Positions 1 through 64,000 of a stretch of 64,000 bases of DNA are shown here, piece by piece. The stretch's first letter is position 1. Each line of letters starts with the position of its first letter. The notes below the pieces were generated by a model. It was not told where the DNA came from. It saw nothing but the letters and a program-made list of their open reading frames with translations, and did no database searches. Source of the DNA: an uncultured Clostridia bacterium (GTDB taxonomy: Bacteria > Bacillota > Clostridia > Lachnospirales > Anaerotignaceae); NCBI GenBank assembly GCA_944383885.1, contig CALWRF010000011.1, forward strand, positions 1 to 64,000, written 5' to 3'. The position numbers were made by a program, and so were the translations under genes.

Positions 1-485
1 AGAGATGCGGTATGTTCTATGTAAACCAAAGATGGCTTGGCGGAATGCTTACAAACTTCTCTACAATTAAAACAAGAATCGCAAGGCTTAAAGAGCTTGA
101 GCAGATGCAGGAGGACGGAACTTTTGACGTGCTTTCCAAAAAAGAGGTTGCCGGTCTTCTTCATGAGAAAGAGAAGCTTGAGAACAATATCGGCGGAATT
201 AAAGAAATGACAAGAATTCCTGACGTTATGTTCATTGTTGACCCAAGAAAAGAAAGAATAGCTATTCAGGAAGCTCACATTCTTGGAATTCCTGTTGTGG
301 CCATAGTTGACACAAACTGCGACCCAGAGGAAGTTGACTATGTAATTCCTGGCAACGACGACGCTATCCGTGCCGTAAAACTTATTGCCGGAAAAATAGC
401 CGACGCTGTTATCGAGGCAAAGCAGGGCGAACAGGACGCTGTTGAGGAAGCAGCTGAGGAAACTGTTTCAGCCGACGCTGAGTAA
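1..485 (+). CDS. rpsB: 30S ribosomal protein S2, 3' part
   Basis: S2 is a structural protein of the small ribosomal subunit. The gene enters from the left edge: the frame is open from base 3 (Arg-Cys-Gly before the Met at 12), so the methionine at 12 is internal. The visible C-terminal part of about 160 residues carries family hallmarks: [10 protein letters not shown] near the cut, then [13 protein letters not shown] and the segment [20 protein letters not shown]. The N-terminal third is missing. The acidic Ala/Glu-rich tail is normal for the family. It is followed by a terminator hairpin and tsf, the usual rpsB-tsf order. Identification is secure; only the true start is unseen. Confidence 0.97.
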
Positions 486-501
486 TTTTTTCAGACATAT
501 T

Positions 502-537
502 GGCTTCAGCCAAGGGCGCTTTGGCTGAAGCCTTTTA
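502..537 (+). terminator. Intrinsic terminator/attenuator between rpsB and tsf
   Basis: A perfect 12-bp stem (502-513 with 521-532, loop 514-520) is followed by four T residues. It begins 16 bases after the rpsB stop and ends about 35 bases before the tsf ribosome site. The short T-tract suggests partial termination, lowering tsf relative to rpsB. Confidence 0.75.
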
Positions 538-588
538 AATAATTTCTTATTTTTAATAATTTTGAACACACTAAGGAGGATAAATAAA

Positions 589-1521
589 ATGGCAATTACC
601 GCTGCTATGATTAAAGAATTAAGAGAGAGCACAGGCGTTGGAATGCTTGACTGCAAAAAAGCACTTGCCGAGGCCGACGGAGATATGGACAAGGCTGTTG
701 AAATTTTAAGGGAAAAGGGTCTTGCCGCTTCGGCTAAAAAAGCCGGAAGAATTGCTGCTGAAGGCATTGTATACGCTTCTATAACTGACGACAATAAGAC
801 AGGCGTTCTTGTTGAGGTTAACTCCGAAACAGACTTTGTTGCTAAAAACGCCGTTTTCAGAGAGTATGTTGACCAGGTGGCTCAGCAGGCCATAGCTTCT
901 GACGCCGCTAATATGGACGCTTTCCTTGCCGAGCAGTGGAACGCTGACCCTTCGGTTACTGTTGCCGAGGCCCTTAGCCAGGAAGTTGCCGTTATAGGCG
1001 AGAATCTTAAAATAAGACGCTATGAGAAGTTCGTTAGAACAGAAAGCGGAAGACTTGTTTCTTATATCCATGGCGGCGGAAGAATCGGCGTTCTTGTAGA
1101 GCTTATCTGCGCTAAAGAGGCTGATGAGCTTGAGGAGCTTGGAAAGAATATAGCAATGCAGATTGCCGCTCTTAACCCTAAGTTTATCGCAACAGAGGAC
1201 GTTCCTCAGGATTTTATTGACCATGAAATGGAGATTCTTGTTAAACAGGCTCAGGAGGACCCTAAAAACGCCAATAAACCGGAAGAAATCCTTCAGAAAA
1301 TGGTTACAGGAAGACTTAAAAAAGAGCTTAAGGAATTCTGCCTTGTTGACCAGGCTTATGTTAAAGATGGCGATATGACAGTTCAGCAGTACATTGATTC
1401 TGTTGCAAAAGCTGTTGGCGCACCTATTAAGCTTTCACGTTTTGTTCGTTATGAAACAGGCGAAGGTCTTGCTAAGAAAGAAGAAAACTTTGCTGAAGAA
1501 GTTGCTAAGGCAATGAACTAA
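589..1521 (+). CDS. tsf: Elongation factor Ts
   Basis: EF-Ts is the cytoplasmic guanine nucleotide exchange factor that regenerates EF-Tu-GTP. The 310-residue product has the N-terminal UBA-like helical domain (residues about 1-45, with STGVGMLDCKKAL) and the EF-Tu-contacting TDFVAKN motif at 81-87, followed by the core subdomains. The ATG at 589 is chosen because AAGGAGGA (572-579) lies 9 bases upstream; an upstream in-frame TTG at 562 has no ribosome site. It sits directly after rpsB, separated by a hairpin, and is followed by its own terminator. Length and sequence are typical. Confidence 0.97.
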   Translation: MAITAAMIKELRESTGVGMLDCKKALAEADGDMDKAVEILREKGLAASAKKAGRIAAEGIVYASITDDNKTGVLVEVNSETDFVAKNAVFREYVDQVAQQAIASDAANMDAFLAEQWNADPSVTVAEALSQEVAVIGENLKIRRYEKFVRTESGRLVSYIHGGGRIGVLVELICAKEADELEELGKNIAMQIAALNPKFIATEDVPQDFIDHEMEILVKQAQEDPKNANKPEEILQKMVTGRLKKELKEFCLVDQAYVKDGDMTVQQYIDSVAKAVGAPIKLSRFVRYETGEGLAKKEENFAEEVAKAMN

Positions 1522-1537
1522 TAACTTGCTGGATTTA

Positions 1538-1573
1538 AAAAGGGATACGCTTTTATGGCGTATCTCTTTTTTG
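1538..1573 (+). terminator. Intrinsic terminator after tsf
   Basis: Stem AGGGATACGC (1541-1550) pairs with GCGTATCTCT (1558-1567) with one wobble, loop TTTTATG, followed by a run of T. Confidence 0.85.
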
Positions 1574-1699
1574 TATGATATTTATGTTAAAAAATATTTT
1601 ATAGATATTATTATAAGCTGATATATGTTATAATACCTTTTAAGTTTATTAGAAAGTTTCAAAGTAAAGTATTAAAATTTTTGACTGGGGAGAATTTAT

Positions 1700-2854
1700 T
1701 TGGAACTGAACAAAGAAAATATTAAGCGGATAATATTTATTATAGTCATAAGCCTTGTTATTTTTTGGGGTCTTAATCATTACAATATAATTTTAAATGG
1801 TGTATCATACGGAATTTCTATATTGTTTCCGTTTATACTTGGTTTATGCATAGCGTTTGTGGTTAATGTAATACTGCGGATTGTAGAAAGTGTTTGGGAC
1901 TATATATTTAAAAATAAAAATAATATTAAAACAAAGGGTAGTTTAAAAAGGGCTGTATGCGTTTGTATAAGTTTTTTGTTTGTTTTCAGCGTATTATTTA
2001 TTGTTATATTTATAATTGCGCCTGAGCTTAATAAAACAGTTGTATCTGCAATTGATATGGCGCCGCAGTATATAAACGAAATCGAACAAAAATGGACTGA
2101 GCTTACTGAAAAATTTGCTGAATATTCCATAACATTACCGCAGTTTGACAAAAGCTCAAGCGAAATAACGGAGAATATAAAAGAATTTTTAAAAGAAAGC
2201 GGAAATTATTTAATTAATAAAACTTTTGAGGTTACTTTTTCGATTTTTTCACTCATATTTAATATTGTGCTTGGCATGGTATTTGCCATATATATTTTAA
2301 TGGGAAAAGAAAAACTTGTTAAACAATGCAAAAAAGTTATATTCGCTTTTTTACCTGAAAGCAAGGCAAAAAGCTTAATTGATATTCTACGCCTTTCAAA
2401 TACGACTTTTACTAATTTTGTTACCGGTCAGTTTACGGAAGCAATTATTATAGGGGTTCTATGCTTTGTAGGAATGCTTATATTAAAAATACCGTTTGCG
2501 CTTATAATATCCGTTTTAGTTGGCTTTACGGCGCTTATACCGGTATTTGGCGCTTTTATAGGCACGTTTGTAGGTATATTCCTTATTATAATGGTTGAAC
2601 CAATAAAGGCTGTGTGGTTTGTTATATTTATTGTTGTATTACAGCAGATGGAGGGAAATTTGATTTATCCTCGCGTAGTTGGCAAATCAGTTGGTCTTCC
2701 TGGAATTTGGGTGCTTCTTGCAGTAACTGTAGGGGGAAGCGCATTCGGCATTGTAGGCATGCTTATAAGTGTTCCTGTCTGTTCAGTATTATATACGCTT
2801 TTGTCTAAAGAAATAAATAAAAGGCTTAAAAATAAAAATAGCTTAATAGATTAA
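1700..2854 (+). CDS. AI-2E family transporter / PerM-like membrane protein
   Basis: A 384-residue polytopic membrane protein of the AI-2E transporter (PerM/YdiK/YtvI) family. It has a hydrophobic pair near residues 10-55, a segment at about 75-95, a hydrophilic region at about 100-165 that is expected outside, then a C-terminal block of hydrophobic segments with the family-typical region ALIPVFGAFIGTF and the QQMEGNLIYPRVVG signature. Family members have been tied to autoinducer-2 export, sodium/proton exchange or sporulation, so the substrate is open. The TTG start at 1700 is set by GGGGAG (1687-1692) 7 bases upstream. It is a single-gene unit with terminators on both sides. Confidence 0.85.
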   Translation: MELNKENIKRIIFIIVISLVIFWGLNHYNIILNGVSYGISILFPFILGLCIAFVVNVILRIVESVWDYIFKNKNNIKTKGSLKRAVCVCISFLFVFSVLFIVIFIIAPELNKTVVSAIDMAPQYINEIEQKWTELTEKFAEYSITLPQFDKSSSEITENIKEFLKESGNYLINKTFEVTFSIFSLIFNIVLGMVFAIYILMGKEKLVKQCKKVIFAFLPESKAKSLIDILRLSNTTFTNFVTGQFTEAIIIGVLCFVGMLILKIPFALIISVLVGFTALIPVFGAFIGTFVGIFLIIMVEPIKAVWFVIFIVVLQQMEGNLIYPRVVGKSVGLPGIWVLLAVTVGGSAFGIVGMLISVPVCSVLYTLLSKEINKRLKNKNSLID

Positions 2855-2866
2855 TTTTTAGAGTAC

Positions 2867-2911
2867 AAAGTAATGCTTGTGGATAGTTTGTTTTAAGAGC
2901 ATTACTTTTTC
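2867..2911 (+). terminator. Intrinsic terminator after the AI-2E family gene
   Basis: Stem AAAGTAATGCT (2867-2877) pairs with AGCATTACTTT (2898-2908), followed by T residues. The bases after it (2905-2938) hold three low-complexity copies of TTTTTCTAA. Confidence 0.8.
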
Positions 2912-3035
2912 TAATTTTTTCTAACTTTTTCTAACTTATTAAATCTAAAAGGGTAATTATTCTTATTGTTTTTGAATTTATTTTTTCCTGCATGGAATAA
3001 TTAAAATATACTCAATACATGAAAGGAATGATATT

Positions 3036-3896
3036 ATGGATATGTTTTCCATTGCAGGTTTAAGGAAGTCCGTAAGGAATTTTACTAAAAAAACATTTGA
3101 TGAAAATACAAAAAAAGAAATAATTGATTTTTTTGCAAAATGTGAAAAATTTGATGAAAGCATAAAAACAGAAGTAAAATTTTTTGATAAAAAAGACCTG
3201 CCTGAAGAAGCTGAAAATAACGGCGGCTATAACGGTTTTTTAATTGAAGCGCCATATTATATTGCTGTATATTCGGAAAAAAAGACATGCTTTATCGAAA
3301 ATGCCGGATATATGGGTGAAAATATAATATTCAAGCTTACAAGCATGGGTATAGACAGCTGCTGGATAACACTTAAACAGGATTATGTAATAAGCCAGCC
3401 GGACAGCAAAATGCGTCTGACAGGATTAATAGCTGCGGGCTACGGCGCTAAGTTTAAAAATCCCAAAATAATAAATAAAATGATTTGGGGCAAAGGCTAT
3501 GATAATTTAAAAGTTGTTAATATTGATACTGACAATAAAGCACGAAAAGAGGTTACTGAAATAGTTTATATGAATGAATACGGAAATAATATTACTATGG
3601 ATGAACTATCCTCAAGCGGCATAGAGGAAGGATTTTATGCTGCAAGACATGCGCCTTCAGCCCTTAACCGGCAGCCGTGGAGATTTATACTTGACAATGA
3701 ATTTGTTGTGCTTGTTATAAAAAAAGACGAGTATACGAATATATATGAGGCTAAAATAGATGCCGGGACAGTTATGTTTAATTTTGCAGCGGTTATTACA
3801 GAAAGAGTATTTAAAATCAAGTGGGTTGTCGGTAAACCGGAGAAGAATTATAAAATTCCAGATGACTGCGTTATAGCAGCTTACTGCCATATTTAA
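3036..3896 (+). CDS. Nitroreductase-like flavoprotein (TM1586 type)
   Basis: A 286-residue soluble protein resembling the tandem half-domain nitroreductases typified by Thermotoga TM1586. The N-terminal half opens with AGLRKSVRNFTKKTF, the usual R-S-x-R type FMN-contact start, and contains GFLIEAPYYIAVYSE and the NAGYMGENIIFKLTSMGI helix. The C-terminal half repeats the pattern (SSSGIEEGFYAARHAPSALN, then QPWRF, the FMN-binding RQPWRF region). Such proteins are predicted to bind FMN and reduce small molecules with NAD(P)H; the substrate is unknown. The ATG at 3036 has GAAAGGA upstream at 3021-3027. It stands alone between a terminator and the ilv promoter. Confidence 0.8.
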   Translation: MDMFSIAGLRKSVRNFTKKTFDENTKKEIIDFFAKCEKFDESIKTEVKFFDKKDLPEEAENNGGYNGFLIEAPYYIAVYSEKKTCFIENAGYMGENIIFKLTSMGIDSCWITLKQDYVISQPDSKMRLTGLIAAGYGAKFKNPKIINKMIWGKGYDNLKVVNIDTDNKARKEVTEIVYMNEYGNNITMDELSSSGIEEGFYAARHAPSALNRQPWRFILDNEFVVLVIKKDEYTNIYEAKIDAGTVMFNFAAVITERVFKIKWVVGKPEKNYKIPDDCVIAAYCHI

Positions 3897-3961
3897 TACA
3901 TGAATGAAATTAATTATAATGGTAAAAATGTTTATTTTATTAAAAAAATTCAGCAAAACTA

Positions 3962-3990
3962 TTGACATTTGTAATTTTTAGGTTTATACT
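3962..3990 (+). promoter_or_regulatory. Sigma-A promoter of the ilv operon
   Basis: TTGACA (3962-3967), a 17-base spacer and TATACT (3985-3990), placed about 70 bases before the leader peptide start. It is a near-consensus housekeeping promoter, as expected for an operon controlled after initiation by attenuation. Confidence 0.8.
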
Positions 3991-4058
3991 TCCTATAAAT
4001 TTAACTCTTATTTTTCGGGCAAAACATTATGGTAAATAATTTAAAGGAGAAAAAGACA

Positions 4059-4172
4059 ATGTTTAACTTTAACGCTGCCATCGTCATTATTAACATTATT
4101 AACCTCATCATTGATGAGGCTATTTGTGTTGGTAAAAAGCGTTTGGTAAGGTTAAAGATTTCATGGGTTTAA
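4059..4172 (+). CDS. ilv operon leader peptide (Ile/Val/Leu-rich)
   Basis: A 37-codon ORF, ATG at 4059 and TAA at 4170, preceded by AAAGGAGA (4043-4050) at 8 bases. The peptide has 9 Ile, 4 Val and 3 Leu, with a dense run at residues 8-18 (IVIINIINLII). It lies between a strong promoter and a terminator hairpin that precedes ilvB, which is the layout of a leader peptide whose translation senses charged branched-chain tRNAs. The peptide is probably not functional as a protein. Ile-rich leaders of ilv operons are established in enterobacteria; in Firmicutes T-boxes are the usual device, so this is an unusual arrangement. The ORF, ribosome site and composition are seen directly; the mechanism is inferred. 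Confidence 0.85.
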   Translation: MFNFNAAIVIINIINLIIDEAICVGKKRLVRLKISWV

Positions 4173-4211
4173 AAAAATAAGTTAAACTCAAAGCCATATC
4201 AGCCAAACGCT
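4099..4211 (+). promoter_or_regulatory. Alternative RNA pairings of the ilv attenuator (protector and antiterminator)
   Basis: Three competing pairings are visible. TTAACCT (4099-4105, inside the Ile codon run) can pair with AGGTTAA (4149-4155). AGCGTTTGGT (4138-4147) can pair with GCCAAACGCT (4202-4211), which would open the terminator stem. A small perfect hairpin also exists at 4103-4119. A ribosome stalled on codons 8-18 would cover the first segment and free the second to form the antiterminator. Confidence 0.7.
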
Positions 4212-4226
4212 GATATGGCTTTTTTG
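4191..4226 (+). terminator. ilv attenuator terminator
   Basis: A perfect 13-bp stem (4191-4203 with 4209-4221, loop CAAAC) followed by a T-tract. It lies 18 bases after the leader stop and about 30 bases before ilvB, so it must be read through for the operon to be expressed. Confidence 0.9.
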
Positions 4227-4256
4227 TTTATTTGAATCAGGGATTTTGAAAGGGGA

Positions 4257-5924
4257 ATGAAGAAAATGTTGTTAACAGGCTGTGAAATAATAATGGAGGT
4301 ATTAGCCGAACAGGGTGTGGATACTGTATTTGGATACCCCGGAGGACAGGTTCTAAATATCTATGATGCGCTTTATAAAAACCAGCATAGAATTAAGCAT
4401 GTTTTAACAGCTCATGAACAGGGCGCAAGCCATGCAGCAGATGGTTACAGCAGGGCAAGCGGAAAAGTTGGCGTTTGCATAGCAACAAGCGGACCGGGCG
4501 CAACAAACCTTATGACAGGCTTAGCTACAGCTCATGCTGATTCAATTCCGGTTGTGGCAATTACAGGCAATGTGCCTATGGAGCTTATTGGAACAGACAG
4601 CTTTCAGGAAGTAGACACTATAGGTCTTTCAATACCGGTTACTAAACATTCTTTTCTTGTTAAATCGATAGATACACTGGCTTACACTTTAAGGGAGGCT
4701 TTCCGGTTTGCAAAAAGCGGTCGTCCCGGACCTGTACTTGTGGATATTCCGAAAAATGTTCAGGTAGCCAAGACTGAGTATGAGCCTATGGGCGAAGTTG
4801 AAAAAACACCTGATATCAGTCCGGATAAAGACCTTCTTGACGAGGCTGTAAAACTTATAAACAATTGTAAAAAGCCTGTTATATACTGCGGCGGCGGAGT
4901 AATAAACGGAAACTGTTCGGAATATATAGAACCCTTAGCCGAAAAATGCGGTGCTTACGGAGTATTCTCTATGATGGGACTTACTGCTATGGATTGTGAA
5001 AATCCGAGACATTTGGGAATGAGCGGCATGCATGGAAGATATGCGGCAACTAAAACACTTACACAGGCAGACCTTGTTTTGGCAGCAGGTGTAAGATTTA
5101 CAGAACGAGCGACAGGAAACAAGGCTAAATTTGCCGAGCACGCTAAAATAATCCATTTGGATATTGACCCGGCAGAGCACGGGAAAAATATAGACGCTGA
5201 TTTGAAAATACTGGGAAACTTAAAAGAATCCCTTAAATATATATTTGAAAACATAGATGAAAAGTCAAACCCTCAATGGGACAATGAAGTTGAAAAGTAC
5301 AAGGCTAAAGAAAATGAAAACAGGGTTGAAACAAACGCATTAATGCCATGGAATGTAATAGAAACTGTTAACAAAAAAACCTCAGATGATACAAATATAG
5401 CAACCGATGTAGGTCAGCATCAAATGTGGGTGGCTCAGTATTATAAATTCAAAAAACCAAGAACACATCTTACAAGCGGCGGTCTTGGAACAATGGGCTA
5501 TGGAATGGGAGCAGCTATAGGCGCGTGTTTAGCAACAAAAAGACGTACTGTTTTGTTTACCGGCGACGGAAGTTTTGGAATGAATCTTAATGAACTTGCA
5601 ACGGCTGTTTCTCAAAACCTGCCGCTTACAGTTGTTATACTTAACAATAACCGTCTTGGAATGATAAGGCAGTGGCAGAGTTTATTCTTTGATAATCATT
5701 TTATGGCAACTGTTCTTGACAGAAAAACAGATTTTGTAAAACTTGCCGATGCCTTTGGAGCCAAAGGGTACAGAGCGGAAAACATTGAAGAACTTAACAG
5801 CGCCCTTGATAAGGCGTTTGCTTTAAATTCACCTTGTGTTATAGATTGTATAATACCAAATGACGAAAATGTACTTCCAATGGTTCCGCCAAATGGTTCA
5901 GTAGAAAATATGATAATAAAATAA
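4257..5924 (+). CDS. ilvB: Acetolactate synthase large (catalytic) subunit
   Basis: Catalyses the first shared step of valine, leucine and isoleucine synthesis, condensing pyruvate with pyruvate or 2-oxobutyrate using thiamine diphosphate and FAD. The 555 residues show the N-terminal ThDP domain with catalytic Glu near residue 54 (TAHEQGASHAADGYSR), the central FAD domain, and the C-terminal ThDP/Mg motif starting GDGSF near residue 436 and ending NNNRLGM. Two starts are possible: ATG 4257 lies only one base after AGGGG, whereas ATG 4266 (MLLTGCEII) is 10 bases away and gives the N-terminus usual in the family. It is followed by ilvN and ilvC. Controlled by the upstream peptide attenuator. 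Confidence 0.95.
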   Translation: MKKMLLTGCEIIMEVLAEQGVDTVFGYPGGQVLNIYDALYKNQHRIKHVLTAHEQGASHAADGYSRASGKVGVCIATSGPGATNLMTGLATAHADSIPVVAITGNVPMELIGTDSFQEVDTIGLSIPVTKHSFLVKSIDTLAYTLREAFRFAKSGRPGPVLVDIPKNVQVAKTEYEPMGEVEKTPDISPDKDLLDEAVKLINNCKKPVIYCGGGVINGNCSEYIEPLAEKCGAYGVFSMMGLTAMDCENPRHLGMSGMHGRYAATKTLTQADLVLAAGVRFTERATGNKAKFAEHAKIIHLDIDPAEHGKNIDADLKILGNLKESLKYIFENIDEKSNPQWDNEVEKYKAKENENRVETNALMPWNVIETVNKKTSDDTNIATDVGQHQMWVAQYYKFKKPRTHLTSGGLGTMGYGMGAAIGACLATKRRTVLFTGDGSFGMNLNELATAVSQNLPLTVVILNNNRLGMIRQWQSLFFDNHFMATVLDRKTDFVKLADAFGAKGYRAENIEELNSALDKAFALNSPCVIDCIIPNDENVLPMVPPNGSVENMIIK

Positions 5925-5942
5925 GGAGGTAAAAGTATATGA

Positions 5943-6470
5943 ATGAAAAATACTTTATCAATAGTTGTTACAAATCAGCCGGGAGTGCTTACAAGGATTT
6001 CATCGCTTTTCAGCCAGAGGGACTTTAATATTGACACTTTTACCTCGGGAAAGACAGAAGATGACGATTATGCCAGAATAACAATTACAGCAAGCGGCGA
6101 CAGCAGAAAAAAAGACCAGATGATAAAACAGATTTCAAAGCTTTATGATGTTAAAAAGGTTGAAGTAATGCAGCCTGAAAATACAATTTTAAGAGAGCTT
6201 TTAATTGTTAAAGTCAGCGCAAGCGGCGAAAAATTAAGGGAAATACTTGACGCAGCATCTGTTTTCAGAAGCAAAGTAGTTGATATGTCTCCAGGCTCAG
6301 TCTGCATAGAAATAACAGGCGAGACAAGCAAAATAGACGCGTTTTTAAATTATATAAAAGACTATGGTATACTGGAATACTGCCGGACTGGGCTTATTGC
6401 AGTCCAGAGAGGCAAACAGTGCCTTTTTGAACACAAAAAGAATTCAAAAAACGAAACAAAAACTGCTTAA
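5943..6470 (+). CDS. ilvN: Acetolactate synthase small (regulatory) subunit
   Basis: The 175-residue regulatory partner of IlvB, which confers valine feedback inhibition. An N-terminal ACT domain (about residues 3-75, opening TLSIVVTNQPGVLTRIS) is followed by the C-terminal activation domain (LIVKVSASGEKLREIL). AAGGAGG at 5923-5929 fits ATG 5943; an ATG at 5939 is out of frame. It lies 18 bases after ilvB. The length is normal for the short ilvH/ilvN form. Confidence 0.94.
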   Translation: MKNTLSIVVTNQPGVLTRISSLFSQRDFNIDTFTSGKTEDDDYARITITASGDSRKKDQMIKQISKLYDVKKVEVMQPENTILRELLIVKVSASGEKLREILDAASVFRSKVVDMSPGSVCIEITGETSKIDAFLNYIKDYGILEYCRTGLIAVQRGKQCLFEHKKNSKNETKTA

Positions 6471-6502
6471 TTTATGCCAAAAGGCATTAAAAATATTTAT
6501 AA

Positions 6503-7507
<1,005 letters not shown>

Positions 7508-7561
7508 TAAGTTTTGCTGGTTTTGTAATTTAGCAGTATACATACAGATTTTATTTTAAAT

Positions 7562-7606
7562 AAACAGCGGCTGTAAACTTAAAATGTCTATAACCGCTGT
7601 TTTTGT
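7562..7606 (+). terminator. Intrinsic terminator of the ilv operon
   Basis: AACAGCGG (7563-7570) pairs with CCGCTGTT (7594-7601), with a long AT-rich loop, followed by TTTG. Confidence 0.75.
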
Positions 7607-7649
7607 TGCTTTATGGCTTTATATTATGAAATATTTTTTAAGTACTATG

Positions 7650-7678
7650 TTGACAAAATCATCCCGCTGATTTATTAT
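7650..7678 (+). promoter_or_regulatory. Sigma-A promoter of ispF
   Basis: TTGACA (7650-7655), 17 bases, TATTAT (7673-7678). It is 32 bases upstream of the ispF start and probably also feeds the T-box leader downstream. Confidence 0.7.
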
Positions 7679-7709
7679 AGACGAAAGTCGCTTAAAAAGA
7701 GGTGCTTAA

Positions 7710-8183
7710 ATGCGTATAGGTTATGGCTATGATGTTCACAGGCTTGTTGAAGGTAGAAAACTTATAATAGGCGGTGTTGACATACCTTATGAAAAAGGTC
7801 TTTTAGGTCATTCAGACGCCGATGTTCTGCTGCATGCTGTTATGGATTCGCTACTTGGTGCTGCGGCACTGGGAGATATAGGAAAACATTTTCCTGACAG
7901 CGATGAAAGGTTTAAAGGTATTTCTTCAATTAAGCTGTTAAAAGAAGTTTTAGCCTTGATTAATAAAAATAATTATTGTATAATAAACCTCGACGCTACA
8001 ATTATAGCCCAAAAACCTAAAATGTGGCAGTATATAGACCAAATGCGCTGCAACATTGCCGAGGCTCTTGAAATAGATGCTGATAATGTAAACGTTAAGG
8101 CAACAACAGAAGAAGGTCTTGGCTTTACCGGAAAAGAAGAAGGCATAGCGGCTAATTGTGTCTGTTTAATTGAAAAAAGATAA
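7710..8183 (+). CDS. ispF: 2-C-methyl-D-erythritol 2,4-cyclodiphosphate synthase
   Basis: Fifth enzyme of the MEP (non-mevalonate) isoprenoid pathway. It releases CMP and closes the cyclic diphosphate. 157 residues, the full family length. The metal-binding start [11 protein letters not shown] gives Asp8 and His10, and [29 protein letters not shown] supplies the third histidine and substrate contacts; the C-terminal [10 protein letters not shown] motif binds the CDP moiety. AAAGAGGTGC precedes the ATG. In many Firmicutes it neighbours ispD, gltX, cysE and cysS. Here ispD and gltX are absent and a T-box separates it from cysE. Confidence 0.96.
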
Positions 8184-8189
8184 AGACGG

Positions 8190-8397
8190 TGAAGAAAAAG
8201 AGTAATTTTAATGTCTTTCCCAGAGAGGACTGTGATTGGCTGGAAGCAGTCTGTTAGGTGTTTTAATGAAGTGCGTTTTGGAGTCTCACTTATGTGCGGG
8301 TTGTTCCGTTAAAGACTTAAAGTGACAGTTTTGCTGTAATTAGAGTGGAACCGCGGAGTTTATGCTTCGTCTCTGTTTAAGAGACGGAGCTTTTTTA
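8190..8397 (+). ncRNA. T-box leader, cysteine specifier (tRNA-Cys)
   Basis: A T-box riboswitch upstream of cysE-cysS. The conserved T-box AGAGTGGAACCGCGG is at 8342-8356. Stem I carries a GNUG-type element (GGCTGG near 8238) and the specifier region GAAG-TGC-GTTTTGGAG, placing the Cys codon TGC at 8272-8274, matching the downstream genes. The terminator stem is 8364-8373 with 8381-8390, followed by TTTTTT. Uncharged tRNA-Cys is expected to stabilise the antiterminator and turn on cysteine synthesis and charging. The 5' boundary is approximate. Confidence 0.93.
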
Positions 8398-8424
8398 TTA
8401 GTTAATTTCAGGGAGGGTATACAA

Positions 8425-9099
8425 ATGTCGTTTTTAAAAGAAGAAATAAAAGTAATTAAAAAGAAAGATCCGGCTATTAAAAGTTCTATAGAAGTTTTGC
8501 TTTACCCGTGTTTTTGGGCTGTTTTAAACCACAGAATAGCCCACAGGCTTTACAGAAAGAAAAAATATTTTCTTGCAAGGCTTGTTTCACAGCTTTCGCG
8601 CTCACTTACAGGTATAGAAATTCATCCGGGAGCTAAAATAGGCAAAAATTTCTTTATTGACCATGGCATGGGTGTTGTAATAGGCGAAACATGTGAAATT
8701 GGAAACAATGTCCTTTTATATCAGGGTGTGACTCTTGGAGGTACAGGCAAAGATACAGGAAAGCGTCACCCGACAATAGGCAACAATGTTATGATAGGTT
8801 CAGGAGCTAAAGTTTTAGGACCTATTAAAGTAGGAAACAACGTAAAAATAGGTTCCGGCTCTGTTGTATTAAAAGATGTGCCTGACAATGTTACAGCTGT
8901 AGGCGTTCCTGCAAGATGGAGCAATAAATACGCTAAAAATTCTGAAAATGACCATCCGTCAGATAATATTGACCAGCTGAAAGTACCTGATATTATTCAG
9001 GACGAAATTGACTCACTTAAAAAGAAAGTTGACGACCTTGAAAAAAGAATTTCAGATAAAGAAAACAATGAACCGGCAGAATATAAGAAAGCCGAATGA
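8425..9099 (+). CDS. cysE: Serine O-acetyltransferase
   Basis: Acetylates L-serine with acetyl-CoA to O-acetylserine, the carbon acceptor for cysteine synthesis. 224 residues: an N-terminal helical part ([17 protein letters not shown]), then a left-handed beta-helix of hexapeptide repeats (about residues 65-175, including the segments [18 protein letters not shown] and [12 protein letters not shown]). The C-terminal 45 residues are charged and probably coiled coil, an extension beyond the core. GGGAGGG at 8412-8418 fits ATG 8425. It is directly under the Cys T-box and 18 bases before cysS. Confidence 0.95.
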
Positions 9100-9117
9100 T
9101 TAAAAGGAGTGTTTAGT

Positions 9118-10527
9118 ATGAAGCTTTATAATACACTTACAAGGAAAAAAGAAGAATTTGTGCCTCAGGAAGAGGGCAAGGTAAAAATGTATGTATGCGG
9201 TCCTACAGTATACAACTACATTCATATAGGAAACGCAAGACCTTATGTTGTTTTTGATACAGTACGCCGTTATCTTGAGTACAAAGGATATGATGTAACA
9301 TATATCCAGAATTTTACTGATGTTGATGATAAAATAATTAAAAAAGCAAATGAAGAACACTCCAGCATGGAGGAAGTTTCCAACAGATATATAAAGGAAG
9401 CTTTTACAGATGCCGACGGACTTAATGTAGAGCGCGCCACACATCACCCAAGAGTTACTGAAGAAATGGATAATATTATAGAAATGATAAAAACTCTTGT
9501 TGATAAAGGCTACGCTTATGTAAATGACGGAACTGTCTATTATGACACAAAAAGATTTCCTGAGTACGGCAAGCTTTCCAAAAAGAATCTTGATGAGCTT
9601 ATAGAAGGCGCCAGTGAGAGAGTTGACAAAGACGATGCAAAAAGAAATACAACTGACTTTGTACTTTGGAAACCTTTTAAACCAGGTGAACCAAAATGGG
9701 ATTCCCCTTGGGGACAGGGAAGACCGGGATGGCACATTGAATGCTCTGTAATGGCTAAAAAGTACCTTGGCGATACTATAGATATTCATGCCGGCGGGGA
9801 GGACCTTATATTCCCTCACCATGAAAACGAAATAGCTCAAAGTGAAGCGGCTAATGGAAAACCTTTTGCAAAATACTGGCTTCATAACGGCTTCATAATG
9901 GTTAATAACGAAAAAATGTCTAAATCAGCAGGAAACTTTTTTACTGTAAGAGAAATAGCCGCTGAGTTCCCTTATGAAGTTATAAGATTCTTTATACTTA
10001 ACGGACATTACAGAAGCCCGCTTAATTTCAGCCGTGAGCTTATGCAGGCATGCCAGAACGGACTTGAGAGAATTAAAAACTGCAATACCGACTTACAGCA
10101 TTATATAGATAACAGTGCGGATTCAGCTCTTAAAGACAATGAAAAAGAGCTTTTAAAAGAGCTTGATAAATTTAGAGTTCAGTTTGAAGCAGCAATGGAC
10201 GATGACTTTAATACAGCTGACGCTATTTCGGCAATTTATGAGCTTGTAAGATTTATAAATAAGAGTATTAAAGACAATGTTTCAAAAGAATTTGCTGTAA
10301 AAGAAATGGAAATGTTAGGAAAGCTTTGCGGCGTTCTTGGAATCAATAAGGAAAAAGAAAAAGTTGAGGACGAAGATACAGCGCTTATTGAAGAACTTAT
10401 AGCTAAAAGAACAGAAGCTAAAAAGAATAAAAACTTTGCGGAAGCTGACGCTATAAGGGATAAGCTTACTGAAATGGGTGTTACAATTAAAGATACACGC
10501 CAGGGTGTTCAGTGGTTCAGGAGCTGA
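9118..10527 (+). CDS. cysS: Cysteine--tRNA ligase
   Basis: Class I synthetase that charges tRNA-Cys. 469 residues. The HIGH-type motif is IHIGNARP, inside CGPTVYNYIHIGNARPYV, whose Cys is a zinc ligand; the KMSKS motif is at about residues 266-270 (NEKMSKSAGNFF). The zinc site is completed by the WHIECSVMA and GEDLIFPHHENE regions. AAAAGGAG (9102-9109) fits ATG 9118; the GTG at 9109 overlaps the ribosome site. Pairing it with cysE under a Cys T-box couples cysteine supply to its use. Confidence 0.97.
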   Translation: MKLYNTLTRKKEEFVPQEEGKVKMYVCGPTVYNYIHIGNARPYVVFDTVRRYLEYKGYDVTYIQNFTDVDDKIIKKANEEHSSMEEVSNRYIKEAFTDADGLNVERATHHPRVTEEMDNIIEMIKTLVDKGYAYVNDGTVYYDTKRFPEYGKLSKKNLDELIEGASERVDKDDAKRNTTDFVLWKPFKPGEPKWDSPWGQGRPGWHIECSVMAKKYLGDTIDIHAGGEDLIFPHHENEIAQSEAANGKPFAKYWLHNGFIMVNNEKMSKSAGNFFTVREIAAEFPYEVIRFFILNGHYRSPLNFSRELMQACQNGLERIKNCNTDLQHYIDNSADSALKDNEKELLKELDKFRVQFEAAMDDDFNTADAISAIYELVRFINKSIKDNVSKEFAVKEMEMLGKLCGVLGINKEKEKVEDEDTALIEELIAKRTEAKKNKNFAEADAIRDKLTEMGVTIKDTRQGVQWFRS

Positions 10528-10531
10528 GATT

Positions 10532-10951
10532 TTGAGCGAGTTAAACTACATTTTAGACGGATTTAAAGAAATTAAAGTTAGGGAACTTTCGCCTTTGGTA
10601 TTGGCTTATATCGGCGACGCTTTTTTTGAAATTTTAGCCCGCACAATGACTGTTTCAAATGGAAATGCGCCGGTCAATGTCCTCCATAAAAAAAACAGCA
10701 ATATTGTAAAAGCTAAAACTCAGGCGGAAATCTATTTTAAAATAGAAGGATTGCTTACTGATGAAGAACTTAATATAATGAAGAGGGGTCGGAATGCTAA
10801 GAGCTTTACATCGCCTAAAAATGCTGATATTACCGATTACAGGCATGCTACCGGTCTTGAGGCGCTTTTTGGTTATCTCTATTTGGAAAGAAAAGCAGAC
10901 AGAGCTGTTGAGTTGTTTAAAGCCGGGCTTGATATAGAAAAAGGAGAATAA
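10532..10951 (+). CDS. mrnC: Mini-ribonuclease 3
   Basis: A 139-residue RNase III-like endonuclease without the double-stranded RNA-binding domain, which matures 23S rRNA precursor ends in Bacillus. The RNase III signature is ELSPLVLAYIGDAFFEILAR with the acidic metal ligands, and the second half has SFTSPKNADITDYRHATGLEALFGYLYL. I start it at TTG 10532, with AGGAG at 10519-10523 inside the end of cysS and only 4 bases between the cysS stop and this start. It is a conserved neighbour of cysS and rlmB. Confidence 0.9.
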   Translation: MSELNYILDGFKEIKVRELSPLVLAYIGDAFFEILARTMTVSNGNAPVNVLHKKNSNIVKAKTQAEIYFKIEGLLTDEELNIMKRGRNAKSFTSPKNADITDYRHATGLEALFGYLYLERKADRAVELFKAGLDIEKGE

Positions 10952-10953
10952 AT

Positions 10954-11718
10954 GTGTATAAAAATACCGATGAAAAAGTTTTTAACGAAAACCAAGTAGA
11001 GGGCAGGAACGCCGTGCTTGAGGTTTTTAAAAGCGGACGTGATATAGAAAAAATTATTGTTGCAAAAGGTAATACAGAAGGAACTATAAGGCGTATTATG
11101 GCTATGGCGGCAGATAAAGGCGTAGTGCTTCAGCAGGTGGAAAGAAAGCGCCTTGACGAAATGAGCCAGACAAAAAATCATCAGGGGGTTATAGCCATTG
11201 TATCTTCCCACAGCTATGTTGAGGTTGAAGATATACTTGAAAAAGCCAGAAGCAAGGGAAAAGACCCTTTTATAATAATACTTGATGAAATTACAGACCC
11301 ACATAATTTTGGCGCTATATTAAGAACAGCAGATGCAGCATGTGCAGACGGAGTTATAATATCCAAAAGGCGTTCTGTAGGTCTTACGGCAACTGTTGCC
11401 AAAACATCTGCCGGGGCCATAGAGTATGTGCCGGTTGCAAAGGTAACAAATATAGCAAATACTATTGAGGATTTAAAAAAAGCCGGTTTATGGATAGCAT
11501 GTACTGATATGGACGGAAAAAGCTATTTTGACTCTGACCTTAAAGGACCTATTGCCATTGTTATAGGCAGTGAAGGCAACGGTGTAAGCCGGCTTGTTAA
11601 GGAAAAATGCGATTTTACGGTTTCCATACCGATGTATGGTCAAATTTCCTCACTCAATGCTTCGGTAGCGGCAGCTTTATTTATGTATGAAGTTGTCCGC
11701 CAAAGAGGCAACGGCTGA
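10954..11718 (+). CDS. rlmB: 23S rRNA (guanosine(2251)-2'-O)-methyltransferase RlmB
   Basis: SpoU/TrmH-family 2'-O-ribose methyltransferase. The 254 residues have an N-terminal substrate-binding domain opening with VEGRNAVLEVFKSGRDIEK, and the knotted SPOUT catalytic domain with its three motifs: DPHNFGAILRTADA, IVIGSEGNGVSRLVKE and SLNASVAAALFMYEVVRQR. The GTG start at 10954 has AAGGAG at 10941-10946; an ATG at 10952 is out of frame. Members of this subfamily methylate G2251 of 23S rRNA, and this is the standard call for this gene position between mrnC and the NYN nuclease gene. Confidence 0.93.
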   Translation: MYKNTDEKVFNENQVEGRNAVLEVFKSGRDIEKIIVAKGNTEGTIRRIMAMAADKGVVLQQVERKRLDEMSQTKNHQGVIAIVSSHSYVEVEDILEKARSKGKDPFIIILDEITDPHNFGAILRTADAACADGVIISKRRSVGLTATVAKTSAGAIEYVPVAKVTNIANTIEDLKKAGLWIACTDMDGKSYFDSDLKGPIAIVIGSEGNGVSRLVKEKCDFTVSIPMYGQISSLNASVAAALFMYEVVRQRGNG

Positions 11719-11732
11719 AATGAGGGATTTAC

Positions 11733-12251
11733 TTGAAAAGGGAATACCTACTTGTAGACGGTTATAATATAATACACGCGTGGGACGAGCTTTTGGATTT
11801 ATCCCAGGTAAGCCTTGAAAGTGCAAGGCACAAACTAATGGACATAATGAGCAATTATCAGGGCTTTAAAAGCAATTTATGCGTTATAGTTGTTTTTGAC
11901 GGTTATCTTGTAAAAGGAAACATAGGCACTGCTTTTGAGTATAACAATATATATGTTGTTTATACTAAAGAGGCGGAAACAGCCGACCACTATATAGAAA
12001 AGACTGTTAATAAAATGCCAAAGGAATGTAAAATACGTGTAGCTACATCAGACGGACTGGAGCAGCTTATAATACTTGGAAACGGCGCCAGCAGAATGTC
12101 TGCCCGTGAGCTTAAACTGGAAATTAAAGATGCTGAAAAAACAATGCGTGAGGAATTTATAGAAAATAAGCCGCCTAAAAACAACCTTCTTATGGATAAC
12201 CTTGATGAGCATACAAGGAACTTGCTTGAGATTATGCGCAGGCAGAAATGA
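11733..12251 (+). CDS. rae1: YacP-like NYN domain endoribonuclease (Rae1-like)
   Basis: A 172-residue PIN/NYN-type protein. Acidic active-site segments are visible: LLVDGYNIIHAWDEL at the N-terminus, VVFDGYLV, the ETADHYIEKTV helix and VATSDGLEQLIILGNGASRMSARELKLEI. The Bacillus homologue YacP/Rae1 enters the ribosomal A site and cleaves mRNA. The TTG start at 11733 follows TGAGGG. It lies 14 bases after rlmB and overlaps the first possible ATG of sigH, matching the order found in Bacillus. Family is secure; the ribosome-dependent role is by homology. Confidence 0.88.
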   Translation: MKREYLLVDGYNIIHAWDELLDLSQVSLESARHKLMDIMSNYQGFKSNLCVIVVFDGYLVKGNIGTAFEYNNIYVVYTKEAETADHYIEKTVNKMPKECKIRVATSDGLEQLIILGNGASRMSARELKLEIKDAEKTMREEFIENKPPKNNLLMDNLDEHTRNLLEIMRRQK

Positions 12252-12262
12252 TAGGAGAAATA

Positions 12263-12889
12263 ATGAGTGAAGAACAGTATCAGCAGTATAGTGATGAGGA
12301 TTTAATAAATTTTGTGCGAAACGGCGATGAAACTGCACAGGACTTTCTGCTTAATAAATATAAAACCATAGTTAAGACAAAGGCAAGGGCATATTTTTTA
12401 ATGGGTGCCGACCGTGAAGATATTATTCAGGAAGGCATGATAGGTCTGTATAAAGCTATAAGGGATTATCAGCCGGATAAGAATGCGGCTTTTAAAAGCT
12501 TTGCAGACCTTTGCATTAACAGGCAGATAATAACGGCTATTAAAACAGCAAGCAGGCAGAAGCATATACCGCTTAACTCATCAATATCACTTAATAAACA
12601 GGTTTACGGCAGTGATGAGGAAGAAACATATATGGACTTTTTAAAAACTGAAGAAGCCACAAGCCCTGAAGCAATATTTATAGGCATAGAGAACAAAAAC
12701 TTTATTCTGGACCAGTTCTCAAAGGCTCTGAGTTCTTTTGAGTCAAAGGTTTTAAGCCTTTATTTACAGGGTAAAAGCTACAGCAAAATTGCCGAAATTA
12801 CAGGCAAGCCTGAAAAATCAATAGATAATGCCCTTCAAAGGGTTAAAAAGAAAACAGAAAAATTCATGCATCAGGCACAGGCGGAGTAA
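12263..12889 (+). CDS. sigH: RNA polymerase sigma factor SigH (Spo0H)
   Basis: A 208-residue sigma-70 family factor. Region 2 includes LLNKYKTIVKTKARAYFLMG and DREDIIQEGMIGLYKAIRDY (core binding and -10 recognition); region 4 has the helix-turn-helix SYSKIAEITGKPEKSIDNALQRVKKK. SigH drives early sporulation and transition-phase genes in Bacilli and Clostridia. ATG 12263 is chosen over ATG 12248 because AGGAG (12253-12257) is 5 bases upstream. The position after rae1 is the canonical one, but here the usual rpmG-secE-nusG do not follow. Confidence 0.93.
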   Translation: MSEEQYQQYSDEDLINFVRNGDETAQDFLLNKYKTIVKTKARAYFLMGADREDIIQEGMIGLYKAIRDYQPDKNAAFKSFADLCINRQIITAIKTASRQKHIPLNSSISLNKQVYGSDEEETYMDFLKTEEATSPEAIFIGIENKNFILDQFSKALSSFESKVLSLYLQGKSYSKIAEITGKPEKSIDNALQRVKKKTEKFMHQAQAE

Positions 12890-12909
12890 TTTCCGTTTGT
12901 GCTTTTTTA
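12875..12909 (+). terminator. Intrinsic terminator overlapping the sigH 3' end
   Basis: GCACAGGCGGA (12875-12885) pairs with TCCGTTTGTGC (12892-12902) with two wobbles, then TTTTTT. The 5' arm encodes the last residues of SigH. Confidence 0.85.
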
Positions 12910-12927
12910 TTTAAGGAGATGAAAATA

Positions 12928-13881
12928 ATGTATTTTCTGTGTTTTAATAAGTCTGTTCAGGGAATGTTAAAAATAAATTGCTGTGGAAAAAAATTAAAAG
13001 GCAGTATGACAAATTATGGAATAATAGGCATAATAAAAAGTGAAAATAAGGCAGAAAATAATTTTAGTGAACATGAAATATATGAAAACTTTAAAGAAGA
13101 AGCAGAATATGAAGAACCATTGTTTGATATAAGTTCAAGAAATGTGCTTTGTTTGCCGCTTAATCTTTCTGTAGGTAATATTGAGGAAGATTTTTTTGCA
13201 GAAAACAGCGTGAGAAAACAGAATTTTATTAAAAGGCATTCTGAATTTTTATCTGGAAGTATTGCAACCAAGGAACAGCTTGTAAAATCAGCCCAAGAAG
13301 ATTGGGAAAATGCAGTTAATGATTATAATACTCTTTTGAATTTGAAAAAAGGCGAAAAGGTGTTTGTTTGGATAGATTACAGCTGCGACAGCTTATGTTC
13401 TCTTTTATTTGCGGCAGATGTTCTGAAATATAGTAATATAGAATTTGAGGCTGTTTTTGTGCCAAGATATAAAGAGCAAATTAACGGTACGGTTATGGAC
13501 TCTGTAGACTGGGGAGAATTTGACTATAATGATTTAAAGAATAATTTGTTTAACAGAAGGATATTTACTAAAAACGAGTTAAACGCTCTGTCTTTAAAAT
13601 GGTCTGAGCTTAAAAGGGAAAATTCTGATTTAAGAGTATTTTTAAACGGCAGAATAATAAGTGCTGCCAAAAGTTTTTATGACAGTTTTATACTTAACTG
13701 CTTGAAGCAGGGAGAAACAAAAGCAGGAAATGTTTTGGCAAAAATGATTCCTATTTGTGCTGATGATTGGTTTATATTCAAGAGAATAAGTTATTTGATA
13801 AGTGTAGGAAGAATAGTTTTAGTAAAAAAAGATGATGATTATTTTGGAGATTCTGTAATAAAATTATCTGAAAACATATAA
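12928..13881 (+). CDS. DUF1835/DUF3658-like protein of unknown function
   Basis: A 317-residue protein, probably cytoplasmic. The middle (about 140-200) resembles DUF1835 (GEKVFVWIDYSCDSLCSLLF). The C-terminal part resembles DUF3658: a Trp-containing LKWSELKRENSDLRVFLNG, then SFYDSFIL, a glycine/lysine stretch, and DDWFIFKRISYLISVGRIVLV. The N-terminal 45 residues, with two Cys in CCGK, are not recognised. AAGGAG (12913-12918) fits ATG 12928 better than the adjacent ATG 12919. It lies just after the sigH terminator, with no partner genes. The domain calls rest on pattern resemblance only; function is unknown. Confidence 0.6.
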   Translation: MYFLCFNKSVQGMLKINCCGKKLKGSMTNYGIIGIIKSENKAENNFSEHEIYENFKEEAEYEEPLFDISSRNVLCLPLNLSVGNIEEDFFAENSVRKQNFIKRHSEFLSGSIATKEQLVKSAQEDWENAVNDYNTLLNLKKGEKVFVWIDYSCDSLCSLLFAADVLKYSNIEFEAVFVPRYKEQINGTVMDSVDWGEFDYNDLKNNLFNRRIFTKNELNALSLKWSELKRENSDLRVFLNGRIISAAKSFYDSFILNCLKQGETKAGNVLAKMIPICADDWFIFKRISYLISVGRIVLVKKDDDYFGDSVIKLSENI

Positions 13882-13934
13882 TTTTTATTTAATATATATA
13901 AAAATAATTATAAAAATTTATTATAATTGTACGA

Positions 13935-14032
13935 TTTGACTAAAAACTGCTTTATTTTATTTAGTTTACATAAAATATATTAAATTTTGACTAAATTTCT
14001 TTCGTTTTTAAGTCAAAAAGTTTACATAAAAT
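13935..14032 (+). repeat. Imperfect direct repeat upstream of clpB
   Basis: TTTGACTAAA occurs at 13935-13944 and 13986-13995, and GTTTACATAAAAT at 13964-13976 and 14020-14032, making two imperfect units about 50-56 bases apart in a very AT-rich stretch directly upstream of the CIRCE promoter. Confidence 0.6.
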
Positions 14033-14046
14033 TTTTGAATTTTTTG

Positions 14047-14085
14047 TTAGCACTCATTGACAACGAGTGCTAACAGTGATATAAT
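14047..14085 (+). promoter_or_regulatory. CIRCE operator overlapping a sigma-A promoter (clpB)
   Basis: A perfect CIRCE inverted repeat: TTAGCACTC (14047-14055), nine bases, GAGTGCTAA (14065-14073), the binding site of the heat-shock repressor HrcA. The nine-base spacer contains the -35 TTGACA (14057-14062); after 17 bases comes TATAAT (14080-14085). HrcA binding would directly occlude RNA polymerase. The leader to the clpB start is about 70 bases. Confidence 0.95.
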
Positions 14086-14162
14086 CCTTTTTGTCAGATG
14101 AAATAGATGTTAATACATATAATATATGTTAACTATACACCACTTAGAAAGGATTGGTGCTT

Positions 14163-16745
14163 ATGAATACACAGAAATATACGCAGAAATCTCTTGAGGC
14201 TGTTCAAAGTGCTCAGAGTGCGGCTTTAGAACATAAAAATACACAAATCGACCAGCAGCATTTGCTTTATGGTCTTTTAACTCAGTCAGACGGTCTTATT
14301 CCACAGATGCTGGTTAAAATGAACGTAAGTGTAAACGGTCTTCTTAATGACTGTGAAAGAGAAATTAAAAATCTTCCTTATGGTTCAGGAAACGGACAGC
14401 TTTATCTTTCTGGAGAACTTAACATGGTTCTGGAACAGGCTGAAAAGATGGCTGAAAATATGAAAGATGATTTTGTTTCAGTTGAGCATATATTTATGGC
14501 TCTTATTAACAGCCCTAACGATGCCGTTAAACGTCTTTTCAAAAAATACAATATTACAAAAGACGAATTTATGAAACAGCTTAAAGCTGTCCGCGGCAAC
14601 GCAAGGGTTACAAGCGAAAACCCTGAAAATACTTATGATGCTCTTAATAAATACGGCTACGACCTTGTAGAAAGGGCAAGGAGCAAAAAGCTTGACCCTG
14701 TTATAGGTCGTGACGATGAAATAAGAAACGTAATAAGGATACTTTCAAGGAAAACAAAGAATAACCCTGTTTTAATAGGTGAGCCTGGTGTTGGTAAAAC
14801 AGCTATTGCTGAGGGTCTTGCTGAAAGAATAGTAAGTGAAGATGTTCCTAACAGTTTAAAGGACAAAACTATATTTGCCCTTGATATGGGTTCCCTTATA
14901 GCAGGCGCTAAGTACAGAGGCGAATTTGAGGAAAGGCTTAAAGCCGTTTTAAATGAAGTTAAAAAGAGTGAAGGTAAAATTATACTTTTCATAGATGAGC
15001 TTCATACAATAGTAGGCGCCGGAAAATCAGACGGAGCTATGGATGCAGGCAACCTTCTTAAACCAATGCTTGCCCGTGGTGAACTTCATTGTATAGGCGC
15101 AACGACTCTTAACGAGTATAAGCAGTATATTGAAAAAGACGCTGCACTTGAAAGACGTTTCCAGCCGGTAATGGTTGCAGAGCCGACAGTAGAAGATACG
15201 GTTGCGATACTGCGTGGTCTTAAAGAGAGATACGAGGTTTATCATGGAGTTAAAATACAAGACCAGGCTATAATTGCCGCAGCAACACTTTCCAACAGAT
15301 ATATAACAGACAGATTCCTTCCTGATAAGGCGATAGACCTTATTGATGAGGCTTGCGCCATGATTAGGACTGAAATTGACTCAATGCCTACAGAGCTTGA
15401 TGTTATAAGAAGAAAAATTATTCAGCATGAAATTGAGGAAGCTGCCCTTAAAAAAGAAAACGACAAGATTTCAGTTGAACATCTTGCAGAAATTCAGAAA
15501 GAGCTTGCAGAGTTAAGAGAACAATTTAATGCCCTTAAAGCTAAATGGGAAAACGAAAAGACATCAATTGATAAGGTTCAGAAGTTAAAGAGCCAGATTG
15601 AGCAGACAAATGCCGAAATTGAAATGGCTGAAAGAAAATATGACCTTAACAAGGCGGCAGAGCTTAAGTACGGCAAACTCCCTCAGCTTCAGAAAGAACT
15701 TAAAGCTGCTGAGGAAGAAAGCGGCGAAGAGGCTAAAAATTCACTTTTAAGAAATAAAGTAACAGAAGAAGAAATAGCTAAAATTATAGAGCGCTGGACT
15801 GGCATTCCTGTAGCAAAGCTTGTTGAAAGTGAAAGGGAAAAACTTATCCACATGGGTGATATACTTCATAAAAGGGTAGTTGGTCAGGATGAAGCTGTTA
15901 CAAAAGTTTCGGAAGCAATATTAAGAAGCCGTGCCGGAATACAGAACCCTAACAGACCTATAGGTTCGTTTATGTTCCTTGGACCAACTGGTGTTGGTAA
16001 AACAGAACTTGCAAAAGCCCTTGCCGAAAGTCTTTTTGATGATGAAAAGAACATTATCCGTATTGATATGACTGAATATATGGAGAAATTCTCAGTGTCA
16101 AGACTTATAGGAGCTCCTCCGGGATATGTAGGTTACGAGGAAGGCGGTCAGCTTACAGAAGCTGTTGCAAGAAGACCTTATTCAGTAGTGCTTTTTGATG
16201 AAGTTGAAAAAGCTCATCCAGATGTATTTAATATTCTTCTTCAGGTACTTGATGATGGAAGAATTACGGATTCACAGGGCAGGACGGTAGATTTTAAGAA
16301 TACTATTATAATTCTTACATCTAACCTTGGTTCCCAAGAGCTGCTTGACGGCATAGAGGCAAATGGTGAAATAAGTCAGGAAGCGAAAGACAAAGTTGAC
16401 ATTCTTTTGAAACACTCATTCAGACCGGAGTTCCTTAACAGGCTTGATGAGATTGTAATGTTTAAACCTCTTACAAAAGAGAATGTTACATCTATTGTTG
16501 ACCTTCTTATTGCAGACCTTAACAGACGTCTTAAAGACAAACAGCTTACATGCGTTGTTACAGATGAGGCGAAGAAGTTTATTGTTGATAACGGATATGA
16601 TATGATTTATGGCGCAAGACCATTAAAGAGATATATCCAGCAGTATGTTGAAACACTTATCGCTAAGAAGATAATAGGCGATGATGTAGCTCCGGGCACA
16701 ACACTTACTGTAGGTGTAAACTCAAATCAGCTTGTAGTTGAGTAA
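14163..16745 (+). CDS. clpB: ATP-dependent chaperone ClpB
   Basis: Hexameric AAA+ disaggregase that works with DnaK to rescue aggregated proteins. 860 residues, the usual length. In order: the N domain with two Clp-N repeats (1-145), AAA-1 with Walker [18 protein letters not shown], the long coiled-coil middle domain (about 400-520, Lys/Glu rich), and AAA-2 with Walker [17 protein letters not shown] and Walker [17 protein letters not shown]. The middle domain separates it from ClpC and ClpA. ATG 14163 has AGAAAGGA upstream; TTG 14154 overlaps that site. Regulation by HrcA is read from the CIRCE element. It is a monocistronic unit. Confidence 0.97.
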
Positions 16746-16791
16746 TTAAACAAGTGCCATACTTATGGCTGAATATAAATTAAATTGAATT

Positions 16792-16837
16792 AAACAGCAG
16801 TCTTTAATTAATAATATAATTGGAGGCTGCTGTTTTT
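16792..16837 (+). terminator. Intrinsic terminator after clpB
   Basis: AAACAGCAGTC (16792-16802) pairs with GGCTGCTGTTT (16825-16835) across an AT loop, followed by T residues. Confidence 0.8.
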
Positions 16838-16924
16838 ATGTTATGTAACATAATAATGCATGTAATATTAAGCCATAAATAAACAACAGCATAAAAATAA
16901 AGTGTAATTTAGTATTTAATGTGT

Positions 16925-16964
16925 TATAATACTAAAATACGGGATTAATTAACAAATATCCCGT
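16925..16964 (+). promoter_or_regulatory. Putative -10 and 5'-leader hairpin of the MATE gene
   Basis: TATAAT at 16925-16930 lacks a clear -35. An inverted repeat ACGGGAT (16939-16945) / ATCCCGT (16958-16964) starts about 9 bases after it, so it would form at the 5' end of the transcript or serve as a repressor operator. Confidence 0.4.
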
Positions 16965-16995
16965 TATTATTTTGTATATATGCAGGCAGGTTATT

Positions 16996-18306
16996 ATGGA
17001 CATATTAAATGATGATATTAAAAAATTATATTTTAAGTTTCTTATACCAACAATATTTTCTACTCTTGTAACATCTATATATATTTTAGGCGACGCTGTT
17101 ATAATAGGTCGGTTTATTAATGATAAAGCAATGGCGGCATTAAATATCATAACGCCCATATTCTCGCTTTTTTACGGCACAGGATACCTTTTGGGCGTTG
17201 GCGGCGCAGTTATGATGTCAGCGGCTTTTGGTGAAAAAAAGATTAAAAAAGGTCAGAGCTATTTTACTGTTTCGGTATTGTTTGGAGTAGTATTTTCTGT
17301 AATTTATGCGTTAATATTGCTTGCTTTTTTTAGACCAATTATGTATTTTATTGGCGCCAGTGATGAAATATATGGTTATGTAAGCCAGTACGGGTATATA
17401 TTTGTAAGCGGTGCACCGCTTTTTATATTTTCGTCTATGCTTCAGGTTTTTGTAAGAAACGATATGTCGCCCAAAAAAGCAATGTTTGGCGTAATAGCAG
17501 GCGGAATTGCAAATGTAGTATTGGATTATATTTTTATTGTGCCTTTTGATATGGGCATTGCTGGAGGCGCTTGGGCAACACTTGCCGGAAGTGTATTATC
17601 TTTAGCCGTTTATTTCACTCACTTTTTGACTAAAAACAATCGGCTGAAACTGTTTTTTGGAGAAATTAATTTAAACAATATAAGCCGTGTTTTTAAATGC
17701 GGATTTCCTAATTTTTTTATAGAAATTTCAAACGCGGTTGTTATAAGTCTTTTTAATATTCAGCTTAGAAACACAATAGGTTTTGTAGGCATAACGGCTT
17801 ACGGGATTGTGGAAAATTCTTATCTTGTTGTTAATTCTCTTTCAAACGGAATATCACAGACTGCCCAGCCGCTTATTGCCTCTAATTACAGCGCGAAAAA
17901 TAACGAAAGGGTGTCATCTGTATTTAGAGCAGGTCTGATTACATCAGTTATAATATCTGTTGCAGTTACACTTTTTGGTGAACTAAATCCAGAATTTATT
18001 ATAAACCTGTTTGTTAATGCTGATGATGAGCTTATGGGCATTGCTGTAACAGCAATAAGGATATATTTTATATCTTTTCTTATGGCTGTAAGCAATATTT
18101 ATATAAGCGGATGCTTCCAGGCTGTTATGAAAAGCGGTTATTCAATGCGTATCTGCATATTAAGAGGGCTTGTTTTGTCATCTGTTTTTGTAACTGTTTT
18201 TCCGATATTTTTTGGAAGCAATGGCATTTGGTACGTTATGCCATGCGTTGAGCTTTTGACGCTTATTTATGCCGTCTGCTGTGTTAAGCTTAAAATTAAA
18301 TTGTAA
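16996..18306 (+). CDS. MATE family efflux transporter
   Basis: A 436-residue, roughly 12-helix membrane protein of the multidrug and toxin extrusion family, which exports cationic drugs or metabolites using Na+ or H+. It opens with the helix-1 pattern KLYFKFLIPTIFSTLVTSIYILGDAVIIGRFI and contains YGTGYLLGVGGAVMMSAAFGEK in the family-typical position after helix 2; the second half repeats the layout. ATG 16996 follows AGGCAGG, and an upstream TTG at 16972 is less likely. No specific substrate can be assigned. A second, only moderately similar MATE gene lies on the minus strand past galE. Confidence 0.88.
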   Translation: MDILNDDIKKLYFKFLIPTIFSTLVTSIYILGDAVIIGRFINDKAMAALNIITPIFSLFYGTGYLLGVGGAVMMSAAFGEKKIKKGQSYFTVSVLFGVVFSVIYALILLAFFRPIMYFIGASDEIYGYVSQYGYIFVSGAPLFIFSSMLQVFVRNDMSPKKAMFGVIAGGIANVVLDYIFIVPFDMGIAGGAWATLAGSVLSLAVYFTHFLTKNNRLKLFFGEINLNNISRVFKCGFPNFFIEISNAVVISLFNIQLRNTIGFVGITAYGIVENSYLVVNSLSNGISQTAQPLIASNYSAKNNERVSSVFRAGLITSVIISVAVTLFGELNPEFIINLFVNADDELMGIAVTAIRIYFISFLMAVSNIYISGCFQAVMKSGYSMRICILRGLVLSSVFVTVFPIFFGSNGIWYVMPCVELLTLIYAVCCVKLKIKL

Positions 18307-18364
18307 AATAATTATAAATGATGTAAAATTTTAGTTATTATATATAATAATGGGGGATATGTAA

Positions 18365-19372
18365 ATGAAGGTTTTGGTTACGGGAGGAACCGGGTATATT
18401 GGAAGCCATACATGCGTTAGTCTTTTAGAAGCCTGTTCTGATGTGGTAATAGTTGATAATCTTTCAAATTCCCGTGAAGAAGTAATTAACAGAATAGAAA
18501 AGATAACTGGTAAAAGACCTGTTTTTTATAAAGCTGATTTAAGAAACAAAGAGGAGATTTATAAAATATTTGAAAAGGAAGATGTCGACTCGGTAATACA
18601 TTTTGCCGCTCTTAAATCAATACCGGACTCAGTTGCGCGTCCTTTGGAGTATTATGAAAATAATGTAGTTGGCACAATGAATATTTGCCATGCCATGAAA
18701 AAGTACAATGTAAAAAAAATAGTTCTGAGCTCATCAGCGGCTGTATACGGTCTTACAGACAATAACCCAATTAAAGAAACAGCACCGCTGTTTCCATATA
18801 ACCCTTACGGAAGAACAAAAATGATACAGGAATATATAGTATCAGACTTTGCTAAAGCCGAAAAAGCCGAGGCTGTTATACTGCGGTACTTTAACCCTAT
18901 AGGAGCGCATGAAAGCGGACTTATAGGCGAAGACCCTATGGGAACGCCTTCAAACCTTATGCCATACGTTTCTCAGGTTGCTTCCGGCAGGCTTAAAAAG
19001 CTGTATGTATTTGGAAATGACTATAATACATCTGACGGGACAGGAGTGAGGGATTATATACATGTATGCGATTTGGCTGAAGGTCATATTAAAGCCCTTG
19101 AAAAGTTAAATACTATTAAAGACTGTGTGCTTACTCTTAATTTAGGAAGCGGTCACGGATACAGCGTTTTGGAGTTAGTTAACAGCTTTGAAAAAGTTTC
19201 CGGAAAAAAAATAAATTATGAAATTGCACCACGGCGCCAGGGAGATGTAGATGCATGTTATGCCGATATTGCTATGGCAAAAAAAGAAATCGGCTGGAAA
19301 GCTAAAAGAAGCATAGAAAAAATGTGCCTTGATGAATGGTCATGGCAGAAACTCAATCCAGATGGCTATTAA
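18365..19372 (+). CDS. galE: UDP-glucose 4-epimerase
   Basis: Extended short-chain dehydrogenase that interconverts UDP-glucose and UDP-galactose with bound NAD+. 335 residues. The N-terminal NAD site is VTGGTGYIGSHTCVSLLEA; the catalytic Ser and Tyr-x-x-x-Lys are in LSSSAAVYG and YNPYGRTK; the sugar-nucleotide region has RYFNPIGAHESGLIGEDP, typical of bona fide GalE. GGGGGAT precedes the ATG. No other Leloir or exopolysaccharide gene is adjacent, so it may serve cell-surface glycan supply or galactose use. Confidence 0.95.
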   Translation: MKVLVTGGTGYIGSHTCVSLLEACSDVVIVDNLSNSREEVINRIEKITGKRPVFYKADLRNKEEIYKIFEKEDVDSVIHFAALKSIPDSVARPLEYYENNVVGTMNICHAMKKYNVKKIVLSSSAAVYGLTDNNPIKETAPLFPYNPYGRTKMIQEYIVSDFAKAEKAEAVILRYFNPIGAHESGLIGEDPMGTPSNLMPYVSQVASGRLKKLYVFGNDYNTSDGTGVRDYIHVCDLAEGHIKALEKLNTIKDCVLTLNLGSGHGYSVLELVNSFEKVSGKKINYEIAPRRQGDVDACYADIAMAKKEIGWKAKRSIEKMCLDEWSWQKLNPDGY

Positions 19373-19375
19373 TGA

Positions 19376-19411
19376 TAAAAAGCAAACCATTTTATTGGTT
19401 TGCTTTTTTTG
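19376..19411. terminator. Bidirectional terminator between galE and the minus-strand MATE gene
   Basis: AAAGCAAACCA (19379-19389) pairs with TGGTTTGCTTT (19396-19406), T-rich on the plus side and flanked by A-rich sequence that gives a T-tract on the minus side. It serves both convergent units. Confidence 0.85.
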
Positions 19412-19418
19412 CTTGTAC

Positions 19419-20765
19419 TCAACCTAAAATCTGTTTTTCAATTTTTGATTTATGAATTTTATAATATATAAAGCCTACAAAGTCGGCTAAAAACCAGCCT
19501 ATAGGTATAGAAGCCCAAATTGCTGTAACACCTATAGAAGGTATTGAAGAAACCGTATATGAAATAAGCACTCTTGTGCCAAGAGAGATTACAGTTAAAA
19601 CAACAGACATTGCCGGTATTTTAACTGCTCTGTAAAAACCATAGAATAATGACAAAAACCCTATGCCAATATAAAAAGCACCCTCAATTCTTAAATACTG
19701 AACTCCGGCAGAAATTATTTCTGTTTCTTCAGGATTAATGAATATAAGCATTAAGTATTTTGCAAAAGCACATACTGCAACTGATATTATTAAACAAAAT
19801 ACAGCGGCTGTTAATACAGCGCTTTTAATGCCTTTTTCTATTCGCTGAGTTTTTTTTGCGCCGTAATTCTGTGCTGTAAAAGTTGAAAAAGCGTTTCCAA
19901 AATCCATAACAGGCATGTAAGCAAAAGAGTCTATTTTAACTGCTGCTGCAAAAGCAGCCATTATAGCTGTTCCAAAACTGTTGACTAATCCTTGAATCAT
20001 AAGTATGCCAAAATTCATTACTGACTGCTGTACACATGTAAGAAATGAGAACTGTGACAGTTCGTAAACAGATTTTTTTGTTATTATCATATCCTTTTTT
20101 GAAACACGTATTTCAGGAAAATATTTAAGCGTATAAAATAATATTCCAACAGCTGAAACATATTGCGCTATTACTGTAGCAGCCGCAGCTCCGCTTACAC
20201 CTAAGTTGAAATTTATAATAAATACTAAATCCAGAATTATATTTAAAACTGCCGAAACAGCTAAAAATATAAGTGGTATAAAGGAATTTCCTATAGACCT
20301 TAAAACTGATGCGAAAAAATTATACACAAAAGAGGCGATAAGACCCATAAATATAATAAAAACATAATCGCGCATTAATGAGTATATTTCCTGAGGTGTT
20401 CTTAAAAATACAAGTATTTCGTCTATAAATAAAAATGACAATATATTTAATACAATAGTTGTTATGCCTATTATTATAAAAGCAACAAATATTGAATTTT
20501 TAAGCTTGTCCATATTTCTTTGACCAAAATAAATTGAAAATAAAGCGCCGCTTCCCATTGAAAGACCTATGATTATTGATGTAAGAAATGTCATAAGCGA
20601 GTATGCCGACCCAACTGCGGCAAGAGCGTTTGAACCAACATATCTGCCAACTATGAGTGTATCTGTGATATTGTAAAGCTGCTGAAGAAGATTGCCAGCT
20701 ATCATAGGAAGAGCAAATATCAACATAGTTTTAGTTATATTTCCGCTTGTTAAATCTCTGTTCAT
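19419..20765 (-). CDS. MATE family efflux transporter (NorM/DinF type)
   Basis: A 448-residue polytopic protein with the MATE layout. It begins MNRDLTSGNITKTMLIFALP and contains the family pattern LLQQLYNITDTLIVGRYVGSNALAAVG in helix 1-2, then MGSGALFSIYFGQRN. The second half has a matching QLSQFSFLTCVQQSVM-type helix and the NYGAKKTQRIEKG loop. Start at 20765 on the minus strand, with an AGCAGGA-type site before it. It is probably the end of a minus-strand group EamA-PAP2-MATE. Substrate unknown. Confidence 0.9.
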   Translation of the reverse strand: MNRDLTSGNITKTMLIFALPMIAGNLLQQLYNITDTLIVGRYVGSNALAAVGSAYSLMTFLTSIIIGLSMGSGALFSIYFGQRNMDKLKNSIFVAFIIIGITTIVLNILSFLFIDEILVFLRTPQEIYSLMRDYVFIIFMGLIASFVYNFFASVLRSIGNSFIPLIFLAVSAVLNIILDLVFIINFNLGVSGAAAATVIAQYVSAVGILFYTLKYFPEIRVSKKDMIITKKSVYELSQFSFLTCVQQSVMNFGILMIQGLVNSFGTAIMAAFAAAVKIDSFAYMPVMDFGNAFSTFTAQNYGAKKTQRIEKGIKSAVLTAAVFCLIISVAVCAFAKYLMLIFINPEETEIISAGVQYLRIEGAFYIGIGFLSLFYGFYRAVKIPAMSVVLTVISLGTRVLISYTVSSIPSIGVTAIWASIPIGWFLADFVGFIYYKIHKSKIEKQILG

Positions 20766-20797
20766 ATTTTAATCCTGCTTTCGTTATTTTTATTGAA

Positions 20798-21298
20798 TTA
20801 ATTTTTAAGTATCCCAAAAAATGTGGCTGTGCCTATAAATATGCTTATAGATATACCGGCAATAACATCGCTTATATAATGAACGCCTGTCAGTATTCTT
20901 GAAAAACAGACAAAAACGCTTATTATACCCGTAATAATGCCTAAAAAAGGAGATATAAAATATACGGCAAATGTTATAATTACGGAACTTGAAGCATGCC
21001 TGCTTGGACATGATTTTCCTTTTGAATGCATAATAATTGGCTCAAAACCTATATTTTCAAAAGGTCTTTTACGGTTTAATTTGTTTCGTAATTTAGTTAC
21101 CAAATAAAAATCAATCCATGGTATAGCCGCGCACGCAAAAAAACGTCTATCTCTTTTTACAGCTAAAAAAGCCAGCATTGAATAAAAAATAAATACAACA
21201 GGCTTTGGAAAATTTTTATCTATAAATATAACTGCGCTTTCAAAATTTTTATGGCTTTTAATATACTCATTAAGTTTTATATAGCTTTCGGGCTTCAT
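20798..21298 (-). CDS. PAP2-family membrane phosphatase
   Basis: A 166-residue integral membrane phosphatase related to undecaprenyl-diphosphate phosphatase (BcrC), PgpB and other lipid phosphatases. All three signature motifs are seen: K-x6-RP within KLRNKLNRKRP, PSRH within SCPSRHASSS, and S-R-x5-H-x3-D within SRILTGVHYISD. About five hydrophobic segments are present. The start at 21298 overlaps the end of the EamA gene by 4 bases, so the two are translationally coupled. The substrate (undecaprenyl diphosphate or a phospholipid) cannot be read from sequence. Confidence 0.9.
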   Translation of the reverse strand: MKPESYIKLNEYIKSHKNFESAVIFIDKNFPKPVVFIFYSMLAFLAVKRDRRFFACAAIPWIDFYLVTKLRNKLNRKRPFENIGFEPIIMHSKGKSCPSRHASSSVIITFAVYFISPFLGIITGIISVFVCFSRILTGVHYISDVIAGISISIFIGTATFFGILKN

Positions 21299-22209
21299 GC
21301 TGTCACCGCCTTACTCTCTTTTGCTTTTTCTTTAAACGAAAGTATAAGCACTGTTGTTATTATAAGAGCAAAGCCTGCCAAGTCAAATACGGTAAACTTG
21401 TTTTTAAGCCACAAAGCGGAAAACACAGTTGCGCTTACAGGCTCTATGCATGCCAGCATGCTTCCCTTTGAGGCGCCTATTATGCTAACGCCTTTAAGGT
21501 ATAAAGTAAACGGCAATGCAGTGCCTATAACTACTATTACTGCAACTAAACAAAATGTTGTAATGTCTATATTCTGCTCCATATTCCATGGCCTTACAGC
21601 CGCAGTAAAAACAACACCGGCAATAAGCATGCCAAGTCCTGTTACTGTAAGGCTTCCCCAGCGCTCAATCAGCCTTCCGGGAAGAATTGTATAGACTGCA
21701 AGAGTAAATGCAGACAGCAGACCAAAAAATAATCCAGATGGTGATATGGCAAGATTATTTATATTTCCGTGAGTAGCTATAAGGAATGTTCCCGTAACAG
21801 CTAATATTATTGCAAGGACTTCACGGGGTTTTGGAAATCTTAAATATCTTATACAGATATAAATAAGAATAAGCGCAGGGGCTAAATACTGCAAAACTGT
21901 GCCGGTAGCCGCATTTGAACGGGCGATTGCCGCAAAATATGTATACTGGCATGTCATAAGTCCGGCTATACCGAATATCAAAAGCGCCATTGTGTCTATT
22001 TTATTACGTAAAATGCCTTTAATATTCTCCCTTTGGGTACAGACTGAAAGCATAACTATTATTATACCTGCAAAAAGTATTCTGTAAGAAGTAAGCCACT
22101 CTGCATTTACATTTTTAAAATCAAAAAGATATTGACCGCATGTACCTGAAAAACCCCAGCAGGCACCGCTTACTAATACAAATAACGATCCTTTAATTTT
22201 TTTACTCAT
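21295..22209 (-). CDS. EamA/DMT family transporter
   Basis: A 304-residue drug/metabolite exporter of the DMT superfamily with ten predicted helices in two EamA repeats (about 5-140 and 155-290). The first opens GSLFVLVSGACWGFSGTCGQYLF, the second GLFFGLLSAFTLAVYTILPGRLI, and the repeat ends show the IGASKGSMLACIEPVSATVFSALWL signature. Minus-strand ATG at 22209 is supported by GGGGAG 7 bases upstream. It is divergent from fruK. Substrate unknown; amino acid or purine export are common in the family. Confidence 0.9.
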   Translation of the reverse strand: MSKKIKGSLFVLVSGACWGFSGTCGQYLFDFKNVNAEWLTSYRILFAGIIIVMLSVCTQRENIKGILRNKIDTMALLIFGIAGLMTCQYTYFAAIARSNAATGTVLQYLAPALILIYICIRYLRFPKPREVLAIILAVTGTFLIATHGNINNLAISPSGLFFGLLSAFTLAVYTILPGRLIERWGSLTVTGLGMLIAGVVFTAAVRPWNMEQNIDITTFCLVAVIVVIGTALPFTLYLKGVSIIGASKGSMLACIEPVSATVFSALWLKNKFTVFDLAGFALIITTVLILSFKEKAKESKAVTA

Positions 22210-22320
22210 AATACTTCTCCCCACAATAAAATTTATTGATAAATATAAAAATTATAACACACTATTAATATCTTTAAAATATAAAAATTTCTATTTATTG
22301 CAAAAAAATACATTTATAAT

Positions 22321-22347
22321 TTTGGATAGTAAATCTTACTTTGGATA
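22321..22347 (+). repeat. Direct repeat TTTGGATA upstream of fruK
   Basis: TTTGGATA at 22321-22328 and again at 22340-22347, 19 bases apart, within 50 bases of the fruK start and overlapping a possible -10 (GATAAT, 22344-22349). It may be an operator or part of the promoter; no regulator gene is next to it. Confidence 0.4.
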
Positions 22348-22372
22348 ATATAAATTTACGGGGTGATTTTTA

Positions 22373-23281
22373 ATGATTTATACAGTTACGCTTAATCCGT
22401 CAATTGATTATGTTATGGAATGCGGGGATATAAAAACAGGCATGCTTAACAGAAGCAATAATGAATCATTTTTTATAGGCGGGAAAGGCATAAATGTTTC
22501 TATAATGCTTAAAAATCTGGCTGTTGAAAGCACATGCATTGGCTTTACCGCCGGATTTACAGGGGAAAAAATAGAAAAAGAACTTAACAGCATGAGTATT
22601 ATTAATAATTTTGTTCATATACCTAAAGGCGAAACAAGGATAAATGTAAAACTAAAGGGAAAAAACGAAACTGAAATAAACGGCTCAGGTCCTAAGGCAG
22701 AAAAGGAAGAAGTTTATAAACTCCTTGATATGCTTGAAAAACTTAATAAAAGTGACTTAGCTGTTTTGTCAGGCTCAGTTATAAAAAGTGATTTTGACAA
22801 TCTGTATGAGCTAATGGCGCAAAAACTAAGCACGTCAGGTGTTAAATTTATAGCTGATACATCAGGGAGCAGTTTAAAAAGCGTTTTAAAGTATAAGCCT
22901 TTCCTTGTTAAGCCTAATGTTTATGAAATAGAGGAGTTTTTTAACAAAAAAATTAAAAGCGAAGAGGAATTAGTCAGTCTCGCTTTTGAACTGCAAAATG
23001 AAGGTCCGGAAAATATACTTGTTTCAAGGGGAAAAGACGGAGCTGTAATGGTCTGCGGCGATAAGAGCATTTACTCACTTCCTGCGCCTGAAGGCATAAA
23101 AGTTAATACCGTTGGGGCAGGAGATTCAATGGTTGCCGGATTTATTGCCGGGTATATGTGGTATGGCGATTATGAAAAGGCTTTTATTCTTTCTGTAGCT
23201 GCCGGTTCCGCAACAGCTTTCTCAGAAAATATAGCCTCAAAAGAAAAAGTTATGAAACTGTTTGAAAAAATTTCAATATAA
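22373..23281 (+). CDS. fruK: 1-phosphofructokinase
   Basis: PfkB-family kinase that phosphorylates fructose 1-phosphate from the PTS to fructose 1,6-bisphosphate. 302 residues: N-terminal MIYTVTLNPSIDYVM and FIGGKGINVSIMLKNL are typical of FruK and LacC, and the C-terminal ATP/anion-hole signature is NTVGAGDSMVAGFIAGY with the catalytic Asp. The assignment to FruK over tagatose-6-phosphate kinase comes from the adjacent fructose PTS gene. GGGGTGATTTTTAATG supplies the start. No DeoR-type regulator precedes it, unlike many fruRKA operons. Confidence 0.93.
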   Translation: MIYTVTLNPSIDYVMECGDIKTGMLNRSNNESFFIGGKGINVSIMLKNLAVESTCIGFTAGFTGEKIEKELNSMSIINNFVHIPKGETRINVKLKGKNETEINGSGPKAEKEEVYKLLDMLEKLNKSDLAVLSGSVIKSDFDNLYELMAQKLSTSGVKFIADTSGSSLKSVLKYKPFLVKPNVYEIEEFFNKKIKSEEELVSLAFELQNEGPENILVSRGKDGAVMVCGDKSIYSLPAPEGIKVNTVGAGDSMVAGFIAGYMWYGDYEKAFILSVAAGSATAFSENIASKEKVMKLFEKISI

Positions 23282-23294
23282 GGAGTTGATTTAA

Positions 23295-25181
23295 TTGAAA
23301 ATTACGGAACTTATAAACCCGGAAAGGATAAGGACGGGCGTTCAGGTGAAAAATAAAGATGAAATGATTTCATATCTTTCTGAATTAATGTTTAACTCTA
23401 AAATTGTAACAGACAGGAAAAAGTTTGAAGATGATTTAAAAAAGAGGGAGGAACAGTCTACAACAGCAGTTGGAGAGGGAATTGCTGTGCCTCATGCTAA
23501 AAGCCCGGCTGTTAAAAAAGCCGGCATAGGCGCTGTGCTTCTTAAAAGCGGAATAGACTATGGTGCAGAAGATGGAGAAAAAAGCCGGCTGTTTTTTGTA
23601 ATAGCCGCGCCTCAGGGCGGAGAAAATGTTCATCTTGATGCGTTAGGAAAGCTTTCGGCAATGCTTATGAATGAAAATTTTATAAATGATATTATGGCAG
23701 CTGCTAATAAAGAGATGTTTTATGAAATTATAAAAAAGTATGAAAAAGAAGACGAAAAAAATCAGTCATCAGTAATCTCAAAAGAAGAAACGGACAGATA
23801 TGATGTAGTAGCTGTTACTGCCTGCCCTACAGGCATTGCCCATACTTTTATGGCAGCTGAAGGTCTTGAAAAGGCAGCTCAAAAAATGGGCATTAAAATT
23901 AAAGTGGAAAAAAACGGCGCCTCCGGCATAAAGGATATGCTTACTGAGGATGATATTAAAAATGCTTCTGCTGTAATTGTAGCGGCTGACAGAAAAGTTG
24001 AAATGGCGCGTTTTGACGGCAAACCTATTGTTATAACTAAAGTTTCTCAGGGAATAAACAATGCGCAGGGACTTATTGAAAAAGTGCTTGATAAAAATAC
24101 TGAAATATACAGGCACAGTGAAAATGCCGAAAGCAGCTCTTATTCAAAAACTGGGCAGAAAAAAGGTCTTCACAGCATTTATACTGATTTAATGAATGGT
24201 GTTTCGTTTATGCTGCCTTTTGTAATAGGCGGAGGTATATTAATAGCAATATCATTTTTGCTTGATGATTATACAATAGACCCTTCTAATTTTGGTATGA
24301 ATACTCCTGTTGCTGCATTTTTCAAAACAGTAGGCGGAGCCGCTTTTAATTTTATGCTGCCTGTTTTAGCGGGATATATAGCTATGAGTATAGCTGACAG
24401 ACCAGCACTTGCGGCAGGTTTTACAGGAGGATATTTGGCTCAGCAGGGCGGCAGTGGATTTTTAGGAGCGCTTTTAGCCGGATTTTTGGCTGGCTATATT
24501 ATGGTTGGAATTAAAAAAATTCTTGATAAACTGCCGGAGAGTCTTTCTGGTGTTAAAAGTGTATTGCTTTATCCGCTTTTAAGCATATTAGTAACAGGAG
24601 CGGTTATTCAATTTATATTAAACCCGCCAGTAAGTGCTTTAAATGCTCTGCTTTATTCTGCTCTTAACAGTATGGGCAGCTCAAGCCGCGTGCTTTTAGG
24701 CATTGTTTTAGCAGGAATGATGGCTGTTGATATGGGCGGACCTATTAATAAAGCTGCTTATGTTTTTGGAACAGCGGCTATTTCAGAAGGAAGGTACGAT
24801 ATTATGGCTGCCGTTATGATTGGCGGAATGGTGCCGCCTATAGCAATAGCTCTTTGTTCCACATTTTTTAAAAGCAGATTTACTTCAAGAGAGAGAAAAA
24901 GTGCCGCTGTAAACTATATTATGGGTCTTTCATTTATAACAGAAGGGGCAATTCCTTTTGCCGCATCAGACCCATTAAGGGTAATACCTGCGTGCGCTAT
25001 AGGTTCGGCAGTTGCCGGAGGACTTTCAATGTTTTTTAACTGCACATTAATGGCGCCTCACGGCGGAATTTTTGTTATACCGGTAATAGGCAATTGGGTA
25101 TGGTATCTGCTGTCGCTTGTTATAGGTTCTGCTGTAGGCATGGTGCTTCTTGCAATATTTAAAAAACCAGTGGAGGAATGA
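23295..25181 (+). CDS. fruA: PTS fructose transporter subunit IIABC
   Basis: A 628-residue fusion that imports and phosphorylates fructose. The IIA domain (about 1-145) has its phospho-His in GEGIAVPHAKS (His67). The IIB domain (about 168-270) has its phospho-Cys in AVTACPTGIAHTFMAAEGLE (Cys177). The IIC membrane domain (about 290-625) has the many helices and the DMGGPINKAAYVFG segment typical of the fructose/mannitol class. The TTG start at 23295 has AAGGAG close before it. It lies 13 bases after fruK and 4 bases before the HPr gene. Confidence 0.96.
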   Translation: MKITELINPERIRTGVQVKNKDEMISYLSELMFNSKIVTDRKKFEDDLKKREEQSTTAVGEGIAVPHAKSPAVKKAGIGAVLLKSGIDYGAEDGEKSRLFFVIAAPQGGENVHLDALGKLSAMLMNENFINDIMAAANKEMFYEIIKKYEKEDEKNQSSVISKEETDRYDVVAVTACPTGIAHTFMAAEGLEKAAQKMGIKIKVEKNGASGIKDMLTEDDIKNASAVIVAADRKVEMARFDGKPIVITKVSQGINNAQGLIEKVLDKNTEIYRHSENAESSSYSKTGQKKGLHSIYTDLMNGVSFMLPFVIGGGILIAISFLLDDYTIDPSNFGMNTPVAAFFKTVGGAAFNFMLPVLAGYIAMSIADRPALAAGFTGGYLAQQGGSGFLGALLAGFLAGYIMVGIKKILDKLPESLSGVKSVLLYPLLSILVTGAVIQFILNPPVSALNALLYSALNSMGSSSRVLLGIVLAGMMAVDMGGPINKAAYVFGTAAISEGRYDIMAAVMIGGMVPPIAIALCSTFFKSRFTSRERKSAAVNYIMGLSFITEGAIPFAASDPLRVIPACAIGSAVAGGLSMFFNCTLMAPHGGIFVIPVIGNWVWYLLSLVIGSAVGMVLLAIFKKPVEE

Positions 25182-25185
25182 TATT

Positions 25186-25443
25186 ATGGAAAGTTTTGAG
25201 TATATTTTACAGGATAAGGAAGGAATACACGCAAGACCGGCAGGGATTGTTGTAAAAGCCGCAAAGGAATTTAAAAGTGATATTACAATGGAAAATAAAG
25301 GCAAAACAGTTAACTGTAAAGGCATTTTTGCCGTTATGAGCCTTGCCGCCAAATGTGGTGAAAAAATAGTTATTACAGCTAATGGGACAGATGAAAAAGA
25401 AGCTATTAAGGCTGTAAGTGCCGCTGTTAAGGAAAACTTATAG
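25186..25443 (+). CDS. HPr-type phosphocarrier with Gly at position 46
   Basis: An 85-residue HPr. The phosphoryl-accepting histidine is exactly at residue 15 (KEGIHARPAG), so it can take phosphate from enzyme I. The regulatory loop reads TVNCKGIFAVMSLAAKCGE: position 46, the serine that HPr kinase modifies in Firmicutes to signal catabolite repression (normally KSIMGVMSL), is glycine here. Two cysteines (44 and 64) are additional. GGAGGAATGAT upstream supports ATG 25186. It lies between fruA and the EI gene, so it looks like a dedicated transport-only HPr for this operon. Family call secure; loss of regulation is inferred. Confidence 0.93.
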   Translation: MESFEYILQDKEGIHARPAGIVVKAAKEFKSDITMENKGKTVNCKGIFAVMSLAAKCGEKIVITANGTDEKEAIKAVSAAVKENL

Positions 25444-25453
25444 GAGGCGTTTT

Positions 25454-27070
25454 ATGATTACTAAAAACGGTAAGGGTGTTTTCGGCGGTATTGCATTTGG
25501 CAATATAAAAATATTTAACGGCGATAAAAAAGTAAAAAAATATTTTACATCAGATACAGCAGGTGAAAAAAAGCGTTTTGAAGCTGCAAGAAAAAAGGCT
25601 TATGACAAGACAATAAACCTAATGGAAAAAACAGCAAGCGAGATAGGTAAAAAAGAAGCTGCAATATTTGAAATACATTCAATGATGATTAATGATGATG
25701 ATTTTATTTCCCTTGCGGAAAGCAAAATTGAAGGCGGAATAAATGCTGAAGCCGCCGTGCACGAAGCCGGAGAAGAAATGGCTGAAATGTTTTCGTCTTT
25801 AAGTGACGAGTACATGCGCCAAAGAGCGGCTGATGTTAAAGATGTGGCAGAAAGAATAGTTGAGGCTTTTGGTCAAGATGATGAAAAAGCAGGTTCCGGT
25901 GAAAAAACAATTATTGTAGCTTATGATTTAACGCCGAGCCAGACAGTAGGTTTAAGAGATAAAAATATTTCCGGATTTGTTACTGAGGGCGGCTCAGCTA
26001 CATCTCATACCGCCATACTTGCAAGAACAATGAATATTCCGGCTGTCATAGGCGTAAAAGGTATACTTGATGAAGCTTACGACGGACGTTTTGCCGCTGT
26101 GGACAGCTCAAGCGGAACTATATATATTGAGCCTAACGCTACAACTATTAACCGCCTTAAAGACAAAAAAGATAAGGCAGAAACAGAAATGCAGCTTTTA
26201 CAGCGGTATAAAGGTGTTAAAACCGAAACAAAAGGCGGTAAAAGTGTTATGCTTTATGCCAATATATCCAATATGACTGATTTGGATATGGTATTGGCAA
26301 ATGACGCTGAAGGCATAGGTCTTTTTAGGACAGAATTTATATTTATGGGCAGAAACACATTTCCGTCTGAGGAGGAGCAGTTTGAAATATATAAAAAAGC
26401 TGTTGAAAAAATGGGCGGAAAACGTGTTATTATCAGAACGGTGGATATAGGCGCTGATAAAAAAATCGACTACTTTAATATACCCCATGAAGAAAATCCG
26501 GCTCTTGGCTACAGAGCTATAAGGATATGCCTTGACAGGGTTAATATATTTAAAGTCCAGCTTAGGGCAATTCTCCGCGCGTCCCACTACGGAAAAGCTG
26601 CTCTTATGTTTCCAATGATTTGTACTTTGGAAGAACTCAGAAAAGCTAAAAATATTTTAAACGAGGTAAAACTGGAACTGGATTTTGAATCTGTGCCTTA
26701 TGACAGGAATATTGAAGTGGGAATAATGGTTGAAACTCCTTCAGCGGCGCTGATAAGTGAGTCTTTAGCTAAAGAATGCGACTTTTTCAGCATAGGTACA
26801 AACGACTTAACCCAATATACATTGGCAGTTGACAGACAGAATAATATGGTAAACTCTAAATTTGACACCGACCATGAATCAATACTGCGTCTTATACACT
26901 TTACAGCGCAAAGCGCCAAAAAGGAAGGAATTTGGGTTGGTATATGCGGTGAGCTTGGAGCTGACAAGCGCCTTACAGAAAAATTTATTAAATGGGGGAT
27001 AGATGAGCTTTCCGTTTCCCCGGTTTATATACTTTCACTTAGAAAGCATATAACCGAAATGGAATTTTAA
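25454..27070 (+). CDS. ptsI: PTS enzyme I (phosphoenolpyruvate--protein phosphotransferase)
   Basis: Starts the PTS phosphorelay by moving phosphate from PEP to HPr. 538 residues: the N-terminal HPr-binding and phospho-His domain, active-site His185 in GGSATSHTAILARTMNIPAVIG, and the C-terminal PEP-binding TIM barrel with GLFRTEFIFMGR, RTVDIGADKKIDYF and the catalytic region FFSIGTNDLTQYTLA and GICGELGAD. ATG 25454 follows TAGGAGG. Being last in fruK-fruA-HPr-EI makes the operon self-sufficient from PEP to fructose 1,6-bisphosphate. Whether it is the only EI of the cell cannot be told from this window. Confidence 0.94.
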   Translation: MITKNGKGVFGGIAFGNIKIFNGDKKVKKYFTSDTAGEKKRFEAARKKAYDKTINLMEKTASEIGKKEAAIFEIHSMMINDDDFISLAESKIEGGINAEAAVHEAGEEMAEMFSSLSDEYMRQRAADVKDVAERIVEAFGQDDEKAGSGEKTIIVAYDLTPSQTVGLRDKNISGFVTEGGSATSHTAILARTMNIPAVIGVKGILDEAYDGRFAAVDSSSGTIYIEPNATTINRLKDKKDKAETEMQLLQRYKGVKTETKGGKSVMLYANISNMTDLDMVLANDAEGIGLFRTEFIFMGRNTFPSEEEQFEIYKKAVEKMGGKRVIIRTVDIGADKKIDYFNIPHEENPALGYRAIRICLDRVNIFKVQLRAILRASHYGKAALMFPMICTLEELRKAKNILNEVKLELDFESVPYDRNIEVGIMVETPSAALISESLAKECDFFSIGTNDLTQYTLAVDRQNNMVNSKFDTDHESILRLIHFTAQSAKKEGIWVGICGELGADKRLTEKFIKWGIDELSVSPVYILSLRKHITEMEF

Positions 27071-27077
27071 TATATAA

Positions 27078-27115
27078 GGCGGGCTTTAGGTATTATTAAA
27101 GTCCGCCGCTTTTTG
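27078..27115 (+). terminator. Intrinsic terminator of the fru-PTS operon
   Basis: GGCGGGCTTTA (27078-27088) pairs with TAAAGTCCGCC (27098-27108) with one wobble, then GCTTTTTG. Confidence 0.88.
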
Positions 27116-27251
27116 TAAAAAAACTGCACAAAAAAAGCTTTATATTATATGCGCTTATGTGACAAACTTTTTTGAAACATGTAATTTTTATTAGAAATTT
27201 GAATTTTCAGGTGATAAACTATTTGTAAACAAAAAATTAGGAGGGATTTAC

Positions 27252-27491
27252 ATGAAACGTATAATTTCAGCATGTCTTGAACAGACTGTACATTTCCAGT
27301 TAAAAGAAGGCGTTGAAAAAAGAGTTGCCGCAAGAAATGCAAAAGACGATTATGAAGCCTATAAAAAACAGATGGAAAGATGCGGCATAAAATACAAAAT
27401 AATTGATGAAAAAGAACAGCCTGACGGCTCAATTATAATAAAAATTAAAAAGCAGTATAATAATTATAAATGTGATGAATACATAAGCTGA
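27252..27491 (+). CDS. Small conserved-looking protein of unknown function
   Basis: A 79-residue soluble, Lys/Glu-rich protein with no recognised domain. It begins MKRIISACLEQTVHFQLKEG and has a helical middle (AARNAKDDYEAYKKQMERCG) followed by beta-like strands (YKIIDEKEQPDGSIIIKIKKQYN). TAGGAGGG (27238-27245) is 7 bases before the ATG, an excellent ribosome site, and a dedicated terminator follows, so it is very probably expressed as its own unit. There is no signal peptide or membrane segment. Function not assignable. Confidence 0.75.
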   Translation: MKRIISACLEQTVHFQLKEGVEKRVAARNAKDDYEAYKKQMERCGIKYKIIDEKEQPDGSIIIKIKKQYNNYKCDEYIS

Positions 27492-27507
27492 ATATTTCAA
27501 TAAACAA

Positions 27508-27546
27508 AAACAGCACGGAACTTATTTATGGTTTCGTGCTGTTTTG
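27508..27546. terminator. Bidirectional terminator, small protein gene / DUF523 gene
   Basis: AACAGCACGGAAC (27509-27521) pairs with GTTTCGTGCTGTT (27531-27543) with a wobble; T-tracts exist on both strands, serving the convergent units. Confidence 0.85.
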
Positions 27547-27559
27547 CTTATAACAGTTA

Positions 27560-27982
27560 TTAAAAGTCAAAATTATTTTCGTTTTTTATTTCTATTCCGT
27601 TTTTGTCCAAAAGTTCTGCGGCTATGCCGTTTCCGTTAGTTAAGGTTTTGGAAAATGTGCCGTCATAAACTTTGCCGAATCCGCAGGAAGGGCTGTTGCT
27701 TTTAAGCACAGCTTTTTTAATGTTGTTTAGCTTTGCAATTTTTAATGTTTCCTCAGCGCCTTTTATAAATTCTTCAGTATGGTCTGTTCCGTCTTTTTCC
27801 AAAACGCGGCTGTTTAAAATTTCAACAGGCTTCCTTGGCGTTGGTCTGCCGCCAAGCTGTTCAGGGCAGACGGGAATTAGGATTTCTTTTTGGCTTAAAG
27901 ATTTAACTTTTTCATTCGCTTTAATTTTGCCGTCGTACCGGCAGCATATTCCTAAAAGACAGGCACTTACAAGTATAGCCAT
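27560..27982 (-). CDS. DUF523 domain-containing protein
   Basis: A 140-residue protein of the DUF523 (YbbK) family. The signature Cys-rich start ILVSACLLGICCRYDGK, the middle segment VCPEQLGGRPTPRKPVEI and the end SNSPSCGFGKVYDGTFSKTL are all present, with conserved cysteines that could bind a metal or cluster. The biochemical role is not established. Its start codon overlaps the prfC stop by one base, so it is co-translated with prfC on the minus strand. Confidence 0.88.
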   Translation of the reverse strand: MAILVSACLLGICCRYDGKIKANEKVKSLSQKEILIPVCPEQLGGRPTPRKPVEILNSRVLEKDGTDHTEEFIKGAEETLKIAKLNNIKKAVLKSNSPSCGFGKVYDGTFSKTLTNGNGIAAELLDKNGIEIKNENNFDF

Positions 27983-29574
27983 TATTCTTCCAGCTCACTT
28001 TCAACATCAAGAGCTTCAACAAGTGTCATATCTTCATGTTTTTGCGCAAAGTTATCAAGGGTATACTGGTTGGCAAAAAGCAGAAGAGGACGTTTGAAAT
28101 GGTCAAAAACAAGCATTATTCTTGATGTTTCATATTCTTTTATTTTTTCAATATCCATGTTGTAAACCCAGCGTACACAATTGAAATCGAGATTTTCCAT
28201 TCTTATATCACAGTTATATTCGTTTTTAAGCCTGTACTCAAAAACCTCAAACTGAAGCTCTCCTACAGCGCTGAGTATAACGTCGTTAAACTCATTAGTA
28301 TATACCTGTATTGCGCCTTCCTGCGCAAGCTGTGTTACGCCTTTTTGGAACTGCTTTGCTTTAAGTGAGTTTATAGGATGAACACGCATGAAAAGCTCCG
28401 GCGGGAAGGTCGGAAGCGGTTCAAAAAACAGCTTGCTTTTTGAAGTTGTAAGTGTATCTCCTATCTGGTAGTTGCCTGTATCGTAAATACCTATTATATC
28501 CCCGGCTATGGCAGTATCTACTGTTTCGCGCTCATTTGCCATAAGCATTGTGGACTGGCTTATTTTCATTTGTTTGCCTGTCCTTGAGAGCGTAACGCTC
28601 ATTCCCCTTTCAAATGTGCCGGAGCATATTCTTAAAAAAGCGAGTCTGTCACGATGAGCAGGGTTCATATTTGCCTGTATTTTAAATATAAATCCACTAA
28701 AAAAGTCGTCTGTAGGCAGAACTTCGCCTGTTGTGGTTTTTCTGCTTCCCGGAGCTGGTGAGTATTCAAGAAAATGCTCCAAAAACTCTGTTACTCCAAA
28801 ATCAGCAAGAGCGGTACCGAAAAATACTGGTGTAAGAAGTCCGGCTTTAATAAGCTCAAGGTCAAAGCTGTTGCCGGCGCCCTGAACAAGTTCAATTTCT
28901 TCACGTAGTATTTTAAGGTTTGTATCATCAATTTTGCCTTCTATTTCAGGACCGAATATGCCGTCTTTTCCAAGGTCTATGGTTATATCTTTTCTGTAAA
29001 TGTGGACTTGGTTTTTAATTAAGTCATATACTCCTTCAAATGTAAGACCGTTGCCTATAGGCCATGTAACAGGTGTTGATGGAAGCCCGAGGGCTTCTTC
29101 CAAATCTTCCATAAGCTCAAGAGGGTCCCTTGACTGTCTGTCAAGTTTATTTATAAATGTAAAAATTGGTATTTTTCTCATAGAACAGACTTTAAAAAGC
29201 TTTTTAGTCTGAGCCTCAACACCCTTTGCGGCGTCAATAACCATAACAGCGCTGTCTACTGATGTAAGTATGCGGTATGTATCCTCGCCGAAATCATTGT
29301 GCCCAGGCGTATCCATAATAGATACCATTTTTCCGTTGTATTCAAACTGCATAACTGATGATGTAACAGAGATACCTCTTTGTTTTTCTATTTCCATCCA
29401 GTCAGAAGTAGCAAATTTTGAGTTTCTTCTTGCTTTAACTGTTCCGGCTTGCCTGATTGCGCCGCCGTGGAGCAGAAGTTTTTCTGTAAGGGTTGTTTTT
29501 CCGGCGTCAGGATGTGATATAATACCGAAAATACGTCTTTTATTAATAGCGTCAATAAGTTCCTGTGAAGCCAT
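27982..29574 (-). CDS. prfC: Peptide chain release factor 3
   Basis: Translational GTPase that recycles RF1/RF2 after peptide release. 530 residues. G-domain motifs: G1 in GIISHPDAGKTTLTEKLLL, G2 with RGISVTSSVMQF, G3 in DTPGHNDFGEDTYR, G4 NKLD. The RF3-specific C-terminal domain ends QKHEDMTLVEALDVESELEE. The minus-strand ATG at 29574 has AAGGAAGG about 8 bases upstream. It is first in a two-gene unit with DUF523. RF3 is not universal in Firmicutes, but the match is unambiguous. Confidence 0.95.
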   Translation of the reverse strand: MASQELIDAINKRRIFGIISHPDAGKTTLTEKLLLHGGAIRQAGTVKARRNSKFATSDWMEIEKQRGISVTSSVMQFEYNGKMVSIMDTPGHNDFGEDTYRILTSVDSAVMVIDAAKGVEAQTKKLFKVCSMRKIPIFTFINKLDRQSRDPLELMEDLEEALGLPSTPVTWPIGNGLTFEGVYDLIKNQVHIYRKDITIDLGKDGIFGPEIEGKIDDTNLKILREEIELVQGAGNSFDLELIKAGLLTPVFFGTALADFGVTEFLEHFLEYSPAPGSRKTTTGEVLPTDDFFSGFIFKIQANMNPAHRDRLAFLRICSGTFERGMSVTLSRTGKQMKISQSTMLMANERETVDTAIAGDIIGIYDTGNYQIGDTLTTSKSKLFFEPLPTFPPELFMRVHPINSLKAKQFQKGVTQLAQEGAIQVYTNEFNDVILSAVGELQFEVFEYRLKNEYNCDIRMENLDFNCVRWVYNMDIEKIKEYETSRIMLVFDHFKRPLLLFANQYTLDNFAQKHEDMTLVEALDVESELEE

Positions 29575-29626
29575 TTCTGTTTTCCTTCCTTATTAAATAT
29601 CCTTGTTATTATTTTCATACCGAAAT

Positions 29627-29656
29627 ATAATATAATACTTTATGTTTTTAGGTCAA
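29627..29656 (-). promoter_or_regulatory. Probable sigma-A promoter of prfC
   Basis: On the minus strand: TTGACC (29656-29651), 18 bases, TATTAT (29632-29627), about 50 bases upstream of the prfC start codon. Confidence 0.6.
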
Positions 29657-29853
29657 GGGGTAAAAGGCAATATAAAAAAATAAGTTTAATGGTTTTTAAT
29701 AGTTTTAATTATTTAATTAATTTATATTTTAATTTTTTATATAAATAAATTCAGTTTTTTGTATCTGAGAACTGTCAATTTGGGGAATATATTTAGGTTT
29801 CAGCCGCTAAATTTGGCTTTTACAGGAAAATATTTAAAATCAATGTGTTCTTA

Positions 29854-29883
29854 TTGACAGAAAAATACGTGATATGTTAAAAT
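29854..29883 (+). promoter_or_regulatory. Sigma-A promoter of the pyr operon leader
   Basis: TTGACA (29854-29859), 18 bases, TAAAAT (29878-29883) with an extended -10 TG at 29875-29876. Transcription would start near 29890, about 40 bases before the leader ORF. The stretch from 29657 to 29853 between prfC and this promoter is AT-rich and shows nothing else I can support. Confidence 0.75.
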
Positions 29884-29930
29884 AAGCAAAATGTGTGCAG
29901 ATAATGATAATTTAACAGGAGGATTTGGTT

Positions 29931-30059
29931 ATGTTCCGTTTTAAAAACATTAATTTAGTCAATGCCGAAAAATACGGAATTAGTGTTTTTAAATATAAAA
30001 AAGAGGGGTATAAACATTCTTTCAGTTGTATTAATATTTTCAGCAATAAGAAGGCTTAA
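29931..30059 (+). CDS. Putative pyr operon leader peptide, 42 residues
   Basis: An ORF with ATG at 29931, preceded by AGGAGG (29919-29924) at 6 bases, ending with TAA at 30057-30059. The peptide starts MFRFKNINLVNAEKYG and ends INIFSNKKA; no domain is recognised. It lies between a strong promoter and the pyrimidine operon, and its last codons form the 5' arm of a terminator, with the stop codon in the loop. The mRNA just before the terminator is U-rich (30019-30040). This fits a leader whose translation prevents termination, in the manner of E. coli pyrBI. An ordinary small protein gene whose terminator overlaps its 3' end is the alternative. Confidence 0.7.
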   Translation: MFRFKNINLVNAEKYGISVFKYKKEGYKHSFSCINIFSNKKA

Positions 30060-30077
30060 GTCTTTTTATTGCTTTTA
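30042..30077 (+). terminator. Terminator overlapping the end of the pyr leader ORF
   Basis: A 13-bp stem (30042-30054 with 30061-30073, two wobbles), closed by C30055-G30060 around a TTAA loop, then TTT-A-TTTTT. The leader stop codon 30057-30059 is in the loop. A weaker hairpin-like segment with a T-run follows at 30092-30120. Confidence 0.85.
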
Positions 30078-30170
30078 TTTTTGTTCAGGGAAAACCTTTA
30101 AAGTAATATAAGGCTTTTTTAATGGAAAGAATAATAACAGATTAATTATATGCAAGGAGGCGCTGAAGTT

Positions 30171-31463
30171 TTGAAAATATTAATTAAAAACGGAAGAATT
30201 ATTAATCCGGCAGACGGCACTGATAAAGTTTCCGATATGCTTGTTGAAAATGGCATAGTTAAAGAAATTTCACAAAACATAAATACTTCTGCCGACAAAA
30301 TAATTGATGCTAATAAAATGTGGGTTACACCAGGCTTTATAGATTTGCATGTGCATTTAAGGGAGCCGGGTTTTGAGCATAAAGAAACAATAGCAACCGG
30401 AAGCCGCGCAGCAGCGGCAGGCGGGTATACAACTGTATGCTGCATGCCTAACACAAAGCCTGTTGCAGACAGCATAGAAGTAGTTGAGTATATTAAAAAA
30501 GAAGCGGAAAAAAACGGCGTTGTAAATGTGCTGCCTATAGGCGCTATTACAAAAGGTCAGGAAGGAAAAGAGCTTGCTGACATTGAAGGCATGTATAAAG
30601 CCGGGATATGCGCCATAAGCGAAGACGGCAAAAGTGTTATGAATGCCCAGCTTTTAAAAGAAGCGATGATTAAGGCAAAAAAGCTTAATATACCTGTTTT
30701 AAGCCATTGCGAGGACAGGTCTTTGGTTAAAGGCGGGTGCATGAATGAGGGCGCTCATTGTGACAGTCTTGGCTTAAAAGGAATTTCTAATGACTCCGAA
30801 GATGTTATAGTTGCAAGGGATATAGTTCTTGCCGAAAGTACAGGGGCTAAACTTCATTTATGCCACATGAGCACAAAGGGCAGTGTTGCACTTTTAAGCG
30901 AGGCTAAAAAAAGAGGAGTAAATGTTACAGGCGAGATTACGCCTCATCACTTTACACTTTCTGATGAAAATGTAGATGGTAAAGACACAAATACTAAAAT
31001 GAATCCTCCTCTGCGTTCTAAAGATGATGTTGAGACTATGAGAAAAGCTCTTAAAGATGGCGTTGCTGATACTATTTCGACAGACCATGCCCCTCACAGC
31101 GAAGAAGAAAAGGCAAAAGATTATCAGTCGGCGCCTTTTGGGATAGTGGGAAGCGAAACAGCTTTTGCCCTTTCAAATTCAGTTTTGGTTGAAGAAGGGT
31201 ACCTTACGCCGTCAGCTTTAGTAGAAAAAATGTCGTATAATCCATCTAAAATACTGGGTATTGATAAAGGAGATATTTCAGTTGGAAAAGTTGCTGATAT
31301 AACAATTACAAATCCTGAAAAGGTATTTAAGATAGATAAAAATAAATTTTATTCTAAAGGGAAAAACACACCTTTTGACGGATATGAAGTTAAAGGCAGT
31401 GTTGAATATACAATAGTAGGCGGAAGAATTGTTTTTGAAAAGGGGAAAATAAATGATAATTGA
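30171..31463 (+). CDS. pyrC: Dihydroorotase
   Basis: Zinc amidohydrolase that closes carbamoyl-aspartate to dihydroorotate. 430 residues, the class I length. The metal motif H-x-H is in FIDLHVHLREPGFEHKETI; further ligands are in LSHCEDRSLV and LHLCHMST; the catalytic Asp is in TDHAPHSEEEKA. I start it at TTG 30171 with AAGGAGG (30154-30160) upstream. It is first in the pyr operon and overlaps pyrF by 11 bases. Expression should depend on readthrough of the leader terminator. Confidence 0.95.
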   Translation: MKILIKNGRIINPADGTDKVSDMLVENGIVKEISQNINTSADKIIDANKMWVTPGFIDLHVHLREPGFEHKETIATGSRAAAAGGYTTVCCMPNTKPVADSIEVVEYIKKEAEKNGVVNVLPIGAITKGQEGKELADIEGMYKAGICAISEDGKSVMNAQLLKEAMIKAKKLNIPVLSHCEDRSLVKGGCMNEGAHCDSLGLKGISNDSEDVIVARDIVLAESTGAKLHLCHMSTKGSVALLSEAKKRGVNVTGEITPHHFTLSDENVDGKDTNTKMNPPLRSKDDVETMRKALKDGVADTISTDHAPHSEEEKAKDYQSAPFGIVGSETAFALSNSVLVEEGYLTPSALVEKMSYNPSKILGIDKGDISVGKVADITITNPEKVFKIDKNKFYSKGKNTPFDGYEVKGSVEYTIVGGRIVFEKGKINDN

Positions 31464-32376
31464 TGTGCTTATTGAAAAAATAAAAGAGACTCAAAACCCT
31501 ACAGTTGTTGGTCTTGATCCAAGGCTGAGTTTTATACCTGAGTTTATTAAAAATGAATGTATTGAAAAATACGGCAAAACACCTAAGGCTGTAGCGGAAA
31601 GTTTTTTTGAGTTCAATAAAGGCATAATTGACGCTGTTTATGATTTAATTCCTGCGGTTAAGCCGCAGGTTGCCATGTACGAAATGCTGGGAACAGACGG
31701 TATGGAATGCTTTATTAAAACATGCGATTATGCTTCAAAAAAAGGTCTTATTGTAATAGGCGATATTAAAAGAGGCGATATTGCCTCAACTGCTGAGGCT
31801 TACTCAGATGGACATTTAGGGGAAATTGATGCTTTTGGCGTTAAGCATAAAATATTTAATGAAGATTTTATAACAGTTAATCCATACCTCGGCTGGGATT
31901 CTGTTGAACCATATATGGCTAACTGCAAAAACTATAATAAAGGGCTTTTTGTGCTTGTTAAAACTTCAAACCCTAACAGCGGTCAGTTTCAGGACCTTGA
32001 TGTAGGCGGACTTACGCTTTACCAAAAAGTTGGTCAGATTGTTGAAAGCTGGGGTGAAAAGCTTATGGGTAAAAACGGATATTCAAGCATTGGCGCTGTA
32101 GTTGGCGCAACCCATCCTAAGCAGGCTGAAATTTTAAGGGAACTTATGCCGCACACGTTTTTCCTTGTACCTGGATATGGCGCCCAGGGCGGAAAAGCTG
32201 AGGATTTGGCGGTATGTTTTGATAAAGATGGTATTGGGGCTATTGTAAACTCATCAAGAGGCATTATAGCCGCTTATAAAAAAGATGAATACAGCAAGTT
32301 TGCTGAAAAGGAATATAACCTTGCTGCAAGACAGGCTGTTTTGGATATGAAAGCTGATTTGAGGAGATGTATTTGA
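31453..32376 (+). CDS. pyrF: Orotidine 5'-phosphate decarboxylase (type 2)
   Basis: Last step of UMP synthesis. 307 residues, the longer type 2 form. The catalytic Lys/Asp signature is VIGDIKRGDIASTAEAYSDG; phosphate-binding regions are VGATHPKQAEILRE and FLVPGYGAQGG. GAAAAGGGGAAA precedes the ATG, inside the end of pyrC. It is one base from carA. Type 2 OMP decarboxylases are common in Clostridia. Confidence 0.95.
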   Translation: MIIDVLIEKIKETQNPTVVGLDPRLSFIPEFIKNECIEKYGKTPKAVAESFFEFNKGIIDAVYDLIPAVKPQVAMYEMLGTDGMECFIKTCDYASKKGLIVIGDIKRGDIASTAEAYSDGHLGEIDAFGVKHKIFNEDFITVNPYLGWDSVEPYMANCKNYNKGLFVLVKTSNPNSGQFQDLDVGGLTLYQKVGQIVESWGEKLMGKNGYSSIGAVVGATHPKQAEILRELMPHTFFLVPGYGAQGGKAEDLAVCFDKDGIGAIVNSSRGIIAAYKKDEYSKFAEKEYNLAARQAVLDMKADLRRCI

Positions 32377-32377
32377 T

Positions 32378-33466
32378 ATGAGCGAGAAAACTGTTAAAGC
32401 TGAGCTTATACTTGAAAATGGTATGAGATTTGACGGCAGAGCCTTTGGCTATATTAAAGAAACAGTTGGAGAAGTTGTTTTTAACACAGCAATGACAGGT
32501 TATGAAGAACTTCTTACAGACCCGTCTTATGCCGGACAGATAGTTGTTATGACTTATCCACTTATTGGTAATTACGGCATTAACCTTGACGATATGGAAA
32601 GCGACGGACCTAAGCTTAAAGGTTTTGTTGTGCGCGAGAAATGTGATTATCCAAGTAATTTCAGGTGCGAAATGGATTTGGACGATTTTTTAAAACAAAA
32701 CAAAATTACAGGCATTGAAGGCGTTGACACCCGCGCCATTACAAGAACACTTAGGAATGTTGGCACAATGCGCGGAATTATTACGTTAAGGGGCGCCGAC
32801 CTTACGGAAAGCCAGATTAAAAGAAAATTTGAAAGCCTTAACAATAAAAACGTAATAAGAGATGTTACAATAAAAGAAAAATACGAAATACCCGGAGCAG
32901 GAAAGCATATTGCTTTTGTAGATTTAGGAACTAAAAAAGGCATTATAAAAGGCTTTGTTCAAAGAGGCTGCCGCCTTACAGTATTTCCGGCTTTTACTTC
33001 AGCGGAAGAAATTTTATCTGTAAATCCGGACGCGGTATTTTTATCAAACGGACCAGGAGACCCTAAAGATGTTCCGGAAGTAATAGAAATGGTTAAAGCT
33101 GTTATAGGCAAAAAACCTCTTATAGGTGTATGCATGGGCAACCAGCTTATAAACCTTGCGTTAGGCGGCGATACTAAGAAAATGAAATTCGGTCATCACG
33201 GCGGAAACCATCCTGTAAAAGACCTTAAAACAGGCAGAGTATATATTACAAGCCAGAACCATGAATATGTCGTATGCGACCTGCCGGAAGGAGTAGAGGC
33301 TGCTTTTGTTAATATAAATGATGATACAATAGAAGGAATTAGACATAAAACTTTACCTATTTTCAGTGTGCAGTTCCACCCGGAAGCCTGCCCGGGACCG
33401 CTTGACTCAGGTTTCCTTTTTGACAGATTTTTAGAAGTAATTGAAAGGGGTAATGAAAATGCCTAA
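32378..33466 (+). CDS. carA: Carbamoyl-phosphate synthase small (glutaminase) subunit
   Basis: Hydrolyses glutamine and channels ammonia to CarB. 362 residues: the N-terminal CarA domain ([32 protein letters not shown]) and a C-terminal class I amidotransferase domain with nucleophile Cys in [15 protein letters not shown] and the His/Glu pair in [11 protein letters not shown]. The elbow reads CMGNQ where CLGHQ is common, a tolerated variation. GAGGAGATG precedes the start. Its end overlaps carB by 8 bases. Placement inside the pyr operon ties it to pyrimidine rather than arginine synthesis. Confidence 0.96.
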
Positions 33467-36400
33467 GGATAATACTATTAAAAAAGTACTTGTAATCGGT
33501 TCAGGACCTATAGTTATTGGTCAGGCTGCCGAGTTTGACTATTCCGGCACACAGGCTGTTGAGGCTATTAAAAGCGAAGGAATAGAGGTTGTGCTTGTAA
33601 ACAGCAACCCTGCCACTATTATGACTGACCGCGGAATGGCTCATCATACATATATTGAGCCTCTTACTGCTGAGTTTGTTGAAAAGGTTATAGCAAAAGA
33701 ACGACCAGACAGCATTATTGCCGGCATGGGCGGGCAGACAGGTCTTAACCTTTCATGCGAGCTTTATGACAAAGGAATATTACAGAAATACGGTGTTAGG
33801 GTTATTGGCACTTCCATAGAGTCTATTAAAGAAGGCGAGGACAGGGATTCCTTTAAAAGGCTTATGGAAAAAACAAATCAGCCTATTGTAGAAAGTGAAA
33901 TAGTTACAAATATTGAAGACGGCGTGGCTTTTGCCGAAAAAATCGGTTACCCGGTTATTATCCGTCCAGCATATACTCTTGGCGGAACAGGCGGCGGTAT
34001 AGCGGAAAATGAGGACCAGTTAAGAGAAATACTTGCACAGGGTCTTCATTTGAGCCGTGTTGGTCAGGTTCTTATTGAAAGAAGCATTAAGGGCTGGAAA
34101 GAAATTGAGTTTGAGGTAATGCGTGACGGCGCCGGCAACTGCATAACAGTCTGCTCAATGGAGAATGTTGACCCTGTAGGCGTTCATACAGGCGACTCTA
34201 TAGTTGTTGCCCCGGCTCAGACATTAGCCGACCATGAGTACCAGATGCTCAGAAAAGCCGCTATTGATATTATAGATTCAATTAAAATTGAAGGCGGCTG
34301 CAATGTCCAGTTTGCTTTAGACCCTAAAAGCTTTAATTATGCAGTAATAGAGATTAATCCGCGTGTTAGCCGTTCTTCAGCTCTTGCTTCAAAGGCTACA
34401 GGTTACCCTATAGCTAAAGTTGCGGCTAAAATAGCCTTAGGCTACAGGCTTGATGAAATAAAAAACGCGGTGACTAAAAAGACATACGCTTGCTTTGAGC
34501 CGGCTATTGACTATGTTGTATGCAAAATCCCTAAATGGCCTTTTGATAAATTTAAAACAGCAAAACGAAACCTTGGTACTAAAATGATGGCTACAGGCGA
34601 AGTTATGGCTATAGGTAATAACTTTGAGTCAGCCCTTTTAAAAGGCGTGCGTTCACTTGAAATAGGTCAGTATACCCTTGAAAGGAAATACAGCCATTCA
34701 AAAACTCTTGCTGAGCTTAAAAAGAGGGTTGCGGTGCCTGATGATGAAAGGCTTTTTGACCTTGCGGAGCTTTTAAGACGCGGTTACAGAATTGACATGG
34801 TTTGTGAACTTACAGGCATGGACAAATTTTTTGTTAAGAAAATTAAAAATATTGTAGACATGGAAGAAGAACTCAAACAGATGTCATTTGATGACTTAGA
34901 TGAGGAAACTCTCAGAAGATACAAAAAAATGGGATTTTCCGATAAAGGAATGGCTGACATAATTGGCGTAAAACCGCCTGAGATTTATAAACTCAGAGTT
35001 AAATACGGCATAATTCCTGTATATAAAATGGTTGATACATGCGCCGGCGAGTTTGAAGCTGTTACGCCGTATTACTACTCAACATACGATAAGGAAGATG
35101 AGGTTGTTGTAAGCAGCAACAAAAAAGTTATTGTTATCGGTTCTGGTCCTATCAGAATAGGGCAGGGCATTGAGTTTGACTACTGCTCAGTTCACAGCGT
35201 GCTTGCGCTTAAAAGAGCGGGAGTAGAAACAATTATAATTAATAATAATCCTGAAACAGTTTCAACTGACTTTGATACATCTGACAAGCTTTACTTTGAG
35301 CCTCTTACAGAAGAAGATGTTTTGAACATTGTTGAAAAGGAAAGACCTGACGGACTTATACTCCAGTTTGGCGGACAAACAGCCATTAAGCTTGCCAAAT
35401 TCCTTCGTGAAATGAACATACCTATTTTAGGCACAAAACCTGAGCAGATAGACGCGGCAGAAGACAGAGAAAAATTTGATGAGATACTTGAAAAACTTAA
35501 TATTAAAAGACCAAAAGGCAAAGCTGTATGGTCAGTTAAAGAAGGTATTGAGGCTGCTGCCGGCTTAGGTTATCCTGTACTTGTACGCCCGTCATACGTT
35601 CTTGGCGGTCAGGGCATGGAGATAACATACAATGAACCGCAGATTACCAAATACCTTGAAGAAGCTTTTGCTAAAGACAGCAAAAATCCTGTACTTATAG
35701 ACAGATACCTTCTTGGACGTGAAATAGAAGTTGATGCTATCTGCGATGGTGAGGACATACTTATTCCTGGCATTATGGAACACTTGGAAAGAGCCGGAGT
35801 TCATTCCGGAGATTCAATTTCAATTTATCCTCCGCAGCACATTTCAGAAGAGATTAAAGCGCAGATTGTTGACGAAACAAGAAGAATTTCGATTGCTCTT
35901 AAAGTAGTAGGAATGATTAATATACAGTTTATTGATTACCACGGAGAGCTTAATATTATAGAGGTTAATCCGCGTTCAAGCCGTACAGTGCCGTATATAA
36001 GCAAGGTAACAGGTGTGCCTATTATTGATATAGCTACAAAGGTAATGCTCGGCGCTAAGCTTAAAGACCTGGGTTACGGCAGCGGAATATGCAAAGAGCC
36101 TGATAAGGTATGCATTAAAGTACCTATTTTTTCTACTGAAAAACTTCCTCAGGTTGAAGTTTCGCTTGGTCCTGAAATGCGTTCTACAGGTGAAATACTT
36201 GGTGTTGGAAAAACGCTTAAACGCGCTCTTTATAAAGGCTTTATAGCGGCTGGAACAGTTGTGCCGCGTAAAAACGGGACAGCGCTTGTTACAATTAAAC
36301 CGCATGATTTGCCTGATTTCCTTCCTATTGCACAAAAGCTTGAAAAGCTTGGATACAGATTTCTTGCCACAGACGGGACAGCTAAGTACATGGAAGAAAA

Positions 36401-36674
36401 CGGCATAAGCCATGTTAAAGTTGTAAGAAAAATAAGCGAAGGCGTACCTAATGTTCTTGATATAATAAGAAGCGGTGTGGTAGACCTTATCATAAACACA
36501 CCTAATAAAGGCAACAGAGCTGCAAGCGATGGATTTAAAATAAGGCGTACAGCAGCTGAATGCTCTATAGTCCTTATGACATCTCTGGATACGGCAAATG
36601 CCCTTGTAGATGTTATGGACAGCGATATTACAACCGACAGTGTAGATGTAATAGCATTGGAGGATATTAAATGA
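33459..36674 (+). CDS. carB: Carbamoyl-phosphate synthase large subunit
   Basis: Makes carbamoyl phosphate from ammonia, bicarbonate and two ATP. 1071 residues in the normal order: carboxyphosphate half (1-400, opening [23 protein letters not shown]), oligomerisation domain, carbamoyl-phosphate half (about 550-930, opening [21 protein letters not shown]), and the allosteric MGS-like domain (about 930-1071, with [16 protein letters not shown]). Both ATP-grasp repeats retain YTLGGTGGG / YVLGGQGM loops. ATG 33459 is best spaced from AAAGGGG. It overlaps carA by 8 bases and pyrK by 4. Confidence 0.97.
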
Positions 36675-37444
36675 AAAAAATAGAGTATGCTGAAATTTTG
36701 ATTAATGACAAAATTGCTGACGACATATACTCAATGACACTTTTTTCACCTTTTATAGCCAAAGAAGCAAAAGCCGGACAGTTTGTTGAAGTTTATACAG
36801 GTCTTGGGGAGCATATACTCCCTAGACCTATAAGCATTAGTGAAATAGACAGCCAAAACGGAAAAATTACGCTTGTTTACCAAATAGTAGGAAAGGGAAC
36901 AGAATATTTCAGCAAGTGCCCGATAGGAGATTTAATTAAAATAATGGGTCCGTGTGGAAATGGTTTTGAAATTAAGAAGAATGCTAAAAAGCACATACTT
37001 GTAGGCGGAGGAATAGGGATACCACCTCTTGTCCAGCTTTGCAGGGATATTAAAGGAAAAGCAGTTGTTTTTTTAGGAGCTAAATCAAACCCGGTGCTTA
37101 CGGATAAATTCAGAAAATTAGGAGCTGAGGTTTATATAGCCAGTGATGACGGAAGCATTGGTTTTAAAGGCAATGTTGTAGAGCTTATGAAAGAAATTAA
37201 GCCTGAAGGCGACATGGTTTATTCCTGCGGTCCTAAGATAATGCTTAAATTTTTGGCTCAATGGGCAAAAGAAAACAACATTCCTGTTCAGGTTTCAATG
37301 GAGGAAAGAATGGCGTGCGGTATAGGCGCGTGTGTAGGCTGTGCTGTTAAAATCAGAAAGAAAGGCGAAAGCGACTGGCAGAACTTAAAAGTTTGCAAGG
37401 ACGGTCCTGTTTTTATGGGTGACGAGGTGATGTGGGATGAGTAA
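36671..37444 (+). CDS. pyrK: Dihydroorotate dehydrogenase B electron transfer subunit
   Basis: Iron-sulfur flavoprotein that passes electrons from dihydroorotate dehydrogenase to NAD+. 257 residues: an FAD-binding ferredoxin-reductase-like domain ([10 protein letters not shown] at about 55), an NAD-binding domain ([20 protein letters not shown]), and a C-terminal [2Fe-2S] site with cysteines spaced as in [14 protein letters not shown] and a fourth in KVCKDGPVF. The ATGA overlap with carB and 8-base overlap with pyrD indicate coupled translation. Confidence 0.96.
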
Positions 37445-38348
37445 TATAAACACTGAAGTTAATATATGCGGCGTTGTAATGAAAAATCCTGTGACAACAG
37501 CTTCGGGCACATTTGGTTCAGGTCGTGAGTTTTCGGAATTTGTTGATTTGAATAAGCTTGGAGCTGTTACAGTTAAAGGCGTTGCCTCTGAGCCTTGGAA
37601 GGGCAATAACGCGCCGAGAATAGCTGAAGTTTACGGCGGAATGCTTAATTCTGTAGGACTTCAAAATCCGGGAGCTGAGTATTTCATTAATAATGATATA
37701 CCGTTTTTAAGGCAGTTTGACACTAAAATAATTGTAAATATATGCGGACACTCTATTGAAGAATACTGCAAAGCGGCAGAAATGCTTTCAGACAGTGATG
37801 TAGATTTATTTGAGCTTAATATTTCATGCCCTAATGTAAGCCAAGGCGGAATAACATTTGGCACTGTGCCTTCAATGGCGGAAAAAGTAGTTTCTGAGGT
37901 AAAAAAGCATTGCAAAAAACCGCTTATTGTTAAACTTACGCCTAATGTAACTGATATAACAGAAATTGCAAGGGCGGCAGTAAGCGGCGGTGCCGACGGT
38001 TTATCGTTAATAAACACGCTTTTGGGCATGAAAATTGATATTAAAAGACGCAAACCAGTGCTTTTCAACAAAGTTGGAGGTTTTTCCGGACCGGCTGTTA
38101 AGCCTGTTGCCGTCAGAATGGTTTATCAGGTATGCAAAGCAGTTGATGTGCCTGTAATAGGTATGGGTGGCATATCAAATTATGAAGATGCCATTGAGTT
38201 TATAATGGCAGGCGCTACAGCTGTAGCTGTTGGTACGGCAAACTTCAATAATCCTTTTGCCACAGCAGAAGTTGTTGAAGGTATTGAAAAATACATGATT
38301 GAAAATAGTATTAAGGATTTATCTGAAATACGCGGCATTATAGACTGA
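37437..38348 (+). CDS. pyrD: Dihydroorotate dehydrogenase B (NAD+), catalytic subunit
   Basis: FMN enzyme that oxidises dihydroorotate to orotate; class 1B, working with PyrK. 303 residues. TIM barrel with NPVTTASGTFGSGREF at the N-terminus, the active-site Cys in ELNISCPNVSQGG, Lys in LIVKLTPNVTDI, and the phosphate loop VIGMGGISNYEDAIEFIMAGA. The adjacent pyrK and the Cys catalytic base confirm class 1B. 15 bases separate it from pyrE. Confidence 0.96.
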   Translation: MSNINTEVNICGVVMKNPVTTASGTFGSGREFSEFVDLNKLGAVTVKGVASEPWKGNNAPRIAEVYGGMLNSVGLQNPGAEYFINNDIPFLRQFDTKIIVNICGHSIEEYCKAAEMLSDSDVDLFELNISCPNVSQGGITFGTVPSMAEKVVSEVKKHCKKPLIVKLTPNVTDITEIARAAVSGGADGLSLINTLLGMKIDIKRRKPVLFNKVGGFSGPAVKPVAVRMVYQVCKAVDVPVIGMGGISNYEDAIEFIMAGATAVAVGTANFNNPFATAEVVEGIEKYMIENSIKDLSEIRGIID

Positions 38349-38362
38349 TAAGGGGGATTAAA

Positions 38363-39025
38363 ATGCTGGATTCTGCTAAAGTTGAATTTATAGAATTTAT
38401 GATGAGCGCTGATGTTTTAAGATTTGGAAGCTTTGTTACAAAAAGCGGCAGAAACACTCCATATTTTGTAAATACAGGAAACTATAAAACAGGCAGTCAG
38501 ATTGCTACATTGGCTAAATTTTACTCAAAACTTATTAAAGATACTTGCGGAACAGATTTTGACGCTATGTTTGGACCGGCTTATAAAGGTATTCCTCTTG
38601 TTGCGGCAACGGCTGCTAACCTCTTTACAGAATACGGAATTGATAAACCATATTTCTTTAACAGAAAAGAGAAAAAAGACCATGGTGAGGGCGGAAACCT
38701 TGTAGGCTATGCTCCTAAAGACGGCGACAAGGTTATAATTGTAGAGGATGTTATTACAGCCGGAACAGCTATAAGAGAAACAATGCCTGTACTTAAATCA
38801 GCAGCCGACGTTAAAGTTACGGATATGTTCATTTCTGTTAACCGCTGCGAGGTTGGCGCTAACAGCAATAAGACTGCTGTTATGGAAGTTAAAGATGAGT
38901 TTGGACTTAATGTACATGCTATTATTACAGTTGCTGATATTCATGAATACCTTAAAGCAAAGGGCACATACGGTGATGTGCTTAAAAACATGGAAGAATA
39001 CATGGATAAATATTGTATTTTATGA
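38363..39025 (+). CDS. pyrE: Orotate phosphoribosyltransferase
   Basis: Adds PRPP-derived ribose phosphate to orotate, giving OMP. 220 residues. The PRPP motif is KVIIVEDVITAGTAIRETM, and the flexible loop FFNRKEKKDHGEGG carries the catalytic lysines. AAGGGGG precedes the ATG. It is last in the operon; with pyrC, pyrF, carAB and pyrDK, every UMP-synthesis enzyme is here except aspartate carbamoyltransferase (pyrB/pyrI). Confidence 0.95.
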   Translation: MLDSAKVEFIEFMMSADVLRFGSFVTKSGRNTPYFVNTGNYKTGSQIATLAKFYSKLIKDTCGTDFDAMFGPAYKGIPLVAATAANLFTEYGIDKPYFFNRKEKKDHGEGGNLVGYAPKDGDKVIIVEDVITAGTAIRETMPVLKSAADVKVTDMFISVNRCEVGANSNKTAVMEVKDEFGLNVHAIITVADIHEYLKAKGTYGDVLKNMEEYMDKYCIL

Positions 39026-39035
39026 TAGTTTTTTG

Positions 39036-39061
39036 ACAAAAAAGTAAAAAACTTACTTTTT
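39036..39061 (+). terminator. AT-rich hairpin after pyrE
   Basis: AAAAAGTAA (about 39040-39048) pairs with TTACTTTTT (39053-39061). It is a possible weak terminator for the pyr operon; no GC-rich stem is present. Confidence 0.45.
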
Positions 39062-39064
39062 GTA

Positions 39065-39093
39065 TTGAAAAAAATACAGTTACGGAATATAAT
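39065..39093 (+). promoter_or_regulatory. Sigma-A promoter of panC
   Basis: TTGAAA (39065-39070), 17 bases, TATAAT (39088-39093). The predicted start site (around 39100) falls at the base of the next hairpin. Confidence 0.75.
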
Positions 39094-39098
39094 AACAC

Positions 39099-39131
39099 AA
39101 AAGCATGCTTTAGTATGAGCATGCTTTTTTA
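39099..39131 (+). terminator. Terminator-like hairpin at the start of the panC transcript
   Basis: AAGCATGCT (39101-39109) pairs perfectly with AGCATGCTT (39118-39126), followed by TTTT. For upstream reading it is a terminator of the pyr operon; for the panC promoter it would be the first 30 nucleotides of the mRNA. Confidence 0.75.
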
Positions 39132-39157
39132 AAATAAAATAAAAAGGGGCGTAAAAA

Positions 39158-40000
39158 TTGAAAGTAGTACACACTATTAATGAAACGCGTGAAATTATTA
39201 AAAATTGGAAAAAGGAAGGGCTCACAGTAGGTCTTGTGCCTACAATGGGCTTTCTTCATGAAGGTCATAAAAGTCTTATAACACGTGCTGCAAAAGAAAA
39301 TGACAGAGTTGTTGTAAGTGTTTTTGTAAACCCAATACAGTTTGCGGCAAACGAGGATTTGTCAGTATATCCAAGAGATATGGATAAAGACTTTGTTCTT
39401 TGCCAAGACGCCGGAGCTGATTTTATATTTAACCCTTCACCTGAAGAAATGTATTTCGATGATTTTTCAACTTATGTAGATGCTGGAGATGTCACAAAAG
39501 AGCTTTGCGGCAAAAGCAGACCTATACATTTCAGAGGCGTGTGTACTGTTGTTACAAAGCTTCTGAATATAGCTACTCCAGACAGGGCATATTTTGGTCA
39601 AAAGGACGCCCAGCAGCTTGCTGTTGTTAAAAGAATGGTTCGCGACTTAAATGTTGATGTTGAGATTATAGGCTGCCCTATAGTCAGAGAAGAAGACGGA
39701 CTTGCTAAAAGCTCAAGAAATGTATATCTTAACCCTGAGGAACGAAGTGCCGCTACTATACTGCACAAAGCGCTTACAAAAGGTGAAGAAATGGTAAATG
39801 CAGGTGAAAAAGACCCTTCTGCGATTATTAAGGCTGTAAGCGATATTATAAATACAGAAAAGCTTGCTAAAATTGATTACGTAGATGTTGTAAGCTTTCC
39901 AGAAATAGGTCATATTGAAAAAATAGACAGACCTGCCCTTGTTGCTGTTGCTGTTTACATAGGCAAAACAAGGCTTATAGATAATTTTATAACAGATTAA
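39158..40000 (+). CDS. panC: Pantothenate synthetase
   Basis: Condenses pantoate and beta-alanine with ATP to pantothenate, the precursor of coenzyme A. 280 residues. The HIGH-type nucleotide motif is PTMGFLHEGHKSLI; further family segments are SVFVNPIQFAANEDL, RPIHFRGVCTVVTKLLNI, AYFGQKDAQQL and the KMSKS-like GLAKSSRNVYL. TTG start at 39158 with AAAAGGGGC upstream. panB and panD are not adjacent. It is monocistronic. Confidence 0.96.
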   Translation: MKVVHTINETREIIKNWKKEGLTVGLVPTMGFLHEGHKSLITRAAKENDRVVVSVFVNPIQFAANEDLSVYPRDMDKDFVLCQDAGADFIFNPSPEEMYFDDFSTYVDAGDVTKELCGKSRPIHFRGVCTVVTKLLNIATPDRAYFGQKDAQQLAVVKRMVRDLNVDVEIIGCPIVREEDGLAKSSRNVYLNPEERSAATILHKALTKGEEMVNAGEKDPSAIIKAVSDIINTEKLAKIDYVDVVSFPEIGHIEKIDRPALVAVAVYIGKTRLIDNFITD

Positions 40001-40004
40001 AATT

Positions 40005-40034
40005 AAAACACCCTCGCTTGAGGGTGTTAATCTT
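40005..40034. terminator. Bidirectional terminator between panC and the minus-strand gene
   Basis: AACACCCTC (40007-40015) pairs with GAGGGTGTT (40020-40028) with a GCTT loop; T-rich on both outer sides. Confidence 0.85.
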
Positions 40035-40973
40035 TTAGTTTTCTTTATTAAATAAAAAGTTATGATTTATGTCGTATACCTTTGTTAAATAATATTTATT
40101 GCTGTTACCGTCATTTAAAATATTTCCGCTGGAATTTGTACTCAAGCCATAAAGAGTGTTTTCGTAAATATAACCTCGGCTGTCTGCTGTTACAAGCATT
40201 AATCTGAAATTTCCGCTGTTTCCTACATCAAATGTATCGCTTATGTGGATATATGAGTAAACATCACCGTTGTTTTCTAATTCACAGGTATATTCTTTTA
40301 CAGTTTTATCATTTACTAAGGCTATGGCTTTTGCGCTGACTATTTCATAATCAGTGTCGGAGTATTTTGCATAGTTAACGTTTACATCACCTTCTAAATT
40401 AAGTTTACCGTTTGCAACATCACTTTTTGAATAATTAAAATCAGCATAAATATAAGGGAAAAACATCTCTTTTGTGTTTATGCTCAGACTTTCAAGGGAC
40501 TCGGAATAAGAAACGCCGTTGCTCAGTATTTCTATTTTATCCGGATTTATGTCTGTTTCAATAGGACCGGTGTATGTATAAACAAAATCTCCGTTTGAGT
40601 ATGTCATATCATAAGGCACATTGTTTATGTATATTTCAGCTGTTGAACCTTCCTTATATTCTTTAGGTGTAATATTAAATTTAACTTCAACTGTATTGTT
40701 TTCAGAATTTATTTCACCAATGCTGTAATTGGTTTTTGCCAGCATGCTTGACGCTTCGTTTAGTGAGTTTCTTACATCATTAGAAATAGAACCAATGCTG
40801 CTATTTAATATGCTGTAATTATTGTTTAATGTATTTAGTGTATTTTGCATAGATAATAGATTGTTTTCAAGAGTTGATATTTTTATATAAAGCAGTCCGC
40901 AGATTATAAGGCATACAGCGGTTATTATAAGGTTTATGTTCTTTTTAGGCTTTGGGTTTTCGTTATTGTCCAT
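40035..40973 (-). CDS. Membrane-anchored coiled-coil protein of unknown function
   Basis: A 312-residue protein with a short Lys/Pro/Asn-rich N-terminus, one membrane segment (about residues 13-31, NLIITAVCLIICGLLYIKI), a Leu/Asn heptad-like stretch predicted to be coiled coil (about 33-90), and a C-terminal region of about 220 residues rich in Tyr, Asn and Ser with beta-strand pattern, expected outside the cell. No known family is recognised. AAGGAGGCG precedes the minus-strand ATG. No cleavage signal is evident, so it should stay anchored. It is in line with the MGMT gene upstream, but no functional link is evident. Confidence 0.75.
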   Translation of the reverse strand: MDNNENPKPKKNINLIITAVCLIICGLLYIKISTLENNLLSMQNTLNTLNNNYSILNSSIGSISNDVRNSLNEASSMLAKTNYSIGEINSENNTVEVKFNITPKEYKEGSTAEIYINNVPYDMTYSNGDFVYTYTGPIETDINPDKIEILSNGVSYSESLESLSINTKEMFFPYIYADFNYSKSDVANGKLNLEGDVNVNYAKYSDTDYEIVSAKAIALVNDKTVKEYTCELENNGDVYSYIHISDTFDVGNSGNFRLMLVTADSRGYIYENTLYGLSTNSSGNILNDGNSNKYYLTKVYDINHNFLFNKEN

Positions 40974-41021
40974 AATTTCGCCTCCTTAAATTTTGTTTTA
41001 ACATTTATTGGTTTAATAACT

Positions 41022-41483
41022 TCAGATGTTTTCTTTTTCAAGCTTTAAAAGAGCTTCCTTGCGCCATATTTCGCCGCCGTATCCTACTAAATCACCATTA
41101 GAGCCTATTACCCTGTGGCATGGTATGACTATCCAAAGCTTATTTTTATTGTTGGCTCCGCCAACGGCACGACAGGCAGTGGGTTTGCCTATTGCTGTAG
41201 CAATATCCTTGTAGCTTGCTGTTTTGCCGTAAGGTATTTCCATTAACTTGCGCCATACGGTTTTTTGGAATTCCGTTCCATTAAGTATTAGTTTTAAATC
41301 AAATTCCCTGCGTTTTCCGTCAAAATATTCATTTAGCTGGTACATGCACTTTTGCATTTCTTCAGTTATATATTCCGAGTCATTGTCGGGAATATCAACT
41401 GTTTTAATTGAAAGTATTCCTTCATCATTTCCTTCTATTTTTACAAAACCTAATTTTGTTTTAAAACAGCAGTGATACGGCAT
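41022..41483 (-). CDS. ogt: Methylated-DNA--[protein]-cysteine S-methyltransferase
   Basis: Suicide DNA repair protein that removes methyl groups from O6-methylguanine onto its own cysteine. 153 residues. The acceptor Cys is in LWIVIPCHRVIGSNG; the recognition helix region is PYGKTASYKDIATAIGKPTACRAVG. The ATG at 41483 follows AAAGGAG; an ATG 18 bases earlier overlaps that site. The length fits an Ogt-type protein without the Ada N-terminal domain. A short gap separates it from the coiled-coil gene downstream. Confidence 0.93.
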   Translation of the reverse strand: MPYHCCFKTKLGFVKIEGNDEGILSIKTVDIPDNDSEYITEEMQKCMYQLNEYFDGKRREFDLKLILNGTEFQKTVWRKLMEIPYGKTASYKDIATAIGKPTACRAVGGANNKNKLWIVIPCHRVIGSNGDLVGYGGEIWRKEALLKLEKENI

Positions 41484-41561
41484 AAAAAACACTCCTTTCA
41501 TGCTTTTAATTATATTTTAGCATATAAAAGCATTTAAGGAGCGTAAATTAAAAAAGTTTTG

Positions 41562-42473
41562 TTATTTATTTGTAATTTTCAAAAAAGCAGAATTTAATTC
41601 AGGAACTGATAATATACTGTAATCACATGGTTTTATATTTATATTTTGCGTATTAAGCATATTTTCATCAAAATAAATAACAGCAGTTAAATTGGGAACC
41701 ATGGGACATAAATCGCTGTAAAAATATTTAATAAATTTTTCAGCACCTTCTATCATGTATGTGTGTTCGTAGTTATCAAAATGATTTACACCAAAAAGAG
41801 TAATAATAACGGGTTTTTCAACAGTTAAATTTTCGCATGCAGTTTTAAAACTTTGTATTTCATCTATTGAGTCATAAGGTGATATAAACACACAGTTTAA
41901 ACCTATATAGTCAATTTGGCTCTCTTGAGGACAGTACTGGCTTAAAGAAATACTGTTAAGAGCATTAAAACTCCAAATAATTTTAGAAGAAGGAGAAGCG
42001 CGTTTAATTAATGATACAAAGTTTGAAAAGTCTGTTTTATATTTACTGCTTTCAATATCTCCGTAACAGGGGAAAACATTATAAATGGCAGGAATATTGA
42101 TTTTTGCTGATTCATTTGCAAAACGAATCATATCGGCTGTATTTTCGCTGTAGTTTATAGTTAAGACCGGTGTTTTTCCTTGACTGAAACATTTGAGAAT
42201 AAAATTTGAAGGAAATGGCTCATTTATATCAACATTTACGGAATAATAAGATATATTGCTGAAGTCTTTTTCTATTAATGTTATGTTGTCGGTATTAATA
42301 AATCTATTGGAGGCAAGACCATATTCAAAATTATTTTCTGCTGGAATTTCTTTTTTAACAGGCGCGCTGTTTTTAGTGTTGTTTACAAAAACAGCAGGCT
42401 CTTTTTTTTCATTGCCGCTGCATGAAGTAAGCAAAAGCGAGAATAAAAGTGTAATAATAATAGTTTTTTTCAT
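41562..42473 (-). CDS. Lipoprotein, GH26-like fold lacking catalytic acids
   Basis: A 303-residue secreted lipoprotein: signal peptide MKKTIIITLLFSLLLTSCSG with lipobox Cys at residue 18. The body resembles a TIM-barrel glycosidase of the GH26 type: SKIIWSFNALNS, QIDYIGLNCVF, then KPVIITLFGVNHF and VPNLTAVIYFDEN. In active GH26 enzymes the KP-strand ends in Glu-Phe-Gly and a His-Glu motif lies in the centre; here the first reads TLFG and the second is not seen. It may therefore bind rather than cleave glycan. The fold call is resemblance only. Divergent from spoIIP. Confidence 0.55.
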   Translation of the reverse strand: MKKTIIITLLFSLLLTSCSGNEKKEPAVFVNNTKNSAPVKKEIPAENNFEYGLASNRFINTDNITLIEKDFSNISYYSVNVDINEPFPSNFILKCFSQGKTPVLTINYSENTADMIRFANESAKINIPAIYNVFPCYGDIESSKYKTDFSNFVSLIKRASPSSKIIWSFNALNSISLSQYCPQESQIDYIGLNCVFISPYDSIDEIQSFKTACENLTVEKPVIITLFGVNHFDNYEHTYMIEGAEKFIKYFYSDLCPMVPNLTAVIYFDENMLNTQNINIKPCDYSILSVPELNSAFLKITNK

Positions 42474-42569
42474 ATATATTCTCCTTTAAAAGGGCAGTTT
42501 TATTGTAATATTTTTAACTTATATGAATATATTTATACATGGCGCAATAAAGTTTTGGAGATGAGAAAT

Positions 42570-43700
42570 GTGAGAAAAAAGGACAACTTTAAACTTGCAG
42601 CGTTTTTGCGTAGCACAATACTTGGCTTATTTGTTGTATCAGCCTGTTTTGGGGCGGCTTTAAGATATATGACAGAGTTTTACGCATCTCCTATGCCTGT
42701 AAGCCATGGCGAAAATACAGGCGTGATAGTTGAAAACACAGCGGAAAATACAGATGTAAACAGTTACTCATCTGCAATTACTGATGAAAATGCTGATAAT
42801 GCAGATGATGACATGGAAAATTCAGTGTTTGTAAGCACTCTTTCGGAAGAAGAACTGAAATTACAGCCTGAAACAGACACAAACTACGCTTCGGACATAA
42901 AAAAAGTAAGCCTTACTGAAGATGATATAAATAAGCTTAAAGATTTCAGCTATTTAAAAAGCAATTTTTATATTGTGGACCAAAGAACCGACCTTTTGGA
43001 AAGCGACATAAATGTAGATGAGTTTTTAAATATGGATTTGACTATAGATAAATCCACAGGGGGACCTAAAGTGCTTATATTCCACACACATTCAAGTGAA
43101 ATGTATGCCGACAGCGACCCATCGAAGGGGGTGGAGGAAGGAATATGGGGCGTTGGTGAGGAGCTTAAAAATATACTTGAAAGCAAATACGGGATTGAGG
43201 TTTTGCACGATACAGGAAGGTATGATGTTGTGGACGGCAAAAACCAGATTTTAGGAGCTTACGAAAGAATGGAGCCGTATGTAAGAAAAATATTGGAACA
43301 GTACCCTACTATTGAGCTTGTAATTGATATGCACCGTGACGGAGTAAACGAAGACGTTCATCTTATAGATGATGTAAACGGCAAAACATGCGCTAAAATT
43401 ATGTTCTTTAACGGTTTATGCCGGCTTAATGAAAACGGTGTTTTAAGTGATATTACAAGTCTTCCTAATGAATATTTAAAAGAAAATCTTGCTTTAAGTT
43501 TTAATTTGCAGATGACGGCAAATAAGCTTTATCCTGATTTTACAAGAAAAATTTACATAAATGCCTACAGGTACAGCCTCCACATGAAGCCGAAATCCCT
43601 TTTAATTGAAGTCGGTGCACAAACAAACACAAAACAGGAAGCAAAAAACTCAATGGAGCCTTTGGCTGATATATTAAGCAGGGTAATATTGTCTGAATAA
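42570..43700 (+). CDS. spoIIP: Stage II sporulation protein P
   Basis: Membrane-anchored peptidoglycan amidase/endopeptidase that with SpoIID and SpoIIM drives engulfment of the forespore. 376 residues: an N-terminal membrane helix (about 8-33, with LRSTILGLFVVSACFGAALRY), an acidic linker, and the amidase-like domain (about 165-376) with VLIFHTHSSEMY, ELVIDMHRDG and LLIEVGAQTNTKQEA, which hold the zinc ligands and catalytic Glu. I prefer the GTG start at 42570 (GGAG 9 bases upstream); ATG 42561 and TTG 42555 are possible. gpr, which often precedes it, is absent. Confidence 0.92.
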   Translation: MRKKDNFKLAAFLRSTILGLFVVSACFGAALRYMTEFYASPMPVSHGENTGVIVENTAENTDVNSYSSAITDENADNADDDMENSVFVSTLSEEELKLQPETDTNYASDIKKVSLTEDDINKLKDFSYLKSNFYIVDQRTDLLESDINVDEFLNMDLTIDKSTGGPKVLIFHTHSSEMYADSDPSKGVEEGIWGVGEELKNILESKYGIEVLHDTGRYDVVDGKNQILGAYERMEPYVRKILEQYPTIELVIDMHRDGVNEDVHLIDDVNGKTCAKIMFFNGLCRLNENGVLSDITSLPNEYLKENLALSFNLQMTANKLYPDFTRKIYINAYRYSLHMKPKSLLIEVGAQTNTKQEAKNSMEPLADILSRVILSE

Positions 43701-43728
43701 AAAATTTTAAAAAATAAAAAATACAAGT

Positions 43729-44142
43729 ATGGTTACAAGGTTTTTTTTATACGGTGCAGCAGGCTGGATAATAGAAATACTGTGGACGGCGGCAGGTTCA
43801 TTAAAAAGGGGTGACAAAAGAATGATAGGCTATACTTCTATTTGGATGATGCCTATATATGGTTCTGCCGTATTTTTGGAGCCGCTTTATAATATTATTT
43901 ATGTGCTGCCGATTTTTATAAGAGGCTTAATATACATGATGTGTATTTTTTCAGCCGAGTTTTTGTCTGGATTTATTCTTGAAGGAATTATAGGAAGCTG
44001 TCCATGGGATTACAGCGGAGCAAGGTTTAACGTATGCGGACTTATACGTCTTGATTATGCGCCATGCTGGTTTGCTGTGGGATTGTTGTTTGAGTTTGGT
44101 TATAGAAGTTTAATTACAGGCGGTATTTTGCAATTTATTTGA
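43729..44142 (+). CDS. Putative ABC-transporter type IV (CmpB-like) small membrane protein
   Basis: A 137-residue protein with three or four membrane segments and family-like motifs: RFFLYGAAGWIIEILWTA, GYTSIWMMPIYGSAVFLEPLY, and the C-terminal CPWDYSGARFNVCGLIRLDYAPCW. It resembles the ABC_trans_CmpB (PF06541) group, often labelled putative permease although its function is unproven. No convincing ribosome site precedes ATG 43729, and it lies 28 bases after spoIIP, so it may be translated by coupling or from an undetected start. A terminator follows. Confidence 0.7.
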   Translation: MVTRFFLYGAAGWIIEILWTAAGSLKRGDKRMIGYTSIWMMPIYGSAVFLEPLYNIIYVLPIFIRGLIYMMCIFSAEFLSGFILEGIIGSCPWDYSGARFNVCGLIRLDYAPCWFAVGLLFEFGYRSLITGGILQFI

Positions 44143-44149
44143 AGTATAT

Positions 44150-44196
44150 AAAACGGTGTTTCCAATTAAAATATTGGCAGATACCGTTTTTTATTT
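44150..44196 (+). terminator. Intrinsic terminator after the CmpB-like gene
   Basis: AAAACGGT (44150-44157) pairs with ACCGTTTT (44182-44189), with an inner CCAAT/ATTGG stem in the loop, then TTTT. Confidence 0.75.
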
Positions 44197-44287
44197 TAAA
44201 TTTTGAACTTATTATATTTTGTATAATTGTTTTGGCATTAAGAGTGGTTTTATGGGTATATGAGTTTTTATATAACTTATGCATAAC

Positions 44288-44316
44288 TTGATTAGGCACA
44301 AAAAGTGTGATAAAAT
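44288..44316 (+). promoter_or_regulatory. Sigma-A promoter of asnB
   Basis: TTGATT (44288-44293), 17 bases, TAAAAT (44311-44316) with extended -10 TG at 44308-44309; about 48 bases before the start codon. Confidence 0.65.
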
Positions 44317-44364
44317 TTGAATGTTAATTTTTGTATCTGCTTATTAATAAAGGAGAGTAAATAA

Positions 44365-46200
44365 ATGTGTGGATTTTGCGGTTTTACCGGCGAGCTTGTT
44401 AAAAGTGACGAGGTCCTTACAAACATGATGGATAAAATTATTCATCGTGGTCCGGACAGTGCCGGGAAACATATAGATGAAAATGTAGCCTTAGGTTTCA
44501 GGAGGCTTTCTATTATAGACTTGGGTTTTGGTTCACAACCTATGTATAATGAAGATGACAGCATTGTAATTACATTTAACGGAGAAATTTATAATTATCA
44601 GGAGATTAAAGATGAGCTTATTAAAAAGGGGCATGTGTTTAAAAATAACTCTGATACGGAAGTTTTAATCCATGGCTATGAAGAATACGGAAAGGACATG
44701 CTTAACAAATTAAGGGGAATGTTTGCCTTTGTTATTTGGGACTCAAGTAAAAAAGAACTTTTCGGCGCAAGGGACTTTTTTGGCATTAAGCCTTTTTATT
44801 ATGCGATAGTCAACGGAAATCTTGTTTTTGCTTCAGAAATTAAAAGCATACTTGAATATCCGGATATTAAAAAAGAAGTAAATATGGATGCCCTTGAAAA
44901 CTACCTTTCTTTCCAGTATTCTGTTCTGCCGGAAACAATGTTTAAAGGCATATTTAAGCTTATGCCTTCTCATTGCTTTACGTTTAAAGACGGCAAAATG
45001 AATATTGAACGCTATTGGGACCCTGTGTTTGATGATGCCGGAAAAGACAAGACATTTGACGAAACAGTTGATATTATAGATAACGCAATGCAGGATTCAA
45101 TTAAGGCGCACAAAATCAGCGATGTTGAGGTTGGCTCATTCCTTTCAAGCGGAGTAGACTCAAGCTATGTAGCTGCATGTTTTAAAGGGGACAAAACATT
45201 TACTGTTGGCTTTGATTATGAGAAGTATAACGAAATTGACTACGCCAAAAAGCTTTCGGAAAAAATTAAAATTGATAACTACAGCAAGTTAATATCTAAA
45301 GATGAATACTGGGACGTAATACCTAAGGTACAATATCAAATGGACGAGCCTTTGGCTGACCCGGCTGCGATTGCCCTTTATTTTGTAAGCCAGACAGCTG
45401 CTAAGCATGTTAAAGTAGCTCTTTCCGGTGAAGGCGCAGATGAATTTTTCGGAGGATACAACATTTACAAAGAGCCTGACGCTCTTAAACCTGTTGCATG
45501 GATTCCAAAGCCTTTAAGAAAGGCGGCAGCTGCTTTTGTGAAAGCTGTTCCTTTTAAGTTTAAAGGCAAAAATTATATTATAAGAGCAAGCAAGGACTTA
45601 GAGGAAAGATTTATAGGCAACGCAAATATGTTTTCTGTTGCAGAAAGAAACAAAATACTTAAAAAAGTAAGTGGGAAATACACTCCCCAGTCTATTACAA
45701 AGCCGCTTTATGACAAGGTTAAAGGAAAAGATGATGTTACAAGGATGCAGTATATAGACCTTAACCTTTGGCTTATAGGCGACATACTTTTAAAAGCTGA
45801 TAAAATGAGTATGGCTCATTCTCTTGAGGTTCGTGTGCCGTTTCTTGACAAAAAGGTATTTGAGGCAGCAAGACATATACCTAAAAAGTATAAGGTGACA
45901 AAAGAAAATACAAAAGTTGCTATGCGTCATGCCGCAAACAGATATCTGCCTGATATGGTTGCTGAAAAGAAAAAGCTTGGTTTCCCTGTACCTATAAGAA
46001 TATGGCTTAAAGAGGAAAAGTATTTCAACATTGTTAAAAACGCTTTTGAAAGCGATGAGGCTAAGGAGTTTTTTAATACTGATGAGATTATGAAGTTTCT
46101 TATTGACCATAAAGAAGGAAAAGCTGACAACAGCCGTAAAATATGGACTATTTATATGTTTCTTGTTTGGCATAATAAATATTTTGTTCAGGCGGCTTGA
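44365..46200 (+). CDS. asnB: Asparagine synthase (glutamine-hydrolysing)
   Basis: Converts aspartate, glutamine and ATP to asparagine. 611 residues. N-terminal Ntn glutaminase domain with the nucleophile Cys2 (MCGFCGFTG, then IIHRGPDSAG and FNGEIYN), and a C-terminal synthetase domain with the PP-loop SFLSSGVDSSYVAA and the ALSGEGADEFFGGY motif. AAAGGAGAG precedes ATG 44365. It stands between its own promoter and the glyS promoter that overlaps its stop codon. The Cys2 supports the glutamine-dependent class. Confidence 0.95.
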   Translation: MCGFCGFTGELVKSDEVLTNMMDKIIHRGPDSAGKHIDENVALGFRRLSIIDLGFGSQPMYNEDDSIVITFNGEIYNYQEIKDELIKKGHVFKNNSDTEVLIHGYEEYGKDMLNKLRGMFAFVIWDSSKKELFGARDFFGIKPFYYAIVNGNLVFASEIKSILEYPDIKKEVNMDALENYLSFQYSVLPETMFKGIFKLMPSHCFTFKDGKMNIERYWDPVFDDAGKDKTFDETVDIIDNAMQDSIKAHKISDVEVGSFLSSGVDSSYVAACFKGDKTFTVGFDYEKYNEIDYAKKLSEKIKIDNYSKLISKDEYWDVIPKVQYQMDEPLADPAAIALYFVSQTAAKHVKVALSGEGADEFFGGYNIYKEPDALKPVAWIPKPLRKAAAAFVKAVPFKFKGKNYIIRASKDLEERFIGNANMFSVAERNKILKKVSGKYTPQSITKPLYDKVKGKDDVTRMQYIDLNLWLIGDILLKADKMSMAHSLEVRVPFLDKKVFEAARHIPKKYKVTKENTKVAMRHAANRYLPDMVAEKKKLGFPVPIRIWLKEEKYFNIVKNAFESDEAKEFFNTDEIMKFLIDHKEGKADNSRKIWTIYMFLVWHNKYFVQAA

Positions 46201-46225
46201 CAAAACAGTTTTAATTTGGTAGATT
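46197..46225 (+). promoter_or_regulatory. Sigma-A promoter of the glyS T-box leader
   Basis: TTGACA (46197-46202) overlaps the asnB stop codon; after 17 bases comes TAGATT (46220-46225). Confidence 0.65.
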
Positions 46226-46231
46226 GTTTAA

Positions 46232-46458
46232 TAAATTAATAAGGTTCTGCTATGAAAAAGAATAGTAACGGACAAAAAGTCTTTAGAGAGTTTCCGGAAG
46301 GTGTAAGGAAATGTCTTTTTACCGTGAAGGCGCTTTGGAGCAGTTTTTTAAAGAGGGCATAGGGTAGAATAAATTGCAAAATGCCAAAAAGGGTGGAACC
46401 GCGGAAGATTAGACCTTTCGTCCCTTACTTTTATAAGTAGGGGAGAAAGGTTTTTATT
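46232..46458 (+). ncRNA. T-box leader, glycine specifier (tRNA-Gly)
   Basis: The T-box motif AAGGGTGGAACCGCGG is at 46389-46404. Stem I shows the GNUG element in GGAAGGTGTAAGG and the specifier loop GAA-GGC-GCTTTGGAG, with Gly codon GGC at 46329-46331. The terminator is a stem with an internal bulge (46413-46430 with 46435-46451) followed by TTTT. Uncharged tRNA-Gly should promote antitermination into glyS. The 5' limit is approximate. Confidence 0.93.
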
Positions 46459-46484
46459 TGTTTATTTTTAAGGAGGAATTTTAA

Positions 46485-47888
46485 ATGGCAGTTGAAAAAA
46501 CTATGGAAAAGATAGTTTCTTTAGCAAAAGCAAGAGGTTTTGTATATCCGGGCAGCGAGATTTATGGCGGTCTTGCTAATACATGGGACTATGGTCCATT
46601 AGGAGTAGAGCTTAAAAACAATGTAAAAAAAGCTTGGTGGAAAAAATTTATTCAGGAGAGCAGATATAATGTAGGTGTTGACTGTGCCATACTTATGAAC
46701 CCTCAAACATGGGTTGCTTCTGGTCATGTAGGCGGATTCAGCGACCCTCTTATGGACTGCAAGGACTGCCATGAAAGGTTCCGAGCTGATAAAATTATTG
46801 AGGAATATCTTGATACACATGGTCATAAGGGTGAAGTTGCTGACGGCTGGTCAAATGAAAAAATGGTTGAGTTTATAAAAGAAAACAACATTGCATGTCC
46901 TTCCTGCGGCGGTCATAATTTTACAGACATAAGACAGTTTAATCTTATGTTCAAAACTTTTCAGGGTGTTACAGAAGACAGCAAAAATGTCGTTTATTTA
47001 AGACCTGAAACAGCTCAGGGCATATTTGTAAACTTTAAGAACGTACAGAGAACAACAAGAAAGAAAATTCCTTTCGGTATTGGTCAGGTTGGCAAATCTT
47101 TCAGAAACGAAATTACGCCTGGCAACTTTACTTTCCGTACAAGAGAATTTGAACAGATGGAGCTTGAATTTTTCTGCGAGCCGGGAACAGACCTTGACTG
47201 GTTTAAATATTGGAAACAGTACGCTGTTGATTTTCTTAGAAAGCTTGGCATGAAAGAAGAAAACACACGTGTTCGTGACCACAGCCCGGAAGAATTAAGC
47301 CATTACAGCAAAGCAACAACAGATATTGAATATCTTTTCCCATTTGGCTGGGGTGAGCTTTGGGGCATTGCAGACAGGACAGACTTTGACCTGAAACAGC
47401 ATCAGGAATTTTCTGGTGAGGATTTATCATACTTTGACCAGGAGAAAAACGAAAAATATATACCTTACTGCATAGAGCCTTCTTTAGGCGCAGACCGTGT
47501 AACACTTGCTTTCCTTTGCGATGCATACGACGAAGAGGTAGTAAGTGTTAAAGACGGAAAGGAAGATATAAGGACTGTGCTTCATCTTCATCCTGCGCTT
47601 GCTCCTGTGAAGGCTGCTGTCCTTCCGCTTAGCAAAAAGCTTTCGGAAAAAGCTGACGAGATTTATATGAACCTTTCCAAAAACTTTAATGTAGAATATG
47701 ACGACGCGGGAAGCATTGGCAAAAGATACAGAAGACAGGATGAAATCGGCACGCCTTACTGCATTACAGTAGACTTTGATACTGAAACCGACAGCTCTGT
47801 AACTGTACGCGACAGGGATACTATGGAGCAGGTAAGAATTAAAATTGATGAGCTTGAGAACTACCTTAAAGAAAAGATGGAGTTTTAA
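46485..47888 (+). CDS. glyS: Glycine--tRNA ligase (alpha2 homodimer type)
   Basis: Class II synthetase charging tRNA-Gly. The 467-residue single chain is the archaeal/eukaryotic-like homodimeric form rather than the bacterial alpha2beta2 GlyQS. Zinc-type cysteines are in CKDCHERF and [11 protein letters not shown]; motif 2 region is [25 protein letters not shown]; class II catalytic segments include [14 protein letters not shown] and [16 protein letters not shown]; the C-terminal anticodon-binding domain starts near 370 ([11 protein letters not shown]). AAGGAGG precedes ATG 46485. The Gly T-box provides matching regulation. Confidence 0.97.
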
Positions 47889-47966
47889 TTAAATTTAAAA
47901 AATTTTTTGTTATTAATTCGGAATTTTTAGTTTATCTGCACTGAGAAAATATAATTAAACAGAAGT

Positions 47967-48018
47967 ATAAAGTAGGAGTTTCCGCAGGGTAAAAAGCCTT
48001 GAAACTCCTACTTTTTAT
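47967..48018 (+). terminator. Intrinsic terminator after glyS
   Basis: AAGTAGGAGTTTC (47970-47982) pairs perfectly with GAAACTCCTACTT (48001-48013), then TTTTA. Confidence 0.88.
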
Positions 48019-48134
48019 TACCATAATTGAATTCTGTATTTCTATTCCATTTAGTAAGCCGTTTATATTTTGAATAATATTTACGCTTATATAAAATGGG
48101 TTAAAAAACCTTTTTTAACAGTAGTTATAAATGA

Positions 48135-48533
48135 TTAAAGAATTTTTCTCTCAGGCTCTGTAAGGGAAGCTATTGTAGCTGTCATATTTTTAATATAAAA
48201 AACTGACATAGCCGGGTTTTCGGCAGAACCGTACATTTTAAGTAAATCTGGCATAACTTCAAATACTTTTTTCTTAGCTTCTATATTTTCGTCATCAAAA
48301 ACTACTTCACCAGTTACTCTTAAAAAATGTGTGTCTGGAGCCATGGAGCAGAACTCAATTTTTGGATTTTCTTTAAGCTGTTTATAAACTTTTTTAATAT
48401 TTGCGCTTACCATATAAAATTTTCCGTCATAAATCATGTGAAAACCAAAAGGTCTTACTCTTGGCTGACCATTATCGTCTGTAGCCAAATAAAAAATAGG
48501 GTTGTCCTTTAAAAATTCAAGTAATTCGTCCAT
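48135..48533 (-). CDS. Pyridoxamine 5'-phosphate oxidase-like flavin-binding protein
   Basis: A 132-residue single-domain split-barrel protein of the PNPOx-like superfamily. Typical segments are NPIFYLATDDNGQPRVRPFGF, the strand KFYMVSANIKKVYKQLKENPKIEFC and RVTGEVVFDDE. Such proteins bind FMN, F420 or haem; small clostridial ones are usually called PNPOx family without a known substrate. AAGGAAG precedes the minus-strand ATG. It probably forms a short minus-strand group with the tautomerase gene upstream. Confidence 0.85.
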   Translation of the reverse strand: MDELLEFLKDNPIFYLATDDNGQPRVRPFGFHMIYDGKFYMVSANIKKVYKQLKENPKIEFCSMAPDTHFLRVTGEVVFDDENIEAKKKVFEVMPDLLKMYGSAENPAMSVFYIKNMTATIASLTEPERKIL

Positions 48534-48568
48534 ATCAAAACTTCCTTTTGTAAATTTTATATTATAAA

Positions 48569-48931
48569 TTATTTTACATCACTTAAAGGTATACCGCCTT
48601 TTACTCCCCAGTTTTCCGGCGGCTGTTCGTTTATGAATATAAGTATGTTTTCTTTTTGGAACAGTGTTTTTTCATCAAGGGCGTTAACTATGTTTTTATA
48701 TAACTGGCGTTTTAATTCTGCACTTCTTCCAGATTCGAGCTGAAGCTCTATAAATATTTCGTAATCGTCCTGAAGCTCAAAAAGGTCTTGGTCATAGCGC
48801 AGAACCCTGATATTTCTCTCGGAAGATTTAAGTGAAAGCTCATTTTTTACAACATTCATTACAATGTTTTTTACAGCAACTGCTGTTTCGACTTTCCATT
48901 TGTTTCCCATTTCTATTTTAATTGCGGGCAT
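48569..48931 (-). CDS. Tautomerase family protein (4-oxalocrotonate tautomerase-like)
   Basis: A 120-residue protein starting MPAIKIEMGNKWKVE, so that methionine removal would expose the Pro1 catalytic base of the tautomerase superfamily. The chain length and the QLYKNIVNALDEKTLF / ILIFINEQPPENWGVKGG pattern match the longer two-domain-length relatives (Tautomerase_2-like). The start is set to ATG 48931 because of Pro2 and GGGAGG 8 bases upstream; a GTG three codons earlier overlaps that site. The substrate is unknown. Confidence 0.82.
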   Translation of the reverse strand: MPAIKIEMGNKWKVETAVAVKNIVMNVVKNELSLKSSERNIRVLRYDQDLFELQDDYEIFIELQLESGRSAELKRQLYKNIVNALDEKTLFQKENILIFINEQPPENWGVKGGIPLSDVK

Positions 48932-49177
48932 ATTAAGCACCTCCCTATAAAATTAAATTCTATACCAATTTTACATTAAAGTCCATAGTTTTGAATTCTT
49001 TAATGTGTTTTTAAAAATTAAAGAAAAACACTTCATAATTTTTTAAAAGAAAAGTATTATATATACGGAGCGGAAAAATAAAATTTGATTTATTATATTT
49101 TTTTTGAATTTTAAGAAGGATTTGGCGTTAAAATGTAGTAAAGAAAAATAATTAGTTATTGTACGGGAGGTGTTATT

Positions 49178-50182
49178 TTGTTAAGAGAAATCCATGAAGA
49201 TTTTGAATTAAACTATCTAAGCCCTATGGCGGCAAAAAGCATGTTTTCTAAAGGAAGAGAAAGGAAAGAAGAAAAATGCCAGATAAGGACAGACTTTCAG
49301 CGTGACCGTGACAGAATAATACATGCAAAAGCTTTTAGGAGAATGAAACATAAAACACAAGTTTTTATTTCTCCTGAAGGCGACCATTACAGAACAAGAC
49401 TTACCCATACACTTGAAGTATCGCAGATTGCGCGTACAATAGCAAGGGCTCTTAAACTTAATGAAGATTTAACAGAAGCCATAGCGTTAGGTCATGATTT
49501 GGGGCATACGCCTTTCGGTCATGCAGGAGAAAAGGCTCTTAATATGCTGTGTTCAAAAGGATTTGAACATAACAAGCAGAGTCTGAGAGTGGTAGACAGG
49601 CTTGAAAAAGACGGCATGGGTCTTAATTTGACTTATGAGGTAAGAAACGGTATTTTAAACCACAGAACCAGCGGAAAGCCTGAAACTTTTGAAGGCAAAA
49701 TAGTTCGTTTATCAGATAAAATAGCATATATCAACCATGACATTGATGACGCGCAGAGAGCCGGAATACTAAAAGAAAGCGACATACCCGGCGACATAAC
49801 AGAAATTATAGGTAATACAAACAGCGACAGGCTTAATGCTTTTATTAAAGATGTAATATTTTACAGCTTTGACAAAAATGACATTATAATGAGTCCTAAC
49901 ATGGGTCAGATTATGGCGGACCTGCGTAAATTTATGTTTGATAATGTGTATAACGACCGGCGCTCAAAAGATGAAAGCCGAAAAGTGGAATATATGATTG
50001 GCGGTTTATTTGAGTATTTTATTAAAAATCCGGATAAAATGAAAGATGAATTTATAAATCTTATAAACAATGGAGAAGATACTGAAACTGTTGTGTGTGA
50101 TTTTATAGCATGTATGACTGACAGATACGCAGTTAAGCTTTATTCAGACTTATTTATACCTTCATCATGGAGCATTTACTGA
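49178..50182 (+). CDS. dgt: Deoxyguanosinetriphosphate triphosphohydrolase-like protein
   Basis: HD-domain metal enzyme that cleaves dNTPs to nucleoside and triphosphate. 334 residues, the short type found next to dnaG in Clostridia. HD ligands are in HYRTRLTHTLEVSQIARTI, ALGHDLGHTPFGHAGE and later in DKIAYINHDIDDAQRAG. The N-terminal DRDRIIHAKAFRRMKHKTQVF is diagnostic for Dgt. TTG start 49178 with GGGAGG (49165-49170) 7 bases upstream. It lies in the order dgt-dnaG-rpoD. Confidence 0.93.
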   Translation: MLREIHEDFELNYLSPMAAKSMFSKGRERKEEKCQIRTDFQRDRDRIIHAKAFRRMKHKTQVFISPEGDHYRTRLTHTLEVSQIARTIARALKLNEDLTEAIALGHDLGHTPFGHAGEKALNMLCSKGFEHNKQSLRVVDRLEKDGMGLNLTYEVRNGILNHRTSGKPETFEGKIVRLSDKIAYINHDIDDAQRAGILKESDIPGDITEIIGNTNSDRLNAFIKDVIFYSFDKNDIIMSPNMGQIMADLRKFMFDNVYNDRRSKDESRKVEYMIGGLFEYFIKNPDKMKDEFINLINNGEDTETVVCDFIACMTDRYAVKLYSDLFIPSSWSIY

Positions 50183-50315
50183 GTTTGACTTTGTGGAAAA
50201 TTAAAATACATATTTTTTTTAATATGAAATTTTTTCAAAATATACTTGATTTTTGTGTTAGTCAGCGATTTAAACAAGAAATTAATATAATTTTTGAATA
50301 TTTTTAATGAAAAAA

Positions 50316-50344
50316 GAAGGAGTTTAATCTTTTTTGTAGAAAAT
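50316..50344 (+). promoter_or_regulatory. Candidate sigma-H promoter upstream of dnaG-rpoD
   Basis: GAAGGAGTT (50316-50324), 11 bases, GTAGAAAAT (50336-50344). This fits the Bacillus sigma-H consensus RNAGGAWWW / RNNGAATWW with one mismatch in each box and the correct spacing. Bacillus sigA operons have a sigma-H promoter. A chance match cannot be excluded. Confidence 0.4.
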
Positions 50345-50382
50345 AACTTTTATCAGGCAGTGTAGTAAGCCTTTAGTATTAG

Positions 50383-50417
50383 CTGCATCAAAATAAATTT
50401 AATTGGTGCGGTTTTTG
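50383..50417 (+). terminator. Terminator-like hairpin directly before dnaG
   Basis: CTGCATCAA (50383-50391) pairs with TTGGTGCGG (50403-50411) with two wobbles, then TTTTTG. It ends 17 bases before the dnaG ATG. It could end dgt transcription or limit primase expression. The rest of 50183-50433 is AT-rich. Confidence 0.6.
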
Positions 50418-50433
50418 TATGTGGGGTGTTTAT

Positions 50434-52224
50434 ATGTACTATCCACAGGAAATATTGGAAGAAGTAAGGCTGCGAAATGACATTGTAGAGGTTATAAAAG
50501 AGTATCTTCCGCTGAAAAAGAAGGGAAGTTCTTATTTTGGGTTATGCCCTTTCCACAATGAAAACACGCCTTCTTTTTCTGTAAGTGCAGATAAACAGCT
50601 GTATTATTGTTTCGGCTGTGGTGCTGCCGGCAATGTCATAAGCTTTATAATGCAGATGGAAAACTGCGGCTTTCCGGAGGCGGTGCAAAAGCTTGCTGAA
50701 AGAGCAGGAATTGCGCTTCCTAAAGCGGACTATTCACCTGAAGATGCTAAAAAAGAAAAACTAAAGAATAGATTATATGAATTACATAGCGCGGCAGGAA
50801 TGTTTTATTATAAAAAACTGCATTCCCCAGAAGGCAGGAAAGCTCTTGAATATGTTAACAAACGGGAAATAAGCGTTCCTATACAAAAGAAATTCGGAAT
50901 AGGATTTGCGCCTAACAGCAGAAACGAGCTTTTTGGACATTTAAAAGAAAAGGGCTTTACTTTGGAAGAAATACTTGAAAGCGGGCTTGTACTGGAAAAT
51001 AAATCAAAAAACGGTTATCATGACAGATTTTACAACAGGCTTATGTTTCCGATATTCGATATTCAAGGCAGGTGTATTGGTTTTGGCGGAAGAATAATGG
51101 AAAGCGGCGAGCCTAAGTACCTTAATTCACCGGAAACAATAATATTTAACAAAAAGCGCAATTTGTACGGTTTAAACTTGGCAAGGGCGGAAAGGAAAAA
51201 AGAAATAATTATTGTTGAAGGATATATGGACATGATAACTATATATCAGGCTGGATATAGGAATGTTGCCGCTTCTTTAGGAACTGCTTTTACTGCTGAA
51301 CACGCCTTACTGCTTAAAAAATTTGTTTCAGATGTAATACTTGTTTTTGACAGCGACAGCGCGGGAGAAAAGGCTGCTTTAAGAGCAATTCCTATTCTTA
51401 CTGACGCAGGTTTAAGGGTAAAGGTTTTGCAGGTGCCTGATGGAAAAGACCCGGATGAATATATAAAGCATAATGGTTCGCTTGAATTTGGCAAGCTTAT
51501 TTTAAATGCTGTAAGCTACATGGATTTTCAAATTAAATGCGCACGCAAAAAATACAGCATGGAAAACAGTGAGCAAAAAATGCTTTTTACGCGAGAGGCA
51601 GCCGGACTCATATCAAACTTGTCTTCGCCTATAGAAAGAGACATGTATATTAAAAAAGTATCTGATGACACAGGTATTTCAAAGCAGGCTGTTGAAGAAG
51701 AAATATTTAATACCGATAAAAAACGCGACATTGAGTTTAAAAGAGAAGCCGCAAAACAAAAAATACGCAAATATAACGCAAATAATACGCAGTTATTGCC
51801 TGAATTAAATAATACAAAAGGTGTTTTGCAGGCTCAAAACAGCATAATTTCAATTTGTTCAACAAAAAAAGAAATATGCAGGCGAATAATGGAAATACTT
51901 AAACCTGAGGAATTGAAAGACGAAATACGTTCAAAACTTCTGCAATATGTGTATGACTGTTATTCAGAAGGAAAAGATATTGTTCCGGCTGATGCTGTCA
52001 ACCTTTTTGACAGCGAGGAAGGTCAGAAGGTAACAGCTTCTGTTTTTAGTGTTAAAACCGATTATGACGGTACTGAAGAAATAGAAAAGGCTGTTAATGA
52101 GAATATTAAACTAATTAAACGCGCAAATTTGGATTATACAGCATCAAATGCTAAAACTATTGAAGAAATACAAGAAGCTTTGGAAATGAAAAAAAAGCTT
52201 GAAAATTTTGAGTTACAACTGTAA
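50434..52224 (+). CDS. dnaG: DNA primase
   Basis: Makes RNA primers for replication. 596 residues. N-terminal CHC2 zinc finger (CPFHNENTPSF and LYYCFGCGAAGN, about 35-65), catalytic core with the TOPRIM domain (EIIIVEGYMDMITIYQAGY and DVILVFDSDSAGEKAA), and a C-terminal helicase-binding domain (about 440-596) of lower conservation. ATG 50434 follows GGGGTG; ATG 50419 is an alternative with no ribosome site. It precedes rpoD, as in the macromolecular synthesis operon. Confidence 0.96.
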   Translation: MYYPQEILEEVRLRNDIVEVIKEYLPLKKKGSSYFGLCPFHNENTPSFSVSADKQLYYCFGCGAAGNVISFIMQMENCGFPEAVQKLAERAGIALPKADYSPEDAKKEKLKNRLYELHSAAGMFYYKKLHSPEGRKALEYVNKREISVPIQKKFGIGFAPNSRNELFGHLKEKGFTLEEILESGLVLENKSKNGYHDRFYNRLMFPIFDIQGRCIGFGGRIMESGEPKYLNSPETIIFNKKRNLYGLNLARAERKKEIIIVEGYMDMITIYQAGYRNVAASLGTAFTAEHALLLKKFVSDVILVFDSDSAGEKAALRAIPILTDAGLRVKVLQVPDGKDPDEYIKHNGSLEFGKLILNAVSYMDFQIKCARKKYSMENSEQKMLFTREAAGLISNLSSPIERDMYIKKVSDDTGISKQAVEEEIFNTDKKRDIEFKREAAKQKIRKYNANNTQLLPELNNTKGVLQAQNSIISICSTKKEICRRIMEILKPEELKDEIRSKLLQYVYDCYSEGKDIVPADAVNLFDSEEGQKVTASVFSVKTDYDGTEEIEKAVNENIKLIKRANLDYTASNAKTIEEIQEALEMKKKLENFELQL

Positions 52225-52278
52225 TTTATGCCGGTTTAAAGCCGGCTGGTAATACGGGGAATCGAAAGGAAGGTTCAA

Positions 52279-53352
52279 ATGAAAGCTGGAGACGAAGCAT
52301 TACTTCTTACTCGCCTTAAAGAACTTGTTGCTATGGCGAAAAGAAAAAAGAATGTACTCGAATACAAAGAAATTATTGACTATCTGGGAGAGATTGAGTT
52401 AGAGCCTGACCAGATTGACAAGGTTTATGAGTATTTTGAGGCACAGGGAATAGATGTCCTTGGCATTATGGATATGGACGAGGATGTTGAAAAGGAAATA
52501 GATATTTCGCTTCCTGAAGGAATAAATATCGATGACCCTGTACGTATGTATCTTAAAGAAATTGGAAAAGTACCTCTTTTAAGTGCTGATGAAGAAATAG
52601 AGCTTGCAAAAAGAATGGAAGAAGGCGATGAGTCAGCTAAAAAGAAGCTTGCTGAAGCTAATCTTCGTTTGGTTGTAAGCATAGCTAAAAGATACGTAGG
52701 AAGAGGAATGCTGTTCCTTGATTTAATTCAGGAAGGAAATCTTGGACTCATTAAGGCTGTTGAAAAATTCGATTATAATAAAGGCTATAAATTCAGCACA
52801 TACGCAACATGGTGGATTAGGCAGGCTATAACAAGAGCAATAGCTGACCAAGCCAGAACTATAAGGATACCGGTGCACATGGTTGAAACTATTAATAAAT
52901 TAATCAGAATTTCAAGACAGCTTATTCAGGAACTCGGTCGAGAACCGACTGCTGAAGAATTAGCCCAGGAAATGCTTATGCCGGTTGATAAAGTAAGGGA
53001 AATTATGAAAATAGCCCAAGAGCCTGTATCTCTTGAAACACCTATTGGTGAGGAAGAGGACAGCCATTTGGGTGATTTTATACCCGATGACGATATACCG
53101 GCTCCGGCTGAAGCTGCTGCGTATACTCTTTTGCAGGAGCAGCTTAAAGATGTACTTAATACTTTAACTGACAGAGAGAAAAAAGTATTAAGACTGAGAT
53201 TTGGTCTTGATGACGGCAGGGCAAGGACACTTGAAGAAGTTGGTCGTGAGTTTAAAGTTACAAGAGAAAGAATAAGACAAATTGAGGCAAAAGCGCTCAG
53301 AAAATTAAGACATCCAAGCAGGAGCAAAAAATTAAAGGATTTTATTGAATAA
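52279..53352 (+). CDS. rpoD: RNA polymerase primary sigma factor SigA
   Basis: The housekeeping sigma factor. 357 residues, the short clostridial form. It has a brief region 1.1 (about 1-60), region 1.2 ([22 protein letters not shown]), region 2 with the invariant [20 protein letters not shown] and the -10-reading [14 protein letters not shown], regions 3.0-3.2, and region 4 with the helix-turn-helix [30 protein letters not shown] precedes ATG 52279. A small GCCGG hairpin (52231-52246) lies in the 54-base gap after dnaG. The promoters annotated here match what this factor reads. Confidence 0.97.
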
Positions 53353-53360
53353 AAAAATAT

Positions 53361-53398
53361 AAAGCTGCCGAAACAATTATTTTTGGCAGCTTTATTAA
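53361..53398 (+). terminator. Intrinsic terminator after rpoD
   Basis: AAAGCTGCC (53361-53369) pairs with GGCAGCTTT (53385-53393), with partial extension of the stem toward the loop. The tail is short (TTTATT), so termination may be partial and the next genes could be co-transcribed. Confidence 0.65.
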
Positions 53399-53423
53399 AA
53401 TAATAATTTTGGAGGAATGCAAA

Positions 53424-54335
53424 TTGAAGAAGTTATTTTTTACAGCTGTTTTAATATGTGCAATGACATTCTCATCAGTCTGCTCAGCTTACGCTGGTCC
53501 TGTAGTTACTGCCGGCACAAGGCAGGTTACGGCAGACAACATTATTATAAAAGAATCTGTTCCAGGCGCTCTTAAAAAAGGCAAGAACATTTATTTAAGA
53601 TGTCAGTATGTTTCATTTGAGGATGGAATAGAATATACTGTTTTATCCGGTGACGGAAAAATTGACTCTGTATCATCTGAAGACGGCATTATAAAGGTTT
53701 CTGTTAAATCAGAAAGCAGCAAAGAGCCAATGGTTATTGAATTAAGCAATGTTAAAATGTATCTTAACGGCAGTTTGGCTGAAGGCGCATATCCTTTGGA
53801 GCTTATAACAGAAGAAAGTGATGAGTACCCAGACAATGCTTTTGGTCAGACTTATAATTCAGACGACAGCAATTTTAATACAAAATATATAGTTTTTGAC
53901 GATGAGTTTTTTACTGTAGAAGGTTCAACAAATATGGAAAATTCATCAGACTATGCAAAATCGCAGCTGCCGGAAGTTATTGTTGATACAAAAGAAGGCA
54001 ATGACAGCGGTGCTTACATAAATGATGAAAGCTATGTAATGCTTCCTGTAAGATTTATTGCTGAGTCTTTAAACGGAAGTGCCATTGTTTCGTGGGACGA
54101 TGCTACTAAAAAGGTAACTATTTTAATGGGCGACAGATATATGTCTTTTACATCTGGTGAAAGTACTATGAATATTAACGGCACAGATGTTCCGCTTAAC
54201 ACTCCAATGGAAATTAAAGACGGAAGGGCGTTTTTAAGTTTACGGGATTTAGGATGTGCCCTTGGTATAAGTGATGATAAAATTTACTGGGATGATGAAA
54301 CAAAAACAGCTTATTTGAACTATAAAGGTGAGTAA
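53424..54335 (+). CDS. Secreted protein with copper amine oxidase N-terminal-like domain
   Basis: A 303-residue exported protein. Signal peptide at about 1-25 (KKLFFTAVLICAMTFSSVCSAYA). A first beta-rich domain covers about 30-125. An acidic Asp/Ser/Asn linker follows at about 130-190, then a copper amine oxidase N-terminal-like domain (about 195-300) with SYVMLPVRFIAESL, VSWDDATKKVTILMGDR and FLSLRDLGCALG. That domain is common on clostridial surface proteins and probably binds wall components; no enzymatic role is implied. TTG 53424 is chosen for its distance from GGAGGA. It is linked by 3 bases to trmK. Confidence 0.85.
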   Translation: MKKLFFTAVLICAMTFSSVCSAYAGPVVTAGTRQVTADNIIIKESVPGALKKGKNIYLRCQYVSFEDGIEYTVLSGDGKIDSVSSEDGIIKVSVKSESSKEPMVIELSNVKMYLNGSLAEGAYPLELITEESDEYPDNAFGQTYNSDDSNFNTKYIVFDDEFFTVEGSTNMENSSDYAKSQLPEVIVDTKEGNDSGAYINDESYVMLPVRFIAESLNGSAIVSWDDATKKVTILMGDRYMSFTSGESTMNINGTDVPLNTPMEIKDGRAFLSLRDLGCALGISDDKIYWDDETKTAYLNYKGE

Positions 54336-54338
54336 ATT

Positions 54339-55028
54339 ATGGAATTATCCGAAAGGCTTAAATCAGCGGCTGATTTAGTTAAGTACAGGAGCGTTGCTGA
54401 TATAGGCACCGACCATGGTTATATACCCTGCTACCTTGCGTACCGGAATAATATTGATAAGGCAATAGCGTGTGATATAAACAAGGGTCCTCTTAGCAAA
54501 GCTTTTGAAAATATAAATCGTTATGGCTTTGGCAGTATTATAGAAACGCGATTAGGCAGCGGCTTGGAACCGCTGAAAAAAGGAGAGGCTGAAACTGTAA
54601 TTATTGCCGGAATGGGCGGACTTTTAATTTGCGATATTTTAAAAAAAGGAGCCGATAAGTTAGGATATGTAAAACAGCTGGTTTTGCAGCCGCAAAGAGA
54701 TATTTACAGCGTAAGAAAGTTAATTCATCAGTTAGGCTTTAGAATAGAAGATGAAAAAATGCTTTGTGAAGGCGGAAAATATTATAATATAATAAGCGCA
54801 GAAAAAGGAAACGAATTTTATACTGATGAACTTTATTATTATTTCGGCAAAAAACTTATAGAAAGCAAATCAGAAGTTTTAAAGGAATATGTTACTGTAA
54901 GAATAAATAAATACAGGGATATACTTGAAAAAGCCAAGGAAAAGTCAGACGGAGGCGCTGAATTAACTAAATTAAAGAACTCTTTGGAAATGTTTTTGGA
55001 GGTGCTTAAAAGATATGATATGCAGTGA
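54339..55028 (+). CDS. trmK: tRNA (adenine(22)-N(1))-methyltransferase TrmK
   Basis: SAM-dependent enzyme forming m1A22 in tRNAs, known from the Bacillus homologue YqfN. 229 residues: an N-terminal Rossmann methyltransferase domain with motif I ADIGTDHGYIPCYLA, acidic motif II AIACDINKGPL and VIIAGMGGLLICDIL, and a C-terminal coiled-coil region (about 165-229). GGTGAG precedes ATG 54339. Its end overlaps the Nif3-like gene by 14 bases. The order rpoD-trmK-nif3 is conserved in Firmicutes. Confidence 0.92.
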   Translation: MELSERLKSAADLVKYRSVADIGTDHGYIPCYLAYRNNIDKAIACDINKGPLSKAFENINRYGFGSIIETRLGSGLEPLKKGEAETVIIAGMGGLLICDILKKGADKLGYVKQLVLQPQRDIYSVRKLIHQLGFRIEDEKMLCEGGKYYNIISAEKGNEFYTDELYYYFGKKLIESKSEVLKEYVTVRINKYRDILEKAKEKSDGGAELTKLKNSLEMFLEVLKRYDMQ

Positions 55029-55821
55029 CTTAATTAAAATACTTGAGAAAAAAGCGCCTTTATATTTAGCTGAAAAGTGGGATAATCCGGGGCTTTTAGT
55101 GGGATACAGAAATAAAGAAATTAAAACAGTGCTCACAGCCCTTGATGTTACAGATGATGTAATAAAAGAAGCCATAAACATTAATGCTGATATTATAGTT
55201 ACTCACCATCCACTTATATTCGGAGCTATTAAAAGCGTAAGTGATTCAACACCTGAAGGCAGAAAAATACTTGCCTTAGCTGAAAACGGAATATGTTCTT
55301 ACGCAATGCATACTAATTTAGATACAGCTTTTGGCGGCACCAATGATACTTTAGCCGAAATTATAGGTCTTAAAGATATTCAGGTATTGGCTGTAAGCTG
55401 CCAGCAGAATGAAATGCCTAATGGCTTGGGCAGGTTTGGCTGTTTGCCTGAAAGTATGAGTTTTTATGACTTTGCTAAAATGCTTAAAGAAAAGCTTAAC
55501 CTTAACTGTTTAACAATTGTTGGCAGTAAAGAGAAGACTGTTTCTAAAGTAGGACTTTGCACAGGCGCAGGATTTGAGTTTATAGACGAGGCTAAAGTAA
55601 ATGGCTGCGACTGCTATATTACATCAGATGTTAAATTCCATGAAGCACAGAAGGCTTTAAACATGGATATGTGCCTTATAGATGCCACACATTATGGAAC
55701 TGAAAATATTATTGTTCCTGTTTTAAAAAAATTCATTGAAGATGAAGCAATCAAAGCGGGTTTTGAAATTACTGTAAAAGCAAGCCAGGTAAACGGACAG
55801 GTTTTTGGCTATATTAAATAA
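55015..55821 (+). CDS. Nif3-like dinuclear metal centre hexameric protein
   Basis: A 268-residue member of the Nif3/YqfO family, hexamers with a two-metal site and an undefined enzymatic role (GTP cyclohydrolase I type 2 is a frequent but weakly supported name). Metal ligands are in DIIVTHHPLIFG, the HTNLDTAFGG segment, and the C-terminal DATHYGTE. The insert domain found in long YqfO forms is absent. The start overlaps trmK; AGGTGC lies upstream. Confidence 0.9.
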   Translation: MICSDLIKILEKKAPLYLAEKWDNPGLLVGYRNKEIKTVLTALDVTDDVIKEAININADIIVTHHPLIFGAIKSVSDSTPEGRKILALAENGICSYAMHTNLDTAFGGTNDTLAEIIGLKDIQVLAVSCQQNEMPNGLGRFGCLPESMSFYDFAKMLKEKLNLNCLTIVGSKEKTVSKVGLCTGAGFEFIDEAKVNGCDCYITSDVKFHEAQKALNMDMCLIDATHYGTENIIVPVLKKFIEDEAIKAGFEITVKASQVNGQVFGYIK

Positions 55822-55848
55822 TGACTTATTAAACAGGATGGGCTGCCT

Positions 55849-57516
55849 ATGGAAAATAAAGTGACAATAACTGTTGACGGTAAGGACCAGCAGGAAATAG
55901 AAAGCGGAACATATTTTTATGAAATAGCTGAAAAATATAAAAACAACTATAAAACAGATATTATGCTTGCTAAAAGCGGTAATGTGCTGTACGAGCTGGG
56001 AAATAAAATAACTAAAAGCATGGATATCAGTTTTATTGACCTTACAGACCAAGACGGAGTCAGGGTTTATTCCCGAAGCCTTTCGTTTATAATGGTAAAG
56101 GCTATAAAAGAGCTGTACGGAATAGATACTAAAATTTATATTGAGCATTCAATAAACGGCAATCTGTATACAGAAGTTTATCAAAAAGGCTTACTGATAG
56201 ATGAGAAGTTTTTATGTGAAGTAAAAAACAAAATGCAGGAAATCATTGATTTAAACCACCCTATTGAACGCTTAATGGTAAGTGCTGATGAAGCTATAGA
56301 ACTTGCTTCTAAGTACGGCATGGAGGATAAATCACGTCTTCTGGCGTACAGAAGGGTTTCCTATGTAAGCGTTTATAAGCTTGATGATTTTTATGACTAC
56401 TATTATGGCTATATGCTTCCTTTTACGGGCTGCCTTAAAATTTTTGATTTGGCTCTCTATGAAAAAGGTTTTCTGCTTAGGATGCCGTCTGCAAAATGCC
56501 TTTATGCGCCTGAAAGCTATGATAATTTTGAGAAAATATCAAAAGTTTTTATGGAGCAGCTGGATTGGTGTAATTTAATGGAAGTAAAATGCATTGCCGA
56601 CTTAAATGATATAATCGCAAAAGGCGGTTTTGATGAGCTTGTAAGGGTAAATGAGGCGCTGCATGAAAAGAAAATAGCCAATATTGCCGATGAAATTACA
56701 GCAAAAAGTGATAAAGTTAAAATTGTTCTTATAGCCGGACCGTCTTCTTCAGGTAAAACGTCTTTTGCCCAAAGGCTGTGTGTCCAGCTTAGAGTAAACG
56801 GTATTAAACCGCAGGCAATAGGAATGGACGACTATTTTGTAAACAGAGATAAAACACCTTTGGGTCCAGATGGAAAACCGGATTATGAAGGTTTAGGCGC
56901 TCTTGATTTAAAGAAATTCAATAAAGATTTAAACGACCTTATTAATGGAAAAGAAGCCATAATCCCGTCTTATGATTTTATTACTGGAAAAAGAAGGATA
57001 ACAGGCAGAAAACTTAAGCTTCATAAAGGTGAAATAGTAGTTATAGAAGGCATACATGGTCTTAATACAGACCTTACAAAGGCTATACCGGAGGAAGCTA
57101 AGTTTAGAATATTTGTAAGCCCTATGACGCAGCTTAATGTAGATGCCCACAACTGTATTTCAACGTCTGACAGCCGTTTAATAAGGAGAATAGTAAGGGA
57201 TTATCAGTTCCGCGGCAATTCGGCGTCCGAAACAATAAGTATTTGGCCTGATGTCCGCAGGGGAGAGGAAAAAAATATATTCCCTTATCAGGAAAATGCA
57301 GATGTAATATTTAATTCTGCTACAATTTATGAGCTTTGTGTTTTAAAATCTTTTATACTGCCAAGGCTTTATAAAATAGATAAAACAATGCCGGAGTATA
57401 TTGTGGCAAACAGGCTAATAAAATTTCTTGATTATTTTCTTTGCGCCGGAACAGACGCAATACCGGATAATTCTTTAATTAAAGAGTTTGTAGGCGGAAG
57501 TGTATTTAATGTTTGA
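55849..57516 (+). CDS. Nucleoside (uridine) kinase-like protein with TGS-like N-terminus
   Basis: A 555-residue fusion. The N-terminal part (1-75) resembles a TGS domain (VTITVDGKDQQEIESGTYFYEIAEKY), the next part (about 75-260) resembles the threonyl-tRNA synthetase second additional domain region, and the C-terminal part is a uridine kinase/phosphoribulokinase P-loop domain with Walker A IAGPSSSGKTSFAQRL and the acceptor region GMDDYFVNRDKTPLGPDG. This architecture is common in Clostridia and Thermotogae; nucleoside specificity is not certain. Its stop codon overlaps the -35 of the rnpB promoter. Confidence 0.87.
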   Translation: MENKVTITVDGKDQQEIESGTYFYEIAEKYKNNYKTDIMLAKSGNVLYELGNKITKSMDISFIDLTDQDGVRVYSRSLSFIMVKAIKELYGIDTKIYIEHSINGNLYTEVYQKGLLIDEKFLCEVKNKMQEIIDLNHPIERLMVSADEAIELASKYGMEDKSRLLAYRRVSYVSVYKLDDFYDYYYGYMLPFTGCLKIFDLALYEKGFLLRMPSAKCLYAPESYDNFEKISKVFMEQLDWCNLMEVKCIADLNDIIAKGGFDELVRVNEALHEKKIANIADEITAKSDKVKIVLIAGPSSSGKTSFAQRLCVQLRVNGIKPQAIGMDDYFVNRDKTPLGPDGKPDYEGLGALDLKKFNKDLNDLINGKEAIIPSYDFITGKRRITGRKLKLHKGEIVVIEGIHGLNTDLTKAIPEEAKFRIFVSPMTQLNVDAHNCISTSDSRLIRRIVRDYQFRGNSASETISIWPDVRRGEEKNIFPYQENADVIFNSATIYELCVLKSFILPRLYKIDKTMPEYIVANRLIKFLDYFLCAGTDAIPDNSLIKEFVGGSVFNV

Positions 57517-57541
57517 CATGAAAAACTGTATATGATAAAAT
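57513..57541 (+). promoter_or_regulatory. Sigma-A promoter of rnpB
   Basis: TTGACA (57513-57518) overlaps the stop codon of the nucleoside kinase gene; after 17 bases comes TAAAAT (57536-57541) with extended -10 TG at 57533-57534. Initiation would fall at about 57549, right at the RNA start. Confidence 0.8.
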
Positions 57542-57550
57542 ATTTTTTCG

Positions 57551-57880
57551 TGAGTAGGTCAGATGGTCGCCCTATTTTTAGGGAGGAAAGTCCGGGCTTC
57601 ATAGAGCAGGGCGCCGGTTAACGGCCGGTGAAGGTGACTTCAAGGAAAGTGCAACAGAAATAAACCGCCTGTTTTTTTGCAGGTAAGGGTGGAAAGGTGA
57701 GGTAAGGGCTCACCGCTTTTCTGGTAACAGAAAAGGCTCTGTAAACCCCGCCTGAAGCAAGGTCCGAAAAAGCTTAAGGAATTGCTCGTTCCGCTTTAAC
57801 ATGACCGCATGATGATGCTGGCGACAGCATACCAAGATAGATGACCGTCTAATACAGAACCCGGCTTACAGGCCTGCTCA
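57551..57880 (+). ncRNA. rnpB: RNase P RNA (bacterial, type A-like)
   Basis: Catalytic RNA that removes 5' leaders from tRNA precursors. The universal GAGGAAAGTCCGGGC is at 57583-57597. It is followed by GCAGGGCGCCGG, GGTAAGGGTGGAAAGGTG with the A-type layout of the middle stems, and the 3' part ACAGAACCCGGCTTACAGGCC. P1 closes between TGAGTAGGTC (57551-57560) and GGCCTGCTCA (57871-57880). Length is about 330 nt. Type A against B is judged by eye. Confidence 0.95.
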
Positions 57881-57910
57881 TTAATTAAAAATATTTAAAA
57901 ATTAATTATT

Positions 57911-57953
57911 AATGCGGAGCAGTTTGTATTTATAAACCGTTCCGTATTTTTTA
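57911..57953 (+). terminator. Intrinsic terminator of rnpB
   Basis: AATGCGGAGCAGTTT (57911-57925) pairs with AAACCGTTCCGTATT (57933-57947) with wobbles, then TTTTT. Confidence 0.8.
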
Positions 57954-57986
57954 TTATAGAAATTTTACTCAGCTGATTTGTTTTAT

Positions 57987-58015
57987 TTGACATAAACGGC
58001 TTCAGGATATAAAAT
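57987..58015 (+). promoter_or_regulatory. Sigma-A promoter of the cobalamin operon
   Basis: TTGACA (57987-57992), 17 bases, TAAAAT (58010-58015), about 20 bases before the riboswitch. Confidence 0.75.
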
Positions 58016-58031
58016 TAAATAAACTGAATAT

Positions 58032-58200
58032 AAAAACTTTCTGGTGCCTGCTTTTAAAGTCAGGATAATAGGGAAGAGGGGTGAGATTCCCTCACGGTGC
58101 CACCGCTGTATTAACTTATTTTAACCTCTTTATTTATGCCACTGTTTAAATGGGAAGGCAGAGAGGTTGGGTTTAAGTCAGAAGACCTGCCAAAAAGTTA
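58032..58200 (+). ncRNA. Cobalamin (AdoCbl-type) riboswitch
   Basis: The class features are in order: GGTGCC at 58043-58048, AATAGGGAA, GGTGAGATTCCCTCACGG, GGTGCCACCGCTGT, GCCACTG (58138-58144), TGGGAAGGC, and the B12 box AAGTCAGAAGACCTGCC (58175-58191). P1 forms between AAACTTT-side and AAAAAGTT at the ends. It senses cobalamin and should switch off the biosynthetic operon. Boundaries are approximate. Confidence 0.95.
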
Positions 58201-58249
58201 TGTACCTCCGCCGGGTCAGCGGAAAAGGGCATTTAATGTGTTATTTGTG

Positions 58250-58276
58250 TGCCTTTTTTAAGGCATTTTTTATTTT
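58250..58276 (+). terminator. Terminator of the cobalamin riboswitch
   Basis: TGCCTT (58250-58255) pairs with AAGGCA (58260-58265), then TTTTTT. It lies between the aptamer and cbiK, the expected expression platform for transcriptional control. Another candidate stem is CCGC...GCGG around 58208-58222. Confidence 0.7.
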
Positions 58277-58297
58277 ATATAATTTTAAGGAGCAAAA

Positions 58298-59074
58298 ATG
58301 AGTAAAAAAGCAATACTTGCAGTTAGTTTTGGCACCAGTTACAGGCAGACAATGGAAAAAACAATCAGCACTATTGAAAATAAAATATCTAATGAATTTA
58401 CCGGATATGATATTTATAGAGCTTTTACAAGTGGTATAATAATTAAAAAACTTAAAAGCCAAGGCTTTGATATAATGGGTGTTTCGGAAGCTATTGAAAA
58501 GCTTGTATATTCTGGTTATGATGAGTGTTATATTCAGCCAACGCATATTATTGCCGGTGTGGAATATGAAAAAATTCTAAAAGAAGCTAAGGCTTATGAA
58601 AATAAGTTTAATGTTTTTAAAATAGGCAAGCCTCTTCTTTATACAACAGGGCACATTAATAAGCTTATTAATATACTTGTTAATAATATAGATTATGATA
58701 AAAATGAGGCTGTTGTTTTAATGGGTCATGGAAGCGAGCATTTTGCAAATACGGTTTATGCTTCTCTTGACTATATGTTCAAAGAAAAAGGATACAATAA
58801 TTTTTTTGTAGGCACTGTTGAGGCTTATCCGGATATTGAAACTGTTCTAAGACTTGTTAAAAACTCAGGTTTTAAAAAAGCTGTCATACTTCCGCTTTTA
58901 ATTGTTGCCGGCGACCATGCCTTAAATGATATGTCATCAAATGAGCCGGACAGCTGGCTAAGTATTTTTAATAATGCCGGAATTTCAGCAAGAGCCGTTG
59001 TTAAAGGGCTGGGAGAATATAATGGAATAGCTGAAATGTATATTGAGCACATAAAAAGCTACATGGGTCTGTAA
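58298..59074 (+). CDS. cbiK: Sirohydrochlorin cobaltochelatase
   Basis: Inserts cobalt into sirohydrochlorin (factor II) at the start of the anaerobic B12 route. 258 residues. Chelatase fold with start KAILAVSFGTSYRQTM, metal-site histidines in VVLMGHGSEHFANTVY and VAGDHALNDMSS, and the VEAYPDIETVL segment. It is CbiK-type, with no cleaved signal peptide. TAAGGAGC precedes ATG 58298. It is first of the riboswitch-controlled operon. Confidence 0.94.
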   Translation: MSKKAILAVSFGTSYRQTMEKTISTIENKISNEFTGYDIYRAFTSGIIIKKLKSQGFDIMGVSEAIEKLVYSGYDECYIQPTHIIAGVEYEKILKEAKAYENKFNVFKIGKPLLYTTGHINKLINILVNNIDYDKNEAVVLMGHGSEHFANTVYASLDYMFKEKGYNNFFVGTVEAYPDIETVLRLVKNSGFKKAVILPLLIVAGDHALNDMSSNEPDSWLSIFNNAGISARAVVKGLGEYNGIAEMYIEHIKSYMGL

Positions 59075-59083
59075 GGTGGTTTA

Positions 59084-60211
59084 ATGTTTAATTTATATGT
59101 AGAAAACGGACCAAATAAAAAACTAAGGTGTGGTTATACAACTGGAACATGTGCCGCTGCTGCATCTAAAGCCGCTGTTGAGGCGCTTTTAAGCGGTAAA
59201 ACCCATGACAGCTGTTTTGTAATTACTCCTAAAGGCATAAAAGTGGAGATTGAAATTGTTAAAAAAACTGTTTCAGGTGATAAAACATTATGTTCGGTTA
59301 TTAAAGATGCCGGGGACGATATAGACGCTACAGATGGATTAGAAATTGTTTCAACTGCTGAAAAAACGGAAAACGGAATAATAATTACAGGCGGCATGGG
59401 AGTTGGAAGAGTTACAAAAGCCGGACTTGACCAGCCAGTAGGAAGTTTTGCGATTAATTCCATACCGCGCAGAATGATATCTGAATCTGTTAGAGAAGTT
59501 TGTGAAAAATACGGATATAAAGGCGGAATAAAAATCACGATTTCTGTGCCTGAAGGTGAAAAAACAGCCGAAAAAACTTTTAATCCCAACATTGGGATAA
59601 TAGGCGGAATTTCAATTATAGGCACAACAGGAATTGTTGAGCCGAGAAGTTTAAAGGCTATATTTGATACAGTTAAATTAGAGCTTAATGTGTTGAAAAC
59701 CGCCGGAAACGAAAGCATTGTTATTACGCCTGGAAATTATGGCGAGAGCTTTTTAAATAATATGAATTTTAGTGTCCCTTTTGTTAAATGCTCTAATTTC
59801 ATTGGCGATACATTAGATGAAGCGGTTAAACTGGGATTTAAAAACATACTCCTTTGCGGACATTTTGGAAAGTTTGTAAAACTGGCAGGAGGAATGTTTA
59901 ATACTCACTCTTTTTACGGTGACTGCCGCATGGAAATATTGTGTGCCCATGGAGCTTTATGTGGTGTGCCGAATGATTTTTTAAAAAATATTATGGATTG
60001 CGCGACAGTAGATGCCGCACTGGATATTTTAAAATATAATAATTCTGTTTTTAACAATGTAATAAAATCTATTACAAATAAAATTCAGGCTAATATAGAT
60101 AAAAAGATTCCTGAAAATGTAAAAGCCGGAGTGCTTATATATACAAATAAATATGGAATTATAGGAACAAGCGAAAAGGGCAGGGAATTGATTAAAAGTT
60201 TCGGAGGTTAA
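59084..60211 (+). CDS. cbiD: Cobalt-precorrin-5B (C1)-methyltransferase
   Basis: Methylates C1 during anaerobic corrin ring formation. 375 residues. The family start RCGYTTGTCAAAASKAA is present, with GGMGVGRVTKAGLDQPVG, SVPEGEKTAEKTFNPN and GGISIIGTTGIVEPRS further on. TAAGGTGG precedes the ATG. It lies 9 bases after cbiK and 1 base before cbiL. Confidence 0.95.
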   Translation: MFNLYVENGPNKKLRCGYTTGTCAAAASKAAVEALLSGKTHDSCFVITPKGIKVEIEIVKKTVSGDKTLCSVIKDAGDDIDATDGLEIVSTAEKTENGIIITGGMGVGRVTKAGLDQPVGSFAINSIPRRMISESVREVCEKYGYKGGIKITISVPEGEKTAEKTFNPNIGIIGGISIIGTTGIVEPRSLKAIFDTVKLELNVLKTAGNESIVITPGNYGESFLNNMNFSVPFVKCSNFIGDTLDEAVKLGFKNILLCGHFGKFVKLAGGMFNTHSFYGDCRMEILCAHGALCGVPNDFLKNIMDCATVDAALDILKYNNSVFNNVIKSITNKIQANIDKKIPENVKAGVLIYTNKYGIIGTSEKGRELIKSFGG

Positions 60212-60212
60212 A

Positions 60213-60902
60213 ATGTCGGAAGGTTTGCTTTACGGAGTAGGTATAGGTCCGGGAGACAGTGAGCTTTTAACTTTAAAGGCTTTAAGAATATTAAAAGAAA
60301 ACAGGGTTTTAGCTGTGCCGCAGACAAAAGGTGAAAAAAACACAGCTCTTGACATTGTCTCAAATGTTATTGATATTTCTGTTAAGGAAATTTTGTATAT
60401 TGATTTTCCTATGACTGCTGATGAAAGAATTCTTGCAGAAAGCCACAAAAAAAGTGCTGATTTAATATGCGGTTATTTAAAAAAAGGTGAAAATGTGGTT
60501 TTTATAAGTATAGGCGATATTTCAATATATTCAACATTTGGCTATATTAATAATATTATTAAATATTTAGGATTTAAAACTGTAATGGTTCCGGGGATAC
60601 CAAGCTTTTGCGCTGTAAGTTCTGCTTTAGGCATAAGTCTAACTGATATGAAAAAACCTGTTCATATTATACCGGCTGTTCATGGTGGTATTGAAGAAAG
60701 CATTAAGCTTGACGGAACAAAAGTTTTTATGAAAAGCGGAAGCAGCGCAGTGGAATTGAAAAATACTGTTAATGAAAAGGGCATTTCTGAAAAGGCTTAT
60801 GCTGTTACGGACTGCGGGCTTGATACGGAAAAAATATTTTATGATGTTAACGATATAACAGATAAATTAGGATATTTTACTACTTTTATAGTGAAGGACT
60901 GA
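60213..60902 (+). CDS. cbiL: Cobalt-factor II / precorrin-2 C20-methyltransferase
   Basis: SAM-dependent tetrapyrrole methylase acting at C20. 229 residues. The TP-methylase start is GVGIGPGDSELLTLKALRIL, followed by the methylase loop VVFISIGDISIYSTFGYI and the PGIPSFCAVSSALG segment. The C20 class is supported by VPQTKGEKNTALDIV. Cobalt-dependent specificity is inferred from the neighbouring cbiK. CGGAGG precedes ATG 60213. Confidence 0.92.
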   Translation: MSEGLLYGVGIGPGDSELLTLKALRILKENRVLAVPQTKGEKNTALDIVSNVIDISVKEILYIDFPMTADERILAESHKKSADLICGYLKKGENVVFISIGDISIYSTFGYINNIIKYLGFKTVMVPGIPSFCAVSSALGISLTDMKKPVHIIPAVHGGIEESIKLDGTKVFMKSGSSAVELKNTVNEKGISEKAYAVTDCGLDTEKIFYDVNDITDKLGYFTTFIVKD

Positions 60903-60909
60903 AAAAAAT

Positions 60910-61668
60910 ATGATTGATTTTGTAGGAGCAGGTCCGGGAGCGGCTGATTTAATTACAGTAAGAGGTCACAAGCTTTTGTCCGAAGCCGATATAATAATTT
61001 ATACCGGCTCGCTTGTAAATGAGGAAGTTATAAACTGCCGAAAAAAAGACTGCAAAGTTTATAACAGCGCTTATATGACCCTTGAGGAAGTTATGGAAAT
61101 TATGATTTCCTCTGAAATGAAAGGTCTTAAAACAGTGCGGCTTCATACCGGTGACCCTTCACTTTACGGTGCGATACGTGAACAAATGGATATACTTGAT
61201 AAAGAAAAAATTGAATACAGAGTTTGTCCGGGAGTCAGCTCATTTTGTGCTGCCGCAGCTGCTTTAAATTTAGAATATACACTTCCTTCTGTTTCGCAAT
61301 CGGTAATTATTACAAGAGTGGAAGGGCGCACGCCTGTGCCTGAAAAAGAGGATATTTCTGAATTGGCAAAACATGGGGCTACAATGGTGCTGTTTTTAAG
61401 CGTTGGACTTATTGAAAGCGTTGTAAACAAATTGTATAAGGCTGGAATAAGCAAAAATACTCCGGCAGCAGTTGTGTATAAAGCAAGCTGGCCTGATGAA
61501 AAAAGATTTGTATGCACAGTTGAAACTTTAAAGGATACTGTTATAAAAAATAATATTAAAAATACTGCACTTATTATAATTGGAAATGTTATAAATTCAG
61601 AATATGACAGAAGCTGTCTTTATGCTCCATCATTTTCTACCCTTTTCAGAAAGGAAGAAACAAAGTAA
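60910..61668 (+). CDS. cbiF: Cobalt-precorrin-4 / precorrin-4 C11-methyltransferase
   Basis: TP-methylase acting at C11. 252 residues. The class is shown by VGAGPGAADLITVRGHKLL, ADIIIYTGSLVNEEVI and the HTGDPSLYGAIREQMDIL motif; TPVPEKEDISELAKHGATM is also typical of CobM/CbiF. The start is 7 bases after cbiL stops; the ribosome site is weak (GGACTGAAAAAAAT), so coupling to cbiL is likely. Confidence 0.94.
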   Translation: MIDFVGAGPGAADLITVRGHKLLSEADIIIYTGSLVNEEVINCRKKDCKVYNSAYMTLEEVMEIMISSEMKGLKTVRLHTGDPSLYGAIREQMDILDKEKIEYRVCPGVSSFCAAAAALNLEYTLPSVSQSVIITRVEGRTPVPEKEDISELAKHGATMVLFLSVGLIESVVNKLYKAGISKNTPAAVVYKASWPDEKRFVCTVETLKDTVIKNNIKNTALIIIGNVINSEYDRSCLYAPSFSTLFRKEETK

Positions 61669-61669
61669 A

Positions 61670-62713
61670 ATGACCAATAAAGTAGCAGTTATTAGCTTTA
61701 CTGAAAGAGGAAGTATTGCTGGGAAAAAAATAAGCGCTGCCCTTACTGAAAAGGGATACATGTGTACTTGTTTTGCTCCTGAAAAATTTGCTTTAAAGTT
61801 TGGATTTGAAAGCATGCGCGGGGAATATATAAAATGGGCAGGAAGTATATTTAACAGTTTCGGCATACTTGTTTTTATAGGCGCCGCAGGAATTGCCGTA
61901 AGAGGGATTGCGCCTTATATAAAAGATAAATTTACTGACCCTGCCGTAGTTGTTTTAGATGAGAGAGAAAATTTTGCCATACCTTTATTAAGCGGACATG
62001 TAGGCGGAGCAGTCGGGTTTGTTAAGGTTTTGTGCGAAATAACAAATGCTGTGCCTGTTATAACAACTGCTACGGATATAAACAATAAATTTGCAGTTGA
62101 TGTTTTTGCTGTTAGGAATGATTTAAAAATAATTCAGCGTACAGCGGCTAAAGAAATTTCATCAGCGCTGCTTTCTGGGGAAAATATAAATTTTTGCTGT
62201 GATTCTGGATATTCAGGAAACATTCCAAATGGTGTCAAAATTTCTGATAAAGGTAAAATTGGTTTTGTTGTTTCAGTATTTAATAAAAGGTTATACGATA
62301 TAAATTTGAACCTTGTGCCTTATAAAATTCATCTGGGTATTGGTTGCAAAAAAGGTACGCCTAAAGAGAGTATTGAAAACGCGGTTAATTCATTTTTGAA
62401 TGAAAACAATATATTTGAGGAAGCCGTTAAATCTGTTTCAACTATTACAATTAAACAGAATGAAAAAGGCATTATTGAGTTTTGCGGCAAAAAAGACTGG
62501 CTTGTTGAATACTTTACTGCTGAGGAACTAAACAGAGTGAAAGGCAGTTTTAATGCTTCTGAATTTGTAAAAAAAACAACCGGTACAGATAATGTATGCG
62601 AAAGAGCGGCTGTACTTTCTGCCAAAAACGGCAATTTGATTATAAATAAAACATCGTTTAACGGCATTACTTTGGCAGCGGCATGTGAGAAATGGAGTGT
62701 TGATTTTGGCTGA
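61670..62713 (+). CDS. cbiG: Cobalt-precorrin 5A hydrolase
   Basis: Opens the delta-lactone ring with release of acetaldehyde in the anaerobic route. 347 residues: the N-terminal CbiG_N region with FIGAAGIAVRGIAPYIKDKFTDPAVVVLDE and IPLLSGHVGGA, a mid region, and the C-terminal CbiG_C domain (HLGIGCKKGTPKESIENAV, then SAKNGNLIINKTSFNGITLA). AAAGGAAG precedes ATG 61670. It overlaps cbiH by 8 bases. Presence of cbiG and cbiD marks the oxygen-independent pathway. Confidence 0.94.
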   Translation: MTNKVAVISFTERGSIAGKKISAALTEKGYMCTCFAPEKFALKFGFESMRGEYIKWAGSIFNSFGILVFIGAAGIAVRGIAPYIKDKFTDPAVVVLDERENFAIPLLSGHVGGAVGFVKVLCEITNAVPVITTATDINNKFAVDVFAVRNDLKIIQRTAAKEISSALLSGENINFCCDSGYSGNIPNGVKISDKGKIGFVVSVFNKRLYDINLNLVPYKIHLGIGCKKGTPKESIENAVNSFLNENNIFEEAVKSVSTITIKQNEKGIIEFCGKKDWLVEYFTAEELNRVKGSFNASEFVKKTTGTDNVCERAAVLSAKNGNLIINKTSFNGITLAAACEKWSVDFG

Positions 62714-63428
62714 TTTATACATAGTTGGGACAGGTCCGGGAGAAATTGGCAAAATGACTGTAGAGGCTGTAGAAGCGTTAAGAAAATGCAGTACAATTGC
62801 AGGTTATACAGTATACTGCGATTTGCTGAAAGAATATTTTCCGGATAAAAATTATATTTCATCAGCAATGAAGCAGGAAAAAGAAAGATGTATTATGGCT
62901 TTAAAAAATGCCGAAAAAGAAGATACAGCAATGGTTTGCAGCGGAGATGCCGGTGTATACGCTTTGGCAGGTCTTATATTGGAGATTAAAAAGAATAATA
63001 ATGTAAATATAAAAATAATACCCGGCGTAACTGCGGCGTTAAGCGGCGGAGCACTTTTGGGAGCACCTCTGGGTCATGATTTTGCTGTTATAAGTTTAAG
63101 CGATATTTTAACGCCTTATGATGTAATAGAAAAAAGATTAAAATGCGCCGCTATGGGCGACTTTGCTATATGCATTTATAACCCGTCAAGCAAAAAAAGA
63201 AAAGATTATTTAAAAAAAGCATGTGAAATATTGCTTGAATATAAAAAGCCGGATACTGTGTGCGGCGTTGTAAAAAATATCGGCAGAAATGAAGAAACAA
63301 AACTTATACTTACTCTTAAAGAGCTTAAATACTACGAAGCAGATATGTTTACTACTGTTTTTGTGGGCAATTCCAATACTTATGTAAAAGACGGATATAT
63401 AATAACGCCAAGGGGATATATTATTTAA
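62706..63428 (+). CDS. cbiH: Cobalt-precorrin-3B C17-methyltransferase
   Basis: TP-methylase causing ring contraction. 240 residues. The start is LYIVGTGPGEIGKMTVEA; ring-contraction class segments are TIAGYTVYCDLL, MVCSGDAGVYALAGLI, IIPGVTAALSGGALLGAPLGHDFAVISLSD and FAICIYNPSSKKRKDYL. I start it at TTG 62706 with GGAG 9 bases upstream, inside cbiG; GTG 62685 and 62697 are alternatives. Confidence 0.93.
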   Translation: MADLYIVGTGPGEIGKMTVEAVEALRKCSTIAGYTVYCDLLKEYFPDKNYISSAMKQEKERCIMALKNAEKEDTAMVCSGDAGVYALAGLILEIKKNNNVNIKIIPGVTAALSGGALLGAPLGHDFAVISLSDILTPYDVIEKRLKCAAMGDFAICIYNPSSKKRKDYLKKACEILLEYKKPDTVCGVVKNIGRNEETKLILTLKELKYYEADMFTTVFVGNSNTYVKDGYIITPRGYII

Positions 63429-63440
63429 GGAGAGGTTTAA

Positions 63441-64000
63441 ATGGGAGATATTCTGCTTTTTGCAGGCACAACGGAGGGAAGAAAAGCCGCAGAATTTTTG
63501 TCTTTGTCAGGTATTAAAACTGATGTGCTGACTGCTACAGAATACGGAAAACAAGTTATTGATAAAAGCGGTGATTTTATAAATGTTATATCCGGCAGGC
63601 TTAATGAAAATGAAATGGAAAAGCTTATGATTGACAACATGTATAAGCTTGTTGTAGATGCTACACACCCATTTGCCAAAAATGTTACAGAAAATATACA
63701 AACTGCATGTAAAAATACACAAACTGAATATATCAGGCTTTTAAGAAATGATTTGGATATAGAAAATTTAAACTGCATATATGTTAAAAATCATACAGAA
63801 GCTGTTGAATATTTAAAAAATAAAGAGGGAAATGTTTTTTTAACAACCGGCAGCAATAATATTGAAGCGTACACAGCTGAAGAAGGCTTAAAAGGACGCA
63901 TTTTTGTACGCGTTCTTCCATTGGCAGAATCTTTGGATAAATGTATTAAATCCGGCATAAATCCAAAGCATATTATGTGCATGCAGGGACCTTTCAGTCA
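63441..64000 (+). CDS. cbiJ: Cobalt-precorrin-6A reductase, 5' part
   Basis: The gene starts at ATG 63441 with AAGGAGAGG (63427-63435) and stays open to the window end, giving 186 of about 250 residues. It opens MGDILLFAGTTEGRKAAEFL, with VVDATHPFAKNVTENIQ, YIRLLRNDLD and the late MCMQGPFS segment, all signatures of the CbiJ/CobK reductase, which uses NADPH or NADH to reduce the macrocycle. The C-terminus and any further genes (cbiE, cbiT, cbiC, cbiA) are outside the window. Confidence 0.92.
   Translation, partial: MGDILLFAGTTEGRKAAEFLSLSGIKTDVLTATEYGKQVIDKSGDFINVISGRLNENEMEKLMIDNMYKLVVDATHPFAKNVTENIQTACKNTQTEYIRLLRNDLDIENLNCIYVKNHTEAVEYLKNKEGNVFLTTGSNNIEAYTAEEGLKGRIFVRVLPLAESLDKCIKSGINPKHIMCMQGPFS

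Follow-up and report, generated by a model that had tools for sequence, protein, structure and literature searches.

A predicted leader-peptide attenuator with isoleucine control codons upstream of ilvBNC in the clostridial family Anaerotignaceae

The genome to which the window belongs (the window being the whole stretch of 64,000 nucleotides that was analysed) carries 15 T-boxes, including those before leuA, leuS, valS, ileS, trpE, cysE, and glyS, and none at either of its ilv operons. How, then, is ilvBNC regulated? The operon consists of ilvB (4257–5924; acetolactate synthase large subunit with Pfam TPP enzyme domains), ilvN (5943–6470; acetolactate synthase small subunit, TIGR00119), and ilvC (6521–7507; ketol-acid reductoisomerase, TIGR00465), all encoded, as are all features described below for this locus, on the forward strand. 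The initial annotation had proposed a leader-peptide attenuator in this T-box-rich clostridial genome, a proposal which is supported by a conserved leader ORF, a covarying antiterminator, and negative searches for a T-box at the site and for codY in the genome. We consider it very likely that the leader is a classical ribosome-mediated transcription attenuator, through which the availability of charged tRNA-Ile and, to a lesser degree, Val and Leu would set ilvBNC expression.

The leader ORF and its control codons

The leader ORF (MFNFNAAIVIINIINLIIDEAICVGKKRLVRLKISWV, 4059–4172) has 37 codons, with the ATG at 4059 and the stop codon at 4170–4172, and is kept in the family. Its own ribosome-binding site, AAAGGAG (4043–4049), is located 9 nt before the ATG, and relatives have an equivalent site before their leader ORFs. 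Further upstream, the promoter-like sequence TTGACA-17-TATACT (3962–3990) matches the consensus at 11 of 12 positions; as a promoter it is suggestive only, sites of this kind being no commoner in the scan than in shuffled sequences.

The content of 9 Ile, 4 Val, and 3 Leu codons is as initially annotated. Against the composition of eight proteins from the window, the probability of at least 16 Ile, Leu, or Val among 37 residues is 0.004, and that of at least nine Ile is 0.002. Codon enrichment by itself is modest evidence, and it is conservation that makes the case decisive. The control codon run (ATC GTC ATT ATT AAC ATT ATT AAC CTC ATC ATT, 4080–4112) consists of nearly invariant codons, as does the stretch GAG GCT ATT TGT. 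At conserved codons which read either AGC or AAC, both forms preserve the pair with U in the hairpin between segments 1 and 2 (1:2 hairpin) described below.

Ile-codon leaders before ilvB1 are referred to as type I and are set against the Leu/Val leaders of a paralogous ilvB. In type I leaders, ATT and ATC make up 97% of the Ile codons compared to 50% in ilvB of the respective genomes, and ATA accounts for 3% compared to 50%; CTC and GTC are over-represented, too. A leader that reads the major tRNA-Ile would be expected to show this preference for ATT and ATC, although the pairing constraint contributes as well. An attenuator of this kind might also sense a general slowing of translation, or several amino acids equally, rather than mainly isoleucine, given that Val, Leu, and Asn codons occur in the leader as well and that the operon also serves the synthesis of Val and Leu. 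We regard this as improbable: Ile dominates the type I leaders (on average 8.3 Ile, 2.9 Val, and 3.0 Leu) but not those of the paralogue (2.9 Ile, 5.7 Val, and 9.1 Leu), and codon identity appears to matter because such a split between paralogues would otherwise be unexpected.

Mutually exclusive RNA structures

The leader ORF is followed by an intrinsic terminator (4190–4226) with a 5-nt loop and a T tract. Its stem, initially described as a perfect 13-bp helix, has 14 perfect pairs (4190–4203/4209–4222; −24.2 kcal/mol, z −8.9) and shows compensatory changes. An intrinsic terminator is also present between the leader ORF and the first gene in relatives; the distance from the stop codon to the terminator stem is 15–36 nt in most leaders and 48 nt in one.

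The antiterminator that had been proposed from the window sequence (4138–4147 with 4202–4211) is present: segment 2 (AGCGTTTGGT, 4138–4147) can pair with segment 3 (4202–4211), which lies within the loop and the 3′ arm of the terminator, by nine perfect pairs (4138–4146/4203–4211) and one G-U pair (z −3.6 for the fold of 4130–4212). An A+T-rich inner stem (TGGGTTTAA/TTAAACTCA, 4164–4190), which includes the leader stop codon, is compatible with this structure. The arms change together in relatives and belong to different sequence families among leaders (AGCG/CGCT, AGTGG/CCACT, AACGG/CCGT, and AGTTATTCGCTG/CAGTGAGTAACT). Across 31 distinct leaders, the duplex of each segment 2 with its own partner averages −14.7 kcal/mol, compared to −9.7 kcal/mol for swapped partners, with none of 20000 permutations as good; this test and those below on leader arms ignore the kinship of the sequences. 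The difference persists if only type I leaders are compared (−14.5 vs. −10.4), and is not seen in the eight Leu/Val leaders, which have nearly the same arms (−16.2 vs. −15.4, 15% of the permutations as good). In an alignment of eight sequences, which holds too little variation, antiterminator covariation by itself is weak, and the support comes from the wider leader set. By this comparison, the antiterminator is exclusive with the terminator and conserved with coordinated changes.

The third element of the initially proposed set of mutually exclusive pairings, a 7-bp protector (4099–4105/4149–4155), did not hold, as complementarity between the two heptamers is confined to the window and the two nearest relatives, with 4–6 of 7 positions pairing in others. 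Thus, terminator and antiterminator are as claimed, but the protector is a different and far larger hairpin (4067–4157), which encloses the control codons and segment 2. The comparison supports this hairpin as the real protector. Its 5′ arm (segment 1, 4067–4110) was recognized from the minimum free energy and centroid structures, the consensus fold, compensatory pairs, and inverted repeats, and its 3′ arm (4112–4157), which includes segment 2, from the same lines of evidence. The outer arm pairs 4067–4084 with 4139–4157, the Ile codons at 4087–4096 pair with 4126–4135, and an inner hairpin (P1) forms the tip.

The protector folds at −34.3 kcal/mol compared to a mean of −16.3 kcal/mol for shuffled sequences (z −5.7, reached by none of 200 shuffles). 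The same kind of long fold is found in all eight relatives tested, with z between −4.0 and −7.3 for the nine leaders, and RNAalifold recovered the long hairpin unprompted. Changes on both sides occur in 8 of 30 protector pairs, a number reached by none of 500 shuffles; slid versions of the pairing are only 30–50% paired. Among 18 type I leaders, own arms average −18.5 kcal/mol and swapped arms −12.7 kcal/mol (0 of 20000 permutations as good), an exchange between genomes thus costing the protector about 6 kcal/mol. Most of the leader ORF is the protector itself, and therefore the codons are conserved and not only the residues. The idea that there is no protector and that the ribosome alone masks segment 2 was ruled out by the arm-swap test and by folding.

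P1 (CCTCATC-ATT-GATGAGG, 4103–4119) is a candidate RNA polymerase pause hairpin. Its pairing is complete (100%) in each of 14 distinct rows and includes two pairs that show compensatory changes; the hairpin is retained in Leu/Val leaders as CCTTATCC/GGATAAGG. Three nucleotides past P1 follows the pause-like sequence TTTGTG (4123–4128), which is invariant or nearly so in type I leaders and in most Leu/Val leaders. Judged by position and conservation, P1 and TTTGTG together probably constitute a polymerase pause.

The comparison supports the ORF, the codon run, and three mutually exclusive pairings with their covariation; from these we infer ribosome stalling, polymerase pausing, termination, and the response to amino acids, which may be pictured as follows. 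With no ribosome on the leader, the long 1:2 hairpin (4067–4157) would lock segment 2, and the terminator formed by segments 3 and 4 (4190–4222) would fold. A ribosome stalled on the Ile run (4080–4112) would occupy the 5′ arm of the 1:2 hairpin and free segment 2 (4138–4147), which could then pair with segment 3 (4202–4211) and allow RNA polymerase to read into ilvBNC. The pause at P1 and TTTGTG would probably hold the polymerase in step with the ribosome. When translation continues as far as the stop codon, which is 17 nt short of the terminator stem, segment 2 would not become available in time, and transcription would stop. This terminator preference under full translation is not fully explained by the footprint of the ribosome at the stop codon. 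Segment 2 is located 24–32 nt upstream of the stop codon, beyond the normal footprint of a terminating ribosome, and would thus be left uncovered. Possibly the 1:2 hairpin folds again in the wake of the ribosome; alternatively, segments 2 and 3 may be kept apart by the ribosome during terminator formation.

Distribution in the family and other candidate regulators

The initial annotation had suggested looking for short Ile-rich ORFs upstream of ilvB in related genomes, and such ORFs are conserved. Searches of 39 relatives by DNA and of 59 by IlvB recovered the same leader before ilvB in many members of the family, and a leader ORF with its own ribosome-binding site was found at 16 ilvB1 loci distributed over the family. 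Among named genomes, a pattern scan gave matches in Anaerotignum sp. MSJ-24, Candidatus Neoanaerotignum tabaqchaliae, Lachnospiraceae bacterium NSJ-143, and other clostridial MAGs. The covariance model of the leader core matches in 25 of 58 family genomes, and it gave no match outside Anaerotignaceae among 295 sampled genomes of the order Lachnospirales and 391 of the class. We found nothing in the open-access literature on leader peptides in Anaerotignum or Lachnospiraceae, and a literature search on attenuation with runaway transcription likewise returned nothing. A diverged Ile leader (L084, G048:C8 123–193), on a contig which ends before the downstream gene, carries an altered segment 2 whose best match is still the loop of its own terminator, itself altered.

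In other genera of Anaerotignaceae, ilvB is preceded by a T-box (L051, L052, L053, L057, L114, and L115), the specifier region of which reads AUC, apparently for Ile, in the three T-boxes that were aligned (L051, L053, and L114). Like the leader described here, these T-boxes would sense charged tRNA, apparently tRNA-Ile; unlike it, they would do so by direct tRNA binding without translation. In the IlvB tree, the T-box-preceded ilvB genes belong to other lineages than the leader-preceded ones, and the switch may therefore have exchanged the entire operon and not just its leader.

The presence of such T-boxes in the family, and of 15 T-boxes in the genome itself, including those before ileS, valS, leuS, and leuA, might suggest that a T-box, a riboswitch, or a CodY-type regulator controls ilvBNC and that the ORF is incidental. 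We consider this very unlikely. A T-box (RF00230; Stem I with the specifier and the UGGNACCGCG antiterminator bulge) has no match at the leader, neither at the gathering threshold nor at a relaxed E-value, and the Rfam 15 families gave only chance-level matches there (Thr_leader with 14.2 bits compared to a cutoff of 55). The codY gene (PF06018) was not found in the genome, which is 100% complete, although the controls, Bacillus subtilis and Lactococcus lactis, were positive; CodY-like boxes are absent within 1.7 kb upstream and occur at chance level in the window.

An equally unlikely explanation, a functional membrane peptide or type I toxin-like peptide whose transcript is merely ended by the terminator, would fit the hydrophobic character of the peptide and the conservation of its DEAICV core in many genomes, but at all loci read that include the next gene, the ORF lies directly before ilvB, and the terminator behind it has a covarying antiterminator; the constraint acts at the nucleotide level (GAG GCT ATT TGT being kept and ATA avoided) and is accounted for by pairing, and in the paralogue's leaders the residues become Leu and Val while P1 persists.

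A second predicted attenuator and comparison with known systems

A second operon on another contig of the same genome (G000:C1, about 37,385–40,635; L102 3386–6636) encodes ilvB2, an IlvM-like small subunit of about 75 residues, which read by eye appears to be a single ACT domain, and ilvC2. The leader before ilvB2 (G000:C1, about 37,290–37,560) has the same P1/TTTGTG and terminator/antiterminator anatomy as the type I leaders, but carries Leu/Val codons in place of Ile (codon run LNLVSLVSLILVDKVLCV). Related Leu/Val leaders precede the paralogous ilvB in seven further genomes and the only ilvB of another (G009). The long protector hairpin was not seen in the Leu/Val leaders, which may therefore have another basal state. 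In the IlvB tree, the type I and the Leu/Val ilvB groups each form one clade (support 99/99 and 100/100), and jointly they form one clade as well. The simplest reading is that an ancestor which was already attenuated was duplicated and that the control codons then diverged along with the paralogues. More tentatively, and as a possibility to which we lean slightly less than to its opposite, the two leaders may be a family-specific homologous pair from one ancestor with diverged codons (Ile for ilvBNC; Leu/Val for ilvB2, the ilvM-like gene, and ilvC2), whose built-in pause element would enable leader-peptide attenuation in a clostridial lineage dominated by T-boxes.

The kind of control proposed is already known, and what is unusual is its evolutionary context. 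In Escherichia coli and Salmonella, ilvGMEDA and ilvBN (ivbL) are preceded by leader ORFs rich in branched-chain amino acid codons with a 1:2 protector, a 2:3 antiterminator, and a 3:4 terminator, and one of the two operons has an Ile-containing leader and the other a Val/Leu leader. These systems thus share with ours an attenuator before acetolactate synthase genes and two operons with different control codons. In contrast, the protector of the leader described here is one long hairpin spanning most of the ORF, and the leader has the P1/TTTGTG element and resides in a T-box-rich genome; by its core model, it has no detectable homology outside Anaerotignaceae in samples of the order and the class.

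Among Gram-positive bacteria, a Leu-rich attenuator peptide of 26 aa precedes ilvD (ilv-leu) in Staphylococcus aureus and works together with CodY (PMC5794164). It shares with our case the leader peptide for branched-chain amino acids and the terminator/antiterminator, where B. subtilis has a T-box (PMC5794164), whereas here the peptide is Ile-rich and precedes ilvBNC, and the genome gave no CodY match. Leaders for branched-chain amino acids have also been predicted in Lactococcus and Streptococcus (cited in PMC5794164). The ilvBNC leader or ilvB-II motif of Corynebacterium (PMC10272879, PMC11857589) likewise combines a short upstream ORF for branched-chain amino acids with a hairpin attenuator before ilvBNC, but is found in Actinobacteria; no Rfam family matches here. 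His leader attenuators predicted in Bacillota, including Eubacteriales (PMC2965389, PMC9413887), likewise are leader peptides where relatives use T-boxes, but they concern histidine genes and lie in other orders or families.

Leader-peptide attenuation depends on coordinated movement of ribosome and polymerase and is the exception to the T-box rule in Bacillota. Anaerotignaceae have both solutions for ilvB and, in addition, two paralogous leaders with different control codons. These natural variants make it testable how a regulator changes the amino acid that it senses, and when control by tRNA binding yields to ribosome stalling.

The ilvD dihydroxyacid dehydratase family is represented in the genome by four genes, all above the curated cutoff (C23 26907, C13 65250, C22 23408, and C38 82637); no leader candidates were found upstream of these or of hisG. 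The initial annotation had also named T-boxes elsewhere in the window, and these are real: the one before cysE at 8180 was confirmed, and the one before glyS (46243–46428) scores 93.0 bits, exactly the Rfam gathering cutoff, and was missed by the whole-window scan. A further T-box (L014, G000:C2 35036–35310) lies upstream of a gene for a TrpX-like ABC transporter substrate-binding protein, which scores below the curated cutoff. The window also carries an RNase P class A RNA (57551–57884), which is followed about 140 nt further on, on the same strand, by a cobalamin riboswitch (58025–58208).
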